Below are positions 1 through 64,000 of a DNA stretch of 64,000 nucleotides, in pieces. Made by a program: the position numbers and the translations under genes. Location of the stretch: NCBI GenBank assembly GCA_016930595.1, contig JAFGGJ010000022.1, forward strand, positions 1 through 64,000. The letters are read 5' to 3'. The number at the start of each line of letters is the position of its first letter. The first letter of the stretch is position 1. This stretch comes from Planctomycetota bacterium. Its GTDB lineage: Bacteria; Planctomycetota; SZUA-567; JAFGGJ01. A model generated the notes under the pieces. It was not told the origin of the DNA. It saw nothing but the letters and a program-made list of their open reading frames with translations, and ran no database searches.

Positions 1-90
1 CGCCAAACCCGCGCCGAATTGCGATCCTGTAGACGTTTTCGGGCCCTTTTCACGCGTGTGTCGTATACGTCTGTGGTAGATTCGGACATC

Positions 91-106
91 TGGCACGGAA
101 TTTGCT
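91..106 (+). promoter_or_regulatory. sigma54 (RpoN) -24/-12 promoter
   Basis: TGGCACGGAATTTGCT matches TGGCAC-N5-TTGCW; GG (92-93) and GC (104-105) are separated by exactly 10 nt; about 90 nt upstream of the ATG at 197. Confidence 0.75.
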
Positions 107-196
107 GGCGCGGATCGCGGCAGCGCGACTTTATTTGTGGATACTTTTTGCCGTTTCATCCGTTTAATGTTTTCGGTACCCGGAAGGAGCCACGCA

Positions 197-2362
197 ATGG
201 GCAGTCATACGAAGACGCTCAGGCACGGCCGTGCAGGGGGCGCGTCATGGCTGCCGTCCCCCAGGCTCGTGCAATGGATGGCGACGCTGGACTGTCCGCT
301 GTCATGTCCGCACTGCCTGGCGGGCGAATCGGGGCTGGCGCGGGAAATGCCGCTGCGGCAGGTGTTTGCGTTAATCGACCAGTGCGCGGAACTGGAGGTT
401 GAAGAGTTCCTGGTGACGGGCGGCGAGCCGCTTGTCCGGCCCGACCTGCCGGAAGTGATACGCCGGCTGGGGGTAAGGGGCATCCGCTGGAGCGTCAACA
501 CGGCGGTCATGCCGCCGGGGAGCGTCCGCGATGCCATAAGGGAATATCCGCCGGTCTTCGCGGCGGTGAGCCTGGACGGGCCGGAGGAAGTCCACGACTC
601 GTTCCGCGGCAGGGCGGGGGCGTTCGATGAAGCCCTGGAAGCGATAAGGTACTTCAAGTCGCTGGCGGGTGTGCAAGTGGCGGCGGGGACGACGGTTACG
701 ACGGCGAACTTCGACGCGCTGGAAGAAACGCTGCCGATCGCCGCGGGAAGCGGAGCGGACGAGTGGGGCATCCACCTGCCGGTGAAGGAAGGCAGGGCGG
801 CGGAGCGCCCGGACCTGTTCATCGACCGGAAGCAGATGAAGCGGCTGCTGAAGTTCGTGGCGGAAGGGCGGAAGCGTTTCCCCGTCACGATGGCGGACGA
901 GATGGGGCACTGCGGGGCGTGGGAGCGGCTGGTGCGGAGCGCGCCTTTCTACTGCGGGGCGGGGCGGACGCACTGCGTGGTCCTGCCGGACGGGTCGGTG
1001 GTGCCGTGCACGACCATGGACGTGACGACTTCGGCCGGCAACATCAAAGACCGCCCCCTGGCGGAAATCTGGCGGGACGGTTTCGGCGAGATACGTTCGT
1101 GGGAGCCGGAGGGTAAGTGCGGGACTTGTGAATACGCGCCGGCATGCCGGGGCGGGTGCTGGCTGCAGCGCCGGCACGGGACGGAATGTTTCAGGGACGT
1201 GTGGGCGGCACCTGCGATGCTGAAGGCGGCGGCGGCGGCGGTCATGGCGGGGACGCTCACGCTGTCGGCGGCGGGACAGGAAGCCGGCGTGGAGCCCGGG
1301 CCCGCGGTGCCGACACGGCAGCAGCCTGCGGAAGCGCAGGTCCCTGCCGAGACGCGCCTGGAGATGCAGATATACAAGTGGTACACGCGGGACATGGAGG
1401 AAGAGGCCGCGAGGTTTACGGCGGAGAAGTACCCGAGCCTGGACGGGGAAATGCTTGCGGACCCGGCGGGGCAGTACCTGAAGGCGGTGATCGACGGGAA
1501 GCTGCCGGAAGGCATAGAAGCGCGCTGTGCGGCGGTGCAGAAGGCGCTGGAGACGAGGCTGCCTTCGGTGCCGCTGGCGTCGCTGTTGTGGCGCGGCGTG
1601 GGAGAGGCGTGCATGAACGGGAAGGCGCCCGCCGAGAGGACGGAGGCGGAGCGCAGGGCCGTAATGGAGACGATGGCAAGGCTTTACACCGCGGCGACGG
1701 CGTGGCACGCGCAGCACATGGGAAGACGGCACGAGGGGGTGGCTTCGTTGGGCGGCCCGGTTTCACCCGTTTACGGAATGCACGCGAATGCGATGGTGTG
1801 CAAGGGGCACAGGCCGGTGCCTTCATGGGCGAGGTTTGCGGTGGGTACGGAGGGAGAGCGGATAGTGAGCATGGGGCCGCCCGCGAAGATGTCCGTGAGG
1901 GAATGGACGGCGGCGAACCCTCTTGCGGCGGTATACGCGGTGAACCTTGCGGTGAGCGGCGGAAGCGTGACAAGGGTTTCCCCGGCGGGCAGGAACGCGA
2001 CGGGGAGGACGGTGGAGTTCGGGGTTTTCGACGTGCTGCAGGTGGCGGAAGGGGGAGCTCATATCAGCGTCACGTGGAGAGCGCCGCACAGGGAAAAGGG
2101 CATGACGTGGACGGCGGAGGTGCCGGGTAGCTGCGATATCACGTACCCGGAGCTGATGATGCTGGCGAGGCCGGAGAGGCAGGTACTCCCGTTGTTCAGT
2201 GTGAGGCACGAAGGGCCGTGCATGATACGGTACGCGGCGGAATCGGTGGGGCGTTTCGAGTCGCTGATGGACCCGCCGCCTGCGGACCTGGCGGAGCAGA
2301 TGCAGCTGAAGCGGCAACTGCAGGCCGTGAAGAAATGGGTGGCGGACTTCTGGATGTTCTGA
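197..2362 (+). CDS. Radical SAM / SPASM-domain protein with hydrophobic segment and uncharacterised C-terminal extension
   Basis: CPLSCPHC cluster motif, TGGEPL motif, C-terminal Cys-rich SPASM (CGTCEYAPACRGGC), then MLKAAAAAVMAGTLTLSAAG hydrophobic segment and about 340 aa without recognised motif; SD GGAAGGAG before ATG 197. Confidence 0.85.
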   Translation: MGSHTKTLRHGRAGGASWLPSPRLVQWMATLDCPLSCPHCLAGESGLAREMPLRQVFALIDQCAELEVEEFLVTGGEPLVRPDLPEVIRRLGVRGIRWSVNTAVMPPGSVRDAIREYPPVFAAVSLDGPEEVHDSFRGRAGAFDEALEAIRYFKSLAGVQVAAGTTVTTANFDALEETLPIAAGSGADEWGIHLPVKEGRAAERPDLFIDRKQMKRLLKFVAEGRKRFPVTMADEMGHCGAWERLVRSAPFYCGAGRTHCVVLPDGSVVPCTTMDVTTSAGNIKDRPLAEIWRDGFGEIRSWEPEGKCGTCEYAPACRGGCWLQRRHGTECFRDVWAAPAMLKAAAAAVMAGTLTLSAAGQEAGVEPGPAVPTRQQPAEAQVPAETRLEMQIYKWYTRDMEEEAARFTAEKYPSLDGEMLADPAGQYLKAVIDGKLPEGIEARCAAVQKALETRLPSVPLASLLWRGVGEACMNGKAPAERTEAERRAVMETMARLYTAATAWHAQHMGRRHEGVASLGGPVSPVYGMHANAMVCKGHRPVPSWARFAVGTEGERIVSMGPPAKMSVREWTAANPLAAVYAVNLAVSGGSVTRVSPAGRNATGRTVEFGVFDVLQVAEGGAHISVTWRAPHREKGMTWTAEVPGSCDITYPELMMLARPERQVLPLFSVRHEGPCMIRYAAESVGRFESLMDPPPADLAEQMQLKRQLQAVKKWVADFWMF

Positions 2363-2378
2363 GAAACGGAGGCGGTTC

Positions 2379-2399
2379 GGCGGATTCGAGCCCGTCCCC
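2379..2399. repeat. Copy 1 of 21-nt repeat GGCGGATTCGAGCCCGTCCCC
   Basis: Identical 21 nt also at 5896-5916; copies flank the CARDB gene. Confidence 0.8.
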
Positions 2400-2507
2400 A
2401 GGGATGAGGTGGATCTGTCGGTCGTGGGCTTCGGCGGGATAGTGGCGATCGGCCGGCGAGCAGGCTGAGGCTGGCCGGATAGCCGCGCGGGCGGCGCACA
2501 GAAGAAA

Positions 2508-2533
2508 TGCCCGGGCGGTTACCCGCCCGGGCA
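2508..2533 (-). terminator. Bidirectional intrinsic terminator between convergent genes
   Basis: TGCCCGGGCGG-TTAC-CCGCCCGGGCA perfect 11-bp stem; on minus strand followed by TTTCTTC; on plus strand followed by CTTTG. Confidence 0.75.
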
Positions 2534-2562
2534 CTTTGCGTTACGCCCGATACCAGTGCGTG

Positions 2563-5500
2563 TTACGGGACGAACTGGAATGCATCGCTGACCATGAGGT
2601 TATTGCTTTCGTCCATTTCGCTAATTTCACCAAGAGAGTCAACGACAATCTTGACGTAGTAGTTGGTGGAGGCTACGGGAGTGAACGGCAACTGACCGTT
2701 GAATGCAGCGCCAGTCATGCGGCCGGGTTCAAGGAAGCCGAGGGCATCGCAGCCGATGTATTCGTCGTTGACGCCGATCGAAGCGGTATTGTTGGTGGAA
2801 ACCCAGAAGGAAACCACCGACGGGCCGCTTGCGGCACTGAGACTCTGGTTGGAAAGCTCACAATCGGTCCAGATATAGGTATTGGGGCCGTTGAGCCAGT
2901 AGGTGTCGTTGGTCCAGACATCGATAATTGCCAGATCGGCCTTGAAAGGGGCGTCGTCGGCGATGGTAAGCGGGATGAAGCCGAGCGCGCCGCCGCCGAG
3001 GTCAAGCGAGGCGGAATCGTTGTTGTTGTCGTCGGTTTCTGAAATTATGTTGCCGGGGTCAATGACGGCGTAGAGGTAATAGTCGCCTGCAGTGAGGCCT
3101 GAGAGGTCAAGGGCGGCGGGGTCTTCAACTGGATAGTACTTGCCGGGTTCAAGGGCGCCGCAGATATATGTGCCGACCAGTGTGTCACCGGCAGGCACGG
3201 GCGGGAGCGTAGCACCGTCGGTCGAAACGTAGAAGTTAACCGCTACGCCGCCAGGGAGGTCCTGAGTGCCGAAGTTGGCGACAATGAGCATGGGGTGAAC
3301 GATGGTATCGCCGGTCTGGGCGTAGAACGTGGGCGCGGCGCCGGGGCCGTCATCACCCATGTAAGCGACGACAACAAGGTCGGGGCCGCCGGAAGCAGAA
3401 ACCGTAAGCTGGCTGCCTGCGAGCCACCAGTTGTTGGTTTCATCGTCTTCGGGGACGGCGTCGGCTTCATCAATGAGGTAGCCGAGGTAGTAGTCGCCGG
3501 CGGCGGGAGCGGTGATGGAAGCCCAGTAGGGGTCCATCTCGGGGCCCTGGTCGCCGGGGGCGAGGCCGGGGGCGGCGAAGTCATAGGTGCCGACGAGAGT
3601 ATTGTCGCCGGCGGTGGAGAGGTCACTGTCAACAGAGAGGTAGAAGCTGACGGAGAAAGCACCACTTTCGGTGTTGCTGCGTGTGCGGACACTGAAGCCG
3701 AAGCTCATGGCTTCGCCCACTTCCATGGCGGTGATTTGGGGGCCGTCGGAGCCGTCGGCGATGAGGTCGACGATCGCGTCGCTCGCGTCTACGACGAGGA
3801 CCGTATGCGAATAAGGGGTCATGTTGTTGTCTTCATCGGTTTCGGTCACTGCGCCAAGCGTGTCAATGGCGGCGCCGAGGTAGTAGAGTTCGCCGGTGGT
3901 AAGCGTTGAGGGGATGGTGCAGTTTACGCTGAAGTCTGATTCGAGCAGGCTGGTAATCTGTGCGTGTGTGACGTCGACATAGCCGACAAGCGTGTCGCCG
4001 GTGGTGACTTCGGTATCGGACGATAGATAGACGCCGACGCGGATACTTGTGGCCGGGTCATCACCAAGCGACTTGAGGTCGATGTCGACCTTACAGGTCG
4101 TGCCGGCCAGTAGGCTGGTGTACCATTCGCCGGGGCTGTATTCGGCGGATGCGAGGTCGTTAAACCAGATGTTTTCTACGGCGAGGTCGTATTCGCCCGA
4201 GGTTAGGGCGGGAGGGATGACGTCGAAGATCATGAGGTCAGCGGGGGCGTTGACGTTGTTGCCCTCGTTGGTTTCGAATACTTCATCAAGGCTGTCGAAG
4301 ATACAGCCGACGTTGTACCTGCCGGGGCCGGTGCCTGCGGGGATACTGCCGTTCATGGCTGCTGACCCCGCCGCGCCGCCCGGCCAGGAACCGAGGTCAA
4401 CGTAACATATTTCGGTATCGGCGGGCTCGATTGAGGAGTCTTCGGACAAGTAGCCGGAAATACGGAAGGGGCCAACGGCCACACTGTTGAATTCTTCAAC
4501 ATGGCCCCAGATGGTCGGGAGTGTATCGCCGACGCGGGCCGCATGCGGTACGCCGGTGTTCATAACCGGGGCGTGGTAAGGGCCGAGGTCCGGAGGAGTG
4601 CTGACGACAACGACCTGGCCGGCCTGGTTGTTGGCTTCGTTACTTTCGCCAACGTCGTCGCCGGTGTCAACAACGAGGATGAGGTAGCCTGCGCTGGTGT
4701 GGTCGGGGACGGTGAAGTTAAAGGTATGAGTAAACGAGCCGCCTGGTATGGGCCGTGCGTTGGTGTTGACGGTGCCGAGGGTATCGTCGCCGGCGCCGGG
4801 GATGGCGTCGTCGGAGAGGTAAAGTTCACAGGTCCAGACGACAGCCGGTACCTGGAGGGAGCCGATGTTGTTTGCGGCGATATCTACCGAGACGCTGTCG
4901 CCGACGTAGAGGTTAGCCGGTGCGGAGACGATTTCCGGTTCGAGGTCGGCCTGGCCGGAAGCGACAACGGTGAGCTGGTTGGAGGACTGGGCGTCGTTGT
5001 TGAGTTCGTTACTCTCGAGAACAACATCAGTGCCGTCAATGCGGACGAGGACGTAGAAGGTGTCTTCAACGGCGCCGCTGTTAATGAAGTATTGGCCGTC
5101 ATCATCGGTTTCTGCGGCGAGGCTGGCGACCACTTCGGTGCCGCCAAGCGTATCGGCGCCGTCGATGTTGGTGTCAAGGGAGAGCCAGTACTGGACGTTG
5201 AAAGAGACAGCGTCGCCTTTGCCGAGGTTTCTGAGGCGGCGGTTGATAGCGAGGTTCGTGGAAGTGGCGACGGTGGTCACCGCGCAGCTTACGCTGTCTA
5301 CGGTGAGGTCAGGGGTCTTGGTGACGGCGATGGTACCGGCGCAGACGGCGACGTTGTTGGTTTCATCCGTTTCGGCAACGGCGCCGCCCTTGTCGACTTC
5401 GGCAATAATATAGTAGGTGCCGGCACTCAACGAGTCAGGCACAAGCAGGGACGATGGCGGCGAGGACGCTTCGGACGTGCCCGCTGCAAGCGCGGCGACG

Positions 5501-5769
5501 GAGCGGCTGCCAATCTGTTCGTCACCGGCGTCAAGAGCGGCGTCGGATGAGAGGTAGACGAACATGTCGCTGGCGGCGGCGTCTTCATCGCCTGCGTTGG
5601 TGGCGACGGTCATGACCGAGAGGAATTCGCCCACTTCAATGGTAGTGGTGCCAAAGGGGAGAGTGACGGATTCGACCTGGAGGTCGGGGCCGGCTGTGCC
5701 GCCCCCGCCACCACAACCCACAAGACCGGCAACAACAACAGTGACAAGACAGATTCCGAGATTCTTCAT
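2563..5769 (-). CDS. Lipoprotein with multiple CARDB repeats
   Basis: Signal/lipobox MKNLGICLVTVVVAGLVGC; repeated '...VYLSSD....GD..IG......L..G.......YYI....D..G.V.ETDE.NN' units. Confidence 0.9.
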   Translation of the reverse strand: MKNLGICLVTVVVAGLVGCGGGGGTAGPDLQVESVTLPFGTTTIEVGEFLSVMTVATNAGDEDAAASDMFVYLSSDAALDAGDEQIGSRSVAALAAGTSEASSPPSSLLVPDSLSAGTYYIIAEVDKGGAVAETDETNNVAVCAGTIAVTKTPDLTVDSVSCAVTTVATSTNLAINRRLRNLGKGDAVSFNVQYWLSLDTNIDGADTLGGTEVVASLAAETDDDGQYFINSGAVEDTFYVLVRIDGTDVVLESNELNNDAQSSNQLTVVASGQADLEPEIVSAPANLYVGDSVSVDIAANNIGSLQVPAVVWTCELYLSDDAIPGAGDDTLGTVNTNARPIPGGSFTHTFNFTVPDHTSAGYLILVVDTGDDVGESNEANNQAGQVVVVSTPPDLGPYHAPVMNTGVPHAARVGDTLPTIWGHVEEFNSVAVGPFRISGYLSEDSSIEPADTEICYVDLGSWPGGAAGSAAMNGSIPAGTGPGRYNVGCIFDSLDEVFETNEGNNVNAPADLMIFDVIPPALTSGEYDLAVENIWFNDLASAEYSPGEWYTSLLAGTTCKVDIDLKSLGDDPATSIRVGVYLSSDTEVTTGDTLVGYVDVTHAQITSLLESDFSVNCTIPSTLTTGELYYLGAAIDTLGAVTETDEDNNMTPYSHTVLVVDASDAIVDLIADGSDGPQITAMEVGEAMSFGFSVRTRSNTESGAFSVSFYLSVDSDLSTAGDNTLVGTYDFAAPGLAPGDQGPEMDPYWASITAPAAGDYYLGYLIDEADAVPEDDETNNWWLAGSQLTVSASGGPDLVVVAYMGDDGPGAAPTFYAQTGDTIVHPMLIVANFGTQDLPGGVAVNFYVSTDGATLPPVPAGDTLVGTYICGALEPGKYYPVEDPAALDLSGLTAGDYYLYAVIDPGNIISETDDNNNDSASLDLGGGALGFIPLTIADDAPFKADLAIIDVWTNDTYWLNGPNTYIWTDCELSNQSLSAASGPSVVSFWVSTNNTASIGVNDEYIGCDALGFLEPGRMTGAAFNGQLPFTPVASTNYYVKIVVDSLGEISEMDESNNLMVSDAFQFVP

Positions 5770-5895
5770 GGCTACCCTCCAGTCCGGCTTCCGTGTGACA
5801 GGGTCACAACTGCCCGTTCACAAAAGATTATCTTAGCATACAACGTCATCAGCGGTCGCGCCACGGTAAAACCGCAAAGAAACGGCGGCGTGCCG

Positions 5896-5916
5896 GGCGG
5901 ATTCGAGCCCGTCCCC
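5896..5916. repeat. Copy 2 of 21-nt repeat GGCGGATTCGAGCCCGTCCCC
   Basis: Identical to 2379-2399. Confidence 0.8.
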
Positions 5917-6050
5917 TTTCCGACGTCGGCCTGCCGGATCGAAGATTTGTTTCTTCCGGGCTAATTGCGCTTGCCCGCGCCGCGCGCGGTTGTAGGTTCA
6001 TGAGCGCGTGAAGGTCCGGGCGGCGGGCCCGGATCCGAGGAGGACGGAAG

Positions 6051-7484
6051 ATGTGCGGCAAGAGCGGGACGGGAAGGGCGGTGACGTGGGCGGCGCCGGA
6101 GGGGGAGGAAGAGTCGCCGGATTACACGGTGGAGGTGAACGGGGAGCCGGTGTTCGTGTACTGCGCGGGCGTGCGGCACGAGATAGTCTATCCGCCGGAC
6201 AGGATAGCGACGCACGAGCACGGCGGCCCGGCGGAGAGGGCGTCGTTCGCGATGTTCGATTTCGAGGGCAGGGTGGAAGTGGTCGTGACGCCGGGGCGGG
6301 CGTTCGGGAGGGCGCTGATATGCCCGGCGAGGCACGGGGTGGAAGCGGAGGTGTCGGGCGGGCGGATAAGGTTCGCGATGGAGAGGCCGATGCACCTGAC
6401 GGTGATGCCGGACGGAGAGGACGAGCGGCCGCTGCACCTGTTTACGGGTCCGCCGGAAACGGACGTGCCGGGAGCGGACGACCCCGGGGTGGTGTATTTC
6501 GGACCGGGGATACACGAGACCGGGGCGGTGAGGCTGGATAGCGGGCAGACGCTGTACCTGGCTGCCGGCGCCGTTGTGAAGGGCAGGATACGGCCCGGGG
6601 AGGAGGGGGTGCGGTCGGAGCGGACGGGGCTGGTGAGCTACGGCGGGGCGGTTGTGACGGCGGAGAACGGGAGGGGCATACGCATCGCCGGGAGGGGCAT
6701 ACTGGACGGGAGCCTGATCCCGCACGCGGGCAAGTCGTCGATAGCGGTAAGCAGGTGCAGGGACGTGCGGATCGAAGGCATAGTCATACGGGATTCGTCG
6801 AACTGGAACATAACGGTGCGCGAGTCGAGCGGAGTAGAGGTGAGCGGGGTGAAGATAATCAGCGGGCGCCTGAACAGCGACGGGGTGAATTCGGTGGGTT
6901 CGCGGGACGTGCACGTCAAGGGGTGCTTCGTGAGGAACCACGACGACAGCATAGCGGTGAAGACGACCAATCCTGGGGCGGAGACGAGCGACGTCGTGGT
7001 GGAGGACTGCACGATATGGAACGACTGGGGCTTCGCCCTGGGAGCGACCTACGAGACGCGGGCGGCGATACACGACGTGACGTTCAGGCGCGTGAGCGTG
7101 ATATTCGTGAGGAACTACGCGATGGGGGTCTACGTGGTGGATTCGGGGACGGTGAGCGGCGTCAGGTTCGAGGACATCGAGGTGGAGAACATCGGCGCGG
7201 CGGAGAGGCGGTTCGGCGTGCGGCCGATGCTGGTGAGGCTGCACGTTTCGAGCGACATGTGGGGGACGGATGACGCCCGCGGCCGCATCCGCGACGTGAC
7301 GGTATCCGGCGTGCGGGTGATGGGGGACGCGTTTCCGGAGTCGAGCATCATGGGTTACGACGGGGAACACCGGGTGGAGCGGGTGAAGATAGAGGACCTG
7401 TGCTGGAACGGGAAACGGCTGAAGACGCTGGAGGAGGCGCGCGTGGGGGCGAACGAGCACACGAGGGGGATATCGATAGGGTGA
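6051..7484 (+). CDS. Glycoside hydrolase family 28-like right-handed beta-helix protein
   Basis: N-S-D-G-V and DDSIAVKTT motifs as in polygalacturonases, beta-helix repeats; strong SD GAGGAGG before ATG. Confidence 0.75.
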   Translation: MCGKSGTGRAVTWAAPEGEEESPDYTVEVNGEPVFVYCAGVRHEIVYPPDRIATHEHGGPAERASFAMFDFEGRVEVVVTPGRAFGRALICPARHGVEAEVSGGRIRFAMERPMHLTVMPDGEDERPLHLFTGPPETDVPGADDPGVVYFGPGIHETGAVRLDSGQTLYLAAGAVVKGRIRPGEEGVRSERTGLVSYGGAVVTAENGRGIRIAGRGILDGSLIPHAGKSSIAVSRCRDVRIEGIVIRDSSNWNITVRESSGVEVSGVKIISGRLNSDGVNSVGSRDVHVKGCFVRNHDDSIAVKTTNPGAETSDVVVEDCTIWNDWGFALGATYETRAAIHDVTFRRVSVIFVRNYAMGVYVVDSGTVSGVRFEDIEVENIGAAERRFGVRPMLVRLHVSSDMWGTDDARGRIRDVTVSGVRVMGDAFPESSIMGYDGEHRVERVKIEDLCWNGKRLKTLEEARVGANEHTRGISIG

Positions 7485-7510
7485 GGGGTGAAAAAAAGCG
7501 CGTTCGGAGT

Positions 7511-7539
7511 TTGGCATCCGGCCGAGGGCGGTGTATACT
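7511..7539 (+). promoter_or_regulatory. sigma70-type promoter TTGGCA-17-TATACT
   Basis: -35 at 7511-7516, -10 at 7534-7539, upstream of lipoprotein ATG 7638. Confidence 0.7.
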
Positions 7540-7637
7540 TGCGTCAATACCAGCTGAACCCGGCGGTGTGCCGGGCGATGCGAGGGCAGACAACCGTGAA
7601 CAAGGCGACGGTGAATTCCAGAGGAGAGGAAAAGAGC

Positions 7638-10600
7638 ATGTCTCGAATTGTGAAGTGGGGCATTCCGGCGGTTCTATGCATGGCGGCGGTGACTTTCTAC
7701 GGATGCGGCGGCGGGCGCGGCGGGAGCGAAGGAGCGTCCGCGGCGTTCAGGCTGAACTTCTTTGTACAGCCTGCGGGCGCTGCGGTCGACAACGTGATGG
7801 CGCCGGCGGTGCAGGTGGAGATACTCGACAACGAGGGGAACCGGGTGACGTCTGCGGGCGGTACGGTGACGCTGACGCTCATAGGTTCCGGCGGCGGGAC
7901 ACTGGGCGGGACGACATCGGCTGCGGCGGTGAGCGGCGTGGCGACGTTCGGCGACCTTACGATAGACGCTGCCGGCACGGACTACCGGCTGGTGGCGAAG
8001 TCAGGGACGCTCTACCTTGCCGTGAGCGACTACTTCATAGTCGGCAACAAGCTGGCGTTCACGGTGCAGCCGCAGGACACGATGGCCGGCGACACGATGC
8101 CGACGGTGGAAGTGACGATACAGGACGGCACCGGAGCAACGGTGACGGGAGCGACGGACAACATAACGCTTGAGCTGGTGGATTCCAACGAAACCCTGTA
8201 CGGCACACCGACGGTAGCGGCGGTGGCGGGCGTGGCGCAGTTCACGGACCTGTACATGGAAGCCGCCGGGACATACACGATAAGGGCGACGGCGGCGGGC
8301 CTGGTGCCTGCGACGAGCGCGGCGTTCGAGATATTCTGCGAAGACACGCCGGTTGCGGTGGAGTTCATAATCCAGCCGTCAACGTGCATGCCGGGAGTGG
8401 CGATAACCCCGGCGATACAGGTGGCGCTCGTAGACAACTACGGGAACACCGTGACAACGGCGACGGACCCGGTGACGCTGGACTTCGACGACAACCCGAC
8501 CAGCGCGACGCTCGGCGGGACACTCACCGTAGACGCAGTGGCCGGCATAGCCACGTTTGACGACATCACAGTGGACAAGAACGGCAACGCCTACTCGCTT
8601 ATTGCGACGTCAGGGAGCCTCTCTGACGACACGAGCGACTATTTTGACGTGGGGTACACGACGCTGTTCCGGGAGGACATGGACACCAGCCTGCTGGCCA
8701 AGGGCTGGACGTTTTCACCCGGAGCACAGGGCCCCGGCTGGGAATGGGGACAGCCGACGGGAGCGTCGGCCGAATACGGCGAAGACGACCCGGATTCAGG
8801 GTACACAGGCGACAACGTGCTGGGCTATAACCTGTACGGCGGCTACTACAACAGCATGAGGGCGGCGGAATATGCGACGTCGCCGGCGTTCAGCTGTGCG
8901 GGCCAGTACGAAGTGATACTGAGTTTCTGGAGGTGGCTGAGCACGGAAAGCAGCTACGACCATGCACGCGTGGAAGTGTTTGACGGCACGGAGTGGCATG
9001 AGGTCTACGACGGCTACGACGACGGGCCGGACGACGGCGACTGGTACCTGATGGAATACGACATAAGCGAATACGTTGCGGGCAAGACGAACGTGCGTCT
9101 GCGCTGGAGCATGGGGCGGAGCGACAGTTCGGTGACGTATTGCGGCTGGAACGTGGACGACATCAAGGTAGTGGCCCGGACGCAGGGTCTGCTTGACTAC
9201 ATGGAGTTCGAAGTGGAACCGACGACCGTGGGCACGGGCCTGATCATCAGTCCGGCGGTCAAGGTGGCGCTGAAAGACACGTTCGGCGACACGCTGCTTT
9301 CGGCGAACAACACGGTGACGCTGTCGATAGGGAACAACCCGTCCGCGGGAACGCTTTCGGGGACGGTGACGGCGGCGGCGGTGAACGGCGTGGCTACGTT
9401 CAGTAACCTGTCGATAGACGAGGTCGGCGCCGGCTACACGCTCTACGCCGACTGCGGCACGCTGACACAGATAGAAAGCACGTCGTTCAACGTCACGAAC
9501 AAGCTGGTCATTACCGTACAGCCCGCGGACGCAGCGGCAGGCGACAACCTGACCGTTGAAGTGACGGTGCAGGACGAAACCGGAGCGACGGTGACGGGCG
9601 CGACGCCGATGATTACACTTGCGCTCGAAGACAACCCCGGCGAAACGACGCTCAGCGGCACCACAAGCGTGGCGGCGGTCGCGGGCGTTGCGACGTTTGA
9701 CGCTGCGCACGTGAGCGTTGCGGCCGACGGCTACACGCTGGTTGCGACGGCAACGGGCTACGGGCCGAGCGTCAAGAGCGCGGCGTTCGACATTTCGCCC
9801 GCGGCGTACAGCGGCCTCGAGTTCGGCGTCGAACCATCCGACGTCGCGCCGTTTGAAGCGATAACGCCTGCGGTGCGCGTGGACGCCGTGGATGCTTACG
9901 GGAACATCGTGCCGACGGCGACGGGCACGATAACGATGTGCATAGAATCCGACCCGGCCGGATACGCGACGCTGCTGGGCACCTTGACCGCGGCGCTCGT
10001 GAACGGTTCGGCGACGTTCAGCAACCTGTCGATAGACGCGTTCGGCGAGGGCTTTTCGCTCGAAGCAACCGACGGCACGTACACGGTGGCCAGCGGCAAC
10101 TTCGACGTAAGAGCGGTGCTGTTTGAAGACATGCTGTCGACCGATCCGGCGACGCGGGGCTGGACGTTCAGCCACCCGGACAATGCAGAAGGCTGGGCAT
10201 GGGGACAGCCGACGGGAGAGGAAAGCAGTTCGGGCTACGGGGACCCGGATTCAGGCTACACCGGCGACAACTGCCTCGGCTATAACATCATCACCTGCGA
10301 CTACATAGACGACATGTTGGAGACCGAATACGTCACAACGCCGGCGTTCAGCTGTGCCGGGTTCACCAGCGTCACGCTGTCGTTCTACGGCTGGGCGGGC
10401 TTCGAATCATCATGCGACTACGGCCCGCTGCAGGTATGGGACGGCACAATTTGGCACACAATCTACGACGGCTACGACGACGGCCCGGACGACGACGACT
10501 GGTATGAGTACGAGTTCGACATTTCGAGCGAAGTCGCCGGGAAGGCCGGTGTGAAGATACGCTGGGGCGTCGGGCCGACGGACGGTTCGGTAACGTACCA

Positions 10601-10646
10601 GGGCTGGAACATAGACGACGTGGTTGTGACCGGCATCATCGAGTAA
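7638..10646 (+). CDS. Large lipoprotein with repeated Ig-like domains and two jelly-roll/MAM-like modules
   Basis: MSRIVKWGIPAVLCMAAVTFYGCGGG lipoprotein signal; repeated 'P.VTL.....P..ATL.GT.T.AAV.GVATF.....D' units; two modules ending 'YDGYDDGPDD.DWY......I...VAGK....RW..G..DSSVTY.GWN.DD'. Confidence 0.85.
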   Translation: MSRIVKWGIPAVLCMAAVTFYGCGGGRGGSEGASAAFRLNFFVQPAGAAVDNVMAPAVQVEILDNEGNRVTSAGGTVTLTLIGSGGGTLGGTTSAAAVSGVATFGDLTIDAAGTDYRLVAKSGTLYLAVSDYFIVGNKLAFTVQPQDTMAGDTMPTVEVTIQDGTGATVTGATDNITLELVDSNETLYGTPTVAAVAGVAQFTDLYMEAAGTYTIRATAAGLVPATSAAFEIFCEDTPVAVEFIIQPSTCMPGVAITPAIQVALVDNYGNTVTTATDPVTLDFDDNPTSATLGGTLTVDAVAGIATFDDITVDKNGNAYSLIATSGSLSDDTSDYFDVGYTTLFREDMDTSLLAKGWTFSPGAQGPGWEWGQPTGASAEYGEDDPDSGYTGDNVLGYNLYGGYYNSMRAAEYATSPAFSCAGQYEVILSFWRWLSTESSYDHARVEVFDGTEWHEVYDGYDDGPDDGDWYLMEYDISEYVAGKTNVRLRWSMGRSDSSVTYCGWNVDDIKVVARTQGLLDYMEFEVEPTTVGTGLIISPAVKVALKDTFGDTLLSANNTVTLSIGNNPSAGTLSGTVTAAAVNGVATFSNLSIDEVGAGYTLYADCGTLTQIESTSFNVTNKLVITVQPADAAAGDNLTVEVTVQDETGATVTGATPMITLALEDNPGETTLSGTTSVAAVAGVATFDAAHVSVAADGYTLVATATGYGPSVKSAAFDISPAAYSGLEFGVEPSDVAPFEAITPAVRVDAVDAYGNIVPTATGTITMCIESDPAGYATLLGTLTAALVNGSATFSNLSIDAFGEGFSLEATDGTYTVASGNFDVRAVLFEDMLSTDPATRGWTFSHPDNAEGWAWGQPTGEESSSGYGDPDSGYTGDNCLGYNIITCDYIDDMLETEYVTTPAFSCAGFTSVTLSFYGWAGFESSCDYGPLQVWDGTIWHTIYDGYDDGPDDDDWYEYEFDISSEVAGKAGVKIRWGVGPTDGSVTYQGWNIDDVVVTGIIE

Positions 10647-10687
10647 ACGGAAACATGGTGGGCGAAGCCCCGCCGCTGATGGAGACA

Positions 10688-10724
10688 CGGGGGCCCGGGT
10701 CGCATGACCCGGGCCCCCGGTTTT
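10688..10724 (+). terminator. Rho-independent terminator
   Basis: Perfect 14-bp stem CGGGGGCCCGGGTC-GCAT-GACCCGGGCCCCCG followed by GTTTT. Confidence 0.85.
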
Positions 10725-10770
10725 GCAGGGAATGGGTTTATCCGGGAAGGGCTGGTATCCCCGAGGCCGG

Positions 10771-11175
10771 CTACATGGGCTGAAGAACGATGAGGAAGAC
10801 GACGTTGCCGCGGCCCTTGAGCCTGAACGACTGCCCGTACTGCACTTTGCGCACGGGGTTCAGGGAAGGTGGAGCGGCGACGTCGGTAAGGCCGCCGTTT
10901 TCGACGAAGATATTAAAGCCGTCGGGTGCGGGGCCGACCCACAGGCGCGACACGAATTCATGCCCGTTGGAAAGGAAGACGGGGGCGTCCGGCCAAGCCA
11001 TGAGGGTGCGTTCCCAGAGGACGCCGGTGCTATCGTGCCCCTGGAGGGTCTTGACGTGAACGGCGACGGGGCCGTGGCCGGAGTACGTCCGCGGTCCCGG
11101 TCCCCTGAGGCCGTAGCCGGGAGGAGTGCAGCCGAGAGCGGCGGAGAGAACGAGGAGTGTGCAGAGGCGTTTCAT
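10771..11175 (-). CDS. Small putative lipoprotein, uncharacterised
   Basis: MKRLCTLLVLSAALGC lipobox; overlaps end of upstream MGMT ORF. Confidence 0.65.
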   Translation of the reverse strand: MKRLCTLLVLSAALGCTPPGYGLRGPGPRTYSGHGPVAVHVKTLQGHDSTGVLWERTLMAWPDAPVFLSNGHEFVSRLWVGPAPDGFNIFVENGGLTDVAAPPSLNPVRKVQYGQSFRLKGRGNVVFLIVLQPM

Positions 11176-11672
11176 GGTATGGGGGCGCCTTCCAGTGCGA
11201 GGAGTTTCTTCTTGTATTTTACTCCCCACCCGAAGCCTCCGACACCGTTTTTCGCCAGGACCCTGTGGCATGGGACGACAAGGGGCCATGGATTACGCGC
11301 GCATGCGCCGCCGACGGAGCGTGGGGACGCTTTAAGATTCCTGCGCCTGAGACGTACGGCGATATCGCCGTAGGAGAGGGTGGAGCCGCGCGGGATGCGA
11401 CGCAATTCGGAAAGAACAGCCCACGTGAAGGGGGAGACGAGGGGGCGGTTCAGGGGCACGTAGTTCCAGTCGACCGGCCGGCCCGCAAGGAAGCGCGGGA
11501 GGTCGGCGGCGAGACGGGAGTGCCATCCCGAGCGGGGCCACGGGAGAACACCGGCGGGAGGATGCCGGGGGTTGCGTGGGGAGATTCCGAGGAGGTGGAG
11601 GCCGGAAGCGGAGACGAAGAGCGGAGGCCATCCCCCGGCGGAAACGGTGCAGAGGAAGAAGTCAGCCGGCAA
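11172..11672 (-). CDS. Methylated-DNA--[protein]-cysteine S-methyltransferase (MGMT/Ogt family)
   Basis: NPWPLVVPCHRVLAKNGVGGFGWGVKYKKKLLALEG; PCHR active site retained; probable TTG start overlapping the upstream stop. Confidence 0.85.
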   Translation of the reverse strand: MPADFFLCTVSAGGWPPLFVSASGLHLLGISPRNPRHPPAGVLPWPRSGWHSRLAADLPRFLAGRPVDWNYVPLNRPLVSPFTWAVLSELRRIPRGSTLSYGDIAVRLRRRNLKASPRSVGGACARNPWPLVVPCHRVLAKNGVGGFGWGVKYKKKLLALEGAPIP

Positions 11673-13041
11673 CGGCTTCTTCCGCCCGGGCTTTGGCCGC
11701 GGCGGCTTCACGGCGTTCCATGACGACCTTGGCCTGGATGAGCTCTTCGATATCGGGGTCATGAAGGATTCCGGAGGCGGCGGAGCGGATATCGGCGTCG
11801 GCGGACAGGAGGATGTCGAGGGCTTTCTGTGCGTTTTCCGCGCCGCGGAGCCATTCGTAAAGGTTCCTGCGGCCGCCGTTGTATTCGGGCAGATGGTGCT
11901 TGATGCCGTCGACGGCGTGCCAGCGCGCGCTGCGTGCGGCGGCGAGCCTGCCGGAGACCCGCCAGAGAGCGGAGCCGGGGAAAGAGGCTTCGGGGAGGGA
12001 GGCGGTGGGCATTTGAGGGGAACCGGGGAGGTGTTCCGGGGGGAGGCCGAGGAGGGGGGCGGAGCGCGCCCAGGCGTCTTCGACGGAGCCTCCGTGGAGA
12101 AGGAGGTCCAGGCAGGTAACGAGCGAGGGGACGGCGGCAGGGAGGGTTTCGCAGAGGCAGGTGGTGTGGTTGTACCTGGACCAGCCGGTGAGGACGATGC
12201 CGGAGAAGGACGTCCGGGCGGCGCGCCGCAGCCAGGAGAGATGGTTGCGGGCGTACCTGGGGACATCGGCCCACACTTCATCGCATGCGATGGCGCCTTT
12301 GAAGGCGGAGGCCGCGAGGAGATCGAGGCCGCTGTCGGCGAACCTGTCCCACATGCCGTCGGGGAGACCGGCTTCGATATCGACGCCGTAGCGCCATACG
12401 ACGAGCTGTACGCCGTCCATGCGGCGGAGTTCGGCCGGGGGCCACTTGCGCATCATGTCGTCCCAGACCATGGGGACAAGGCCGAGGGATCTGACGTGGC
12501 GGAAGACGGGTTCCATGTGGTGGAGATAAAGGGCGGAACGGCCGTGTTCGCCGGCAAAGGGGGCGCATTTTTCGCAGCTTGCGAGAGACCAGACTTCGTC
12601 GCCGCCGAGGTGGATGCGCGAGATGCCGGGGTGAAGCCTGCAGAGGTCGTCGACGAGGCGGAGGACGAGTGGGGAGGAGTCGTCGTGGAGAGGGCAGAGG
12701 TCCATGAGGAACTCGGGCTTTTCGCGCAGACGCCTGAACCTGGGGTGCTTGAGCACGAATTCGAGATGGCCGAAGGTCTGGAGGAGAGGGACTATTTCGA
12801 GGCCGAGGCGGGAGGCCTTGTCGAGGAAGGAGCGGACTTCGTCTTCGGTGTAGGCGGTGGGGGAGCGCAGGTCGCGGTCGGACCAAGGGAAGGAATCCTC
12901 CCATTCGACAAGGAAACCGGTGGCGCCCGCGGAGGCGGCGGTATCCATGAAGGAGAGGAGGTAGTCGATCGTTGGAGGAGCGCCCTTGAGGTCGAGGTGA
13001 ACGAGCCTGTCGTGGAAGGGCGGGGGCGGCACGGGTGTCAT
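11662..13041 (-). CDS. Glycoside hydrolase family 20-like protein
   Basis: TIM-barrel-like 'FLVEWEDSFPW', 'IVPLLQTFGHLEFVLK', 'RIHLGGDEVW' catalytic-type motif; ATGA overlap with upstream gene. Confidence 0.7.
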   Translation of the reverse strand: MTPVPPPPFHDRLVHLDLKGAPPTIDYLLSFMDTAASAGATGFLVEWEDSFPWSDRDLRSPTAYTEDEVRSFLDKASRLGLEIVPLLQTFGHLEFVLKHPRFRRLREKPEFLMDLCPLHDDSSPLVLRLVDDLCRLHPGISRIHLGGDEVWSLASCEKCAPFAGEHGRSALYLHHMEPVFRHVRSLGLVPMVWDDMMRKWPPAELRRMDGVQLVVWRYGVDIEAGLPDGMWDRFADSGLDLLAASAFKGAIACDEVWADVPRYARNHLSWLRRAARTSFSGIVLTGWSRYNHTTCLCETLPAAVPSLVTCLDLLLHGGSVEDAWARSAPLLGLPPEHLPGSPQMPTASLPEASFPGSALWRVSGRLAAARSARWHAVDGIKHHLPEYNGGRRNLYEWLRGAENAQKALDILLSADADIRSAASGILHDPDIEELIQAKVVMERREAAAAKARAEEAVAG

Positions 13042-13583
13042 GCCTCGAGGGCCTTGAGGACGGCCTGGACGATTGCTTCTTCGGGAGCGAGCCTGCCGAT
13101 ATCTTCATCGCCGCAGGCGAGGCGGCCTTCGACGGGGCCGACGATTTCGACGCCGCGCCCGCGCAGGCGGCGGATATTTTCCTGGACGGCGGGGTTTTTC
13201 CACATGTTGCCGTTCATGGCGGGGCAGAGGATGACGGGGCAGGACATGGCGAGGACGGCGGTGGAGAGGAGGTCGTCGGCGATGCCGGAAGCGTACTTGC
13301 CGATGAAATTGGCGGTGGCGGGGGCGACGACGAAGACGCGAGCGAAGCGTGCGAGGGAGACATGGTCGGTATCGGAGCGCGAGGCCCAGAGGTCGACGTA
13401 GACGGGCCTGCGGGTGAGGCTTTCGAAGGTGAGGGGTGCGATGAACTTTGCGGCGGCGTCGGTCATGACGACCTGGACGGTGAAATCCTGTTTGACGAGG
13501 GAGGAGGCGAGCGATGCGGCCTTGAAGGCGGCGATGCCGCCGGTGACGCCGAGGACGATACCGGAGTCGGAATGCGGGGTCAC
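13038..13583 (-). CDS. coaC: Phosphopantothenoylcysteine decarboxylase (CoaC-type flavoprotein)
   Basis: GVTGGIAAFKAASLAS...VVAPATANFIGKYASGIADDLLST...PAMNGNMW motifs; downstream of rpoZ. Confidence 0.9.
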   Translation of the reverse strand: MTPHSDSGIVLGVTGGIAAFKAASLASSLVKQDFTVQVVMTDAAAKFIAPLTFESLTRRPVYVDLWASRSDTDHVSLARFARVFVVAPATANFIGKYASGIADDLLSTAVLAMSCPVILCPAMNGNMWKNPAVQENIRRLRGRGVEIVGPVEGRLACGDEDIGRLAPEEAIVQAVLKALEA

Positions 13584-13900
13584 TCTTCCCGTCCTTCCTC
13601 TGATGTGCCGAAGAGCTTGAAAGGAAGGACCTTGTCGATATCTTCGTCGGGAGCGGAGATTTCGAGGCGTTCCTTTTCCCTGTCGGTGCGTAGCTGTTCG
13701 GCTTCATCGCCCGTGGCAAGCCAGAGCTCGTCGGCGAGGATTTCCGCGCAGGCTATTTGCTCGTAGGACATGCCCCCGGTATTTTCGATGAGAGGCGGCA
13801 GGCCGCTCATGAGCTCCCGCACGCGCTTCTGCAGCAGGACGACCATGTGGAAGCGGCCGCCGACCTTGTCGGCGATGGCATCGATATCGACATTCACCAT
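13580..13900 (-). CDS. rpoZ: DNA-directed RNA polymerase omega subunit
   Basis: Small ORF between gmk and coaC; 'ADKVGGRFHMVVLLQKRVREL...IACAEILADEL'. Confidence 0.75.
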   Translation of the reverse strand: MVNVDIDAIADKVGGRFHMVVLLQKRVRELMSGLPPLIENTGGMSYEQIACAEILADELWLATGDEAEQLRTDREKERLEISAPDEDIDKVLPFKLFGTSEEGREE

Positions 13901-14487
13901 GAGAAATCCTCCCTGGAACGGGTTCTTCTGGCATGTTCGGCACGGCGGATAGCCGAGACGGTCCGAACGGCGGAATCAAGGACGCCGTTTACAACGACGT
14001 AATCGTACAGGTCAATTTCAGCCATTTCCGCGGCGGCGGTGTCGAGGCGGAGAGCGAGCGAGGCGTCATCTTCGGTATGGCGGAGCCTGAGGCGGGATTC
14101 GAGTTCGGGGCGTGTAGGGGCGACGATGAAGATCATGACGGCACCGGGCATGCTGAGCTTGATCTGGCGGGCGCCCTGGACGTCGATATCGGTGACGACG
14201 TCGATGCCGGAGGCGAGTTTCTGTTCGAGGAAGTCCCTGGGGGTGCCGTAATGGTGGCCGAAGACGACGGCGTGTTCGGCCATGGCGCCTGCGTGGACGC
14301 GCTGGAGGAAGTCATCCTGCGACAGGAAGAAGTACTCGTTGCCGTCGCGTTCGCCGGGACGCGGTGGCCTGGTCGTGCATGAGACGCTCATGGCGATGCC
14401 GTGTTCGCCGTCGAGGAGCCTGCGGAGTATGGAGGACTTGCCGACGCCGGAAGGCCCGGAGAGCACGATGAGGATACCCTGAGACAA
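13894..14487 (-). CDS. gmk: Guanylate kinase
   Basis: LSGPSGVGKSSILRRL, VSCTTRPPRPGERDGNEYFFLS. Confidence 0.95.
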   Translation of the reverse strand: MSQGILIVLSGPSGVGKSSILRRLLDGEHGIAMSVSCTTRPPRPGERDGNEYFFLSQDDFLQRVHAGAMAEHAVVFGHHYGTPRDFLEQKLASGIDVVTDIDVQGARQIKLSMPGAVMIFIVAPTRPELESRLRLRHTEDDASLALRLDTAAAEMAEIDLYDYVVVNGVLDSAVRTVSAIRRAEHARRTRSREDFSW

Positions 14488-14500
14488 GGTACGGCCCGTC

Positions 14501-15394
14501 CTATTCCACGTTCTGAACCTGTTCGCGGCCCCGCTCCAGCAGGACCTTGGCTTCTACGACGCGCCCACCGATTTCGGCATCCTGGGACTTGGACGAAATG
14601 GTGTTTATCTCGCGGTGCATTTCCTGGAGGACGAATTCGAGTTTTCTGCCGACGGATCCGCCGGAGGAGAGGGTGTCCATATACTGGTCGATATGGCTCT
14701 GGAGGCGCTTGAGTTCTTCGCTGATATCTGAGCGGTCGGCGAGTTGGACGATTTCGCGTTCGATACCCTGCGGGACACTGCCGTCGGAGGAGTCGAGGAG
14801 GGTGGCGAGGAGAGGCTTGAGCCTGTCCACGGCGACGGTGCGTGCATCGGGCCAGAGGGATGCGATTTTTTCGACAACGGACTTGAGGGAGGAGCCTATC
14901 TGGAGGAGGTCTCTGCCGGTGGCGAGGCCTTCCTTCTTGCGCATGCCGTCGAGTTTTGCGAGGGCGGCATCGACGGCGCCGCGAACGGCGGAGGCGGAGC
15001 GTTCGAGGACTTCGTCGTCGGTACCGGCTTCTGACCAGACGTCCGGGATTTTCATAAGGGCTTCGATGGGGGTATTTGCGTCGATATTCAGGTCGCGCTT
15101 GAGCTCGAGCCACTCATGGTAATGTTCCCGGAAGGCGACCGTATTGAGATGGAAGGTGGTGCCGACTGGAGAGCCGGAGATCTTGACGGTGACTTCGACG
15201 AGGCCCCTGTTGACCCTGGCGGAGACGAGCCTGCGAAGGTCTTCTTCGAGGAAGGTAAGTTCGGCGGGGAGGCGGACGACGATTTTGAGGAATCGCTGGT
15301 TGAAAGACTTGGCTTCGGCCTGGACGGTAAGGCCGTCGGCTTCGCGCGCATCGCGGCCGAAACCGGTCATGCTTATGATGGAGCCTGAGGTCAC
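14501..15394 (-). CDS. YicC family protein
   Basis: SMTGFGRDAREADGLTVQAEAKSFNQRFLKIVVRLP; C-terminal LEFVLQEMHREINTISSKSQDAEIGGRVVEAKVLLERGREQVQNVE. Confidence 0.95.
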   Translation of the reverse strand: MTSGSIISMTGFGRDAREADGLTVQAEAKSFNQRFLKIVVRLPAELTFLEEDLRRLVSARVNRGLVEVTVKISGSPVGTTFHLNTVAFREHYHEWLELKRDLNIDANTPIEALMKIPDVWSEAGTDDEVLERSASAVRGAVDAALAKLDGMRKKEGLATGRDLLQIGSSLKSVVEKIASLWPDARTVAVDRLKPLLATLLDSSDGSVPQGIEREIVQLADRSDISEELKRLQSHIDQYMDTLSSGGSVGRKLEFVLQEMHREINTISSKSQDAEIGGRVVEAKVLLERGREQVQNVE

Positions 15395-15397
15395 ACA

Positions 15398-15895
15398 CTA
15401 CTCCTCTGCGGGAGTTTCGGCGTCGTCGGCGTGGACCGTTTCGACGGCATCGGTGCCGGCGGGGGGGGCAGGTTCCGCAGGAGGGGCGGCATCGGCGTTA
15501 TCGGCAGGGACGGTGTTATCCGGATCGGCAACGGAGGATTCGCCGTCGGACGGTCCATCCGCCTTGTCCGGGGGCGGTGTTTCCGAAGAGGCGTTGTTTT
15601 TGGAAGATTCGCCGGGTTCGACGGGGCCGCCGATGCCTGGTTTTTCGTTTTCCCTGGGGCCGTAGGTCTTGCCTTTGCTGATGTAATCGAGGAAGGCGGC
15701 GAGGAAGAGGAAGACGACGGCCATGACGACGGTGAAGCGGCGGAGAGGGTTGGTGGCGCCGAAGGTGGCTTCGGCCTGGGCGCCGCCGAGACCGGCCAGG
15801 CCGCCGCCCTTGCCTTCCTGTAGGAGGATGGCAAGGATCATGAGGACAGCCGCTATGACGTAGATAACGAAAGCCACCGTCTGAAGGATTGCCAT
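15398..15895 (-). CDS. secG: Preprotein translocase subunit SecG with acidic C-terminal tail
   Basis: ILAILLQEGKGGGLAGLGGAQAEATFGATNPLRRFTVVMAVVFLFLA. Confidence 0.9.
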   Translation of the reverse strand: MAILQTVAFVIYVIAAVLMILAILLQEGKGGGLAGLGGAQAEATFGATNPLRRFTVVMAVVFLFLAAFLDYISKGKTYGPRENEKPGIGGPVEPGESSKNNASSETPPPDKADGPSDGESSVADPDNTVPADNADAAPPAEPAPPAGTDAVETVHADDAETPAEE

Positions 15896-15909
15896 GAAAA
15901 GCTCCGTTC

Positions 15910-16665
<756 letters not shown>

Positions 16666-16843
16666 GGTATGCTCCCAGCAATATGAAGCAGGTCAGGTGG
16701 TTACGACAACACGGGACTGCGACTCAGCAGCGCCCGGCAGAAGCCTGCGCGCGCGCCGACCCCACGGTCTCCGGCAGCCCCTATTTTACAGAACGGGAGA
16801 TGCAAGTCAAGGCTGTTTGCGGGAGAGCGCGACAGGGTTACGG

Positions 16844-16871
16844 TTGTCGGAAGGGAGAGGACGGCTACAAT
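16844..16871 (+). promoter_or_regulatory. Candidate promoter TTGTCG-16-TACAAT directly abutting the pfkB start
   Basis: -35 at 16844-16849, -10 at 16866-16871, ATG at 16879. Confidence 0.5.
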
Positions 16872-16878
16872 CGGGGGC

Positions 16879-17823
16879 ATGATACACACGCTGACGCCCA
16901 ATCCTGCGATAGACCGGCTGCTGATGGTGCCCGAATTCAAGATAGGGGACCACGTGCAGGTGGTGCGGGCCGCGGCGACGCCGGCGGGGAAGGGGATAAA
17001 CATAGCGAGGTACCTCAGGAGCCTGGATGTGCTGGCGACGGCATGGGCGCTGGTGGGGAGGCGGGAGATATCGTGGTTCCGGGAGGTATTGAGGGGGCAG
17101 GGGCTTGGAGCGGGGATATTCCCGACGCGGGGTTTCACGAGGCAGAACCTGACGATAGTGCAGCAGAAGGGGCGGGAAACGCATTTTCGCGAGCCGGGAC
17201 CGGAGGTGTCGGCGGTGGAATGGGCGGCAATAGCGGGGCCGCTGGCGTCGCACATGGAGGACGGGGACACGCTGGTGGTGGCCGGGTCGGTACCGAAAGG
17301 GATAACGGCGGCGATGCTGCTGGATGCGACGGTGCCGCTGACGAGAAGGTGTTCGGTGGTGGCTGACATAAACGGGCCGGTTGCGGCGGGCTATTTCGGG
17401 CGTGCGAACGGGGTGTGGATAAAGGGGAACGCTGAGGAGATAGGGGAAATGAGCGGGCGGAAGCCGTCCAGAAAGACGCTGGCGGAGACGATGGAAGAGC
17501 ACCCGCATATTCCCGGGATTATCGTGACTGCCGGGAGCGGGGAGGTGCTTGCCGCCGTAAGGACCGACGGGGGAGGAGTCGAGGTGGTGAAGGCCAGGCC
17601 GCCCAAGGTAAAGAAGGCGATGAGCAGCGTGGGGGCGGGGGATGCTTTTTCCGCGGGGCTCTGCATGGCGGGACTGGCGCCTGGAGACCCGGACGCGATG
17701 GAAAGGGCCCTGAGGACGGCTACGGCTACGGCGTGCGCCGCGCTGCTCGAGCCGACGGTGGGGAACGTGGACAAGTCCGAGGTGGAGAAGATGTCGGGCA
17801 TGGTGAAGACGGGGAAGGCGTAA
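16879..17823 (+). CDS. PfkB-family carbohydrate kinase (1-phosphofructokinase/tagatose-6-phosphate kinase-like)
   Basis: IHTLTPNPAIDRLL, PAGKGINIARYL, SSVGAGDAFSAGL. Confidence 0.9.
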   Translation: MIHTLTPNPAIDRLLMVPEFKIGDHVQVVRAAATPAGKGINIARYLRSLDVLATAWALVGRREISWFREVLRGQGLGAGIFPTRGFTRQNLTIVQQKGRETHFREPGPEVSAVEWAAIAGPLASHMEDGDTLVVAGSVPKGITAAMLLDATVPLTRRCSVVADINGPVAAGYFGRANGVWIKGNAEEIGEMSGRKPSRKTLAETMEEHPHIPGIIVTAGSGEVLAAVRTDGGGVEVVKARPPKVKKAMSSVGAGDAFSAGLCMAGLAPGDPDAMERALRTATATACAALLEPTVGNVDKSEVEKMSGMVKTGKA

Positions 17824-17840
17824 GGCCGGGCCGCGTGCGG

Positions 17841-19523
17841 CTACTGGCCGCTGCGGAGCTTGGCCCATGAGTCGCGCAGGCCGACGGTGCGGTTGAGGAC
17901 GGGACGCGAAGGGGAGGAATCCGGATCGACGCAGAAGTAGCCGATGCGTTCAAGCTGTATGCGATCAAGTGGTCCGAGGGAAGCGCAGGCGGGTTCGAGC
18001 CTGCAGGAAGACAGGATCTTGAGCGAATCCGGGTTGACGAGAGAGGCAAGGTCGGAGGGGTTCCCGGCGAGGGGGTCTTCGACGGAGAAGAGCTTGTCGT
18101 AGAGGCGGACTTCGGCGTCGATGGCATGCGGAGCGGAGACCCAGTGGAGAGTGGATTTCACCTTGCGTCCGTCGGGGGCGTCGCCGCCGCGCGTGGCCGG
18201 GTCATAGGAGCAGTGGATTTCGGTTATTCTGCCGGAACCGTCCTTTACGACGCCCGTGCAGGTGACGAAGTAGGCGTAGCGGAGGCGGACTTCGCGTCCC
18301 GGTGCGAGGCGGTAGAATTTTCCGGGGGGGTCTTCCATAAAGTCGTCGCGTTCGATGAAGAGTTCCCTGGAGAAGGTGACTTTGCGCGAGCCGGCAGAAG
18401 GGTCTTCGGGGTTGTTGACGGCATCGAGTTCGTCGGATTCGCCTTCGGGGTAGTTGTCGATGATGAGACGGACGGGGTCGAGGACGCCCATGAAGCGCGG
18501 GGACGAGAGATTGAGATCCTCGCGGACGCAGTGTTCGAGGAATTCGAGGGAGACGGTGCTGTTGACCTTGGCGACGCCGATCCTGTTGCAGAAGGTGCGG
18601 ATGGACTGCGGCGAACAGCCCCGGCGGCGCATGCCGGATATGGTGGGCATGCGCGGGTCGTCCCAGCCGGAGACGGAGCCGGAGCGGACGAGTTCGAGAA
18701 GGAGCCGCTTGCTCATGACCGTGTAAGAGAGATTGAGCCGCGCGAATTCGATCTGGCGCGGGTGGTAGATGTCCAGTGCGTCGAGGAACCAGTCGTAAAG
18801 GGGGCGATGGTTTTCGAATTCAAGCGTGCAGATGGAGTGGGTGACGCCTTCGATGGAGTCTTCCAGGCCGTGGGCCCAGTCGTACATGGGGTAGATGCAC
18901 CACTTGTCGCCGGTGCGGTGGTGCGAAGCGTGCAAAATGCGGTATATGACGGGGTCGCGCATGTTGAGATTGGGGTGGGACATGTCTATCTTTGCGCGGA
19001 GGACTCTTGCGCCGTCGTGGAATTCGCCGTTTTTCATGCGGGAGAAGAGGTCGAGGTTTTCGTCGACGGGCCTGTTGCGGAAGGGGCTTTCCCTGCCCGG
19101 CTCGGTGAGGGTGCCGCGGTATTCGCGAATTTCTCCGGCGGAGAGATCGTCGACGTAGGCGTTGCCGGTTTCGATGAGCCGGACGGCGTATTCGCACATC
19201 CTGTCGAAGTAGTCGGAAGCGAAGAACAGCCTGTCCTGCCAGTCGAAGCCGAGCCAGCGGACGTCTTCGACGATGGCGTTGACGTATTCTTCTTCTTCCT
19301 TGCTGGGGTTGGTGTCATCGAAGCGGAGGTTGCAGAGGCCGCCGTAGTCCCGGGCGATGCCGAAGTTTAGACAGACGGCCTTGGCGTGTCCGATATGCAG
19401 GTAGCCGTTGGGTTCGGGCGGGAAGCGCGTGTGGACGCGGTTGTCGAACCTGCCGGAACTGAGGTCACCGTCGATGATATCGCGCACGAAGTCGCCAGGA
19501 AGGGAATCGTTTTCAGAGGTCAT
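17841..19523 (-). CDS. glnS: Glutaminyl-tRNA synthetase
   Basis: [72 protein letters not shown]. Confidence 0.96.
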
Positions 19524-19727
19524 ACCGGGTACTCCCGCCGTTATCGTCCGCTCAGAGGGAGGCCATTATACGCGGGCGACGCCGGTCACGCGAGGAAAAA
19601 GAGAGAGAATCCGGTGAAGGGGGTAAGTCGGGCGCCGGACGGGTGCAGGACTTGATTCTGGTGGAGAATGTTCTATTGTTTACAACGGACGGAGACGGGC
19701 CGAGGCGCGGCGAAAGGAAAACCCGGA

Positions 19728-21140
19728 GTGAATACGAACGGGACAGCCGAGCGGAAAAGCTGGTGGAAGCGCCGCAGCGGAGCCGAGAAGGCGCTGGCGA
19801 TATCGGCGGCGGTCATGGGGATAATGCTGACGGCGGGGGTCGTGGCGGTGGTGGTTGGCGTGGGTTCGGCGCGGAGGAACATGAGGCAGGCGGAAGCCGA
19901 AGCACGAAGGCTGGGCCTGCCGCTGACGCTGGCGGACGTGGTGCAGGAGCCCGTGCCCGACGAGGACAACGCGGCCGAACTGTATGACGAGGCGGCCCGC
20001 CTGATAGACCTGCTGGAGTGCGATGACAAGACGGGGCATTACTACGAGACGGCAAGGAACATAACGTGGGGCTATCCTTTCGCGGAGAGGGACAGGCTGA
20101 AGGAATTGATGAAAGAAGACAAGGAGGGGAAGTTCTTCGAAGCCTGCGGAGAAGGATTCGCCCTGATGGCGGAAGGAGCGAGGCGGAAGACGGCCCGGTG
20201 GGAGCGCATCGCGCCCGGGACGCAGTTGATGTCGGTGGAACTGGGGTCGCTGGGCGCAGCGGCGCGGAACGGCAGGCTGGTGTCGATGGCGGCTGTAGTG
20301 GACGGCGAGAGGGGGGAATACGGGAAGGCGGTGGACAAGATAGAGATGCTCCTGGGCATGGAAGGACAGTTGAAGAACGAGCCGATGGTCATGACGCTGG
20401 TGATCAGGATAGTGCAGCGGAAGAACGCGTTTGTGGCCGGGAGGGAACTCCTGAACATGCGGATGGGGAGCGGGGAACTCGACAGGCTGGCGGAGGCGCT
20501 GGACGGGCCTTCTGACGACGGGGGGCTTAAGGAGAGTCTGGGGGTGGAGCTGGTCAGCAGTCTGCAGGTGCTCGACATGGCGGCCCGCGGGGAGACGGAG
20601 GCGGTAACGGGAACGCCCGGCAGGAACGCGGCGATGCCGCTGCTGAAGCCGATAGTGGACGCAAACCGTGCGAAGGTGCTGGAGTACTGGGTCAGGATAT
20701 GGCCGGAGATAGAGGTGCCTTTGAAAGGAGGGATAACCGACCCCGAGAGAATGCTGAAAAAAAGCAGCAAAGTGTACATGTTTTTCCGGATGCTTACGCC
20801 GTGTGCGCAGTATGTGCCGTACACGTGGTGCCAGGGGTGCGCGATGCGGGACCTGTTGAAACTCGGGACGGCGTGCAGGCGTTTCGAGGCGAAAAAGGGG
20901 AGACTGCCGGAGAAGCTGGAGGAACTGGCGGCGGAAGGCCTGCTGGAGGAACTGCCGAGGGATCCTTTCCTGGGAAGGGAGTATCGATACGACGGAATTG
21001 CCGGCGGAGTGGGGCTGTGGAGCATAGGGCGCAACATGGTCGACGACGAGGGCGCCGAGGGCGAAGACGAGGAGGAGGGGGATATCGTACTGGAACTCAG
21101 GCCGCTGGGCGAAGATGCGTCCAGCGGGCCGGATGCTTGA
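19728..21140 (+). CDS. Uncharacterised membrane-anchored protein
   Basis: Long ORF with single N-terminal TM (ALAISAAVMGIMLTAGVVAVVVGV); GTG start at 19728 preferred over the ATG at 19668, which lies upstream of a candidate -10. Confidence 0.65.
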   Translation: MNTNGTAERKSWWKRRSGAEKALAISAAVMGIMLTAGVVAVVVGVGSARRNMRQAEAEARRLGLPLTLADVVQEPVPDEDNAAELYDEAARLIDLLECDDKTGHYYETARNITWGYPFAERDRLKELMKEDKEGKFFEACGEGFALMAEGARRKTARWERIAPGTQLMSVELGSLGAAARNGRLVSMAAVVDGERGEYGKAVDKIEMLLGMEGQLKNEPMVMTLVIRIVQRKNAFVAGRELLNMRMGSGELDRLAEALDGPSDDGGLKESLGVELVSSLQVLDMAARGETEAVTGTPGRNAAMPLLKPIVDANRAKVLEYWVRIWPEIEVPLKGGITDPERMLKKSSKVYMFFRMLTPCAQYVPYTWCQGCAMRDLLKLGTACRRFEAKKGRLPEKLEELAAEGLLEELPRDPFLGREYRYDGIAGGVGLWSIGRNMVDDEGAEGEDEEEGDIVLELRPLGEDASSGPDA

Positions 21141-21165
21141 CCGGCGGCGGCGGCGGCGGTACTAT
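21137..21165 (+). promoter_or_regulatory. sigma70-type promoter TTGACC-17-TACTAT for mlaE
   Basis: -35 at 21137-21142, 17-nt spacer, -10 at 21160-21165; ATG at 21173. Confidence 0.65.
21142..21159 (+). repeat. (CGG)6 trinucleotide repeat forming the promoter spacer
   Basis: Six exact CGG units read directly between the -35 and -10 elements. Confidence 0.9.
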
Positions 21166-21172
21166 TTGGTAG

Positions 21173-21961
21173 ATGCAACTGCTAAGGGACACATTCGATT
21201 TTTTTGCGGAGATAGTACGTTCGGCAGGGCGTGCGGGGATACTTTTCTGGGCGGCGGTGGTGCGGATAGGCTGGGTGCTGCGGCCGAGGACTCTGAAGAA
21301 AGTAGTGCGCCAGGAGTTCATCTGCGGGGTGGCGTCGATACCGGTGGTGACCATAACGGCGCTGTTCAGCGGGATGGTGATAGCCGGCCAGACCGGGTAC
21401 GAGCTGAAGCGTTTCGGCCTGGTGCAGACGTTGGGATCAATAGTCGGCGTGGCGATGTGCCGCGAGATGGGCCCCGTGTTGACGGCGATAGTGGTGGCCG
21501 GGTTCGTGGGCGGCGGCATGGCGAGCGTACTGGGGACGATGAAGGTGAACGAAGAGATAGACGCCCTGGACGTGATGGGGATAGACCCGGTGCGCTACCT
21601 GATAGTGCCGAGGCTCGCTGCGATGTTCATAGCGGCGCCGGCGTTGACCGTGTACGCCGACATCGTGGGCATAATGGGCGGTGCGATGGTGTCCAAATAC
21701 CAGCTCGACCTGCCGTACGACGTGTTCAAGAGCTGGATGCTGGAGACGCTGAGGGTACAGGACATCACGTTCGGCATACTGAAGGGGTTCGTGTTCGGGA
21801 CCATAATAACGATGGTGGCATGCGAGCAGGGGTTTTCGACGCGGGGCGGTGCGGAAGGGGTGGGAAGGGCCACGATGAGGAGCGTGGTGTATTCGTTCCT
21901 GATGATCCTGGTGGCCAACTACGTGCTGTTCAGCCTGATATACAAGCCGTTTTTCACGTAA
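21173..21961 (+). CDS. mlaE: MlaE family ABC transporter permease
   Basis: LFSGMVIAGQTGYELKRFG...VAMCREMGPVLTAIVVAGFVGGGMASVLGTMKVNEEIDALDVMGIDPVRYLIVPR. Confidence 0.93.
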   Translation: MQLLRDTFDFFAEIVRSAGRAGILFWAAVVRIGWVLRPRTLKKVVRQEFICGVASIPVVTITALFSGMVIAGQTGYELKRFGLVQTLGSIVGVAMCREMGPVLTAIVVAGFVGGGMASVLGTMKVNEEIDALDVMGIDPVRYLIVPRLAAMFIAAPALTVYADIVGIMGGAMVSKYQLDLPYDVFKSWMLETLRVQDITFGILKGFVFGTIITMVACEQGFSTRGGAEGVGRATMRSVVYSFLMILVANYVLFSLIYKPFFT

Positions 21962-21974
21962 AGGAGCCGCGGCG

Positions 21975-22898
21975 GTGCTGCTGAAAGCGTTCGAAAGAGC
22001 GGGAAAGCCGTTGAAAGGGAACCTTCATTCGCACACGAAGGTCAGCGACGGCCCGATGGAGCCGCGGGAACTGGCCGCGGCATACCGGGAGAAGGGCTAC
22101 GATTTTCTGGTGTTCACGGACCACAGGAAGGTCATCGAGGACGCCGAAAGCTACGGCGACGGGAAGTTCCTTGTAATCCGCGGGGCGGAACTGCACCCGG
22201 AGAATCCTTACGGGGGAGGGATGTATCATTTTGTCGCCGTGGATCTTGCCGCCGACTGCGATACGGCGGGCAGGCATCCGCAGGAAGTCATAGACCGGGT
22301 GACCGGGGCGGGATCGCTGGTGTACCTGGCGCACCCGTCGTGGAGCGGGCACGGGCGGGCCGACCTTTTCCCCCTGCACGGGTATCACGGGGTGGAAGTC
22401 GCGAATTACGGGTGCAGGGAAGTGGACCGGATGGTGTCGGAAGACCAGTGGGACGACCTGAACAGTTGGCAGGGACTTACGAACGGCATAGCCGTGGACG
22501 ACGGCCATCGGGTGAACGACATCGGCGGGGCGTGGGTCATGGTGAACGCGGGCGGCAACACGGTGAAAGAGATAAAGACGGCGCTGGCGGAGGGGAGGTT
22601 CTATTCGTCGACGGGGCCGGAGATCTACTCGGTGGAAGTGGAAGCTGCCGACGTCGCGAAGGCGGAAGGGACGGTGCCGGGGACGAGGATAAGGGTGAAG
22701 TCTTCGCCCATTGTCAGGGCCTACCTGCGGAGCGTGCCGACGCACGGGGCGTTCATTGAAGGGGATGAAACCGGGGAGGTGGAATTCACGACCAGGAGAA
22801 GGGACTTGTTCTACCGGGTGGTTGTGGAGGACGGCAGGGGACGGCGGGCGTGGAGCAATCCGTTCGTGCCGGAGCGATTGTTCGAGGTGAAGACATGA
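21975..22898 (+). CDS. PHP domain metal-dependent hydrolase
   Basis: GNLHSHTKVSDGPMEPRELAAAYREKGYDFLVFTDHRKV; VYLAHPSW; GTG start. Confidence 0.85.
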   Translation: MLLKAFERAGKPLKGNLHSHTKVSDGPMEPRELAAAYREKGYDFLVFTDHRKVIEDAESYGDGKFLVIRGAELHPENPYGGGMYHFVAVDLAADCDTAGRHPQEVIDRVTGAGSLVYLAHPSWSGHGRADLFPLHGYHGVEVANYGCREVDRMVSEDQWDDLNSWQGLTNGIAVDDGHRVNDIGGAWVMVNAGGNTVKEIKTALAEGRFYSSTGPEIYSVEVEAADVAKAEGTVPGTRIRVKSSPIVRAYLRSVPTHGAFIEGDETGEVEFTTRRRDLFYRVVVEDGRGRRAWSNPFVPERLFEVKT

Positions 22899-24250
22899 GG
22901 GAAGCCATGGCGGCGATGCTGTTGATCGGAGCGTGTCTGCCCGCGGCCTGCGAAGAGACGATGCCGGCCGCGGAAAGCGCCGTGCGGAGCCTGGTGCTGA
23001 ACCTCCAGAAGACCGGCCCCGCCGAGGCCGAGTACGTGGTGAAGTCGGGAGAAACGGCGATTGCCGTGATAAACATCGTGTATGCTCATCCGGTGCTGAA
23101 GATGGCGACCGTACGGGGGGATGAAACCAGCGAACTCTGGGTGGCGGGAGCGGATTCCTACAGCAGGGAGGGGAAAGAGGGGCTCCTGGTGCACAGGGAT
23201 TACCGGGAGGCGCGCAGGCTGGCGGATGAACTGGAGAAAAAGCTGGAGAGCGTGTTCAACGACGCCGCCGCCAACAACATGGCCGGTACCGGCCGGACAC
23301 TCAAAGACGCCTGGAACGCCAATTCGCTGCGCATTGCCCAGATAGGGGCGGTGGCGGACGTCTATTTCATGACCATGGAGGGCGAGTTGTGCGATGCGGG
23401 GGGCTACGCCCACATGGATCCGTCACCGATATGCGCGTTCGGGTGGTTCACTTACCCGGAGGGCGTTGAGGAAGTCCGGGAAGGCGAGGTGTCGGTAAGC
23501 CGCGGGAATACGACGGTCGTCATCGAAACGGCCACGGGATGGCCGCAGCGCGTGGAATGGCGCAGCGGCGGCCGCGTGACGGGCGTGATGGAGAGAACGG
23601 CTTTCAGAAAGGTGAAAACGACGGGGCCGGATCTGCTGCCGCCGGCATGGGAGCGGCAGGCGGCCATAGAAGGCGATGCCTACCGGAAAAGCGACCTTGC
23701 CCGGATAGTTTCGATGCCGTTGTGGATGTACGTCATGGCGGTGTCGCAAAAGGCGGGGAACGACGTGCCGGAACAGGCCGTGGACAAACTGCGCGGGGTG
23801 GCTTTCGCTTACTACGGGGCGATGCTGGATTCGATCCTGGGGAAAGACTTCATCGTGGAGGCGGCGGCGGTATTCGAGCAGGAAGTTTCCGAAAAAGTGG
23901 AAGAGTTGGGCAGGCCGGCGGGCGTGATAACCGCGGCCGATGCAAAGGTGATTTCCGACAAGATAGACGGGACGGTGGTTGAAATAATCGACCGGCAGGG
24001 ACGGATGCTGGCCCGGCAGGGGTACACGGGCGTGGATTTTCTCATGCAGGCGATGGGTGGGAAGCCGCCGAATTCGCTGTCGGCGCTGACACAGGCGGCG
24101 CTGCAGGGTTTTTCGGGGGCGTACAACAGCCGGATCGGAAAACCGGTGCACGGTCTTGTTCGCTGGCATTACAGGGAATACTGGCTGGCGCCGGCGATCG
24201 GGGAAGAGGAGAGGTTGAAGGAAAAAGCGGAGGAGGGAAAGCCCCGGTGA
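22895..24250 (+). CDS. Uncharacterised secreted protein encoded inside the Mla operon
   Basis: N-terminal signal-like MREAMAAMLLIGACLPAACEE; overlaps neighbours by 4 nt on both sides. Confidence 0.7.
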   Translation: MREAMAAMLLIGACLPAACEETMPAAESAVRSLVLNLQKTGPAEAEYVVKSGETAIAVINIVYAHPVLKMATVRGDETSELWVAGADSYSREGKEGLLVHRDYREARRLADELEKKLESVFNDAAANNMAGTGRTLKDAWNANSLRIAQIGAVADVYFMTMEGELCDAGGYAHMDPSPICAFGWFTYPEGVEEVREGEVSVSRGNTTVVIETATGWPQRVEWRSGGRVTGVMERTAFRKVKTTGPDLLPPAWERQAAIEGDAYRKSDLARIVSMPLWMYVMAVSQKAGNDVPEQAVDKLRGVAFAYYGAMLDSILGKDFIVEAAAVFEQEVSEKVEELGRPAGVITAADAKVISDKIDGTVVEIIDRQGRMLARQGYTGVDFLMQAMGGKPPNSLSALTQAALQGFSGAYNSRIGKPVHGLVRWHYREYWLAPAIGEEERLKEKAEEGKPR

Positions 24251-25044
24251 AGCCGGACGGGAACAGGACGGCGATTATCAGGATAAGCGGCCTGCGCAAG
24301 AAGCTGGGCGGGCGCGAGGTATTGAGGGGCGTCGACCTGGAGATATACGAGGGGACTACCACCACGATACTGGGGATATCCGGCTGCGGGAAGACGACGC
24401 TGCTGAAACACGTCATAGGGCTGCACAAGGCGGACGAAGGGACGGTGGAGGTAAAAGGGGTGGACATGAGCCGCGCCGGGCGCGAGGAAGTGCTGGAGGA
24501 GAGGCGCAAGATAGGGATGGTTTTCCAGAATGCGGCGCTGCTGCAGAGCCTGAGCGTGATGGAAAACGTTTCCCTGCCGCTTTATGAGAACACCAGGATG
24601 AGGGTTCCGGAGATACTGAAGATCGCCCGGCAGAAACTGGCGCTGGTGAGGCTTTCCGGGTACGAGGATTATTCCCCGGCGAACCTGTCGGGGGGCATGA
24701 GAAAACGCGCCGGCGTGGCGAGGGCCATAGTCACGGATCCGGACATTATCCTGTACGATGAGCCGACCACGGGGCTGGACCCGATAATCACGAACACGGT
24801 AAACGAACTGATAACGGACATGAAACAGAAACTGCAGGTGACAAGCGTGGTGATAAGCCACGACATCCCCAGCGCGATGCGGACATCGGACTACGTGGCG
24901 ATACTTCACAACGGGCGGATATTCGCCTATGGCACGCCGGAGGAGGTCGGCGGAAGCAGCGATCCGGTGGTGCAGCAGTTTCTGCGCGGCGACACGAAGG
25001 GACCCATTACCGACATGCTGTGGGGCGACGAGGAGGCGGACTGA
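24247..25044 (+). CDS. mlaF: MlaF-type ABC transporter ATP-binding protein
   Basis: GISGCGKTTLLKHVIGL (Walker A), NLSGGMRKRAGVARAIVTDPDIILYDEPTTGLDPI. Confidence 0.93.
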   Translation: MKPDGNRTAIIRISGLRKKLGGREVLRGVDLEIYEGTTTTILGISGCGKTTLLKHVIGLHKADEGTVEVKGVDMSRAGREEVLEERRKIGMVFQNAALLQSLSVMENVSLPLYENTRMRVPEILKIARQKLALVRLSGYEDYSPANLSGGMRKRAGVARAIVTDPDIILYDEPTTGLDPIITNTVNELITDMKQKLQVTSVVISHDIPSAMRTSDYVAILHNGRIFAYGTPEEVGGSSDPVVQQFLRGDTKGPITDMLWGDEEAD

Positions 25045-25046
25045 AC

Positions 25047-26828
25047 ATGCGTCTGCGCAAAGCGTGCATAGCTGCCGTGCTGGCCGCCGCCGCCACGGGC
25101 TGCAGCGTGGACCAGGTGGGACTCGAATATCCTCCGGGCATGACGGAAATGCTGCATCTTTCGGCGCTGACGGGCGAAGAAGACCGGATGGATACCAGGC
25201 GCGGCGAGCCCGGCGATACGGCGGCGGGCCTGCCGCCGCTGTGCTCGGTGTCGCGCAACGAGCGCGAGGACACGGTGGCAACGGACGTCGTGTACCCGTT
25301 GTTTTCCTACCGGCGGCGGAAGGACGTGAGGGAGACGGCGTTCAGGCCCCTGTTCTACGTCAAGCAGGACCCGGTGGAGAACCGCACGGACGCGTGGTTC
25401 ATATATCCGCTGGGCAGGTACAGGAGGGTGGGGAAGAACCGGTATTTTTCGTTCTGGCCGTTCTACTGGAACAAGCAGTACCACGCGGGCAGGCACGTGA
25501 ACCACAAGCCGGAGCCGTCAACGGGGTCCCTGGAGGAATTCGCGGAAAGAAAAACCCTGCCCGGAGAGACTATGGACCTGGACTGGGCGCTGTACCCGAT
25601 TCTGTTCGGCGGGGCGGACCAGGAGCACGGGAAGTACTTCGCGTTCTTCCCCGTAGGGGGCATGATCAAGGGCATGCTGGGGAAGGAGTGGATGCGTTTC
25701 GTCCTGTTCCCGCTCTACCTGGAGAGTTATGACAAAAGGTATCATTCCTGGAACGTGATATGGCCGGTGTTCGGGTATTGGCGGGGGCCGGACCAGCGTG
25801 GGTGGCGGTTCTGGCCGATATGCGGGTCGAACGTCCGGGAGGGGAAGTTTTCCAGGAAGTTCTTTCTGTGGCCGCTGGGCGTGTGGTGGCGGGTCGGCCT
25901 GGACCTCGATAATTCCACCACGGTGTTCACGCTGCTGCCCTTCTACGGACAGATGGACAACAAGCACCTGCATATAAAGACGGTGATGTGGCCGTTCTTC
26001 AGCAGGAAGTACGACGACAGGCGGGGACTGGTGGAATGGCACTGTCCGTGGCCGATCTATTCATGCACGCGCGGGCATGGGCTCGAGGGCGTCAAGGTGT
26101 GGCCGTTCTTCGGATACAGGGCGTCGAATTCGCAGCGCAACCTTACGGTCATGTGGCCTCTGTACACCCGGACGCTGAAGAGAGAGGAGGCGCGGACGAC
26201 GCTGACGCGATCGTCGTGCCTGGTTTTCTACCAGTGGACGGAGAAGTGGCGGGAATACGACCTGGGGGACAAGACGGTTGTGGCGGCGCCTCCCAGGAAC
26301 GACACGGGGACGATATTCGGCGAGAGATGGGTGCCGGACCCGCGTTTTGAAGAACCTGCGACGGACCCGAGGCTTATCGGGGCGCCTTACGAAGAGTATG
26401 AGAGGACGTTCTGGAAAGTGTGGCCGATCTGCCACTACAGGAAAGGCGCCGACGGCAGCAGGGCGTTCCAGATGCTGTCGCCGCTGCCGTGGCGGGGCAG
26501 CCCCGGGAGTGCGAACACGTATGCGCCTTTCTGGACGCTCTACCGATGGCAGCAGGACGGCGAGGGGCAGATTCGGGAATACGCCTTGTTCGGACTGTAT
26601 CACAACATCCGCGACGATCACATGCGGGACGTGAACGTACTGGGTCTGGTGCAGTACAGGCGGGAAGGGTGGTACTACAAGAAGTTCTTTGTGCTGGGGG
26701 GGCTTGTGGGATACGAACGCGTGGGATATGATAAAGGCATGAGGTTCCTGTGGATACCTGTGAACCGTATAGGGCGGGACGAATGGGACAGGTACAGGAG
26801 CGGGGGCTTCATGGAGGAGGAGCAATGA
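25047..26828 (+). CDS. Putative lipoprotein with about 19 degenerate aromatic/Trp-Pro repeats
   Basis: Lipobox AAVLAAAATGC; repeated hydrophobic-W-P-hydrophobic-aromatic motifs (FWPFYW, IWPVFGYW, RFWPICG, LWPLGVW, MWPFFSR, PWPIYS, VWPFFGYR, MWPLYTR, VWPICHYR). Confidence 0.8.
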   Translation: MRLRKACIAAVLAAAATGCSVDQVGLEYPPGMTEMLHLSALTGEEDRMDTRRGEPGDTAAGLPPLCSVSRNEREDTVATDVVYPLFSYRRRKDVRETAFRPLFYVKQDPVENRTDAWFIYPLGRYRRVGKNRYFSFWPFYWNKQYHAGRHVNHKPEPSTGSLEEFAERKTLPGETMDLDWALYPILFGGADQEHGKYFAFFPVGGMIKGMLGKEWMRFVLFPLYLESYDKRYHSWNVIWPVFGYWRGPDQRGWRFWPICGSNVREGKFSRKFFLWPLGVWWRVGLDLDNSTTVFTLLPFYGQMDNKHLHIKTVMWPFFSRKYDDRRGLVEWHCPWPIYSCTRGHGLEGVKVWPFFGYRASNSQRNLTVMWPLYTRTLKREEARTTLTRSSCLVFYQWTEKWREYDLGDKTVVAAPPRNDTGTIFGERWVPDPRFEEPATDPRLIGAPYEEYERTFWKVWPICHYRKGADGSRAFQMLSPLPWRGSPGSANTYAPFWTLYRWQQDGEGQIREYALFGLYHNIRDDHMRDVNVLGLVQYRREGWYYKKFFVLGGLVGYERVGYDKGMRFLWIPVNRIGRDEWDRYRSGGFMEEEQ

Positions 26829-27916
26829 AGGAAGCTGTTGTCGGGATCTTCCTGTTCATAGCGCTGCTGCTGATGATAATGCTCACGTACTTTTCCGATG
26901 ACGAGCACAAGCTGTTCAACAAGCCGCAGTTCAAGGGATACAAGGCCCGCTTTGAGACGGTGGTCGGCCTGAGGGAGGGCGACCCGGTGTACCTGTCGGG
27001 GCTCAAGGTGGGAAGGATAACCGGCACGTCGCTTGTGGACACCGAGAACGAGACGACGCTCGTGGAAGTATCGTTCGAAGTGGATACCAAGTACGTGGTG
27101 CGGACGGATACGAAGGCCCGGATACAGATGACGAGCCTGATGGGCGGCAAGATGCTTTCCCTTACTCCGGGGACGCCCGGCGCCCCCCCCATGAAGGAAG
27201 GGAACGTGATAGAGACGGCCGAAGCGGTGGACATCGACACGCTGATAGTCAGTGCGACACAGACGCTGGCGAACATCGGGGGCACCGTGGAAGAAGTCAG
27301 GCCCGCCCTGTCGAAAACGATAGGCAACCTGCAGCGGATAACCGACGGTGTCGAGCCGGACAGGGTCAGGAAGATAGTCGAAGACATACAGCAGACGGCG
27401 GCGAACTTCCGTGAGATATCCGAGAAAGTGAACAAGGGCGAGGGCACGGTGGCGCGCCTGATAAACGACCCCGACCTCGGCGCCGACGTGAAGAAAGCCG
27501 TGGGGGACCTTACGCGGACCGTCGAAGACATAAGGAAAATCATGGCGGACGTGGAAGCTGGCAAGGGGACGGTAGGAGTGCTGTTGAAAGACCCCGAAAC
27601 GGCTGAACGCGTGAAGGAGATCGCCAAGGACATCCGGGACATAACGAAGCGGCTGTCCGAAGGCCAGGGGACGCTGGGTCTCCTGATAAACGAGCCGGAC
27701 GTGTACAAGGATCTCTCGTCTGCGGTAAAGAATATCAACGACGTGACCGGCAAGCTGGCTTCCACGGAGGGCACGCTGGGCGGCCTGATAAACGACCCCG
27801 AGGTCTATTTTGAGATAAAGCGCGTTCTGACGGAAGCCCGCGAGGCCGTTGAGGACGCCCGTGAGCAGGCGCCGCTGTCGGCGTTCGGCAGCCTGATATT
27901 CGGGGCCATACAATAG
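26825..27916 (+). CDS. mlaD: MlaD/MCE-domain substrate-binding protein with C-terminal repeats
   Basis: N-terminal TM, 'FKGYKARFETVVGLREGDPVYLSGLKVGRITG' MCE motif; C-terminal 'GxGTxGxLxxDPxxxxx' repeats. Confidence 0.9.
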   Translation: MKEAVVGIFLFIALLLMIMLTYFSDDEHKLFNKPQFKGYKARFETVVGLREGDPVYLSGLKVGRITGTSLVDTENETTLVEVSFEVDTKYVVRTDTKARIQMTSLMGGKMLSLTPGTPGAPPMKEGNVIETAEAVDIDTLIVSATQTLANIGGTVEEVRPALSKTIGNLQRITDGVEPDRVRKIVEDIQQTAANFREISEKVNKGEGTVARLINDPDLGADVKKAVGDLTRTVEDIRKIMADVEAGKGTVGVLLKDPETAERVKEIAKDIRDITKRLSEGQGTLGLLINEPDVYKDLSSAVKNINDVTGKLASTEGTLGGLINDPEVYFEIKRVLTEAREAVEDAREQAPLSAFGSLIFGAIQ

Positions 27917-27953
27917 GGCCGGACGATTCCGCAGAAGACCCGGAAGGTAGAGC

Positions 27954-29021
27954 ATGCATCGTCTTGAGATCGCCCTGACAGGCTTCCCCGGGAGCGGCAA
28001 GACCACGCTGTGGAACGCGCTTACCGGGAGTTCCCGGCCGACCGGCGACTACATGGGCCGGCCCCACGTTGAAAAGGGGGTGTTTCTCGTTCCGGACGGG
28101 AGGCTGGGCGAATTCGGGACGGCGATCAAGTCGAAGAAGACGGTGCCTTTCCATGCCGACGTGTACGACGTGACCGGCCTGATATCCATGGAAGGCGGCC
28201 GCGCTGCCGTGTCGGACGAACTCCTTTCGACGGTGAGGCACGCGGACCTGCTTGTGCTGGTGCTGAGGGCGTTCAGCTCCGGCGGCCATCCGGGCGGAGC
28301 CCCGAGGCCCGCCGACGAACTGGCGGCGCTTCTGGAGGAATTGCACTTCAGGGACATAAACCTTCTGGACAACCGCGTCAGCCGCATCGAGGAAACGGTG
28401 GCCAAGCCCGTGCCCAACCGGGACGAACTGAAAGCGGAGTCGGTGCTCTGCCGGCGCCTGCTGCAGGAACTGGAAAGCGGCGGACGGCCGCGGCCGGAAT
28501 CCCTGACCGGAGCCGAACGCGGGATGCTGAAAGGCTACCGGCTGTTTTCGCTGATGCCGCTGCTGGTGTTTGTCAACACGGGTTCGGAGGCGGGTATCGG
28601 CGCACTCGACACGGGAGGACTGTCCGCGGTGGGATATCCCGCAGCCATGGAAAGCGAACTTGCCGGGTTCGGCGGCGAGGAGGAAGCGGCCATGCGCAGT
28701 GAACTGGGCCTGCAGGCAGACATGGCGCACGTTTTTGCGGAGGGAATGAAGGAAGCCCTGGACCTGGTGTACTTCTACACCGGGAGCGAGAAGGAAGCCA
28801 ACGCATGGGCCCTCTACAACGGGGACAACGCTCTCGAGGCGGCCGGTACGATCCACAGCGACATAGCGCAGGGATTCATAAGGGCGGAGGTCACACCGGT
28901 CGACGCGATAATCCGGCACGGGGGCTATTCCGGGGCAAAGAAAGCCAACGCCACCCGCGAAGAAGGCAGGGAATACGTGATGCTCGACGGGGACGTGATC
29001 ACGGTCCGGTTCAGCAGGTAG
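27954..29021 (+). CDS. Divergent YchF/OBG-like GTPase with TGS domain
   Basis: GFPGSGKTTLWNALTG Walker A; C-terminal EKEANAWALYNGDNALEAAGTIHSDIAQGFIRAEVTPVDAIIRHGGYSGAKKANATREEGREYVMLDGDVITVRFS resembles YchF TGS region. Confidence 0.8.
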   Translation: MHRLEIALTGFPGSGKTTLWNALTGSSRPTGDYMGRPHVEKGVFLVPDGRLGEFGTAIKSKKTVPFHADVYDVTGLISMEGGRAAVSDELLSTVRHADLLVLVLRAFSSGGHPGGAPRPADELAALLEELHFRDINLLDNRVSRIEETVAKPVPNRDELKAESVLCRRLLQELESGGRPRPESLTGAERGMLKGYRLFSLMPLLVFVNTGSEAGIGALDTGGLSAVGYPAAMESELAGFGGEEEAAMRSELGLQADMAHVFAEGMKEALDLVYFYTGSEKEANAWALYNGDNALEAAGTIHSDIAQGFIRAEVTPVDAIIRHGGYSGAKKANATREEGREYVMLDGDVITVRFSR

Positions 29022-29043
29022 CGGAAGCCGCGTTGCGGGACGT

Positions 29044-29661
29044 TCAGAGATTGCGGAGGGTTTTTTCCACCATGTCGGGTTCGTGGGACGGCTGCGTGTC
29101 GCCGATGTCCATTTCGGCGTGTCCCGCCTCATCAAGGACCTTGCCTGCGACGAACACGGGCACGTCGGCGCGGAGAGCCACCGCCAGGCCGTCGGACGGG
29201 CGGGTGTCGACCGAGGCCTGCCTGCCGTCGGCGGTGGCGAGGTACAGGGTGCCGAGGAACACGTCGTCTTCGAATTTTTCTATTACCAGTTTTTCGACGT
29301 GCGCTCCGAGAGCGTGGGTGACCCGCGTGACGAGGTCGTGCGTCAGCGGCCGGGGCGTATACTGCCTGCGGGTTCCAAGGTCGATGGCCCGGGCTTCGCA
29401 GATGCCGATGCCCATTATGAGATAAGGCTTGGCATGGCCGCCTGCCTTGAGGATTACGACGGCTTCGTTGTCGTTGGAATAGAGCAGTTCTTCAATCCGT
29501 GCGGGGAAGAGTTCGCCGGCCGTGTCGCCGGTGCCGTGGCGAGTCGGCCGGGCGGCATGTCCTGCGTTCAGACGCCGCACCGCCCCGGTGTAACCGAGCA
29601 GCGCCAGCACCGAGCCGAGGAAGACGAAGCCTATGACAAACCTTGTAACGTGCGCATTCAT
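29044..29661 (-). CDS. Bifunctional nuclease (BFN/DUF151) family protein with N-terminal TM
   Basis: VVILKAGGHAKPYLIMGIGICEARAIDLG....RPLTHDLVTRVTHALGAHVEKLVIEKFEDDVFLGTLYL...VDTRPSDGLAVALRADVPVFVAGKVLDEAG. Confidence 0.85.
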   Translation of the reverse strand: MNAHVTRFVIGFVFLGSVLALLGYTGAVRRLNAGHAARPTRHGTGDTAGELFPARIEELLYSNDNEAVVILKAGGHAKPYLIMGIGICEARAIDLGTRRQYTPRPLTHDLVTRVTHALGAHVEKLVIEKFEDDVFLGTLYLATADGRQASVDTRPSDGLAVALRADVPVFVAGKVLDEAGHAEMDIGDTQPSHEPDMVEKTLRNL

Positions 29662-29700
29662 GCCGATGCCCCCAGTTCCCATGCCGGCTGGGACCGTTCG

Positions 29701-31350
29701 TCAGTCCCCGGATTCATACAGGCTGTTCACGTCCACTACGATGGTCCTGGCGGCCAGATCTCCCAGCCGCTGCCACTTTTCCGTAAGCGCCACAAGCATT
29801 ATGCCGACGGCCCCGTTGAACATGGCGTCTACAAGGAGGAGCAGGTTCCTGAGAAATCCATGTCCGATGCCGCAAGGCTCAAGTTTCAGGTTCACCACCT
29901 TTATGCCCAGCAGGTATTTCCCCGGCGTCCTGCCCGAAACGCCTTCCATGAGGCTGAAGACTATGAATACGACGAACATCCAGAAGACGCCCAGCATCAT
30001 GAAGAGAGCCATGAGCATGAATTTCTTCGGGGCGAACTCGTCGGCGTTGAACATGCCGTTCCAGATATAGATGCCGCCGACCAGAAGGGGGGCCGCCATT
30101 ATCAGGTAATCCACCAGCTTGGCGAGGCCGCGCGGCCAGAGGCCCGCGTACCTGACGCTTCTGTCGCCGCAGGCGTATTCCTGCAGGCGGTGTTTAGTCA
30201 TCAGCGCTCCCAGGATATAGACGACGGCCAGCAGGATTGCAAAGGCGGACAGGTTGGGAACGATGGTCACGTACTTGAAGGAGTCGCCGAACGGCATGAG
30301 CCCGCCCCGGCCGATGCGGGAAGCAGCGGTCTGGGAGCCGTTTTCAAAGACGCGCACTTTTGCCGACCACGGCATCATCGACGTCAGGAGCAGGAATTGA
30401 TCCTTTCCCGGAATGCCGCAGGCGCCGATCCGCTCGGCGAAGCCCAGAGGGTGCGTGAAATAACCTTCCCACGCGTCGTTTTCACGGACAAGCCCGACCA
30501 CGGTGCTGCCGTTATTATCGCGCTGCAGGTACATGAAAACCAGCCTGCCGTTGACGTCGATGGCCGACCAGCCCTGCCCGGCAGGCCCGACCGGCAGCCA
30601 GGGTTTCTTTTCGGCGAGTTCCGCCAGTTCGGGCAGGCCGCTGCAGCTGTAGACCCGGCCTTCCATCTCGGCGAAAACATGGATGTCCGGGCCCGAATTC
30701 ACGATCAACACGTCGTAGTACTGCCAGCCGTCCGCCCGGTCCGAGGACAGGTCGAGCCAAACGGCTTCCTGCCAGTCGCCGTCGATCAACTGTTTGACGA
30801 CATGGCCTTCCTGCATCCGTTCCAGCACGGCGGGAGCGTTCTGATACATGAAAGGCCTGCCGATGTCGCCGAGGACGGCTGCATCCGTCCTGACCAGTTT
30901 GCCTTCACTGCAGTAGGCGACGCCGGAAGAGGATATGATCCAGAGACGTTCGCGGTCGGGCAGCAGCCAGGCGCCGGGCAGGTTGACGGACATGTCGTCA
31001 TCAACGGGCGGTGCCGCTTCGCCCGGCACAATACTTTTGAGGTGTCCCGTGACGGGTATCGGACCGTCGTGGGGCATGCCTGGGCCGAACGCCATGTCCA
31101 TGGTTTCTTCAATATACCAGAGCCTGTCGTTCCAGACGGCGGTCTTGTCGATACCCAGGACGCTGAAATCGACAAAAGTGCCGCTGAACATCCCCGGCAT
31201 GAAGACCAGCATCATCACGAACGGCACCACCATCTGTATGAAAACGTAGCCGCCGCCGACAAGCACCGTTATGAGAAGGAACCTGTCCTTGGCTTTCTTG
31301 GATGAATACCCTTTGAATTCATTCGGGGGATTCGCGTCGGTGTTCCCCAT
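29701..31350 (-). CDS. RDD-domain membrane protein with large N-terminal ectodomain
   Basis: YAGLWPRGLAKLVDYLIMAAPLLVGG...GRTPGKYLLGIKVVN..GDLAARTIVVD RDD pattern. Confidence 0.75.
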   Translation of the reverse strand: MGNTDANPPNEFKGYSSKKAKDRFLLITVLVGGGYVFIQMVVPFVMMLVFMPGMFSGTFVDFSVLGIDKTAVWNDRLWYIEETMDMAFGPGMPHDGPIPVTGHLKSIVPGEAAPPVDDDMSVNLPGAWLLPDRERLWIISSSGVAYCSEGKLVRTDAAVLGDIGRPFMYQNAPAVLERMQEGHVVKQLIDGDWQEAVWLDLSSDRADGWQYYDVLIVNSGPDIHVFAEMEGRVYSCSGLPELAELAEKKPWLPVGPAGQGWSAIDVNGRLVFMYLQRDNNGSTVVGLVRENDAWEGYFTHPLGFAERIGACGIPGKDQFLLLTSMMPWSAKVRVFENGSQTAASRIGRGGLMPFGDSFKYVTIVPNLSAFAILLAVVYILGALMTKHRLQEYACGDRSVRYAGLWPRGLAKLVDYLIMAAPLLVGGIYIWNGMFNADEFAPKKFMLMALFMMLGVFWMFVVFIVFSLMEGVSGRTPGKYLLGIKVVNLKLEPCGIGHGFLRNLLLLVDAMFNGAVGIMLVALTEKWQRLGDLAARTIVVDVNSLYESGD

Positions 31351-31456
31351 TCCATCTCCCTTCGTGCGTGGCTGAAACATACGGCACTGCCGCGCCTCGC
31401 TTCATGCGTTCCACCTGTTATCATACAACGCGGCGCAGCGGTGGACATGGGGAAAA

Positions 31457-33700
31457 ATGCCTGAAAAGAACAAAGACCTGTTGCTGCTTGCGGCGGCGGC
31501 GGGGGCGAGTTCCATGCTCCAGGTGTTGTTTCTCCGCGGCCTGATGGCCGTGGGAGGCGGGAACGAGCTTTTTCTGGGAGTTCTTCTTGCGGCGCTCCTG
31601 GCGTGGCTGGCCGCGGGGTCGGCGATTTTCAAGCGGTTCAACAGGCCGTCCAGCCCGGTCCCGTTGCAGGTTGCCTATGCCGCGGCGTGCCTGCTTGAGC
31701 TCGCGGCGCTCAGGTATATAGGCGTCCCGTTGCGACTGGGGGTGTCGGTTTTCGGAACGGCGCTGGTGCCCGGCGAGACGATCCCGCTTGTCCCGGCGAT
31801 GACGACAGCCCTGCTGATAGGAGCACCTTCCGGCGTGATACTGGGGATGCTTTTCCCGCTGGTGGTATCGCGTTCGGCTGAAAGGCAGGGCGCCGTCGGC
31901 ACGGCATACGCCTGGGATGCGGCGGGGCACGTCGGCGGTTTTCTTTTCATAACCGCCGGGCTCGTGCTGGGCATGAAGGATACGTTCTTCATGATACTGG
32001 TGCCGGTGGTTATCCTGGCGGCGCTCCCTTCACGCCGGTGGCTGAAGGCTGTGGCTATCTGCGGAGGGGCGGCGGCGGCCCTGTTGCTCGCCGGTCCGTT
32101 GGAAAGGCTGACGGGCGACCGTGGCGGCCTGCTGCCGGGGCGGCCGTTCGAGACAAGGAATTCGCCTGCAAGGGAAATCGCCTTGATAGGCACGCCGAGC
32201 GAGTATTCAGTCTATTCCGGGGGCGGTCGGGTGACGTGCTGGCCGCCTTCCGGCATTTATCCGCACATCCGGCTGGGCGTCATGGCGGCGGGAGCAGGTC
32301 CCGGCCTGATGCTGACCGAAGACTTCGGTGCGCTGAAAGCGGCCCTGTCGCCTGCTTCGGTACTGCCGGCTGAAGCCGAAGCGGGGGCCACGCTCCCGAG
32401 GTATTCAGGCGGTCCGTCTTCATGGACCGCGGCGTCTCCCGACATGGCGCTCCGCCGGTTGCTTGAGGACGCCGTATTCAGGGCGGTTCCCGGGCATGAG
32501 AGGCATCTGTACCCCGTGACGGCCAGCGTATCCGGCGACCCGTTTCGGACAGTGCGCAGAATCCGCCCATCCAGTCTTTCCTTTGTGTACGCGGACCTGC
32601 CCGACGTGCTCAGCATAGCGGCCAACCGGTACTACACGGCGGAATTCCAGGAAACGCTTTCCGCCAGGTTGGCCGGCGACGGTATTGCCGTAGAGTTCTT
32701 CCCGGTGGTTTCCGGGGGGCTTGCCGGGGTTTCGAAGTCCCTTGTGTGCAAGGTGCATTCCACGTTGACGGCGGCGTTCGGCGAACACGTCGCTTTCCAT
32801 GCGGATGACGGCGTCATATATTTCCTGTCAAACGGTCCCGGCCTTAGGGCACGCCTCGATACGGCCGCGGCGAAGGCGCTTGTATCCGATTTCGACGATC
32901 TGAAGGCCGCCGGAGTGTGGGCGGGCCTCGAACGCCACGACGAGACGCGGTTTTTCCTGGAAGCTCTTCCACGCAGTCACGTTGAATCCATCCACCATCC
33001 GGCTGCGTTCATCGAACGGCTTCGCGTCGAAGAAGCCTTCCATTCATCCCGCCCTGCCGCTTCGACAGGGGAGGATTCCCGGCTGCCGTGGGTTCTAGCC
33101 GGCGTGCCGCTGCTTGCCGCCGTTGCCGCAGCCGCGGCGGGACTGGTGTTCGGCAGGCCGGCGCTGTTCGTATCGGCCGATGCCGCCGCCACGGGTCTAA
33201 CGGGAATGGGGGTGGAAGTGGTAGTGCTGTTCGCCTACCAGGCAAGCCGCGGCATGATGTACGTCTTCACGGCGTTGGTCATTGCGGCGTTCATGTGCGG
33301 TTTTCATGCGGGTTCACGACATGCCGTTTCGGTGGAACGTTCGTCCAGGCGAACGGGATTTGCCCCATGGTATCCGGCTGCAGCGGCTGCTGCCGCCCTG
33401 GTTTACGTGTACGCTCTGCCCGGAATAGCGTGGCTGAACGAAGCGCTTGTTGCAGCGGGTATGCTCCTGGCCGGCTGGGCCTGCGGCATGAACCTGTCGC
33501 TGCTGCCGGCGCGCGACCCTTCTCCGACCGGCGCCGCCGCCGCCCGTATCGCCGCGGCCGACAGCATGGGCGGGGCGGCGGGAGCGCTTCTAACGGCGCT
33601 TGTTCTTGTTCCGCTGCTGGGGCTGCCTGGAGCGCTCATATATATTGTCGCGCTGAAAATGCTGACGGCCGTGCCGCTCAGCTTTCGGCCGCGTCAGTAA
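31457..33700 (+). CDS. Polytopic membrane protein resembling the membrane portion of fused spermidine-synthase-like proteins
   Basis: SSMLQVLFLRGLMAVGGGNELFLGVLLAALLAWLAAGSAIF; multiple TM segments at both ends, soluble middle. Confidence 0.55.
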   Translation: MPEKNKDLLLLAAAAGASSMLQVLFLRGLMAVGGGNELFLGVLLAALLAWLAAGSAIFKRFNRPSSPVPLQVAYAAACLLELAALRYIGVPLRLGVSVFGTALVPGETIPLVPAMTTALLIGAPSGVILGMLFPLVVSRSAERQGAVGTAYAWDAAGHVGGFLFITAGLVLGMKDTFFMILVPVVILAALPSRRWLKAVAICGGAAAALLLAGPLERLTGDRGGLLPGRPFETRNSPAREIALIGTPSEYSVYSGGGRVTCWPPSGIYPHIRLGVMAAGAGPGLMLTEDFGALKAALSPASVLPAEAEAGATLPRYSGGPSSWTAASPDMALRRLLEDAVFRAVPGHERHLYPVTASVSGDPFRTVRRIRPSSLSFVYADLPDVLSIAANRYYTAEFQETLSARLAGDGIAVEFFPVVSGGLAGVSKSLVCKVHSTLTAAFGEHVAFHADDGVIYFLSNGPGLRARLDTAAAKALVSDFDDLKAAGVWAGLERHDETRFFLEALPRSHVESIHHPAAFIERLRVEEAFHSSRPAASTGEDSRLPWVLAGVPLLAAVAAAAAGLVFGRPALFVSADAAATGLTGMGVEVVVLFAYQASRGMMYVFTALVIAAFMCGFHAGSRHAVSVERSSRRTGFAPWYPAAAAAAALVYVYALPGIAWLNEALVAAGMLLAGWACGMNLSLLPARDPSPTGAAAARIAAADSMGGAAGALLTALVLVPLLGLPGALIYIVALKMLTAVPLSFRPRQ

Positions 33701-34629
33701 GCGGTTGCCGCCAGGTCCCTGAAATACGTCCATTCGACGGTGCGCCCGAACGTGCCGTTTATCCGGCGGAAGGCTTCTTCGAGCCCGTGGAGGCCGGCGC
33801 GGCGGTTTTCCGAGTACAGGGACTGCCAGTGAGTGACCATGACGAGGGGCATACCCATGTCGTGGAGTTCTTTCAGGCGGCCCGATTTGCCGTTTTCCGT
33901 GAGCCATTCGTCCACAGAGCGCATGGCGATGGTTTCGGCGGAACGGCGGGTCTTCTGATCCTGGGTCTTCCAGAAAGGATCGCCTGTATGGCCTGGTACG
34001 GTCGCGACCTTGATGCCGGTCTTTTCATCCTGCCATGCGATCCACGGCCAGCGAGCTTTCCGGCCGTGCAGAATGTGCAGGAAGTACCACGCGCGCTTTT
34101 TCCTGTAGACCCGGTTGAAGGCCCGCCCGATGGCTTCGGCGTATTTTTCTTCGACCGGGCGGCCGGTCGCCCATGGAGACGTTACTCCCCCGGCGGGTAT
34201 GCCGGCGCTGTTCATGATGCGGAACCCGTAAGCGATGTAGTCGGTGAGTTCTTCCACGGTGGCGCGCCGGACGTATTCGTCTTCGTTGACGTGCATGAGC
34301 CGGTCGGATTTGATGTCGTAAGCGGCCTGGTGGGTGAGCAGCTCGATGGTGACGTCAAAGAGCGGAGAGATCTTTTCCCGGACGGTCCGGACGAACCCCT
34401 TGCGGAGTTTTTCCGGCACGTAGCTCAGTTTTTCATCGATGCGCCCGGTGCCGGAGGGCATCGGCATAACGCTGAATTTGCCCCGGACGCCGTGTTTCCG
34501 GCAGACCTCGGCGAACTGGGCGGTGAAGTCGTTGGGGATGAGCATTTCGTGTTCGTGCATCGGATCCAGCCAGTACGGCGGATTGATGCAGGAACCGTCA
34601 TCGATTATGAGCGAAACGGGCAACGGCAT
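33694..34629 (-). CDS. Polysaccharide-deacetylase-like (NodB-fold) protein
   Basis: LPVSLIIDDGSCINPP N-terminus, RKHGVRGKFSVMP, TIELLTHQ, VMVTHWQSLYS; convergent 7-nt overlap with the plus-strand neighbour. Confidence 0.5.
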   Translation of the reverse strand: MPLPVSLIIDDGSCINPPYWLDPMHEHEMLIPNDFTAQFAEVCRKHGVRGKFSVMPMPSGTGRIDEKLSYVPEKLRKGFVRTVREKISPLFDVTIELLTHQAAYDIKSDRLMHVNEDEYVRRATVEELTDYIAYGFRIMNSAGIPAGGVTSPWATGRPVEEKYAEAIGRAFNRVYRKKRAWYFLHILHGRKARWPWIAWQDEKTGIKVATVPGHTGDPFWKTQDQKTRRSAETIAMRSVDEWLTENGKSGRLKELHDMGMPLVMVTHWQSLYSENRRAGLHGLEEAFRRINGTFGRTVEWTYFRDLAATAY

Positions 34630-34657
34630 ATCAGGGCCTCCTGTACGGGGCGAATTT

Positions 34658-35044
34658 CTATTCTACACGCCGGGGAGTATCCGTCGTTACGCGTATTTCA
34701 TCTACGGGGCACCAGTTCTGCAGGCCCTTGACGACTTCCGGATTGGTGCAGAGGGACATGCTCATGATCCTGTTGTCGCCGTGGAGGTCATATGCAATGC
34801 TGAGCGGACGGTTGCCGGGCAGTTCGACGCCCAGGAGTTCCTGGCCTTCCGGCGGCATCATGTCAAAGCCGGATTCCGTGGCGCCGTTCGCCGCCAGGAT
34901 TCGCCTCGCGTTTTCAAGAGGCATGCCGATCCTGATGGTATCCGCGGCTTTTGCCTCAGTGTCGGCCGGGGCCTGCTGCTGCGGCGGTTTGCTGCATCCA
35001 CAAACAAGCACCGCGACAAGTGCCATAACCAAGGTCTGTTTCAT
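34658..35044 (-). CDS. Small uncharacterised lipoprotein
   Basis: MKQTLVMALVAVLVCGCSK lipobox. Confidence 0.65.
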   Translation of the reverse strand: MKQTLVMALVAVLVCGCSKPPQQQAPADTEAKAADTIRIGMPLENARRILAANGATESGFDMMPPEGQELLGVELPGNRPLSIAYDLHGDNRIMSMSLCTNPEVVKGLQNWCPVDEIRVTTDTPRRVE

Positions 35045-35149
35045 GCCGTTCCCTCCGTGCTCCGAACCCGCACGTTCCCAGTATGCCCGTTATGCCGCCC
35101 GGCGCAACCGTCTGACCGGGATGCTGTGCGGACGGTATGCGTGAACGCC

Positions 35150-35178
35150 TTGTCCCGGGCGGACGGAGGCGCTATAAT
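35150..35178 (+). promoter_or_regulatory. sigma70-type promoter TTGTCC-17-TATAAT
   Basis: -35 at 35150-35155, -10 at 35173-35178 upstream of SDR gene. Confidence 0.65.
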
Positions 35179-35248
35179 CGGCCCCGTTGCGGATACGGCG
35201 AAGAGATTTGCTCTGCCGAAAACAGCGTGAAAGACGGAAGGAGTTGCC

Positions 35249-36085
35249 ATGTGCCTGGACGGCATTCTGAACGACCTGTTTGAGATAGACGGCGAAGTAG
35301 CTGCGGTGACCGGCGGCGGCGGGGTGCTTTGCGGCGCCATGGCCCGCGGTCTCGGGGCTGCCGGGATCAAGGTCGCGGTGCTCGACATTGCGGAAGACGC
35401 TGCGCAGAAGGTCGCCGATGAAATCAATGAGCACGGAGGTACGGCCAGGGCTTACAAGATGAACGTGCTCGACAAGGACGATATAACCAGAGTCGCCGCG
35501 CAGATCGAAAAGGATCTCGGTCCCGTCGACATACTCGTGAACGGGGCGGGCGGCAACAGCGCCAAGGCCACCACGGGCCCCGACAAGGAGTTTTTTGACC
35601 TGCCCAAGGACGGGTTCGAATGGGTGTTCGCGCTGAATTTCATGGGCACGGTCCTCCCGACGCAGGTGTTTGCCAGGGGCATGGCCGAACGGAAGAAGGG
35701 CCTGGTGGTGAACATATCGTCGATGAACGCCATCCGGCCGCTGACCAAGATACCGGCGTATTCGGCCGCCAAGGCGGCGATCTCGAACTTTACGCAATGG
35801 CTGGCCGTGCATATCAACCAGAACTATTCCAGGGACATACGGGTGAATGCCATCGCCCCGGGGTTTTTCGTGACCGCCCAGAACAAGTTCCTGCTCATAG
35901 ACGAGAAGACCGGCGAACTCACGCCCCGCGGCAAGACCATCATCGACCACACTCCGATGGGGAAGTTCGGCGAACCGGAAGACCTCCTCAGCACGTTGAT
36001 ATGGATGCTGGCCCGCGGCTCGCGCCTGATCAACGGGACGGTGATACCGGTGGACGGAGGTTTCAGCGCGTTCAGCGGGGTCTGA
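35249..36085 (+). CDS. Short-chain dehydrogenase/reductase (mannonate oxidoreductase-like)
   Basis: VTGGGGVLCGAMARGLGAAG, NGAGGN, ISSMNAIRPLTKIPAYSAAKAAI, NAIAPGFFVT, PVDGGFSAFSGV. Confidence 0.85.
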   Translation: MCLDGILNDLFEIDGEVAAVTGGGGVLCGAMARGLGAAGIKVAVLDIAEDAAQKVADEINEHGGTARAYKMNVLDKDDITRVAAQIEKDLGPVDILVNGAGGNSAKATTGPDKEFFDLPKDGFEWVFALNFMGTVLPTQVFARGMAERKKGLVVNISSMNAIRPLTKIPAYSAAKAAISNFTQWLAVHINQNYSRDIRVNAIAPGFFVTAQNKFLLIDEKTGELTPRGKTIIDHTPMGKFGEPEDLLSTLIWMLARGSRLINGTVIPVDGGFSAFSGV

Positions 36086-36177
36086 TGCGCGCTCTGCCGC
36101 TCCTGTTCCGGGTGGTGCTGATACGGGCGTCCTCGGCGCCGGCCGGGGGGGAAATGCCGTCCCGGCGTATTGAATTC

Positions 36178-36206
36178 TTGACTTGGCGGCGGGCAATGCA
36201 TAGAAT
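36178..36206 (+). promoter_or_regulatory. sigma70-type promoter TTGACT-17-TAGAAT
   Basis: -35 at 36178-36183, -10 at 36201-36206. Confidence 0.7.
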
Positions 36207-36248
36207 AACCTCAGGTCTGGGGAAGAACGACCATAAGGGAGGATAGCC

Positions 36249-36902
36249 ATGGCGCCGAAATTCTGTCAATCGTGTGGAGCAGCCTTGCCTGAAGGGGCCG
36301 CCGCGTGTCCCCAGTGCGGACAGGCAGTTCAGCCTCCGGCCGCCAGGCCGGCGGGGGTACCTCAAAGACCGGCCGGGCCGATTCCTAAACCGAGTTCGGG
36401 CCTGGCGACGGCCAGCGGCGTGCTGATGATCGTCGCGAACCTGTTTGCTTTCCTGATGGTGATAGCGGTTATTGCATCGGGCAGGCATCTGAGTAACGAC
36501 GAGGCCGTTGTTGTGGGACTGGCCACGATGGCGTGGATGATGGCCGGCATTGCCGCCCTGATAGTGTATCTCATATGGATGTACAAGACCTGGGATGCCG
36601 TCCCGGAACAGTACCGCGGCGGCACTTCGCCGGGGAAAGCGATCGGTTTCCTGTTCATCCCGTTCTACAACCTGTACTGGATATTCAGGGCGGTTGCAGG
36701 GTTGTCCAAGTCGATACAGCGCGCGCTGCTGGCGCAGAACCCTCAGAGCACTGACGGGGCCGGATTCGGCATAGGGCTTGCCGCGTGCATCATGAGCGTG
36801 ATACCGTACGTCAACATGCTTGCGTTCATACTCCTGGTGATCTGGGTATTCATGGTGAACGGCGCCAAGAACCGGATGCTTAAGGGCCTTAAGCAAGGCT
36901 GA
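36249..36902 (+). CDS. Zinc-ribbon membrane protein
   Basis: KFCQSCGAALPEGAAACPQCGQ zinc ribbon plus several TM segments. Confidence 0.8.
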   Translation: MAPKFCQSCGAALPEGAAACPQCGQAVQPPAARPAGVPQRPAGPIPKPSSGLATASGVLMIVANLFAFLMVIAVIASGRHLSNDEAVVVGLATMAWMMAGIAALIVYLIWMYKTWDAVPEQYRGGTSPGKAIGFLFIPFYNLYWIFRAVAGLSKSIQRALLAQNPQSTDGAGFGIGLAACIMSVIPYVNMLAFILLVIWVFMVNGAKNRMLKGLKQG

Positions 36903-36946
36903 CGGTTCCGGCGAAGCACCGGGGCGCGGACTGAAAAGGAACACGG

Positions 36947-38023
36947 GTGAACGTCAAGAGAACCGTCCGTCGTTGGGGAACGTTCATCGTGAACCATCCG
37001 GCGCTTTCCGTGCTGGTGTTGCTGGCAGTTGCGTATGTATTCACCATCGGCGTGATAATGCACTACGACCAGGTGGGGCTGGGGAGGGCTCTTATCAAGG
37101 GGCTGCCGGCGTTCCTGGGGGAACTGGGGGAACCGGAAAGCGGTTCGACGCTGGTGCAGGCTTCGATAATAGCCTCGCTTTTTATCAGCCTGGCGTTTCT
37201 GACGGTGATCACGGCGGCCATCACGACGTCTTTTGTGGAGTTCTGCCGGAAGGGAGGCAGGGTTTTGAGCAAGGTGAATCTGTCTAACCACCTGGTGGTA
37301 TGCGGGTGGAACTTCCAGGGGCACAAGATTATTCATGAGCTCCTTTCGGCGGACCCTGACAAGGACATCGTGGTGCTTGCAAAGAACGAGCACCGGCCTT
37401 TGCCGGATGAAAGGATAATCTATATAAGCGGGGACCCGACGCAGGACAGCGATCTGCTGCGCGCCGGCGTGGACCATGCCGAAAGCGTGATAATACTGTC
37501 GGACCTGACGAAGGGCGCCAACGACGCCGACGCCGAAGCGCTGATGATTACTCTTGCCGTGGAAACGCTCAACCGCGCCGCGTACACCAGCGTACAGGTG
37601 CTGAGTGCGGCCAACCGCGTGCACCTGGAACGGGCGCACGCGGATGAAATCATTTGCCTGGACCAGATGGGCGGGAGCCTGGTGGTGGCGTCGGCCCTGA
37701 ACCACGGGGTGTCGTACGCCCTGACGGAACTGTTGACGTTCGATTTCGGCAGCGAGTTCTACCGTTATGACAAGCCGCTGTCGCACCAGATAGAAGGCAT
37801 GGAATTCCGCGAAGCCGTAAAAACGCTGGTGGCGAAAGGCATAATACTTTTCGGTTTTGAGACGGACGTGTCGGACCAGTTGAAAGAGGAACTCAAAGAG
37901 GATATCCTGCAGGCGCGCGGCGACGCCGACCGCGTGATAGTGGTGAATCCGGTGGGGAACTACAAGCTGCGCCAGGGAGACGCACTGTTCATCATCGCCG
38001 AAGAAATGCCGGAGGCGATATAG
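36947..38023 (+). CDS. Ion-channel-like membrane protein with TrkA-N (RCK) domain
   Basis: Two TM segments; NHLVVCGWNFQGHKIIHELL....DERIIYISGDPTQDSDLLRAGVDHAESVIILSD RCK pattern; GTG start. Confidence 0.75.
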   Translation: MNVKRTVRRWGTFIVNHPALSVLVLLAVAYVFTIGVIMHYDQVGLGRALIKGLPAFLGELGEPESGSTLVQASIIASLFISLAFLTVITAAITTSFVEFCRKGGRVLSKVNLSNHLVVCGWNFQGHKIIHELLSADPDKDIVVLAKNEHRPLPDERIIYISGDPTQDSDLLRAGVDHAESVIILSDLTKGANDADAEALMITLAVETLNRAAYTSVQVLSAANRVHLERAHADEIICLDQMGGSLVVASALNHGVSYALTELLTFDFGSEFYRYDKPLSHQIEGMEFREAVKTLVAKGIILFGFETDVSDQLKEELKEDILQARGDADRVIVVNPVGNYKLRQGDALFIIAEEMPEAI

Positions 38024-38084
38024 GCGTGGCCGGGGCTAAGAGGTTTTCCCGGACAGTCTGAGCGGAATGCAGGAGATTGGGCCG

Positions 38085-39818
38085 ATGACGATTCAGGAAG
38101 GTTGTTCTCCCCGGAGCGTACCCGCACGTTCCACGAAGAAAAAAATGTTGCTGCTGGTCAGTGCGGCGGGCGTTGCGGCGGTGCTTGCTTCGATCTTCTT
38201 GTGGTGGATACCGGCCAGGCGCGCCGCTGAAGACGATACAGCGTTTTCCAAGGCTTCGGCATGGGCGGAAGCGGCGGGGGCTGATACAGGCGCGGTGATC
38301 GAGGCATACGATACTTACTTGCGGAGTTATCCTTCGGGGCGTCACGTCGCGGAAGCGAAACAGCGCTTGAACGACCTGGATGAGCGGAATTTTGAGCAAG
38401 TTATGGCTGACGCCGACGCGGCTGGCGCGGATTTCGACAAGGCGGTGGAAAGCTACGAGAAGTACATCGTGGAGCATCCGAACGGACTGCATATTTCGGA
38501 TGCCGAGAGGATGATTGCGGAGGAGATACCTAAGGCACGAGATGATTTTGAGTTTGCATCGGCGGAGGAAGCGGCGGGAAGCAAACAGGACGATTCTGCA
38601 CAGACCATCAAGGCTTATGAAACATACCTCGCAAAATACCCCGAGGGGCATCATGCGCATGAAGCGCGGGAGCAATTAAGGCGGCTTGACGAGAGCGATT
38701 TTGCCGCGGCGCAGACTATTGCCAGGGAGGCGGGAGACGATATACAGAAGGCAATTGGCGCCTACAGGCAGTATTTGGCCGTGCACCCCCGGGGCCGGCG
38801 TGTTGCAGTGGCCAGGGAGCAGGTAGAGGTCATTCTTCCTCGTGCGTGGGACGACCGTGATTTTGCTCTCGCAAAAGCTGCAGCAGAGGAAGCCGGCGAG
38901 GATTTTCACGGAGTAATCAGTGCCTACGATGTGTATCTGTCACAATGGCCTGACGGTGCTCATGCGCATGAGGCCGAAGACAAGCTGAAACAGGTAAAAC
39001 ATGGAATGCTGCAGAAGGACAAGGAAGATTTTGAGGCGGCGGAGACAAAAGCCAGAGAGCGTGACTGGCGTTATGTATATGCAATAGAGGCCTACGAATC
39101 ATACCTGGCAAGCCACCCTGATGGGCATTATGCAGAGGAAGCCAGGGCTGCGATCAAGGCATTGCGGGACAAAGAAGATGCCCTCTGGACCGTCTGCGGC
39201 CCATGGAAGTTCCAAATCAGACGGGTAATGACGGCGGCGAAATGGAAAGATACTGAATTGAGTTCCAATGCGCGCAGGGCGGGTGATCGCTTCGTTGTTG
39301 TTTATCTCCAGGCTGTGAAGTTGCGTGATTACAGTGCAGCGGAAAAAGAAGCACTCAAGAAAGATCCGATAAGCACAGCCGCTCTCCTTGCCTTATCTTT
39401 TGAACGGGGTGTCTCGGAGCGCGATAAGATGTTTCTCAGCTCGACGCACTTCAACCTCAAGACACGTGTTAATAAGACATTGACCTATGCGCCACCTGTT
39501 GATTTGAGCACCATAATGGCACGCAGTGTGGCATCAGCGAACGCAGGTCGAGGAGTGGTGCTTCAGTCTTTTGCCATTAGGGGCAATAGCGTTAGCCTGA
39601 CCGCGGTTTTTTTATCGAGTAGTGCGGTTGAGGACGCCCACATGGTTTTTGTGCCTACGATGATAGGGGCTGATTCACGTGAAGTGACGGTTCTTGAAAA
39701 GGACTTTCAGCAAGAGAATGGAACGTTCCCTCCACCTCCGGTTACGTCAAGGTCGCTGGCCGAAGCCGGGGTAAGGTTGGAGAACGGCGCTATTGTCATT
39801 TGTTCGGATGAGCAATGA
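38085..39818 (+). CDS. Membrane-anchored protein with about six TPR-like repeats
   Basis: N-terminal TM (MLLLVSAAGVAAVLASIFLWW); repeats 'AIxAYxxYLxxxPxGxHxxEAxxxLxxLDExDF'. Confidence 0.7.
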   Translation: MTIQEGCSPRSVPARSTKKKMLLLVSAAGVAAVLASIFLWWIPARRAAEDDTAFSKASAWAEAAGADTGAVIEAYDTYLRSYPSGRHVAEAKQRLNDLDERNFEQVMADADAAGADFDKAVESYEKYIVEHPNGLHISDAERMIAEEIPKARDDFEFASAEEAAGSKQDDSAQTIKAYETYLAKYPEGHHAHEAREQLRRLDESDFAAAQTIAREAGDDIQKAIGAYRQYLAVHPRGRRVAVAREQVEVILPRAWDDRDFALAKAAAEEAGEDFHGVISAYDVYLSQWPDGAHAHEAEDKLKQVKHGMLQKDKEDFEAAETKARERDWRYVYAIEAYESYLASHPDGHYAEEARAAIKALRDKEDALWTVCGPWKFQIRRVMTAAKWKDTELSSNARRAGDRFVVVYLQAVKLRDYSAAEKEALKKDPISTAALLALSFERGVSERDKMFLSSTHFNLKTRVNKTLTYAPPVDLSTIMARSVASANAGRGVVLQSFAIRGNSVSLTAVFLSSSAVEDAHMVFVPTMIGADSREVTVLEKDFQQENGTFPPPPVTSRSLAEAGVRLENGAIVICSDEQ

Positions 39819-39843
39819 CCTGGAATGCTGCCCGAGCAAGACT

Positions 39844-40569
39844 CTACAACAGGGCCAGGCGGATTTCAGAGTAGTAGCTCTCGATATAGCCGTTGAACTC
39901 GCGCAGCGCGAGCCTGCCGCCGGAAAGCGGTTCTTTCCAGTAACGGTACTGCCCTTCGTCGCTCCAGTCGTGGACAAGCCTGTCGTTGCATGAAACGCGT
40001 ATGCGGGGACCCTGCTTGACGAGGCTGAAGCGGGCGTATTCATCCGTGTCGTCCGGCGCCAGGGGCTCGTCGGCCTTGTTCATGATGCTGAGTTCGTCAA
40101 AGCCGGTGCCGTCGTCCGCGACCCAGTTGGATTCGCCCCACGTCGTCGGCGTGTCGCCTCCAAGCTTGCGCAACTGCCCGGCTCCACCGTAAGGCGAGCG
40201 GTAAAACCCACACGTGTAGCAGACCATTTTGCGGTAGCTGCATATGTCGGAATAGCGCGCGTGAGGGCGCGGGTCTTCCCAGAGGTCTTTCAGCACTACG
40301 GGGCGGGCGCAGAAAAGAATCATGACGCCTTCGGAGTCTATCCTGCGGTTGGTGAGCGAGCCGTTGCGGTAGGTCCAGGTGAATTCGAAATCCGGCGGGA
40401 GTTCGACATTATAAAGCCAGGCGTTCGAAGCACGCATCAAGGGGCCCATGTTGGCGGTGCGGATGTTGAGCGCTCCATCGCCGGCGATGGAAAGGCCGCC
40501 GTGGCCTTCAAACTTCCAGTCGCCGAGGTTTCTTGTGGAAGCCCAGTCGTAAATGACATTTTCGCTCAT
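39844..40569 (-). CDS. DUF1961-like / concanavalin-like fold protein
   Basis: W.F.G.....I.....I.T.N.GP.........FEFTWTYRN.........MILFCARP pattern; compact beta-sandwich-like sequence. Confidence 0.5.
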   Translation of the reverse strand: MSENVIYDWASTRNLGDWKFEGHGGLSIAGDGALNIRTANMGPLMRASNAWLYNVELPPDFEFTWTYRNGSLTNRRIDSEGVMILFCARPVVLKDLWEDPRPHARYSDICSYRKMVCYTCGFYRSPYGGAGQLRKLGGDTPTTWGESNWVADDGTGFDELSIMNKADEPLAPDDTDEYARFSLVKQGPRIRVSCNDRLVHDWSDEGQYRYWKEPLSGGRLALREFNGYIESYYSEIRLALL

Positions 40570-40644
40570 GGTTCGCCTCCGGGCGCGCTGACGTGCTGAC
40601 ACCATGTTAATGAAAAAGGCGCAGCGGCCAAGAGCGGAAGTGTC

Positions 40645-42537
40645 TCAGAAGCTCCGGATATATCCGACGGTGAACGAGCGCGGCTTCCCCGGCACGACGG
40701 GATTCGCCGAGAACAGGTAGTCTTTGTCGAGAGCGTTCGTGACGTTCAGGATGAACCTGCCCTTGTCTGCCGCATCGCCCATCCCGAACGAAACGCCCAC
40801 AAGTCCGTACGCCGGGATGAAGGCGGAACCGAAGGCGTCGTCGGGGCGTTCGTCGGCAACTACCACCTCGATTCGAAGCGAAGCCTTGAGCTCCCGGGAC
40901 AGTACGTGCTCGAAAAAGACGCGTCCCTGGTGGCGGGGCACGTCTTCGACGTCGTTGCCTTCGATGAACGGGTTGCTGAGGCATTCCTCGTAGAACGAGT
41001 CGGTAAAAGAATATGTGACGCCAACGGTGTCGATGTCGTTCGGTAAAGACCATTTCCATGAGAATTCCGCACCGCGGGCTATGATCTTTGTAACGTTGTG
41101 CGGGCGGAAAACCGTGTCGGGGTCCATCATGTAGTCCCAGCCGTCTTCCAGGATGGTGTAGTAGGCGCCCAGGGATATATCATGGCCGTTGATTTGCTGC
41201 CGCCAGCCGAGCTCGAGGCCCAGGGCGGTCTCGGGCTGAAGGTTCGGGTTCCCTTCAAAAGTCATACCCATGTACGACGTGGGGGGCAGGTAGAGGTCCG
41301 AAGCCTGCGGACTGCGGTAGGACTTGCCCACGGCGGCATAGAACTGCGTGTCGGCCGACCTGTGGTATACGTACGACAGGCGGGGGGATATCTCGCCGCT
41401 GAAGTCTTCGGAATAGTCGAACCGGAGCCCGGCGGAAAAACCGTGCGATTCCTGCGGACCCGCGAACGCTTCGTATCCAGCGAACACGGCATAGTTGGTG
41501 TCGCCCGCCCGGACGGTCCCGCTGACCCCGGAAGACTCGACGTCTTCACGGCCGATTTCCACGCCGTAGTTGACGACCGCGCTGCTGGAAGACGCTGCAT
41601 GGCTGCCCTGCCACCTGGCGCCCCGCGAGTTGAAGAAGAACAGGTCCTGGCCGGGGAACATCCGCCAGGAGAGAGCGCGCTTTTCGTTGGAGGCCCAGAG
41701 AGCCAGGTCGGAAAGCGCTTCAACGCCGGCCAGACGCGTGTAAAAGGTTTCGCTCTCGATGTCTTCAAGGAAATCTTCCCCGTTGCTTTCAAGCCTGTTG
41801 AAGAGGAATCCCGTGCGCGCCGAAAGCGATCCGGCCAGCGGCAGGTAGCCTCTGATCCCACCGTTAACGGATTCGGTCCACTGGGACGAGCCGTCGGAAT
41901 TGTCGAGGTAGCCGTCGTTACGTGAGTACTCGCCGAAAAAACGCATGCCCGAGCCGTTGCCGCCGAAACCAGCGTTGAGCCCGGCCCCGCGTTCCCCGAA
42001 ACTGCCGCCGTGCATACTGAACTTCGATTCGAATCCTTCCCCGGGCGGACCTTCGGGCAGCATCTGTATAACGCCGCCCATGGCGCCGGAGCCGTAGAGA
42101 TGCGATGCAAGTCCCTTGCCGATTTCTATCCTTCCCACGTCCTGCAGGGAGGTCCGGCGCATATCGAAACCGCCGGTGTACGTATCGCGCAAGGGAACTC
42201 CGTCGTAAAGCACCAGTATCCGTTGCGACTGGTAGTTGCCAGGCAGACCTCGCAGCGACACGTTGGGCGGAACCGTGTCCGTGGTCACAACGCCTTCAAG
42301 CCCCGGCGTGTTCCTGGCGAGTGCTTCGTCCAGGCCGATCCCCGGCAGGTCTTCCAGCTCTTCAGCCTCAATTATGGTGACGTCTGCGCCCAGCCTGTCC
42401 TGTGTTCTGGGAATGGCCGTGGCCGTGACGACTACCACGGTGCCGTTGTCGTCCGGAGAGTCTTCCATGGCGAACAGCATCGCGGGGGCGGTGATGACGG
42501 CGAACAGAACGGCATGCAATACGTGGACCGGCTTCAT
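40645..42537 (-). CDS. TonB-dependent outer-membrane receptor
   Basis: Signal peptide; plug VVVTATAIPRTQDRLGADVTIIEAEELEDLPGIGLDEALARNTPG...RGLPGNYQSQRILVLYDGVPLRD; C-terminal FTVGYIRSF. Confidence 0.9.
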   Translation of the reverse strand: MKPVHVLHAVLFAVITAPAMLFAMEDSPDDNGTVVVVTATAIPRTQDRLGADVTIIEAEELEDLPGIGLDEALARNTPGLEGVVTTDTVPPNVSLRGLPGNYQSQRILVLYDGVPLRDTYTGGFDMRRTSLQDVGRIEIGKGLASHLYGSGAMGGVIQMLPEGPPGEGFESKFSMHGGSFGERGAGLNAGFGGNGSGMRFFGEYSRNDGYLDNSDGSSQWTESVNGGIRGYLPLAGSLSARTGFLFNRLESNGEDFLEDIESETFYTRLAGVEALSDLALWASNEKRALSWRMFPGQDLFFFNSRGARWQGSHAASSSSAVVNYGVEIGREDVESSGVSGTVRAGDTNYAVFAGYEAFAGPQESHGFSAGLRFDYSEDFSGEISPRLSYVYHRSADTQFYAAVGKSYRSPQASDLYLPPTSYMGMTFEGNPNLQPETALGLELGWRQQINGHDISLGAYYTILEDGWDYMMDPDTVFRPHNVTKIIARGAEFSWKWSLPNDIDTVGVTYSFTDSFYEECLSNPFIEGNDVEDVPRHQGRVFFEHVLSRELKASLRIEVVVADERPDDAFGSAFIPAYGLVGVSFGMGDAADKGRFILNVTNALDKDYLFSANPVVPGKPRSFTVGYIRSF

Positions 42538-42693
42538 GGGAAAGATTCTAGGCAATATCCGTCCTCCCGCAAGAAAGGTTCGCAGGTCAGCAACATGGTC
42601 CCTCGGTTAAACGCAGAAATCCGGATCGGGTTCGGGTGTTTTCGCGGGGGCGGCAAAGACACGGCGGTTTTACACCGGCCGGTATCGCGGCCG

Positions 42694-42702
42694 TGCTATA
42701 AT
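42694..42702 (+). promoter_or_regulatory. Extended -10 promoter TGCTATAAT
   Basis: TGn-TATAAT 23 nt before GTG 42725; no good -35. Confidence 0.5.
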
Positions 42703-42724
42703 CGAAGATGTTAAGGAATAAATA

Positions 42725-43825
42725 GTGGAAAAAGCAGAACAGAGCGGCAGGGGCGTCTGGATTACGTTGGGGGGGCTGGGCGCCGGCCTGCTGTTATTCG
42801 GAATGCTGGTATGGGTAAAACTGCCCATGATAACCGAACTGGCATTCAGGTACGAACACACGCAGGCCTTCGCAAGGAAAATGGTTCGGAAACTCGGCGT
42901 CCGCGCCATGAGCCAGCTTATCGCGGCGGAGAACAGGTTCGAGCCATGGGAATGGTCGGAGTTGCTCTCCGGGAACCTGGAAAAAGCCGAGGCGGACGAA
43001 GATGCCAGGGCCGTACTGGTAGGTTACATGCCGGATCCGGATATCCGCGACTCCACGGGTAGAACGGTATTGCATCATTCTGCGGAAAGGGACTGCGTCA
43101 AGGTGGCCGAAGCGTTTATCTTGAAAGGTGCGAACCCGGATGCCCGCACGGCGCAGGGCGATGCCCCCATCCATTTCGCCGTGCAGCGGGACAACGACCT
43201 GTTGCTGGACGTGCTGCTCGCGGGCGGCGCCGACGTGAACGCCCGGAGCGCAAACGGCCGGACGGCTCTCCACATTGCGGCGGTCCGCGGCAGCAGGACA
43301 GTTGTGTCGATGCTTGTCGGCGCGGGCGCTGACGTCAATGCAGTAAACGACTACGGCGACACCCCGCTTCATCTTGCCGTGCTGTACCATCGTCCGGAAG
43401 TGGCCGAGGTCCTTCTGGAAAGCGGCGCGGACATCAACTTGGGGAACCGGTTGGGCGGCACGCTCTTTCATACGGTGGTGGCGCACGGCTACGAGGATTT
43501 TCTGGACGCGATGTTCAGTCATGGGGCGGACATAAACGCGGCAAACGCGCAGGGCGCCACCGCCGCGCACCTGGCGGCGGCTTTCGGGCGCACTTCGATA
43601 TTGCGCTGGCTGGCGGCTCATGACGTGGACCTCGCCTCCAGGGACGGGCAGGACATGACGCCTCTGCACAAGGCCGTTTTTTTCGGCAAGGCGAAAGCCG
43701 TGGAGTTTCTGCTGCAGCAGGGGGTGCCCGCTGATACCAGGGACAACAGGGGCAGGACTCCCCTGGATATTGCCCGCAGCCGTGGAGACGCCACGGTGGA
43801 AGACCTCCTGTCGGCGGGCGGCTGA
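42725..43825 (+). CDS. Membrane-anchored ankyrin-repeat protein
   Basis: N-terminal TM; repeats 'NGRTALHIAAVRGSRTVVSMLVGAGADVNAVNDYGDTPLHLAV'. Confidence 0.9.
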   Translation: MEKAEQSGRGVWITLGGLGAGLLLFGMLVWVKLPMITELAFRYEHTQAFARKMVRKLGVRAMSQLIAAENRFEPWEWSELLSGNLEKAEADEDARAVLVGYMPDPDIRDSTGRTVLHHSAERDCVKVAEAFILKGANPDARTAQGDAPIHFAVQRDNDLLLDVLLAGGADVNARSANGRTALHIAAVRGSRTVVSMLVGAGADVNAVNDYGDTPLHLAVLYHRPEVAEVLLESGADINLGNRLGGTLFHTVVAHGYEDFLDAMFSHGADINAANAQGATAAHLAAAFGRTSILRWLAAHDVDLASRDGQDMTPLHKAVFFGKAKAVEFLLQQGVPADTRDNRGRTPLDIARSRGDATVEDLLSAGG

Positions 43826-43850
43826 GGCGCCGGAACAACACTTAAAGTGC

Positions 43851-43878
43851 TTGACTTGTCTCGCAGTCACGTTAGGGT
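43851..43878 (+). promoter_or_regulatory. sigma70-type promoter TTGACT-16-TAGGGT
   Basis: -35 at 43851-43856, -10 at 43873-43878. Confidence 0.45.
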
Positions 43879-43896
43879 TTAGTTAGGGAGTCAGCC

Positions 43897-44364
43897 ATGA
43901 AAAAGTATATCGGTCTGTCAGTTGGCGGGGTGGTGGTCCTTGCGCTTGTCGGCTACCTGGTGTACGACCGTTTCATACTGACTGACGAGGTGCGCGTTCG
44001 CCGGGTGGTCGAAGACCTGGAAAAGACCCTGGAAGAACATGACATAATCGCTTTCGGCGATCACATCAGTGCCGACTATGTGGATGAGTGGGGATACGGG
44101 GCGGCGGAACTGAAACAGATCATCATGTATGGGATGAAGTCTTTTCAACAGATAGAAGTAGATATTACGGAAATGAAAATTGAGGTCGAAGGTACGGGAG
44201 CGACGGCGGTTTTTTACCCGGCGTGCCGCCTGTCCAGCGATTCAGGGGGAACCTTTGACGTGGACACGCTGGTCCTGCATGGGGACCTGTTGAAGCTTTC
44301 GCTCAGGAAAGTGGACAGGGCATGGCGGGTTTGCCGCTCAGAGAGAGTCCCGGAAGAAAACTGA
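43897..44364 (+). CDS. Uncharacterised single-TM protein (NTF2-like fold possible)
   Basis: N-terminal TM and alpha/beta pattern; SD AGGGAG. Confidence 0.6.
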   Translation: MKKYIGLSVGGVVVLALVGYLVYDRFILTDEVRVRRVVEDLEKTLEEHDIIAFGDHISADYVDEWGYGAAELKQIIMYGMKSFQQIEVDITEMKIEVEGTGATAVFYPACRLSSDSGGTFDVDTLVLHGDLLKLSLRKVDRAWRVCRSERVPEEN

Positions 44365-46127
44365 CGGGCGACTCTTCGCCTGTCTGGGTCGTCCCCGGAA
44401 CGGATGAGGGATCAATCCGGGGCATACAGGATTCGGCGGGCGTCAGCAGGCTGGTTGCAAGGGTGCTGGCGGCGCGGAAGCTGACGCTTCCCGGAGACGT
44501 GGCGAAGTTCACCCGCTGTTCGATTTCGGATCTTTCCGCCCCGTCCCTGCTTTCGGGCATGGAAGAGGCGGCCGGCCGGATAGCCGGGGCCATTGAGAAG
44601 CGCGAAAAAATAACGATCTTCGGTGACTACGATGTCGATGGCATAACAGCGACGGCTCTCATGCGGGGGGCATTGAAGCGGCTGGGAGCGTCTCCCGGTG
44701 TTTACATCCCGCACCGTACAATAGAAGGTTATGGCCCGAACCCTGACGCAATGCGGGAAATAGTACAGTCGGGGGCCGGGCTGGTCATTACCGTCGACTG
44801 CGGCGTGAAGGCCGTGGCCGAGGCGGATATACTGCGTGAGGCCGGCGTGGACCTGGTGATAACGGATCATCACCACGCCGGGGACGAACTCCCGCACGCC
44901 TGCGCCATAGTCAATCCAAGGATGTCGCCGGATTTTCCGACCAAGGACATAGCGGGCGTGGCCGTGGCTTTCTACCTTGCCTGGGCGCTGGGGGACAGGA
45001 TATTCGGCAAGGGGAACATCGGTCCCCGCTACCGCGAATACCTGACGAATTCCATAGAGCTCGTGGCCCTCGGCACGATAGCGGACGTCGTCCCGCTGCT
45101 GGGCGAAAACCGCCTCTTGGCGGGTTATGGATTGAAGAAAATGGCGCGTTCGGGCATTCCGGGCATAAGGGCGCTCATAGAAGTGGCGCGGCTGCGTGAC
45201 AAGGAACTCGGCGCCATGAACGTGGCCTTCGGGCTCGCACCGCGGATCAACGCCGCGGGGCGCATCGGACATGCCCTCCAGGCGCTCGACCTGCTGAACA
45301 CGGAAGACGATACGGAAGCCTCTGAAGTGGCGCAATTCCTGGATGCGACCAACCGCAAGAGGCAGCGCATAGAGGACAAGATCCTCGGTGAACTGCTGGA
45401 AAAGCTTCCGGAGGAAACGCCGCCGCACGCCATCGTGTCGGCCCACGACGGATGGCACGCCGGTGTTATCGGGATAGTGGCCAGCCGTGTCTGTGAGAAG
45501 TTCAACCGTCCGGCGGCGCTGGTTTCGTTCCAGAACGGGGATGCCGGGCGCGGGTCGGCGCGTTCGCCCCAGGGCTTCGATCTGTATGCGGCGCTCAGCG
45601 AAGTCGCCGGGCATTTCGAATCGTTCGGCGGGCACGAATACGCGGCGGGGTTTGCTATAAGGCGTGAGAACTACGGGGCGTTCCGGCGGGATTTCGAGGA
45701 AGTCTCGGCGAGAATGATAGCCGAGAACCCTCCCCGGCCGCTCCTCCACACCGACGGCGTCTTCCCGCCGGAAGAACTTACCCTCGAAAACGTCTCCGAC
45801 CTGAGCATGCTTGAGCCCTACGGGGAAGGGAACCCTGAACCGGTGGGCGTTATGACGGATGTGGCGCCTGTCGGGAACGTGCGTCTCATGGGTTCCACGC
45901 AGAAGCATATCAGTTTCATGGCGAAAGCGGGCGGCAGGATGTTCCGGGTGGTGGGGTTCGGCAAGGTGGACAAGGTGAGTCTTATAGAAAGCGGCTCAAG
46001 ACTCGAGATGGCAGTCCGGCCCGACCTGAATACTTTCAGGGGCGAGACGAACGTCGAGCTGTATCTGCAGGCGGTGCGTCCGGCGGGCGGCAGGCGAAAG
46101 CGGAACACGGGCACGGAGGGCGATTGA
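44322..46127 (+). CDS. recJ: Single-stranded-DNA-specific exonuclease RecJ
   Basis: FGDYDVDGITATALM, VDCG, VITDHHHAGDELP, GLAPRINAAGRIG, GRGSARS, FGGHEYAAGF. Confidence 0.95.
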   Translation: MAGLPLRESPGRKLTGDSSPVWVVPGTDEGSIRGIQDSAGVSRLVARVLAARKLTLPGDVAKFTRCSISDLSAPSLLSGMEEAAGRIAGAIEKREKITIFGDYDVDGITATALMRGALKRLGASPGVYIPHRTIEGYGPNPDAMREIVQSGAGLVITVDCGVKAVAEADILREAGVDLVITDHHHAGDELPHACAIVNPRMSPDFPTKDIAGVAVAFYLAWALGDRIFGKGNIGPRYREYLTNSIELVALGTIADVVPLLGENRLLAGYGLKKMARSGIPGIRALIEVARLRDKELGAMNVAFGLAPRINAAGRIGHALQALDLLNTEDDTEASEVAQFLDATNRKRQRIEDKILGELLEKLPEETPPHAIVSAHDGWHAGVIGIVASRVCEKFNRPAALVSFQNGDAGRGSARSPQGFDLYAALSEVAGHFESFGGHEYAAGFAIRRENYGAFRRDFEEVSARMIAENPPRPLLHTDGVFPPEELTLENVSDLSMLEPYGEGNPEPVGVMTDVAPVGNVRLMGSTQKHISFMAKAGGRMFRVVGFGKVDKVSLIESGSRLEMAVRPDLNTFRGETNVELYLQAVRPAGGRRKRNTGTEGD

Positions 46128-46714
46128 ACCCGGTCACGCACTTCCTGGTCAGTTGGGATATCGCCGGTGCCGGCGAAACCATGCGCAGGGACCGGTGGCT
46201 CATAACGATATCAGGCGTTATCCCCGACCTTGATGGGCTGGGCGCCATAGCCGAACTCGCGACGCGCCATAGCGAACGGCCTCTCCTGTGGTTCACGCGG
46301 TTCCATCACATCCTGTGTCACAACATCGGCTTTGGGCTGGCGCTGGCGGTCGCGGTGTTTCTGCTGGCCAGGGAAAAGATAAGGACGCTGTTGTTTGCGG
46401 TCGGGGTGTTCCACCTCCACCTGTTGTGTGACATAATTGGCGCCCGGGGGCCGGACGGCAGCCAGTGGCCCGTGCCTTATCTCCTGCCCTTTTCGGATCG
46501 ATGGTATCTGGCGGTGGGCTGGCAGTGGGAGCTGGTATCGTGGCAGAATACGCTCGTTACGGCAGCGGCGCTTGTGGCGATGTTCTACATGGCTTGGCGA
46601 AAAGGATATTCACCCCTGGAGCTCATGCCGTGGAACATCGATGCCAGGTTCACCGCCGCCTTGCGGAGACGCTTCGGGGCGCCGTCCGGCGCCGCTGCGG
46701 GTGATGAACGGTAA
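46124..46714 (+). CDS. YdjM-like metal-dependent hydrolase membrane protein
   Basis: NPVTHFLVSWDIA...ISGVIPDLDGLGAI...FHHILCHN...HLLCDIIGARGPDGSQW; TTG start overlapping recJ stop. Confidence 0.7.
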   Translation: MNPVTHFLVSWDIAGAGETMRRDRWLITISGVIPDLDGLGAIAELATRHSERPLLWFTRFHHILCHNIGFGLALAVAVFLLAREKIRTLLFAVGVFHLHLLCDIIGARGPDGSQWPVPYLLPFSDRWYLAVGWQWELVSWQNTLVTAAALVAMFYMAWRKGYSPLELMPWNIDARFTAALRRRFGAPSGAAAGDER

Positions 46715-46725
46715 GTCCGGGGGGA

Positions 46726-47526
46726 TCAGAAGCGGTATTCCGCGTTCAGCGTAAAGACCGTGTCATTGTTCACGCCGCCGATTTCAGCGCCGAACCCCAG
46801 GCCGTTTTCAAGCCTGTAATTGCCGAAGCCTATGAACTGGTCGTCATCCGTCGTGAAACGAATCCCCGCGGAGACGTGGCGGTCGAAGTAGTACTCTACT
46901 TCCACGTAGACCCCGTCGTCGACGGCTACGTCGCCGCCGTTTATCCTGAAGCCGGCCTCCAGGAACAGGGATCCGCCGCCTTCCACGTTTACGGCCCACT
47001 TGAAGTGGGGATACACGCTGTTTATGTCTACGTTGTTGAAATCGGAAAAGGTCACGTCCAAGCCGGCGGCCATCTCTTCGGAGAAGTAGTAGTCAGACCC
47101 GATCGTCAGGGAAAAATAGTCCTCGGCGAACTCGATGCCGGCCCGGAGCGGCAGCATGTCCTGCACCATGTACCTGGCTCCGAACCCCAGCAGGGACGTG
47201 CCGTCCAGATCGGAATATTCGGCGCGCAGGCAGTTTTCGTGCTGCAGGAAATCATGCAGGCCTATCGGCGTGGGGCCGTTGTCCACGTCTTCAAGATACA
47301 GCGTGTACGTCGCGCTGAAAACGTTGGCGTTGGCGTCCGAATACCTGGTGAATGCCACTTCAACCATGTTCCTGTATTCAGCCTGCCCGCCCGCGCTGGG
47401 CAGCACGTCGGATATCCGGGTGGCGGGCAGCGTGCCCGTGGGGATTGGAACCAGGGCGCTCCCGTTGTCTCCCGAGCAGCCCATGAAACCAGCCAGTATC
47501 AGAACCAGGAGAAAGCGTCCGTGCAT
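46726..47526 (-). CDS. Putative outer-membrane-type beta-rich lipoprotein
   Basis: MHGRFLLVLILAGFMGCSG lipobox; alternating amphipathic strands, C-terminal aromatic (LNAEYRF). Confidence 0.6.
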   Translation of the reverse strand: MHGRFLLVLILAGFMGCSGDNGSALVPIPTGTLPATRISDVLPSAGGQAEYRNMVEVAFTRYSDANANVFSATYTLYLEDVDNGPTPIGLHDFLQHENCLRAEYSDLDGTSLLGFGARYMVQDMLPLRAGIEFAEDYFSLTIGSDYYFSEEMAAGLDVTFSDFNNVDINSVYPHFKWAVNVEGGGSLFLEAGFRINGGDVAVDDGVYVEVEYYFDRHVSAGIRFTTDDDQFIGFGNYRLENGLGFGAEIGGVNNDTVFTLNAEYRF

Positions 47527-48020
47527 AGTACAACACTCCCCAAAATGCAAACGCCCCCCGGTTGAGCATGTTATCGGACTATCCGCAGCGATACTTTAAT
47601 GCTTGTAAATGAAGATGTTATATGCACAGATGGACAAGTCAACACAAATTATCCAAAAAAATCCCTTAAATATTCCTAATATCTGCGCCGGAATGTGCGT
47701 CTACCTGAATTCAGCCGGCGTAGAGAACGCGTCCGGCAGGAGGGCTCTGACGGGCGGCTCCCCAACAGAGGCGTGTTTGTGGAAATGCGTTCACGGCGGC
47801 TCCGGGGCCATGCCGTAAAAATACACTTCGCTCGCGATGACGCAGGCGGAGTTGTTGAAACGGGGAGGAAATCGTTCCTCGGCGCGGCCCCGGGGTTACG
47901 CTGGAAGCATGTTCGTCGTTGCCGATACGCCTTGTGCCCGCGTGTTTCCGGCGCGGCTTTGCGGCGCGGTGCGTCTGGAGTCGGGAACGCGCGCAAAAAC
48001 CGGTGTAATGGATTTGGGGG

Positions 48021-48049
48021 TTGACATTTGCGCGTTTTTTGGTTACGAT
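48021..48049 (+). promoter_or_regulatory. sigma70-type promoter TTGACA-17-TACGAT for pilus-like operon
   Basis: -35 at 48021-48026, -10 at 48044-48049; ATG 48130. Confidence 0.75.
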
Positions 48050-48129
48050 AGCTGGGCTGTGCTTTCTTGTGCCCGAGGTCCGCGCCGGGCTTGGTGTGAT
48101 TTTGCGGCTGGCAACTAGAAGGGACCGTG

Positions 48130-50025
48130 ATGGCCAGTATTGTTTGGGGGATCGATATCGGTACGAGCGCCGTCAAAGTGGCCAAGGCCAGGCGGGGCAG
48201 TGGCGGTGTCGAAATTCTCGACTTCGATATCCTCGAAATACCCTTTGACGAGAACGAGGAAACCCGGCCCGAAAGGGTGAAGCAGACGCTCATGAACGCC
48301 GTGGCGCGCAAGGCCATTGCGTCGGCTCCGGTGTACGTCAGCATCCCGGGCGGCCAGACGTTCTTCCGCCCCTTTACCCTCCCTACCGTCGAAGAGCGGC
48401 GCGTGCCGGAAATAGTTCAGTACGAGGCCAGGCAGCAGATCCCCTTCCCGTTCGAGGAGATACTTTGGGGGTATCAGCACCAGATGACTCCCGAAGGCGA
48501 AATGCAGGTGCGCCTCGTCGCCGTCAGGCGGGATGACGTGGCCGCCATGCTGGAAATGATGAAGTCCATCGGCCTCAACGTCGAAGGCCTCGTGGCCGCT
48601 CCCGTGGCGCTTTTCAACTTCGCCGCGTACGAGTACACGACGGACGTGACCACGCTGGTCCTCGACTGCGGCGCCAAGATGACCGATTTCCTGGTCATGG
48701 AGGGAGGGGCTTTCTGGTTCAGGCCTCTCACCGTCGGCGTGGAGGAAATGACACGCACGCTCAAGCAGAAATTCCGCATCAGCCAGGAAGAAGCTGAGAA
48801 CATCCTGTTCAAGATGGACAGGTCCAAGCAGGCGGAAAAAATGTTCCAGGTCATCGAGCCGGTCATCAGGAACCTGGCCGGCGACATCCAGAGATCACTG
48901 GGCTATTACAAGAGTCTTTCCCATAACGTGCGCGTCGAAAAAGTCGTCGGGCTGGGCGGCGCCTTCCGTATGCCGCAGATACGCGAGTACGTCGGCAGGA
49001 TGCTCGGCCAGGACGTGGACATACCGACGAGCGCCGTCAGGTTTACCGCCGCCCCGGGTCTGGACGCCGGCTGGCTGAACGAGGAAGTCGGCTCCATGGC
49101 CGTTGCCCTGGGGCTGACCGTGCAGGGACTGGGACTCGCGCGCGCCAACATCAACTTGTTGCCGGAAAACGTCGTGCACGACAAGATGATGAAGCGCAAA
49201 AGGCCGTGGGCGGTCGTTGGCGCGTTGGCGCTTCTCGCCGCTGTCATGTTCTCCTATTTTGTGCAGGGCAAGGTTTTGGCCGGTTACAAGGAAGATGTTC
49301 ACCGTGCCGACAGCATCATCACCGAACGGAACGGCCTGACGGCAAAACACGACGCCGTGATAAAAGAGATCGCTCCGCTGGAAGGCAGGCTGGAATTCTA
49401 TTCCAGGATCGGCCGGGATCGCGGCTGGTACGTCGATTGCCTCGACAAGCTCAACAAGACGCTGCTGAAGATCGACCCGAGAACCAACCCGCTCAGTGAA
49501 AAGCAGCCCGATATCTACGTCAAGCAGGTGTACATGTCGAGGTTCCCGGCGGACGTCTGCATGCGGCCGCTTGAAAAGGACCCCGCTGAGCTGATCGAAA
49601 AGGATGAAAGAGGCCGTACTCCGGCCGGCCCGGTTTTCCCCGGAACGGCGACCGTCCCGACGTTTGGACAACCCGGTGCCAAGGGCGGGGAAACAGGGGC
49701 CGGGGCGGTCGATTCGCCCATGGAAGTGGTCATGCTCGCCGAAATCCGGGGTGAAAAGGAAGCCGAAGAAGCCCCGATAGATCCGGCCATCAGGTTGCGC
49801 GACGAACTCCTCAAGGTCGAATGCTTCCAGGGCGTCGACGTCGAAGGCGGCTGGAAGGATTACCGCAAGATCGATATGAAATACAAGGATTATCTCCTTG
49901 AGGAGGAAAAGAGGAAAAAGGGTGAGCCGCATAAGATCGTTACCCGTCCCTACCGCATGTTCAAGATGAGATGGCGCTATGACGACGGCACGGACAGGCG
50001 GCCCAAGGAGGATAAGAAACCATAG
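48130..50025 (+). CDS. pilM: PilM-like actin-fold protein fused to PilN-like TM/coiled segment
   Basis: WGIDIGTSAVKVAKAR, VQYEARQQIPFPFEEILWGYQ, VLDCGAKMTDFLVMEGGAFWFRPLTVG; then TM RPWAVVGALALLAAVMFSYFV and coiled region. Confidence 0.85.
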   Translation: MASIVWGIDIGTSAVKVAKARRGSGGVEILDFDILEIPFDENEETRPERVKQTLMNAVARKAIASAPVYVSIPGGQTFFRPFTLPTVEERRVPEIVQYEARQQIPFPFEEILWGYQHQMTPEGEMQVRLVAVRRDDVAAMLEMMKSIGLNVEGLVAAPVALFNFAAYEYTTDVTTLVLDCGAKMTDFLVMEGGAFWFRPLTVGVEEMTRTLKQKFRISQEEAENILFKMDRSKQAEKMFQVIEPVIRNLAGDIQRSLGYYKSLSHNVRVEKVVGLGGAFRMPQIREYVGRMLGQDVDIPTSAVRFTAAPGLDAGWLNEEVGSMAVALGLTVQGLGLARANINLLPENVVHDKMMKRKRPWAVVGALALLAAVMFSYFVQGKVLAGYKEDVHRADSIITERNGLTAKHDAVIKEIAPLEGRLEFYSRIGRDRGWYVDCLDKLNKTLLKIDPRTNPLSEKQPDIYVKQVYMSRFPADVCMRPLEKDPAELIEKDERGRTPAGPVFPGTATVPTFGQPGAKGGETGAGAVDSPMEVVMLAEIRGEKEAEEAPIDPAIRLRDELLKVECFQGVDVEGGWKDYRKIDMKYKDYLLEEEKRKKGEPHKIVTRPYRMFKMRWRYDDGTDRRPKEDKKP

Positions 50026-50079
50026 GAATGTGAATAACCCGACGGAGACTTCACGCCGATTGGCGATGGGAGACATGAC

Positions 50080-51144
50080 GTGGAAGGCTTGAAGAAGAAT
50101 ATCTTCTGGGTGCTGATAGCGGTGGTGGTTGTCGGCGCCGGTATTTTCTGGGCCCTGGGCGTCTACCTGAAGCAGGACGAGGTCGAGACCGAAAAGGGCC
50201 AGTACACCCGGAAACTGGGCGAACTGGACAACATTGCTGCCAAGCTGGACGAAAAGGTGAAAAACCAGAGCGATATCGACAAGGCCGCCGAACAGCTCAA
50301 CTCCCTCCAGAAAATGCAGCAGGGCATAAGGGAACGTCTCGAAGTATCCTACGACGACCGGATGAATCCTGTAAAGGTCGGTATGAACCCCGACATACGC
50401 CCCGCCAGCTTCACCCCTCAGCCCGACCTGAACGACCTCACGCTCTTCAGACGCTGGATTGACGACAAGTACAGCATGCTGATGGCCGAGGCGAAAACCA
50501 ACGGAATGATTGTCCGCAACGAGGGGCCCAAGACCCTTGGCCAGACCGCACTCGACGATATCAACCAGATGAATATCCACACCGTCCTCAAACAGTATGT
50601 TATCCTTCGCGAAATTTACGCTGTTCTGGGTTCCGTAAAGGTCAATGTGGCCGCCGTGGAAACCGACCCGGATACCCGCGACGAACGTCCGGTCATTCAG
50701 GCGAGGGGTGTCCAGATACTGGAAAGATTTGAATTCCTTACCGCAGATGAGCTTAAACAGCGCCGCCTCAACAGGCCGGGTGCCATGACCATGGGCGTGG
50801 ATGAAGATCCCCCGGCCATGGCCGAACCTTTTGAAAAACACGGCTTCGAAATCGAATTCGTGGCTCACTATTCGGCCGTGCCCGAAATCCTCAGGCGGCT
50901 TATAGCTACTAGCAAGTTCTTCCTGGTTGTCAAGAGAATGGACATAAGACGGCAGCCCCAGGATTTCGGCAGCAGCCGCGGCGGCGCCTATGCCAGCCGC
51001 AGAAGAACCCAGTCGTCGGCCGAAGTCATGGAATTGAGAAATACGCGTGAATGGGAAGCCCCAACGGTCGTAGTCCTTGAATGCCAGGTCTATGAATTCA
51101 GCAAGTTTGCCGAGACGGCCGAGGCGCCGGGCAACCAGAGATAA
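50080..51144 (+). CDS. Bitopic inner-membrane protein of pilus-like cluster
   Basis: Single N-terminal TM followed by coiled-coil and alpha/beta region; GTG start; between pilM and secretins. Confidence 0.7.
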   Translation: MEGLKKNIFWVLIAVVVVGAGIFWALGVYLKQDEVETEKGQYTRKLGELDNIAAKLDEKVKNQSDIDKAAEQLNSLQKMQQGIRERLEVSYDDRMNPVKVGMNPDIRPASFTPQPDLNDLTLFRRWIDDKYSMLMAEAKTNGMIVRNEGPKTLGQTALDDINQMNIHTVLKQYVILREIYAVLGSVKVNVAAVETDPDTRDERPVIQARGVQILERFEFLTADELKQRRLNRPGAMTMGVDEDPPAMAEPFEKHGFEIEFVAHYSAVPEILRRLIATSKFFLVVKRMDIRRQPQDFGSSRGGAYASRRRTQSSAEVMELRNTREWEAPTVVVLECQVYEFSKFAETAEAPGNQR

Positions 51145-51167
51145 ATTGAAGCAGGAAAGGGCCTTTA

Positions 51168-52538
51168 ATGAAGGACCTTGTACTTAGGCACGGCGAGAAA
51201 ATTGTCGTTATCTTTGTTATCGTTTTGTGTGCATATTGGATTTCCACCGACCTGCAGAGTTACAGGACGGAATCCGGCAAGGGCGGCGAGGTCGATCGGA
51301 AAATCAAGATAATCCGGGACTATATCGATACCCATCAGGCCAAGTCCGTTGCCATTGTGGGCTACGATCGCAAGCTTGCCGAGACGGTCAACGTGGCGTC
51401 GGGCCAGCAGTTGGCGGCGATACCCCCCAGGATCTTCTTCCCCCAGGTGAAGAAAGGCGAACAGATACCCATCGACATGGCCTTTGGCAAGCTCGCTGTC
51501 CCGGCGGATGTGAAAAGCACCGCAGAACGGGGCCAGGTGGAGGTTAAATGGGTCCTGAACGGCACTTCGAGGATGTTCGACGATGTCGGCTTTGTAGTCC
51601 CGGCCGTGAACGTCTGTAAACCCGTGGAATTTCATGTGTACCGCTGGGATGAACAGGTCGACGCCGTTGTCCCGGACAAACCCTACAAGGTGATCCCCGC
51701 CGACTGGCCCGAAAGGCGCACCGAAGGTGATACCCCGGCTTCTCCCGCCGCCGCATTGATGACTAACCCCACCGGCATGGGCGCCGGCGCCTTCGCGGGC
51801 GCTGCCGCCGAAGGCGAGGATGGTGTAAAGAAGGCTTACTCATTTACCGATAATCAGGTAGAGCCTATGACTACGTATAGTTACCGCGTACGGGTCAAGG
51901 CCAGAGTTTACACGAAGGACGAATGGTTCGGACCCGGAAAGAAAGGCATGATACTCACACCCGACAATATTACTCAGGTCGTTGAGGACGGAACCCAATT
52001 CTGGATGTCCGGCCTGTCTGTCATTGCATCCGCCACGACCCCCACCAACATAATGATCTTTTACAAGGGGTCCACGGGCCAGGGTCAGGCCAAGCAGGCC
52101 CAAATTAATGTAATGCGCTGGAACGGCAAGGAATCCGCCTGGGGAAAGGGCAAGGCTATTGTAGCTGAACGGCAGAAGATTGTCGGTGTCAGAAGACTGC
52201 CGGGTATCGGCGTCGGGACCGAGGAAATCGATTCCGGATACGAACTTGTGGAAATCGTTGAGGAAGAGCGTACCAGGAAGGAAGAAGTCATCGAATGGGA
52301 ACTCGGCCCGGACGGCAAACCGGTCAAGACCACCGTTGTCAGGGAAAGAAAATACCTGTTCCAGGGCGTGAAAGTGAAAGAAGTCACCACCGGGAAAATT
52401 GATGAACTGGAGATCTTCCGGGGCAAGGAGGAAAATGTGCTTTCATCGCCTGCCGGCAGTCCCGTGGGCGCAACCACTCCTCCTGCCGGCCGCGGCGACA
52501 GTGGCGGCGGAGAAGAGTTGATTAGAGGTATTCGGTGA
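51168..52538 (+). CDS. Bitopic inner-membrane protein of pilus-like cluster
   Basis: N-terminal TM (KIVVIFVIVLCAYWIS), beta-rich periplasmic part; same operon. Confidence 0.7.
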   Translation: MKDLVLRHGEKIVVIFVIVLCAYWISTDLQSYRTESGKGGEVDRKIKIIRDYIDTHQAKSVAIVGYDRKLAETVNVASGQQLAAIPPRIFFPQVKKGEQIPIDMAFGKLAVPADVKSTAERGQVEVKWVLNGTSRMFDDVGFVVPAVNVCKPVEFHVYRWDEQVDAVVPDKPYKVIPADWPERRTEGDTPASPAAALMTNPTGMGAGAFAGAAAEGEDGVKKAYSFTDNQVEPMTTYSYRVRVKARVYTKDEWFGPGKKGMILTPDNITQVVEDGTQFWMSGLSVIASATTPTNIMIFYKGSTGQGQAKQAQINVMRWNGKESAWGKGKAIVAERQKIVGVRRLPGIGVGTEEIDSGYELVEIVEEERTRKEEVIEWELGPDGKPVKTTVVRERKYLFQGVKVKEVTTGKIDELEIFRGKEENVLSSPAGSPVGATTPPAGRGDSGGGEELIRGIR

Positions 52539-52654
52539 CAGGGCCGGAGTGCCGGCTCCGAAACGGCGGAAAGGACAACCGCAGGACGGCGATAAAAAAT
52601 TTCTAATAAACGGCGTCCTGTTTGCATCAGTAGTACTGACAGGAGGAACTGCCG

Positions 52655-55519
52655 ATGGCAGGTGCGATGTTCGGGCATAAGCGAAAGGATAGAGGCACAA
52701 TGAAGGCTTCTCGTATCAGATGGTTGGTGCTTCTTGTCCTGGGGCTGACTGTTACAGCCGCGGGGGTCTATGCAGAGGACGGTCCGGTCGGTTTCGGCAG
52801 GAGAAGGAAACCGGCAGAGACCACAGAAGAGGAAAAGAAGGAAGAGACTCAGCCTGAAAAGGTCGAGCCTGCTCCTGCCCCGGCGCCGGAGGCGACTCCT
52901 GTTGCCGAGCCCAAGGTCGAACCCACTCCTAAGCCGAGAAGGCGGCCGCGGAGAAGGACCGAAGAGTCCAGGGTTGAATACCAGCGCCTGGATGAAGTAG
53001 CCAAGGAACTGGATCTGCAGGAACAGGCCCGCTTTGCAGAAGCGGACGCGGTCTACAAGGCCGGTCTTGCCGCCTATGGCAATATTGAATACGAAAAAGC
53101 CCAGAAATTGTTCCAGCAGGCACTTGATATCTATCCCGCCCACAAGGGCGCGCAGGAAATGCTCGAAAAAGTACGCGGCATGCTGGGCTATCGCCGCGAT
53201 GACTGGGTGGGCGTGTTGAAGCGCATGAGCGATGAACGGCGCGCCAAAGTCCAGGAATCCCTCCTCGAAATGCGTAACGCCATGGAGAAAGCCGAAGGCT
53301 TCGAAAGCCAGGCGCGCGGCTTCCAGGAAGGCGACGAGGACCGTAACCAGGACGAACTCCTGACTCGCAGGATCCAGAACCTGGATAAGTCCATCGAACT
53401 CTATGACAGAGTTCTCGAAATCATCCGCTGGATGCCTTACAAGCTCGACGTCCATGCCGAAAGAGAAGTTGCCAGCGGCCGCAGAAACCAGGCCGTCACT
53501 GATAAGAAACAGGCGGAAGAGGACCTGAAGGCGTACCAGCGTACCCGTGCCCTTAAAGAAGCTGCCGTCAGCCACGAACGTGAACGTCAGTACCTCTCAG
53601 AGCGCGTCGATACCATGCTTGGCAGGGCCCGCCTCTTCTACGGCAGGGAAGAATACGAGCAGTGCGAACAGCTCTGTAACAGGATTATAAAGATCGACCC
53701 GCTGAACAGCGATGCGGCCAGCCTTATCGAGAAGAGCCGCAAGAAGCGCCACGAAAAGGTCGAGGCCCACAATTACAACGAGATCATGCTTGAGCGCAGG
53801 GGCTCGATGCTCAACGTGGACGAGGCTTCGATCGCCTATTCAAAGAGAATCATCTATCCCGAAGACTGGGAAAGAATCGTCGCACGTGCCGAGCAGGGTC
53901 AGGGCGGCATCGACGAGCAGGGCCAGGAAGCCTGGGCGCAGGACATAAAGCGCAAACTCGACAAGCGCGTGTCCTTCGAATTCGTCCAGACTCCATTGTC
54001 CGAAGCGGTTCAGTTCCTCCAGAACCTTACCAAGGTCAACATGATTCTCGACCCGCTCGCCCTCGACGAAGTCGGCGATTCCCCCATCACCCTGCGCGTC
54101 GCGCAGATGAAGCTGGAACTGGCTCTCGACTGGATTCTCAGGCTTGCCGGTCTCAACTACATGCTCAAGGATAATGCAATCTTCATCTCCAAGCCGGAAA
54201 ACCTGACCACTGATGTTTCCATGAAGATCTATGACGTCCGCGACCTCACCATGAAGGTCCAGTACTTCTCCGGTCCCGATTTCGCCCTCGACCTCGGTAC
54301 GACGGCCTTCGGAGGCGGCGGGCTGGGCGGCATCGGCGTCGTTACCCCGGAAGACGAAGACCTCGTGACGGCCGAATCGCTTTCCGATATGATAATGAAC
54401 CGCATCAATCCCGAATCGTGGAGCCCCGACCTGGGTACCTCCATCGAGCTCTCGGGGGGCAAACTGATTGTTATGCAGAGGCCCGAGATTCACAGGATGA
54501 TCGACAAGCTCCTTTCCAGCCTCAGGTCCACCCAGAAGTTGCTCGTGACCGTCGAAGGCCGTGTGCTCAACATCCGTGAGGGCTTCTTCGAGGAAGTCGG
54601 CTTCGACTGGTCCGGCCTGAACGACGTCGGGTCTGCGCCCGGCAACACCAACGTGATCGGCCGTAGCTGGACTTCCGAAAGCTTCAACCCCGACGCCGCC
54701 GTCAACCCGCCGGGACTCAATTCGGTCTCCAGCGGTTTCATGCGCAGGCCCACGGGCTTTCTCGGCAACGGCCAGATGCACATAACCGGCGCCGTGTCTA
54801 ACTACAGGCCACTGGCCAGCCCTGAAGAAGGCACCCTCGGTTCCGAGGCCTTCAACTCGAGTTACTGGCCGGACAGGCTCGTCGAAGGCCTGAACGCCCA
54901 GTACGTTTACCTCTCGAACCTCGAAGCCATGACCTTCATGCACATGCTGCGGGTCCGGCAGGCGGGCACGGTCCTCACCGCCCCCAGGCTGACCGTATAC
55001 AATACTCAGCGCGCTCACATGTTCGTCGCTGAACAGCAGGCCTACGTGGCCGACTACGACGTCTCCGGCGGTACTTATGACCCCATCGTGCGCCAGTTCC
55101 TGCAGGGCGTGGTTTTCGAAGTGAAGCCCATCGTCAGCGCCGACAGGCGTTACATCACGCTCGAAATGAAACCCACCCTTGCCACGCTCCTCCAGCTCGA
55201 CGTCATCAACCTGCAGGGCGCCGTCCTCCTGGGCGATCCCCCGGTTCCCGTCGGCGTCAACCTGCCGGTCGACTTCCCCATCCTCGAACTCCGCAAGGTC
55301 AGAACTACCGTTACCCTGCCCGACGGCGGCCTGGTCCTCCTCGGCGGCCTCATGCAGAACATCAAGTACATCTCCGAGAACGGCGTCCCGTTCCTCTCCA
55401 ACATTCCTATCGTGGGACGCTTGTTCCGGTGGACTATAGAGGATAACGAGAAGAGAAACCTGTCGATTATGGTCAGGGCTAAGCTCCTCATGTTCGAGGA
55501 TGAGGAACGCAAGCTCTAG
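52655..55519 (+). CDS. Secretin (type II/III secretion/type IV pilus-like) with N-terminal TPR-like region, paralogue 1
   Basis: Signal peptide; 'VSFEFVQTPLSEAVQFLQNLTKVNMILDP' STN/N0-like; C-terminal secretin 'VRTTVTLPDGGLVLLGGLMQNIKYISENGVPFLSNIPIVGRLF'; SD AGGAGG. Confidence 0.9.
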   Translation: MAGAMFGHKRKDRGTMKASRIRWLVLLVLGLTVTAAGVYAEDGPVGFGRRRKPAETTEEEKKEETQPEKVEPAPAPAPEATPVAEPKVEPTPKPRRRPRRRTEESRVEYQRLDEVAKELDLQEQARFAEADAVYKAGLAAYGNIEYEKAQKLFQQALDIYPAHKGAQEMLEKVRGMLGYRRDDWVGVLKRMSDERRAKVQESLLEMRNAMEKAEGFESQARGFQEGDEDRNQDELLTRRIQNLDKSIELYDRVLEIIRWMPYKLDVHAEREVASGRRNQAVTDKKQAEEDLKAYQRTRALKEAAVSHERERQYLSERVDTMLGRARLFYGREEYEQCEQLCNRIIKIDPLNSDAASLIEKSRKKRHEKVEAHNYNEIMLERRGSMLNVDEASIAYSKRIIYPEDWERIVARAEQGQGGIDEQGQEAWAQDIKRKLDKRVSFEFVQTPLSEAVQFLQNLTKVNMILDPLALDEVGDSPITLRVAQMKLELALDWILRLAGLNYMLKDNAIFISKPENLTTDVSMKIYDVRDLTMKVQYFSGPDFALDLGTTAFGGGGLGGIGVVTPEDEDLVTAESLSDMIMNRINPESWSPDLGTSIELSGGKLIVMQRPEIHRMIDKLLSSLRSTQKLLVTVEGRVLNIREGFFEEVGFDWSGLNDVGSAPGNTNVIGRSWTSESFNPDAAVNPPGLNSVSSGFMRRPTGFLGNGQMHITGAVSNYRPLASPEEGTLGSEAFNSSYWPDRLVEGLNAQYVYLSNLEAMTFMHMLRVRQAGTVLTAPRLTVYNTQRAHMFVAEQQAYVADYDVSGGTYDPIVRQFLQGVVFEVKPIVSADRRYITLEMKPTLATLLQLDVINLQGAVLLGDPPVPVGVNLPVDFPILELRKVRTTVTLPDGGLVLLGGLMQNIKYISENGVPFLSNIPIVGRLFRWTIEDNEKRNLSIMVRAKLLMFEDEERKL

Positions 55520-55580
55520 GTCGTCAGGGGAAAGGTGACTGCATATGCTTCCGGTTAGTCGGCATAGAGGGGATCATACG

Positions 55581-58199
55581 ATGTCCAAAGTCAAGAAGTT
55601 GACGACGGCGGTGCTGGTAGTGCTCCTGGGAGCGGGCGGTGTCGCCGCTCAGGACACGTCCACCCGAGGGCTCGCCAGGGAACGCCTGAAGGATGCCAAG
55701 CAGGATATCGAGCGCAGCTCTGAAGAGGCCAAGGCCCTCAGCCGGCACCACACGGAAGTCGGCCGCAAGTTCTATGAAGCCTACAAGTACGACCTCGCAC
55801 GCGTCGCTCTCAAGAAGGCTGTTGAGCTTGACCCCGACAACGAGGAAGCCCAGAAGCTCCTCAACAGCACCATGGAACTCCTCGGTGAACGGGCCGCACG
55901 CATCCGCGGCGTCCTCGAGCGCCTTGAACGGGAAGTCACTGTCAGGGAGCAGGAGAGCCTCCTGGAGCTCAGGAACCACATCCAGATCGCCAGGGACTAC
56001 TATGGCAAGGCCCTTAACCCCGCCGCTGAAGACGTCGCCGACAAGACCAAGGACAAGATCCTTTCCATGGCCCTCCACGACCTTGACGTCGCATGGGACC
56101 ATATCGACCGTGCCAGGGATATCCTGAGATGGCTCCCCCACGACATCGATGTGAGCTCTTATGAAAACGAGGCCAAGAGCGTTGCCGAGTCCATAAAAGA
56201 CGCCAGGGATGAGAAGAAGGCGGCCCTCAGTTCCTACTCCCAGAGCGTTGCCATCGCGGAAGCCGAGGATCGCAAGCAGCTCGAGCGTGAGTTCGAAAAA
56301 CAGCGTATCAACAAGCTCATGGACCAGGCGCAGATGTTCGAGTCCAAGCGCCAGTTCGAAATGGCCCTCAGGACCGCCCGCGAAGTCAGGAAGATCGACC
56401 CCACCAACGCCGACGCAAACGCCATGGTCCAGAGCATGCGCGTTAAGATGCAGCGCCAGCGCGATGACAAGATCCAGGCCCTGGACAAGGAGGAAAAGAC
56501 CAACCTCGGCGAATTCCTCACTTCCTCCACCATCCCCTACAGCAAATACCTTGTTTACCCCGACGACTGGGAAGAAATCAGGAAACGTGAATCGGTTGAA
56601 ATGCGTGAAGCCGACGAGCCCACATGGATGAAGACCATTCGCCGTGAGCTCGACAAAAACGTGTCCTTCGAGTTCGTCGAGACGCCTCTTACCGAAGCCG
56701 TCCAGTTCCTTCAGGCCCTTACCAAGGTCAACATCATTTTTGACCCCAAGGCGCTTGAGGAAATCGGCGGCGACATGGAGATTACCCTCCGCGTCTCCGA
56801 AATGCCCCTCCACCTGGCTCTCAAGTGGATCCTGCGCCTGGCAAGCCTCGACTACACCATCAAGAACGAAGCCGTCTTCATCTCCACGCCCAGGAACCTC
56901 GCCGGTGAAGTCGAACTCAGGGTCTATGACGTCCGCGACCTCACTACCAGCATCACGGACTTCTCCGCTCCCGAACTGATTATGGGCGGCGGCGACGCCA
57001 GCGGCATGGGCGGCATGGGCGGCGGCATGGGCGGCGGCCTCATATCCCTTGATGGCGGCGGCAGCAGTGTTGTTGAGACTGCCACGCTGGCCGACCTCAT
57101 AACGAGACACATCCAGCCTCAGAGCTGGGGCGATGAAATGGGCACTTCCATCGAAGACAGGGGCGGCAAGCTGGTTGTCATGCAGCGCCCCGAGATCCAC
57201 GGCCTTATCGCTCAGCTCCTCCGTTCCTTCCGTGAAAGCCAGACGTTGCAGGTCCTCGTGGATGCCAGGTTCATTGAAGTCCGCAACTCCTTCCTTGAAG
57301 ACATCGGCGTCGCGTGGACCGATATCCCCGCCGGTGATCCGTCATACCCCGCCAACGGCGGCGGTGGACCGCAGGAATTCACCGGCCTCTCCGGCGAACA
57401 CCCCATCTTCCTCGACAGCAACTATACCGGCCAGCCTTACTCCACCCTCGGTATGTACGACCTTGAATGGAATGCTTCCGCCGGTATCATGCAGGAAATC
57501 GGCGCCAAGACCACGTTCAAAAGTGACAGGATGGAACCTTATGGGACCAGGCTGGGGACCGTTACCCCCTGGGGCCAGGTTTTCGGCGGCGGCGCACACT
57601 TCGCCTTCCGTTATGCCGAGCAGAACGGCTTCCAGGCCCAGGCCATCCTCAACGCTCTCAAGCGGGAGGAAAAGGGCGATCTCCTCATGTCCCCCAGGGT
57701 CACCATGTACAACAACCAGCGGGCCTACGTCCTCTTTGCAAGGCAGCGCGGCTACGTTGCCGACTACGATATCTCAGGCGGCGTCTATGACCCGGTTATC
57801 CGTACGATCCTTACCGGTACCATCCTCGACGTGAAACCCACCGTCAGCCATGACCGGCGCTACATCACTCTCGAAATGCGCCCCGGTACCGCGGACAGGC
57901 TCGACCTCTCCAGGACGGCCATCATCGGCGGTTACGTCAACCTGCCCATCCAGCTGCCCAGACTGCAGTTGCGGAGCGTCCGTACCACGATGACTCTTCC
58001 TGACGGCGGCACCATGCTCCTCTCCGGGCTCATGACCGAAACGAAGCACCACTCTCACAGCGGTATTCCCGTACTCTCGGATCTCCCCATTATCGGCCGG
58101 CTCTTCGGCAGTGACCTGAAGCAGGATGAGCGCATGAACCTGCTGATCATGGTCAGCGTCCGCCTGATCCTCTTCACGGAAGAGGAACGTAAGCTCTAG
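55581..58199 (+). CDS. Secretin with N-terminal TPR-like region, paralogue 2
   Basis: Signal peptide MSKVKKLTTAVLVVLLGAGGVAAQ; 'VSFEFVETPLTEAVQFLQALTKVNIIFDP'; 'VRTTMTLPDGGTMLLSGLMTETKHHSHSGIPVLSDLPIIGRLFGS'. Confidence 0.9.
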   Translation: MSKVKKLTTAVLVVLLGAGGVAAQDTSTRGLARERLKDAKQDIERSSEEAKALSRHHTEVGRKFYEAYKYDLARVALKKAVELDPDNEEAQKLLNSTMELLGERAARIRGVLERLEREVTVREQESLLELRNHIQIARDYYGKALNPAAEDVADKTKDKILSMALHDLDVAWDHIDRARDILRWLPHDIDVSSYENEAKSVAESIKDARDEKKAALSSYSQSVAIAEAEDRKQLEREFEKQRINKLMDQAQMFESKRQFEMALRTAREVRKIDPTNADANAMVQSMRVKMQRQRDDKIQALDKEEKTNLGEFLTSSTIPYSKYLVYPDDWEEIRKRESVEMREADEPTWMKTIRRELDKNVSFEFVETPLTEAVQFLQALTKVNIIFDPKALEEIGGDMEITLRVSEMPLHLALKWILRLASLDYTIKNEAVFISTPRNLAGEVELRVYDVRDLTTSITDFSAPELIMGGGDASGMGGMGGGMGGGLISLDGGGSSVVETATLADLITRHIQPQSWGDEMGTSIEDRGGKLVVMQRPEIHGLIAQLLRSFRESQTLQVLVDARFIEVRNSFLEDIGVAWTDIPAGDPSYPANGGGGPQEFTGLSGEHPIFLDSNYTGQPYSTLGMYDLEWNASAGIMQEIGAKTTFKSDRMEPYGTRLGTVTPWGQVFGGGAHFAFRYAEQNGFQAQAILNALKREEKGDLLMSPRVTMYNNQRAYVLFARQRGYVADYDISGGVYDPVIRTILTGTILDVKPTVSHDRRYITLEMRPGTADRLDLSRTAIIGGYVNLPIQLPRLQLRSVRTTMTLPDGGTMLLSGLMTETKHHSHSGIPVLSDLPIIGRLFGSDLKQDERMNLLIMVSVRLILFTEEERKL
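56987..57042 (+). repeat. Gly/Met-rich low-complexity coding repeat (GGC GGC ATG units)
   Basis: Encodes GGGDASGMGGMGGGMGGGL in paralogue 2, absent from paralogue 1. Confidence 0.75.
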
Positions 58200-58214
58200 T
58201 TTTTTCGGCTCTTG

Positions 58215-58250
58215 AAAAAAGGGGCGGCCATGAACGGCCGCCCCTTTTTT
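58215..58250 (+). terminator. Rho-independent terminator after secretin 2
   Basis: AAAAAA-GGGGCGGCC-ATGAAC-GGCCGCCCC-TTTTTT, perfect 9-bp GC stem. Confidence 0.95.
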
Positions 58251-58300
58251 GCGTTAACAATTCTAAAGATACTCGAAACTCGCACGAGGCCTGCTTTGAG

Positions 58301-58328
58301 TTGACAAGGAGCCCTTATGCCTTATCCT
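58301..58328 (+). promoter_or_regulatory. sigma70-type promoter TTGACA-16-TATCCT
   Basis: -35 at 58301-58306, -10 at 58323-58328; ATG at 58367. Confidence 0.65.
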
Positions 58329-58366
58329 ATAAGGTACTTAACTGGCTCCGGAAACGAGGTCTCATT

Positions 58367-61300
58367 ATGAAGAAGATGCTTCTTCTTTTTGCGTTCGGTG
58401 TCATGCTTCTGGCTCCGGCCGTCTCCGCTCAGGAAAACTACAAGCTGGCGCAGGGTCTTTCCAGGATCGGGCTTAATGAACTGGCCATCTTTCTCATGGA
58501 GAACAACAAGTCCGGCCGGGGCGGGGCCGAAGCAAAGGCCGGCATGGGTGTCGCCTACGTTCAGCTTGCCGAAAACGAGAAGAATGCCGATAAGAAGCGC
58601 GATTACTATGCAAAGGCCAAGGATTATCTGACTCAGGCCACCAGGGAACTCGGTGAAAACCACCCCCTCTACGGCGAAGTCGCCGGTGCACTGGGCGAAT
58701 TGGACCTGGCCAAGGCGCGCGCCAATATGAAACAGCTCAAGGCTATTACGGACGTTGAGAAAAAAGCCGAATTCATGGCCGAAGCACGCGCCATCTTTCT
58801 CGACGTCGTCAAGAAGTTCAAGACCTCCTATGACGGCGCTATGAAGGAATACCTGGACACCAAGAAGCGCGTCGAGGAAGAAGATAAGGTCACGGTCAAG
58901 CGCGAGAGGCTCGAGGAGAAACTCAAGACCGCCCTGGAAAAGGCCGTTACCGCGGGGCAGAGATATTTCAAGGCCTGTTTCGAAGCCGTCGATTCCTATG
59001 AAGACAACAGCGCCGACAAGCGCTCTTTCGTCTCCAAGGTCACCGAAGAAGCCGACGCCTTTATCAAGGTGTTTGACGAGTATCTTCTCATCACCAGTTG
59101 GGGCCATTTCGCCAAGGGCTTCATGCAGATGAAAGGCGAGGATTTCGAGAACGCCACCGGCTCCTTCGACCTCGTCATCGATATTGATATGGCCGAAATC
59201 CCCAAGATTTACCATGAGTTCATCAACGGTATCAGGGAACCGGCCTTCTACTACAAGGCCGATTGCCAGCTCAAGGCCCGCAGGTACAGGGATGCCGAAG
59301 GAACCTGCTCCGGCTACATGATGGAATACCGCGGCAGGCTCAACGAAAACTGGGGCCAGGCCGTCATCAACGTCCTCGCTGAAGCACAGTGGGCTCAGAA
59401 GAACTACAAGCAGGCCGTCCAGACGCTCAAGAAGGGTATCGACCTCCACGGAACCTGGGAATACAACTACAGGGAACTCTTGGCGAAATGGTATAAGTGG
59501 TGCGAAGAAAACAAGCCGGACCTCGTCAGGTTCTTCGATGACGCCGCCACCATGTACGCCGCCGCACAGGGCGAATACCAGGCCGGCAAGTACAGGGACG
59601 CCGTCAGGGGCTACCGCAGGGCCGTCATGGCTTGCAGAAGGCCCGAAACCGACAGGCTCATGAAACTCAAGGTCGAACCCCAGGCCTGGTACGAAATGGG
59701 CCTCTCTTACTACAAGATGGATCGCCTCCCGGAAGCCGCTCTCTCTTGGTCCGAAGTCGTCCTCGGCTTCGCCGACAAGTTCCTCACCGAAAAGGACAAG
59801 CGCAACGAGGAAGTCTACGGGAAAACCAAGGAGACCGTCGAAAAGGCCAAAAAGAACATGCTCGCGGCATCCAACAAGATCTATAAACTCGAGAAAAACC
59901 GCGCCGCACGCGATATCGTCGGCTGGGCCCAGACCATCCTCATGAAAGTCGACCCCGACGCCAAGGACAAGTTCCAGATCGATATGGCCGAATCCAAGCT
60001 CGAGGAAATCAAGATTACCAAAAATCCCCAGAAACGCAGGGATATTATCGAAGAAGCCTTCCAGATGTTCACCGACGTCAAACACACCACCAAGTACTAT
60101 GACCGCTCCCGCTGGAAACGTGGCTACTGCCGCTACAAGCAGATCGATGAATATACCCGCGAGTGGGAAAGAGTCATCCAGAAGCCGATCCCGTCGGAAG
60201 TCCTCGACACCATGCGCAAATTAGCTGACGAAATGGACAGGTGCTTTGACGAGTTCGAGCAGTATGTGAAGGCCAACCCAACCTTCGATCCGGCCATCAA
60301 CAAATCAAGGGAGACTTACAGGATCACTACCCCCATACTCCGCGTCATCGCACACTACTCGGTGCAGGATTATGACGGCACGATCCGCATAGCCGTTCAG
60401 AACGCCGACAGGATAACCCTCGAAGACGCCAACTACCCCACCTATTACTGGTTCTACTTCAAGGCGCTTATCGAAAAAGCCAAGCTCCAGGCCGAACAGA
60501 AAATGCTCAAGGAGGCCGCCGCCCAGTTGAACGCCGCCGGCTCCCTTGTCGATGTCATGAACAAGCACAAGGACAAGGCCCTCTATTACACCGCCATGTG
60601 CGGCCAGGTCGGCTCCTCCTACAGGATCCTCGCAAAAATGGCGGCGGATGACGCCGCCGCCAACGAATACAAGGCTCAGAGCGCCATCTGGATCCGCAAG
60701 ACCATGCCGGCCAATCCCACCCCGCAGTTCCTCGTCGTCCTCGGGACCAACTTCTTCAAGCTCGGCATGTATGAAGACGCCCTCGAACTCTTTGACAAGC
60801 TCCTCAACGACCCTCAGAACGGCCTCGACCCCGACCGCAACAACATCACTACCGATATCCCGGAGAACATTTTCGCCGACCTCCGCAAGAGATCCTTCGA
60901 TGATGAAAAAGCCACGCGCGAATTGCGCAAGGCCATCGACCAGTTGAAAGAAGTCACCATCGTTCCGGAGACCGTTGACTACGCCAGGGCCACCGTCCTG
61001 CTGGACGCCATTGACAAGCTCATGCCCGATCACCCCGACAAGGAAGTCTTTAAGACCATCCGCAGTGAAATCGAAAACCGGAAGATAATTCTCTCCGCAC
61101 GTACGAAGACCATCGAATGCTACGTCGAGCTGGCCAAGGCCGCTGCCGCCGCCAATAACAAGGAAGAAGCCTCCGGCATGTACGAAAAGGCCGAAAAAGA
61201 CTCCCTCGCACTCCTCGAATTCTGGCCCAATGACCGCGACATCATGTACACCCTCGGCGAAATCAGGTTTGCACTGGGCAAGTTCACCGAAGCTTCTCAT

Positions 61301-62068
61301 AACTTCCATATCTCCCAGAAGTTCTTCAAGGAAGGCAGCCCCGAGTGGATACGCGCCAACAAGCGCATTGTCGAATGCGCCAGTGAAGCCGCCCTCAAGA
61401 AGGGCGACAAGCCCGAAGATGTTCAGGTCGCCACCGGCTACCTCCTCACTATCATCCAGGGCGTTCCCAAGAGCGACCTCGAAGCCGTCTGGCCCGACTT
61501 CGCCAAGGTTCTTCAGTCCTTCGTCGACCGGGGCGGCGTTATCCCGGAAGTCGAGCTGCCGGCCGGTGTCGACCTCGTCCCATGGTCCAAGAACGACGCC
61601 GAACTCCGTGCCGCCATCCAGACCACCACTATCTACCTCACCCAGCGCAACGTCCCCCCCGACGAGGCCAGGAAAATCCTGACGGACAAGGTCCACGACA
61701 TGCTGCGCGCCCGCATCGTGGGCAAAACCAGCGCCATCAAGGCTAACATCAACAAGAAAATCATCACGACCAAGGAGGAAGCCGACCTCTGGTACCGCAA
61801 GGAGCTCCTTACCTTCCTGACCGCTCCCTGCGTCGAAAAAGATGTGCTCAAAAAACAGGTCGCCGAAACAGGCGCCCTTACCGCGGAACAGATGCAGTCC
61901 GGCATCCCGGTTGAACTCTGGCCCCCGGACGAACGCAAAATGATCGAGGATTTCGGCTACGTTGACAAGGACGGCAAGATCACCGTCCCTGACGTTGACG
62001 CGGAATACAAGGAGATTGCCGGCGCTCTCAGCAAGTTCGGCACCAGCACCGGGGAAGACAATGAGTAG
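58367..62068 (+). CDS. Large secreted TPR protein (1233 aa)
   Basis: Signal peptide MKKMLLLFAFGVMLLAPAVSAQ; many helical TPR-like repeats (YVQLAENEKN.., WYEMGLSYYKMDRLPEAALSWSEV, FKLGMYEDALELFDKLL). Confidence 0.85.
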   Translation: MKKMLLLFAFGVMLLAPAVSAQENYKLAQGLSRIGLNELAIFLMENNKSGRGGAEAKAGMGVAYVQLAENEKNADKKRDYYAKAKDYLTQATRELGENHPLYGEVAGALGELDLAKARANMKQLKAITDVEKKAEFMAEARAIFLDVVKKFKTSYDGAMKEYLDTKKRVEEEDKVTVKRERLEEKLKTALEKAVTAGQRYFKACFEAVDSYEDNSADKRSFVSKVTEEADAFIKVFDEYLLITSWGHFAKGFMQMKGEDFENATGSFDLVIDIDMAEIPKIYHEFINGIREPAFYYKADCQLKARRYRDAEGTCSGYMMEYRGRLNENWGQAVINVLAEAQWAQKNYKQAVQTLKKGIDLHGTWEYNYRELLAKWYKWCEENKPDLVRFFDDAATMYAAAQGEYQAGKYRDAVRGYRRAVMACRRPETDRLMKLKVEPQAWYEMGLSYYKMDRLPEAALSWSEVVLGFADKFLTEKDKRNEEVYGKTKETVEKAKKNMLAASNKIYKLEKNRAARDIVGWAQTILMKVDPDAKDKFQIDMAESKLEEIKITKNPQKRRDIIEEAFQMFTDVKHTTKYYDRSRWKRGYCRYKQIDEYTREWERVIQKPIPSEVLDTMRKLADEMDRCFDEFEQYVKANPTFDPAINKSRETYRITTPILRVIAHYSVQDYDGTIRIAVQNADRITLEDANYPTYYWFYFKALIEKAKLQAEQKMLKEAAAQLNAAGSLVDVMNKHKDKALYYTAMCGQVGSSYRILAKMAADDAAANEYKAQSAIWIRKTMPANPTPQFLVVLGTNFFKLGMYEDALELFDKLLNDPQNGLDPDRNNITTDIPENIFADLRKRSFDDEKATRELRKAIDQLKEVTIVPETVDYARATVLLDAIDKLMPDHPDKEVFKTIRSEIENRKIILSARTKTIECYVELAKAAAAANNKEEASGMYEKAEKDSLALLEFWPNDRDIMYTLGEIRFALGKFTEASHNFHISQKFFKEGSPEWIRANKRIVECASEAALKKGDKPEDVQVATGYLLTIIQGVPKSDLEAVWPDFAKVLQSFVDRGGVIPEVELPAGVDLVPWSKNDAELRAAIQTTTIYLTQRNVPPDEARKILTDKVHDMLRARIVGKTSAIKANINKKIITTKEEADLWYRKELLTFLTAPCVEKDVLKKQVAETGALTAEQMQSGIPVELWPPDERKMIEDFGYVDKDGKITVPDVDAEYKEIAGALSKFGTSTGEDNE

Positions 62069-62120
62069 ATACTTGCGATACCTGCATTGCCCCGCTACAA
62101 TGTGGGAAAGGATTGATGTG

Positions 62121-63263
62121 ATGCGTGCCATATCGCTGCTTTCCGTTGCGCTCGCCTGTTCCTTCTGCGTGCTGCCGGTGCGGGCTGAGATCGCCGAGGA
62201 CGTTGCCCAGGACGCTATCGAAATGGTCAACGGCCACCTCTCCAATATCAAGATTATCTCCGATACCTGGATGAAAGTGACCGCCAAGCGCTTCCGTATC
62301 GAAACCCCCATTGATGCTTTCAAGGTCACCAAGGTCGTCTACTCGAACGCCCCGGATATGTACCGCATCGCCGAACAGGCGGCCGAAGAAGGCGATTACG
62401 AAAAAGCCCTCAAGCTCCTCATCTACGCCCTTACGAAGGAAGAGGGCAAGTACGACTGGTTCAAACAGTACCTCCTGTTCGATATCGCCCGCTACTACGT
62501 CAAGCACGGCGGCGAAGGCGACTTCGCAAAGGCACGCGAATACCTCCAGCGCCTCATGGCCGAAGTCCCCGATTCCCGCTTCCTTCCCGACGCCCTCCTC
62601 CTTAATGCCGAAACCTTCTTTGTTGAGGGCGCCGACCTCGAAGCCGCACACAAAGCCTTCATGGATGCCAGGTCCAGGTTCAAAACCATGGCTGCTCAGG
62701 TCAGCATCGAACATCAGAAGTGGCTCGAAGGCAAAGCATACTATGCCGAATACCGGGCCGGCGAATGCCTTATGCTTCTCAAGCGCTTCGGTGAGGCCGA
62801 AGCCGTCTTCAAGAGCGTGGCGGGCGTCGACGCGGAAAACCACCCCAGGGTCCATTACCTCGCCCGCCTCGGTACCGCCCAGGCCTATTGGCAGGAAGGC
62901 CAGATTGAAGAAGCCCTGCGCGACTTCAATAAGCTCATCGATGACGCCGAAATGGCCGGTATCAGGGATATCATGGCCGGCGCTTATGCCGGCCTCGGCG
63001 ACTGCTATTTCCAGAAGGGCGCTTATTTCGAAGCCCGCTGGAGCTACCTGAAAGTCGCCGTCCAGTTCTTCGATGCCCCCGATTACGCTGCCAAGTCCCT
63101 CTACAGGGTCGGCCTCTGCTACACTGAGATAATGAACAAGGAACAGGATGACGCCAAGCGCAAGAACGCCAGGAAAGAAGCCACCTATTACTTCAAGGAA
63201 GTCATCGCCGACTATACCGGTTTTTGGGCCGATAAGGCCAAGAAAGCTTTGGAGACTCTGTAA
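62121..63263 (+). CDS. Secreted TPR protein
   Basis: Signal peptide MRAISLLSVALACSFCVLPVRA; TPR motifs (AEEGDYEKALKLLIYAL, LLKRFGEAEAVFKSV, AYAGLGDCYFQKGAYFEARWSYLKV). Confidence 0.85.
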   Translation: MRAISLLSVALACSFCVLPVRAEIAEDVAQDAIEMVNGHLSNIKIISDTWMKVTAKRFRIETPIDAFKVTKVVYSNAPDMYRIAEQAAEEGDYEKALKLLIYALTKEEGKYDWFKQYLLFDIARYYVKHGGEGDFAKAREYLQRLMAEVPDSRFLPDALLLNAETFFVEGADLEAAHKAFMDARSRFKTMAAQVSIEHQKWLEGKAYYAEYRAGECLMLLKRFGEAEAVFKSVAGVDAENHPRVHYLARLGTAQAYWQEGQIEEALRDFNKLIDDAEMAGIRDIMAGAYAGLGDCYFQKGAYFEARWSYLKVAVQFFDAPDYAAKSLYRVGLCYTEIMNKEQDDAKRKNARKEATYYFKEVIADYTGFWADKAKKALETL

Positions 63264-63288
63264 GCTGCCTCGGAAAGGAGCTTTGAAA

Positions 63289-64000
63289 ATGGCTAGGAAA
63301 CTTGTTAGTGCGGCATTGCTGGTGCTGGCACTTGCGGTCTTTGTGCCGGTCGCAGCTTCCGTCTTCCCCGCTCCCGCCTTTGGCGAGGATGCCGCCGCCC
63401 AGGTCGTTAAAGAACGTACCCTGTGGGACAATATCAAGGCCGGCGGCCTTACCGAAATGTTCATTATTCTCCTCTCTATCGTCGGCCTCGCACTCTCCAT
63501 TCAGGGTATGGTCGAACTCCGGCGCGACCGCCAGATCCCTCCCCATGTCCTCCAGGAGATAGAAGGCCTCGTCGAAGAGCAGAACTACGAGGAAGCCCTG
63601 GACTACTGCGACTCCGAGGATAACTTCCTCGCAAACGTCGCCGGCGCAGCGCTTACCAAGATCAGCAACGGCTATGACCGTATGCTTGATGCCACCGGCG
63701 AAGCCGTCGAGGAGAACGCTTCCATCCTCAATACCAGGATCTCCTACCTCTCGCTTATCGCCAGCGTCGCACCCATGCTCGGCCTGCTCGGTACGGTCCT
63801 CGGTATGATCGAAGCCTTCAACGTCATCGCCGCCATGCAGGGCGCCACCACCCCGGCCGAACTGGCCGACGGTATCTCCAAGGCCCTCATCACCACCGCT
63901 ACCGGCCTTATCGTCGCCATTCCTATCCTGGTCGTCTACATGTTCCTCCGTAACAGGGTCATGCGGATTACCCAGGAGGTTACCGTCCTCATGGGTGAAA
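63289..64000 (+). CDS. exbB: MotA/TolQ/ExbB proton channel family protein, 3'-truncated by window
   Basis: Not in the supplied ORF track because it has no stop in the window; translation MARKLVSAALLVLALAVFVPVAAS...LTEMFIILLSIVGLALSIQGM...LSLIASVAPMLGLLGTVLGMIEAFNVIAA...ISKALITTATGLIVAIPILVVY. Confidence 0.93.
   Translation, partial: MARKLVSAALLVLALAVFVPVAASVFPAPAFGEDAAAQVVKERTLWDNIKAGGLTEMFIILLSIVGLALSIQGMVELRRDRQIPPHVLQEIEGLVEEQNYEEALDYCDSEDNFLANVAGAALTKISNGYDRMLDATGEAVEENASILNTRISYLSLIASVAPMLGLLGTVLGMIEAFNVIAAMQGATTPAELADGISKALITTATGLIVAIPILVVYMFLRNRVMRITQEVTVLMGE

What the first reader, a model, noticed from the sequence alone, without database searches (positions are those of the whole stretch)
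25047..26828. Trp-Pro repeat lipoprotein: candidate new envelope protein family
About 19 degenerate units of roughly 25-35 aa centred on aromatic/hydrophobic-(W)-P-hydrophobic-aromatic (VYPLFSYRR, FWPFYWNK, FPLYLES, IWPVFGYWR, FWPICGSN, LWPLGVWWR, LPFYGQ, MWPFFSRK, PWPIYSCT, VWPFFGYR, MWPLYTR, VWPICHYR). The regularity suggests antiparallel strands forming a barrel, propeller or groove anchored in the outer membrane, next to MlaD.
Basis: partly seen in the sequence, partly recalled or inferred. Interest (0 to 1): 0.72.

Follow-up and report, generated by a model that had tools for sequence, protein, structure and literature searches.

The report
MCE-operon Trp-Pro beta-ribbon protein
A secreted protein built from about 40 short beta-strands with Trp-Pro turns is the constant gene partner of an MCE lipid transporter in Planctomycetes, Verrucomicrobia, Leptospira relatives and others, which makes it a good candidate for the missing outer-membrane end of that transporter.

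Summary
The repeat is real. Window 25047-26825 encodes a 593-aa predicted lipoprotein with 14 hydrophobic-(W/Y/F/L)-P-hydrophobic motifs (shuffled mean 1.1, maximum 7 in 20,000). The true spacing is 17-22 aa per Trp-Pro unit, two short strands each, not 25-35.

It is not isolated. A profile finds near-full-length relatives in 63 of 149 genomes of the window's phylum (inferred Planctomycetota), about 67 of 115 Verrucomicrobiota-type genomes and most Leptospirales searched, plus Dadabacteria, Abyssobacteria and others. Of 149 homologous loci, 128 carry mlaE/mlaF/mlaD on the same strand, 16 are cut off and 5 do not; 88 have exactly WP-mlaE-mlaF-mlaD. No Pfam, PDB or above-cutoff NCBIfam family covers it; the only named relative is the uncharacterised LA_1737 family of Leptospira.

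AlphaFold2 predicts (pLDDT about 97 in the core) a continuous antiparallel meander of 6-residue strands, Trp-Pro hairpin turns on one edge, polar turns on the other. Covariation supports pairing across both turn types. Foldseek finds no global match; locally it resembles OspA/TCP/MORN single-layer sheets.

Best reading: an envelope-side accessory, probably at the outer-membrane end, of barrel-less MlaEFD systems that lack MlaA and MlaC. Lipid contact and location are inferred.

The parts
25047..26828 (+). WP-repeat protein (593 aa), predicted lipoprotein; ribbon of about 42 short beta-strands with Trp-Pro turns
   Evidence: family profile A3 scores it E=1.3e-124
25047..25103 (+). Sec/SPII signal peptide, lipobox ...LAAAATG|C (Cys 19)
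   Evidence: sequence; PROSITE-type pattern; not confirmed by a dedicated signal-peptide predictor
25242..26258 (+). Trp-Pro hairpin core, residues 66-404, 33 strands, pLDDT mostly 90-98
   Evidence: covariation at the predicted register
26394..26747 (+). C-terminal strand region, residues 450-567, Trp-Pro largely replaced by L-x-G-L turns
24247..25044 (+). MlaF-type ABC ATPase, ends 2 nt before the WP gene
   Evidence: Pfam ABC_tran 1.9e-31, NCBIfam MlaF model 1.7e-56 (below that model's cutoff)
26825..27916 (+). MlaD/MCE protein (363 aa, one MCE domain), overlaps the WP stop codon by 4 nt
   Evidence: Pfam MlaD 9.2e-15
21173..21961 (+). MlaE-type permease of the same gene cluster
   Evidence: Pfam MlaE 2.7e-72
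21975..22898 (+). PHP/CehA-like metallohydrolase, kept in one relative (L032)
   Evidence: NCBIfam CehA_McbA 1.6e-21, just below its cutoff
22850..24250 (+). 466-aa ORF with a possible signal peptide, no family; no homologue seen in the 40 phylum loci

Best explanation
The gene encodes a member of a mostly single-copy envelope protein family dedicated to one kind of MCE (MlaEFD) lipid transporter. Shown: the gene is kept with mlaE/mlaF/mlaD across several phyla and across changed gene orders, and the sequence has an export signal. Predicted with high confidence: the exported part is a long antiparallel meander of 6-residue strands, Trp-Pro hairpin turns along one edge and polar turns along the other. 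Inferred: it sits on the periplasmic face of the outer membrane (by its lipid anchor in Planctomycetota, by other contacts where it is not lipidated), receives the distal end of the MlaD tunnel, and its aromatic Trp-Pro edge contacts the membrane or the lipid, so that it does for these barrel-less MlaD systems what MlaA/MlaC or PqiC do elsewhere.
For: Synteny: 128 of 133 informative homologous loci have mlaE/F/D on the same strand within 6 kb, 88 in the exact order WP-mlaE-mlaF-mlaD, others as mlaE-mlaF-WP-mlaD, mlaF-WP-mlaE-mlaD and mlaE-mlaF-mlaD-WP. The searches that found them used the WP sequence alone. Leptospirales: 11 of 16 loci have mlaE next door. Nine of nine genomes reached through named loci hold exactly one copy. 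All 63 Planctomycetota genomes with a near-full-length match also have MlaD, while only 7 have MlaA and 3 have MlaC; the window's own genome (82% complete) has neither. In G130, MlaA and MlaC lie in a separate cluster with a short MlaD, and the WP gene in another with a long MlaD. Export signals in most members. Fold: mean pLDDT 82.8 for the whole protein, 95.1 for residues 172-400; covariation peaks at the AF2 register for Trp-Pro turns (mean z 1.26 against 0.48/0.26 one residue off) and for polar turns (1.17). [quoted passage not shown]
Against: No physical interaction, location or lipid binding is shown. About 58% of the phylum's sampled genomes lack a near-full-length match although nearly all have MlaD, so the protein is not needed for every MlaEFD system. 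Five loci have the gene away from mce genes, and several Leptospirales too. Lipidation is not conserved. Covariation and AF2 draw on overlapping alignments. The two faces of the sheet differ only modestly in hydrophobicity (49% and 37% hydrophobic), so no obvious greasy groove is visible from sequence.
Confidence: 0.58

Rival explanations
1. Structural tether or collar: it only anchors or spaces the MlaD assembly at the outer membrane or peptidoglycan and does not touch lipid, as PqiC has been proposed to act as a collar.
For: Same genetic evidence as the best reading; PqiC is an operon-encoded outer-membrane lipoprotein proposed to anchor PqiB (PMC10897342); long repeat ribbons are typical scaffolds; the faces are only mildly hydrophobic.
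Against: The strong conservation of Trp/Pro/Phe turns (12-14 invariant columns) is more than a spacer seems to need.
Confidence: 0.22
2. Integral outer-membrane beta-barrel or propeller partner.
For: Many antiparallel strands; many members have Sec-type signals without a lipid anchor; weak local Foldseek hits to WD40 proteins.
Against: Strands are about 6 residues long, too short to cross a membrane; OMPs appear only with probability <= 0.08; no match has TM above 0.37 for the core; covariation shows neighbouring strands paired throughout without a four-strand period, and no support for long kinked strands.
Confidence: 0.08
3. Periplasmic lipid shuttle (MlaC-like chaperone) rather than an outer-membrane part.
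For: Leptospirales and most Verrucomicrobiota members are not lipidated; MlaC is absent from 60 of 63 genomes with the gene.
Against: A ribbon of about 40 strands is unlike MlaC and offers no evident closed pocket; most Planctomycetota members look lipidated.
Confidence: 0.1

Closest known systems
LA_1737 family (NCBIfam NF047486), uncharacterised Leptospira proteins
   Same: Shares the Trp-Pro strand repeat; giant Leptospirales proteins found with this family's profile score 81 and 96 bits on NF047486.
   Different: Window protein scores 13.7 bits against a cutoff of 60, only 3 of 80 family members hit it at E<=0.01; the giants examined are 1,284 and 2,266 aa.
MlaA / MlaC (Mla pathway)
   Same: Envelope-side partners of an MlaEFD transporter; MlaA is an outer-membrane lipoprotein.
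   Different: No Pfam relation; predicted beta-ribbon; mostly in genomes without MlaA or MlaC.
PqiC (ABC auxiliary lipoprotein, DUF330)
   Same: Operon-encoded outer-membrane lipoprotein serving an MCE protein (PMC10897342, PMC5561183).
   Different: No Pfam match; PqiC is 187 aa and forms an octameric ring.
C-terminal beta-barrel of Veillonella MlaD
   Same: Outer-membrane end of a minimal MlaEFD system without MlaA/MlaC (PMC10665443).
   Different: A domain of MlaD itself, reported absent from PVC; here a separate gene with a predicted open ribbon.
OspA / TCP10 / MORN single-layer beta-sheets
   Same: Local geometry: free-standing antiparallel meanders of short strands (Foldseek probability up to 1.00).
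   Different: Core TM-scores at most 0.37, no sequence relation found, other functions.

Membership tests
Accessory component of an MCE (MlaEFD) system | Gene in one cluster with mlaE, mlaF and an MCE gene, conserved across lineages | tested here: met
   128 of 133 informative loci; window cluster
Accessory component of an MCE (MlaEFD) system | Physical interaction with MlaD or effect on lipid transport | not testable with these tools
   needs experiment or complex prediction
MlaA | PF04333 domain | tested here: not met
   no Pfam hit
MlaC | PF05494 domain | tested here: not met
   no Pfam hit
PqiC / DUF330 | ABC auxiliary lipoprotein domain in Pfam | tested here: not met
   no Pfam hit
LA_1737 family (NF047486) | score above 60 bits | tested here: not met
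   13.7 bits; best E among 80 members 5.8e-5; a distant sister family
MORN repeat proteins | Pfam MORN repeat | tested here: not met
   no Pfam hit in 80 members; only local shape similarity
Outer-membrane beta-barrel | closed barrel of membrane-spanning strands | tested here: not met
   about 6-residue strands in two AF2 models; no OMP match; prediction only
Bacterial lipoprotein | lipobox Cys after a signal peptide | tested here: met
   window protein fits the PROSITE pattern by sequence; not a trait of the whole family; no dedicated predictor run

The most novel reading that the evidence does not exclude
The protein is a new type of lipid-transport part: a long single-layer beta-ribbon (about 33-42 strands, 160-200 A if extended, an inference from 4.8 A per strand) whose Trp-Pro edge forms a continuous aromatic track between the MlaD tunnel and the outer membrane, and it is the ancestral outer-membrane partner of barrel-less MlaEFD systems in PVC bacteria, Leptospira and others.
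Probability: 0.22. Interest if true: 0.85.

Novelty: new variant of a known kind. Interest (0 to 1): 0.64.

Why it matters
How the widespread MlaEFD-only systems reach the outer membrane when they lack MlaA, MlaC and an MlaD barrel is open; a 2023 study found the barrel completely absent in PVC bacteria (PMC10665443). A conserved, operon-bound protein family without any curated Pfam model gives that question a named gene that can be deleted, localised and cross-linked. It also defines an unusual predicted fold, and it offers the uncharacterised giant LA_1737 proteins of Leptospira a relative with a lipid-transport context.

Tried and rejected
A family search with P0001 alone in genome contigs found nothing, and two alignments were too diverse for that tool; a degenerate DNA pattern worked. 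The first whole-genome pattern search was uninformative. PDB sequence searches gave nothing. The kinked-long-strand model (Trp-Pro as a bend inside a 16-residue strand) was tested by covariation and dropped: mean z 0.23, against 1.26 for the hairpin model. Propeller: dropped for lack of a four-strand period and no global match. The library search for LA_1737 returned only papers with an identically spelled, unrelated code. No held paper seen describes this gene beside MCE operons, but subscription papers and preprints are not held, so priority is not settled. AF2 coordinates are not exposed, so overall curvature and any groove could not be examined.

Full report
What is there. Window 25047-26828 (+) encodes a 593-aa protein. 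It begins with MRLRKACIAAVLAAAATGC, a Sec signal with a plausible lipobox. It lies 2 nt after an mlaF-type ATPase gene and overlaps the start of an mlaD/MCE gene by 4 nt; an mlaE-type permease gene lies upstream in the same direction, separated by a PHP-type hydrolase and an ORF without a family.

Is the repeat real? The motif hydrophobic-(W/F/Y/L/I/V)-Pro-hydrophobic occurs 14 times; 20,000 shuffles of the same residues gave a mean of 1.08 and a maximum of 7. Prolines after a hydrophobic residue are spaced 17-22 aa in the core, not 25-35. Units align between distant homologues: 12 columns over 30 sequences and 14 over 80 are invariant, most of them Pro.

How widespread? BLAST-type search hit 64 of 149 genomes from the same phylum. 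A profile of 80 sequences gave near-full-length matches in 63. The phylum is inferred to be Planctomycetota because one of those genomes contains a contig of the same length (9157) and encoding the same protein N-terminus as a named Planctomycetota contig, PWKM01000072.1 (L115). Relatives of an Ereboglobus genome have a match in 69 of 115, nearly always one copy, and most Leptospirales genomes searched have it.

Genome context. In 149 homologous loci, 128 carry mlaE/F/D on the same strand within 6 kb, 16 stop at an edge, 5 have none. The commonest order is WP-mlaE-mlaF-mlaD (88 loci); several other orders keep the gene inside or at either end of the operon. In Leptospirales 11 of 16 short loci have mlaE next door. 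At least one locus is in both sets (L034 and L115), which does not change the picture. MlaD is present in 145 of 149 genomes, so the WP gene marks a subset of MCE systems. MlaA is found in 16 and MlaC in 10 of the 149, in 7 and 3 of the 63 genomes with the WP gene. In G130 the mlaA/mlaC cluster with a short MlaD and the WP cluster with a long MlaD are separate. Clusters looked at in relatives without the gene read mlaE-mlaF-mlaD with no detectable substitute.

Fold. AF2 with 79 homologues gave mean pLDDT 82.8, pTM 0.74, most of residues 61-400 and 451-570 at 90-98. The core alone (172-400) gave 95.1 and 0.80. Both show strands of about 6 residues joined alternately by Trp-Pro turns of 3-4 residues and polar turns. 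Mean-field coupling analysis on 143 sequences (Neff 107) shows strand k with k+1 enriched (z>3 in 4.0% of pairs, against 0.2-0.6% for k+3 and beyond). At the AF2 register the mean z is 1.26 across Trp-Pro turns and 1.17 across polar turns, falling at one residue's shift, and only 0.23 for the rival kinked-long-strand model. AF2 used an overlapping alignment, so the two are not independent. Foldseek finds no global match in PDB or viral models; the core matches OspA and TCP10 single-layer sheets locally (probability up to 1.00, TM at most 0.37), with MORN proteins among the viral hits.

Known families. Pfam: none for any of 80 members at E<=0.01. NCBIfam: only LA_1737_Cterm, far below its cutoff, and one stray hit. 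Giant Leptospirales repeat proteins detected by the family profile pass that cutoff, so LA_1737 is a distant named sister, for which I found no functional paper. PDB: none.

Function. The genetic link to MlaEFD is about as strong as synteny can make it. That the protein acts at the outer-membrane end is inference: it is exported, often lipidated in Planctomycetota (32 of 48) but not in Leptospirales (0 of 18), and occurs where MlaA/MlaC and, by PMC10665443, the MlaD barrel are mostly missing. PqiC gives a precedent for an operon-encoded outer-membrane lipoprotein that holds an MCE protein (PMC10897342). Whether the Trp-Pro edge touches lipid or only membrane surface or protein cannot be told here; the sheet faces are only mildly different in hydrophobicity.

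Verdict. Observation right in kind, wrong in unit size; 'new envelope family' right; 'barrel or propeller' not supported; 'lipoprotein' holds for this member and only part of the family.

Noticed in passing
L217 (G000:C40), 2064-3389 minus strand: A second Trp-Pro repeat protein (up to 441 aa, plausible lipobox LAGC) in the same genome, away from MCE genes in the 6 kb read; it scores 72 bits on the family profile and 24 bits on LA_1737_Cterm.
   Followed up: partly
L224, 3182-9982 and 10049-13903 (+): Two giant Trp-Pro repeat proteins (2,266 and 1,284 aa) side by side in a Leptospirales genome, with LA_1737_Cterm at their C-termini; similar giants appear in many relatives.
   Followed up: partly
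window 22850-24250 (+): 466-aa exported-looking ORF between mlaE and mlaF with no family and no BLAST homologue in the 40 phylum loci; its first half reminded me of LolA-like periplasmic proteins (not tested).
   Followed up: no
L041, L042, L043, L045: A group of closely related Planctomycetota WP genes without mce genes nearby, a useful exception for testing the functional link.
   Followed up: no
window 27954-29018 (+): GTPase with a YchF-type C-terminal domain directly after mlaD.
   Followed up: no
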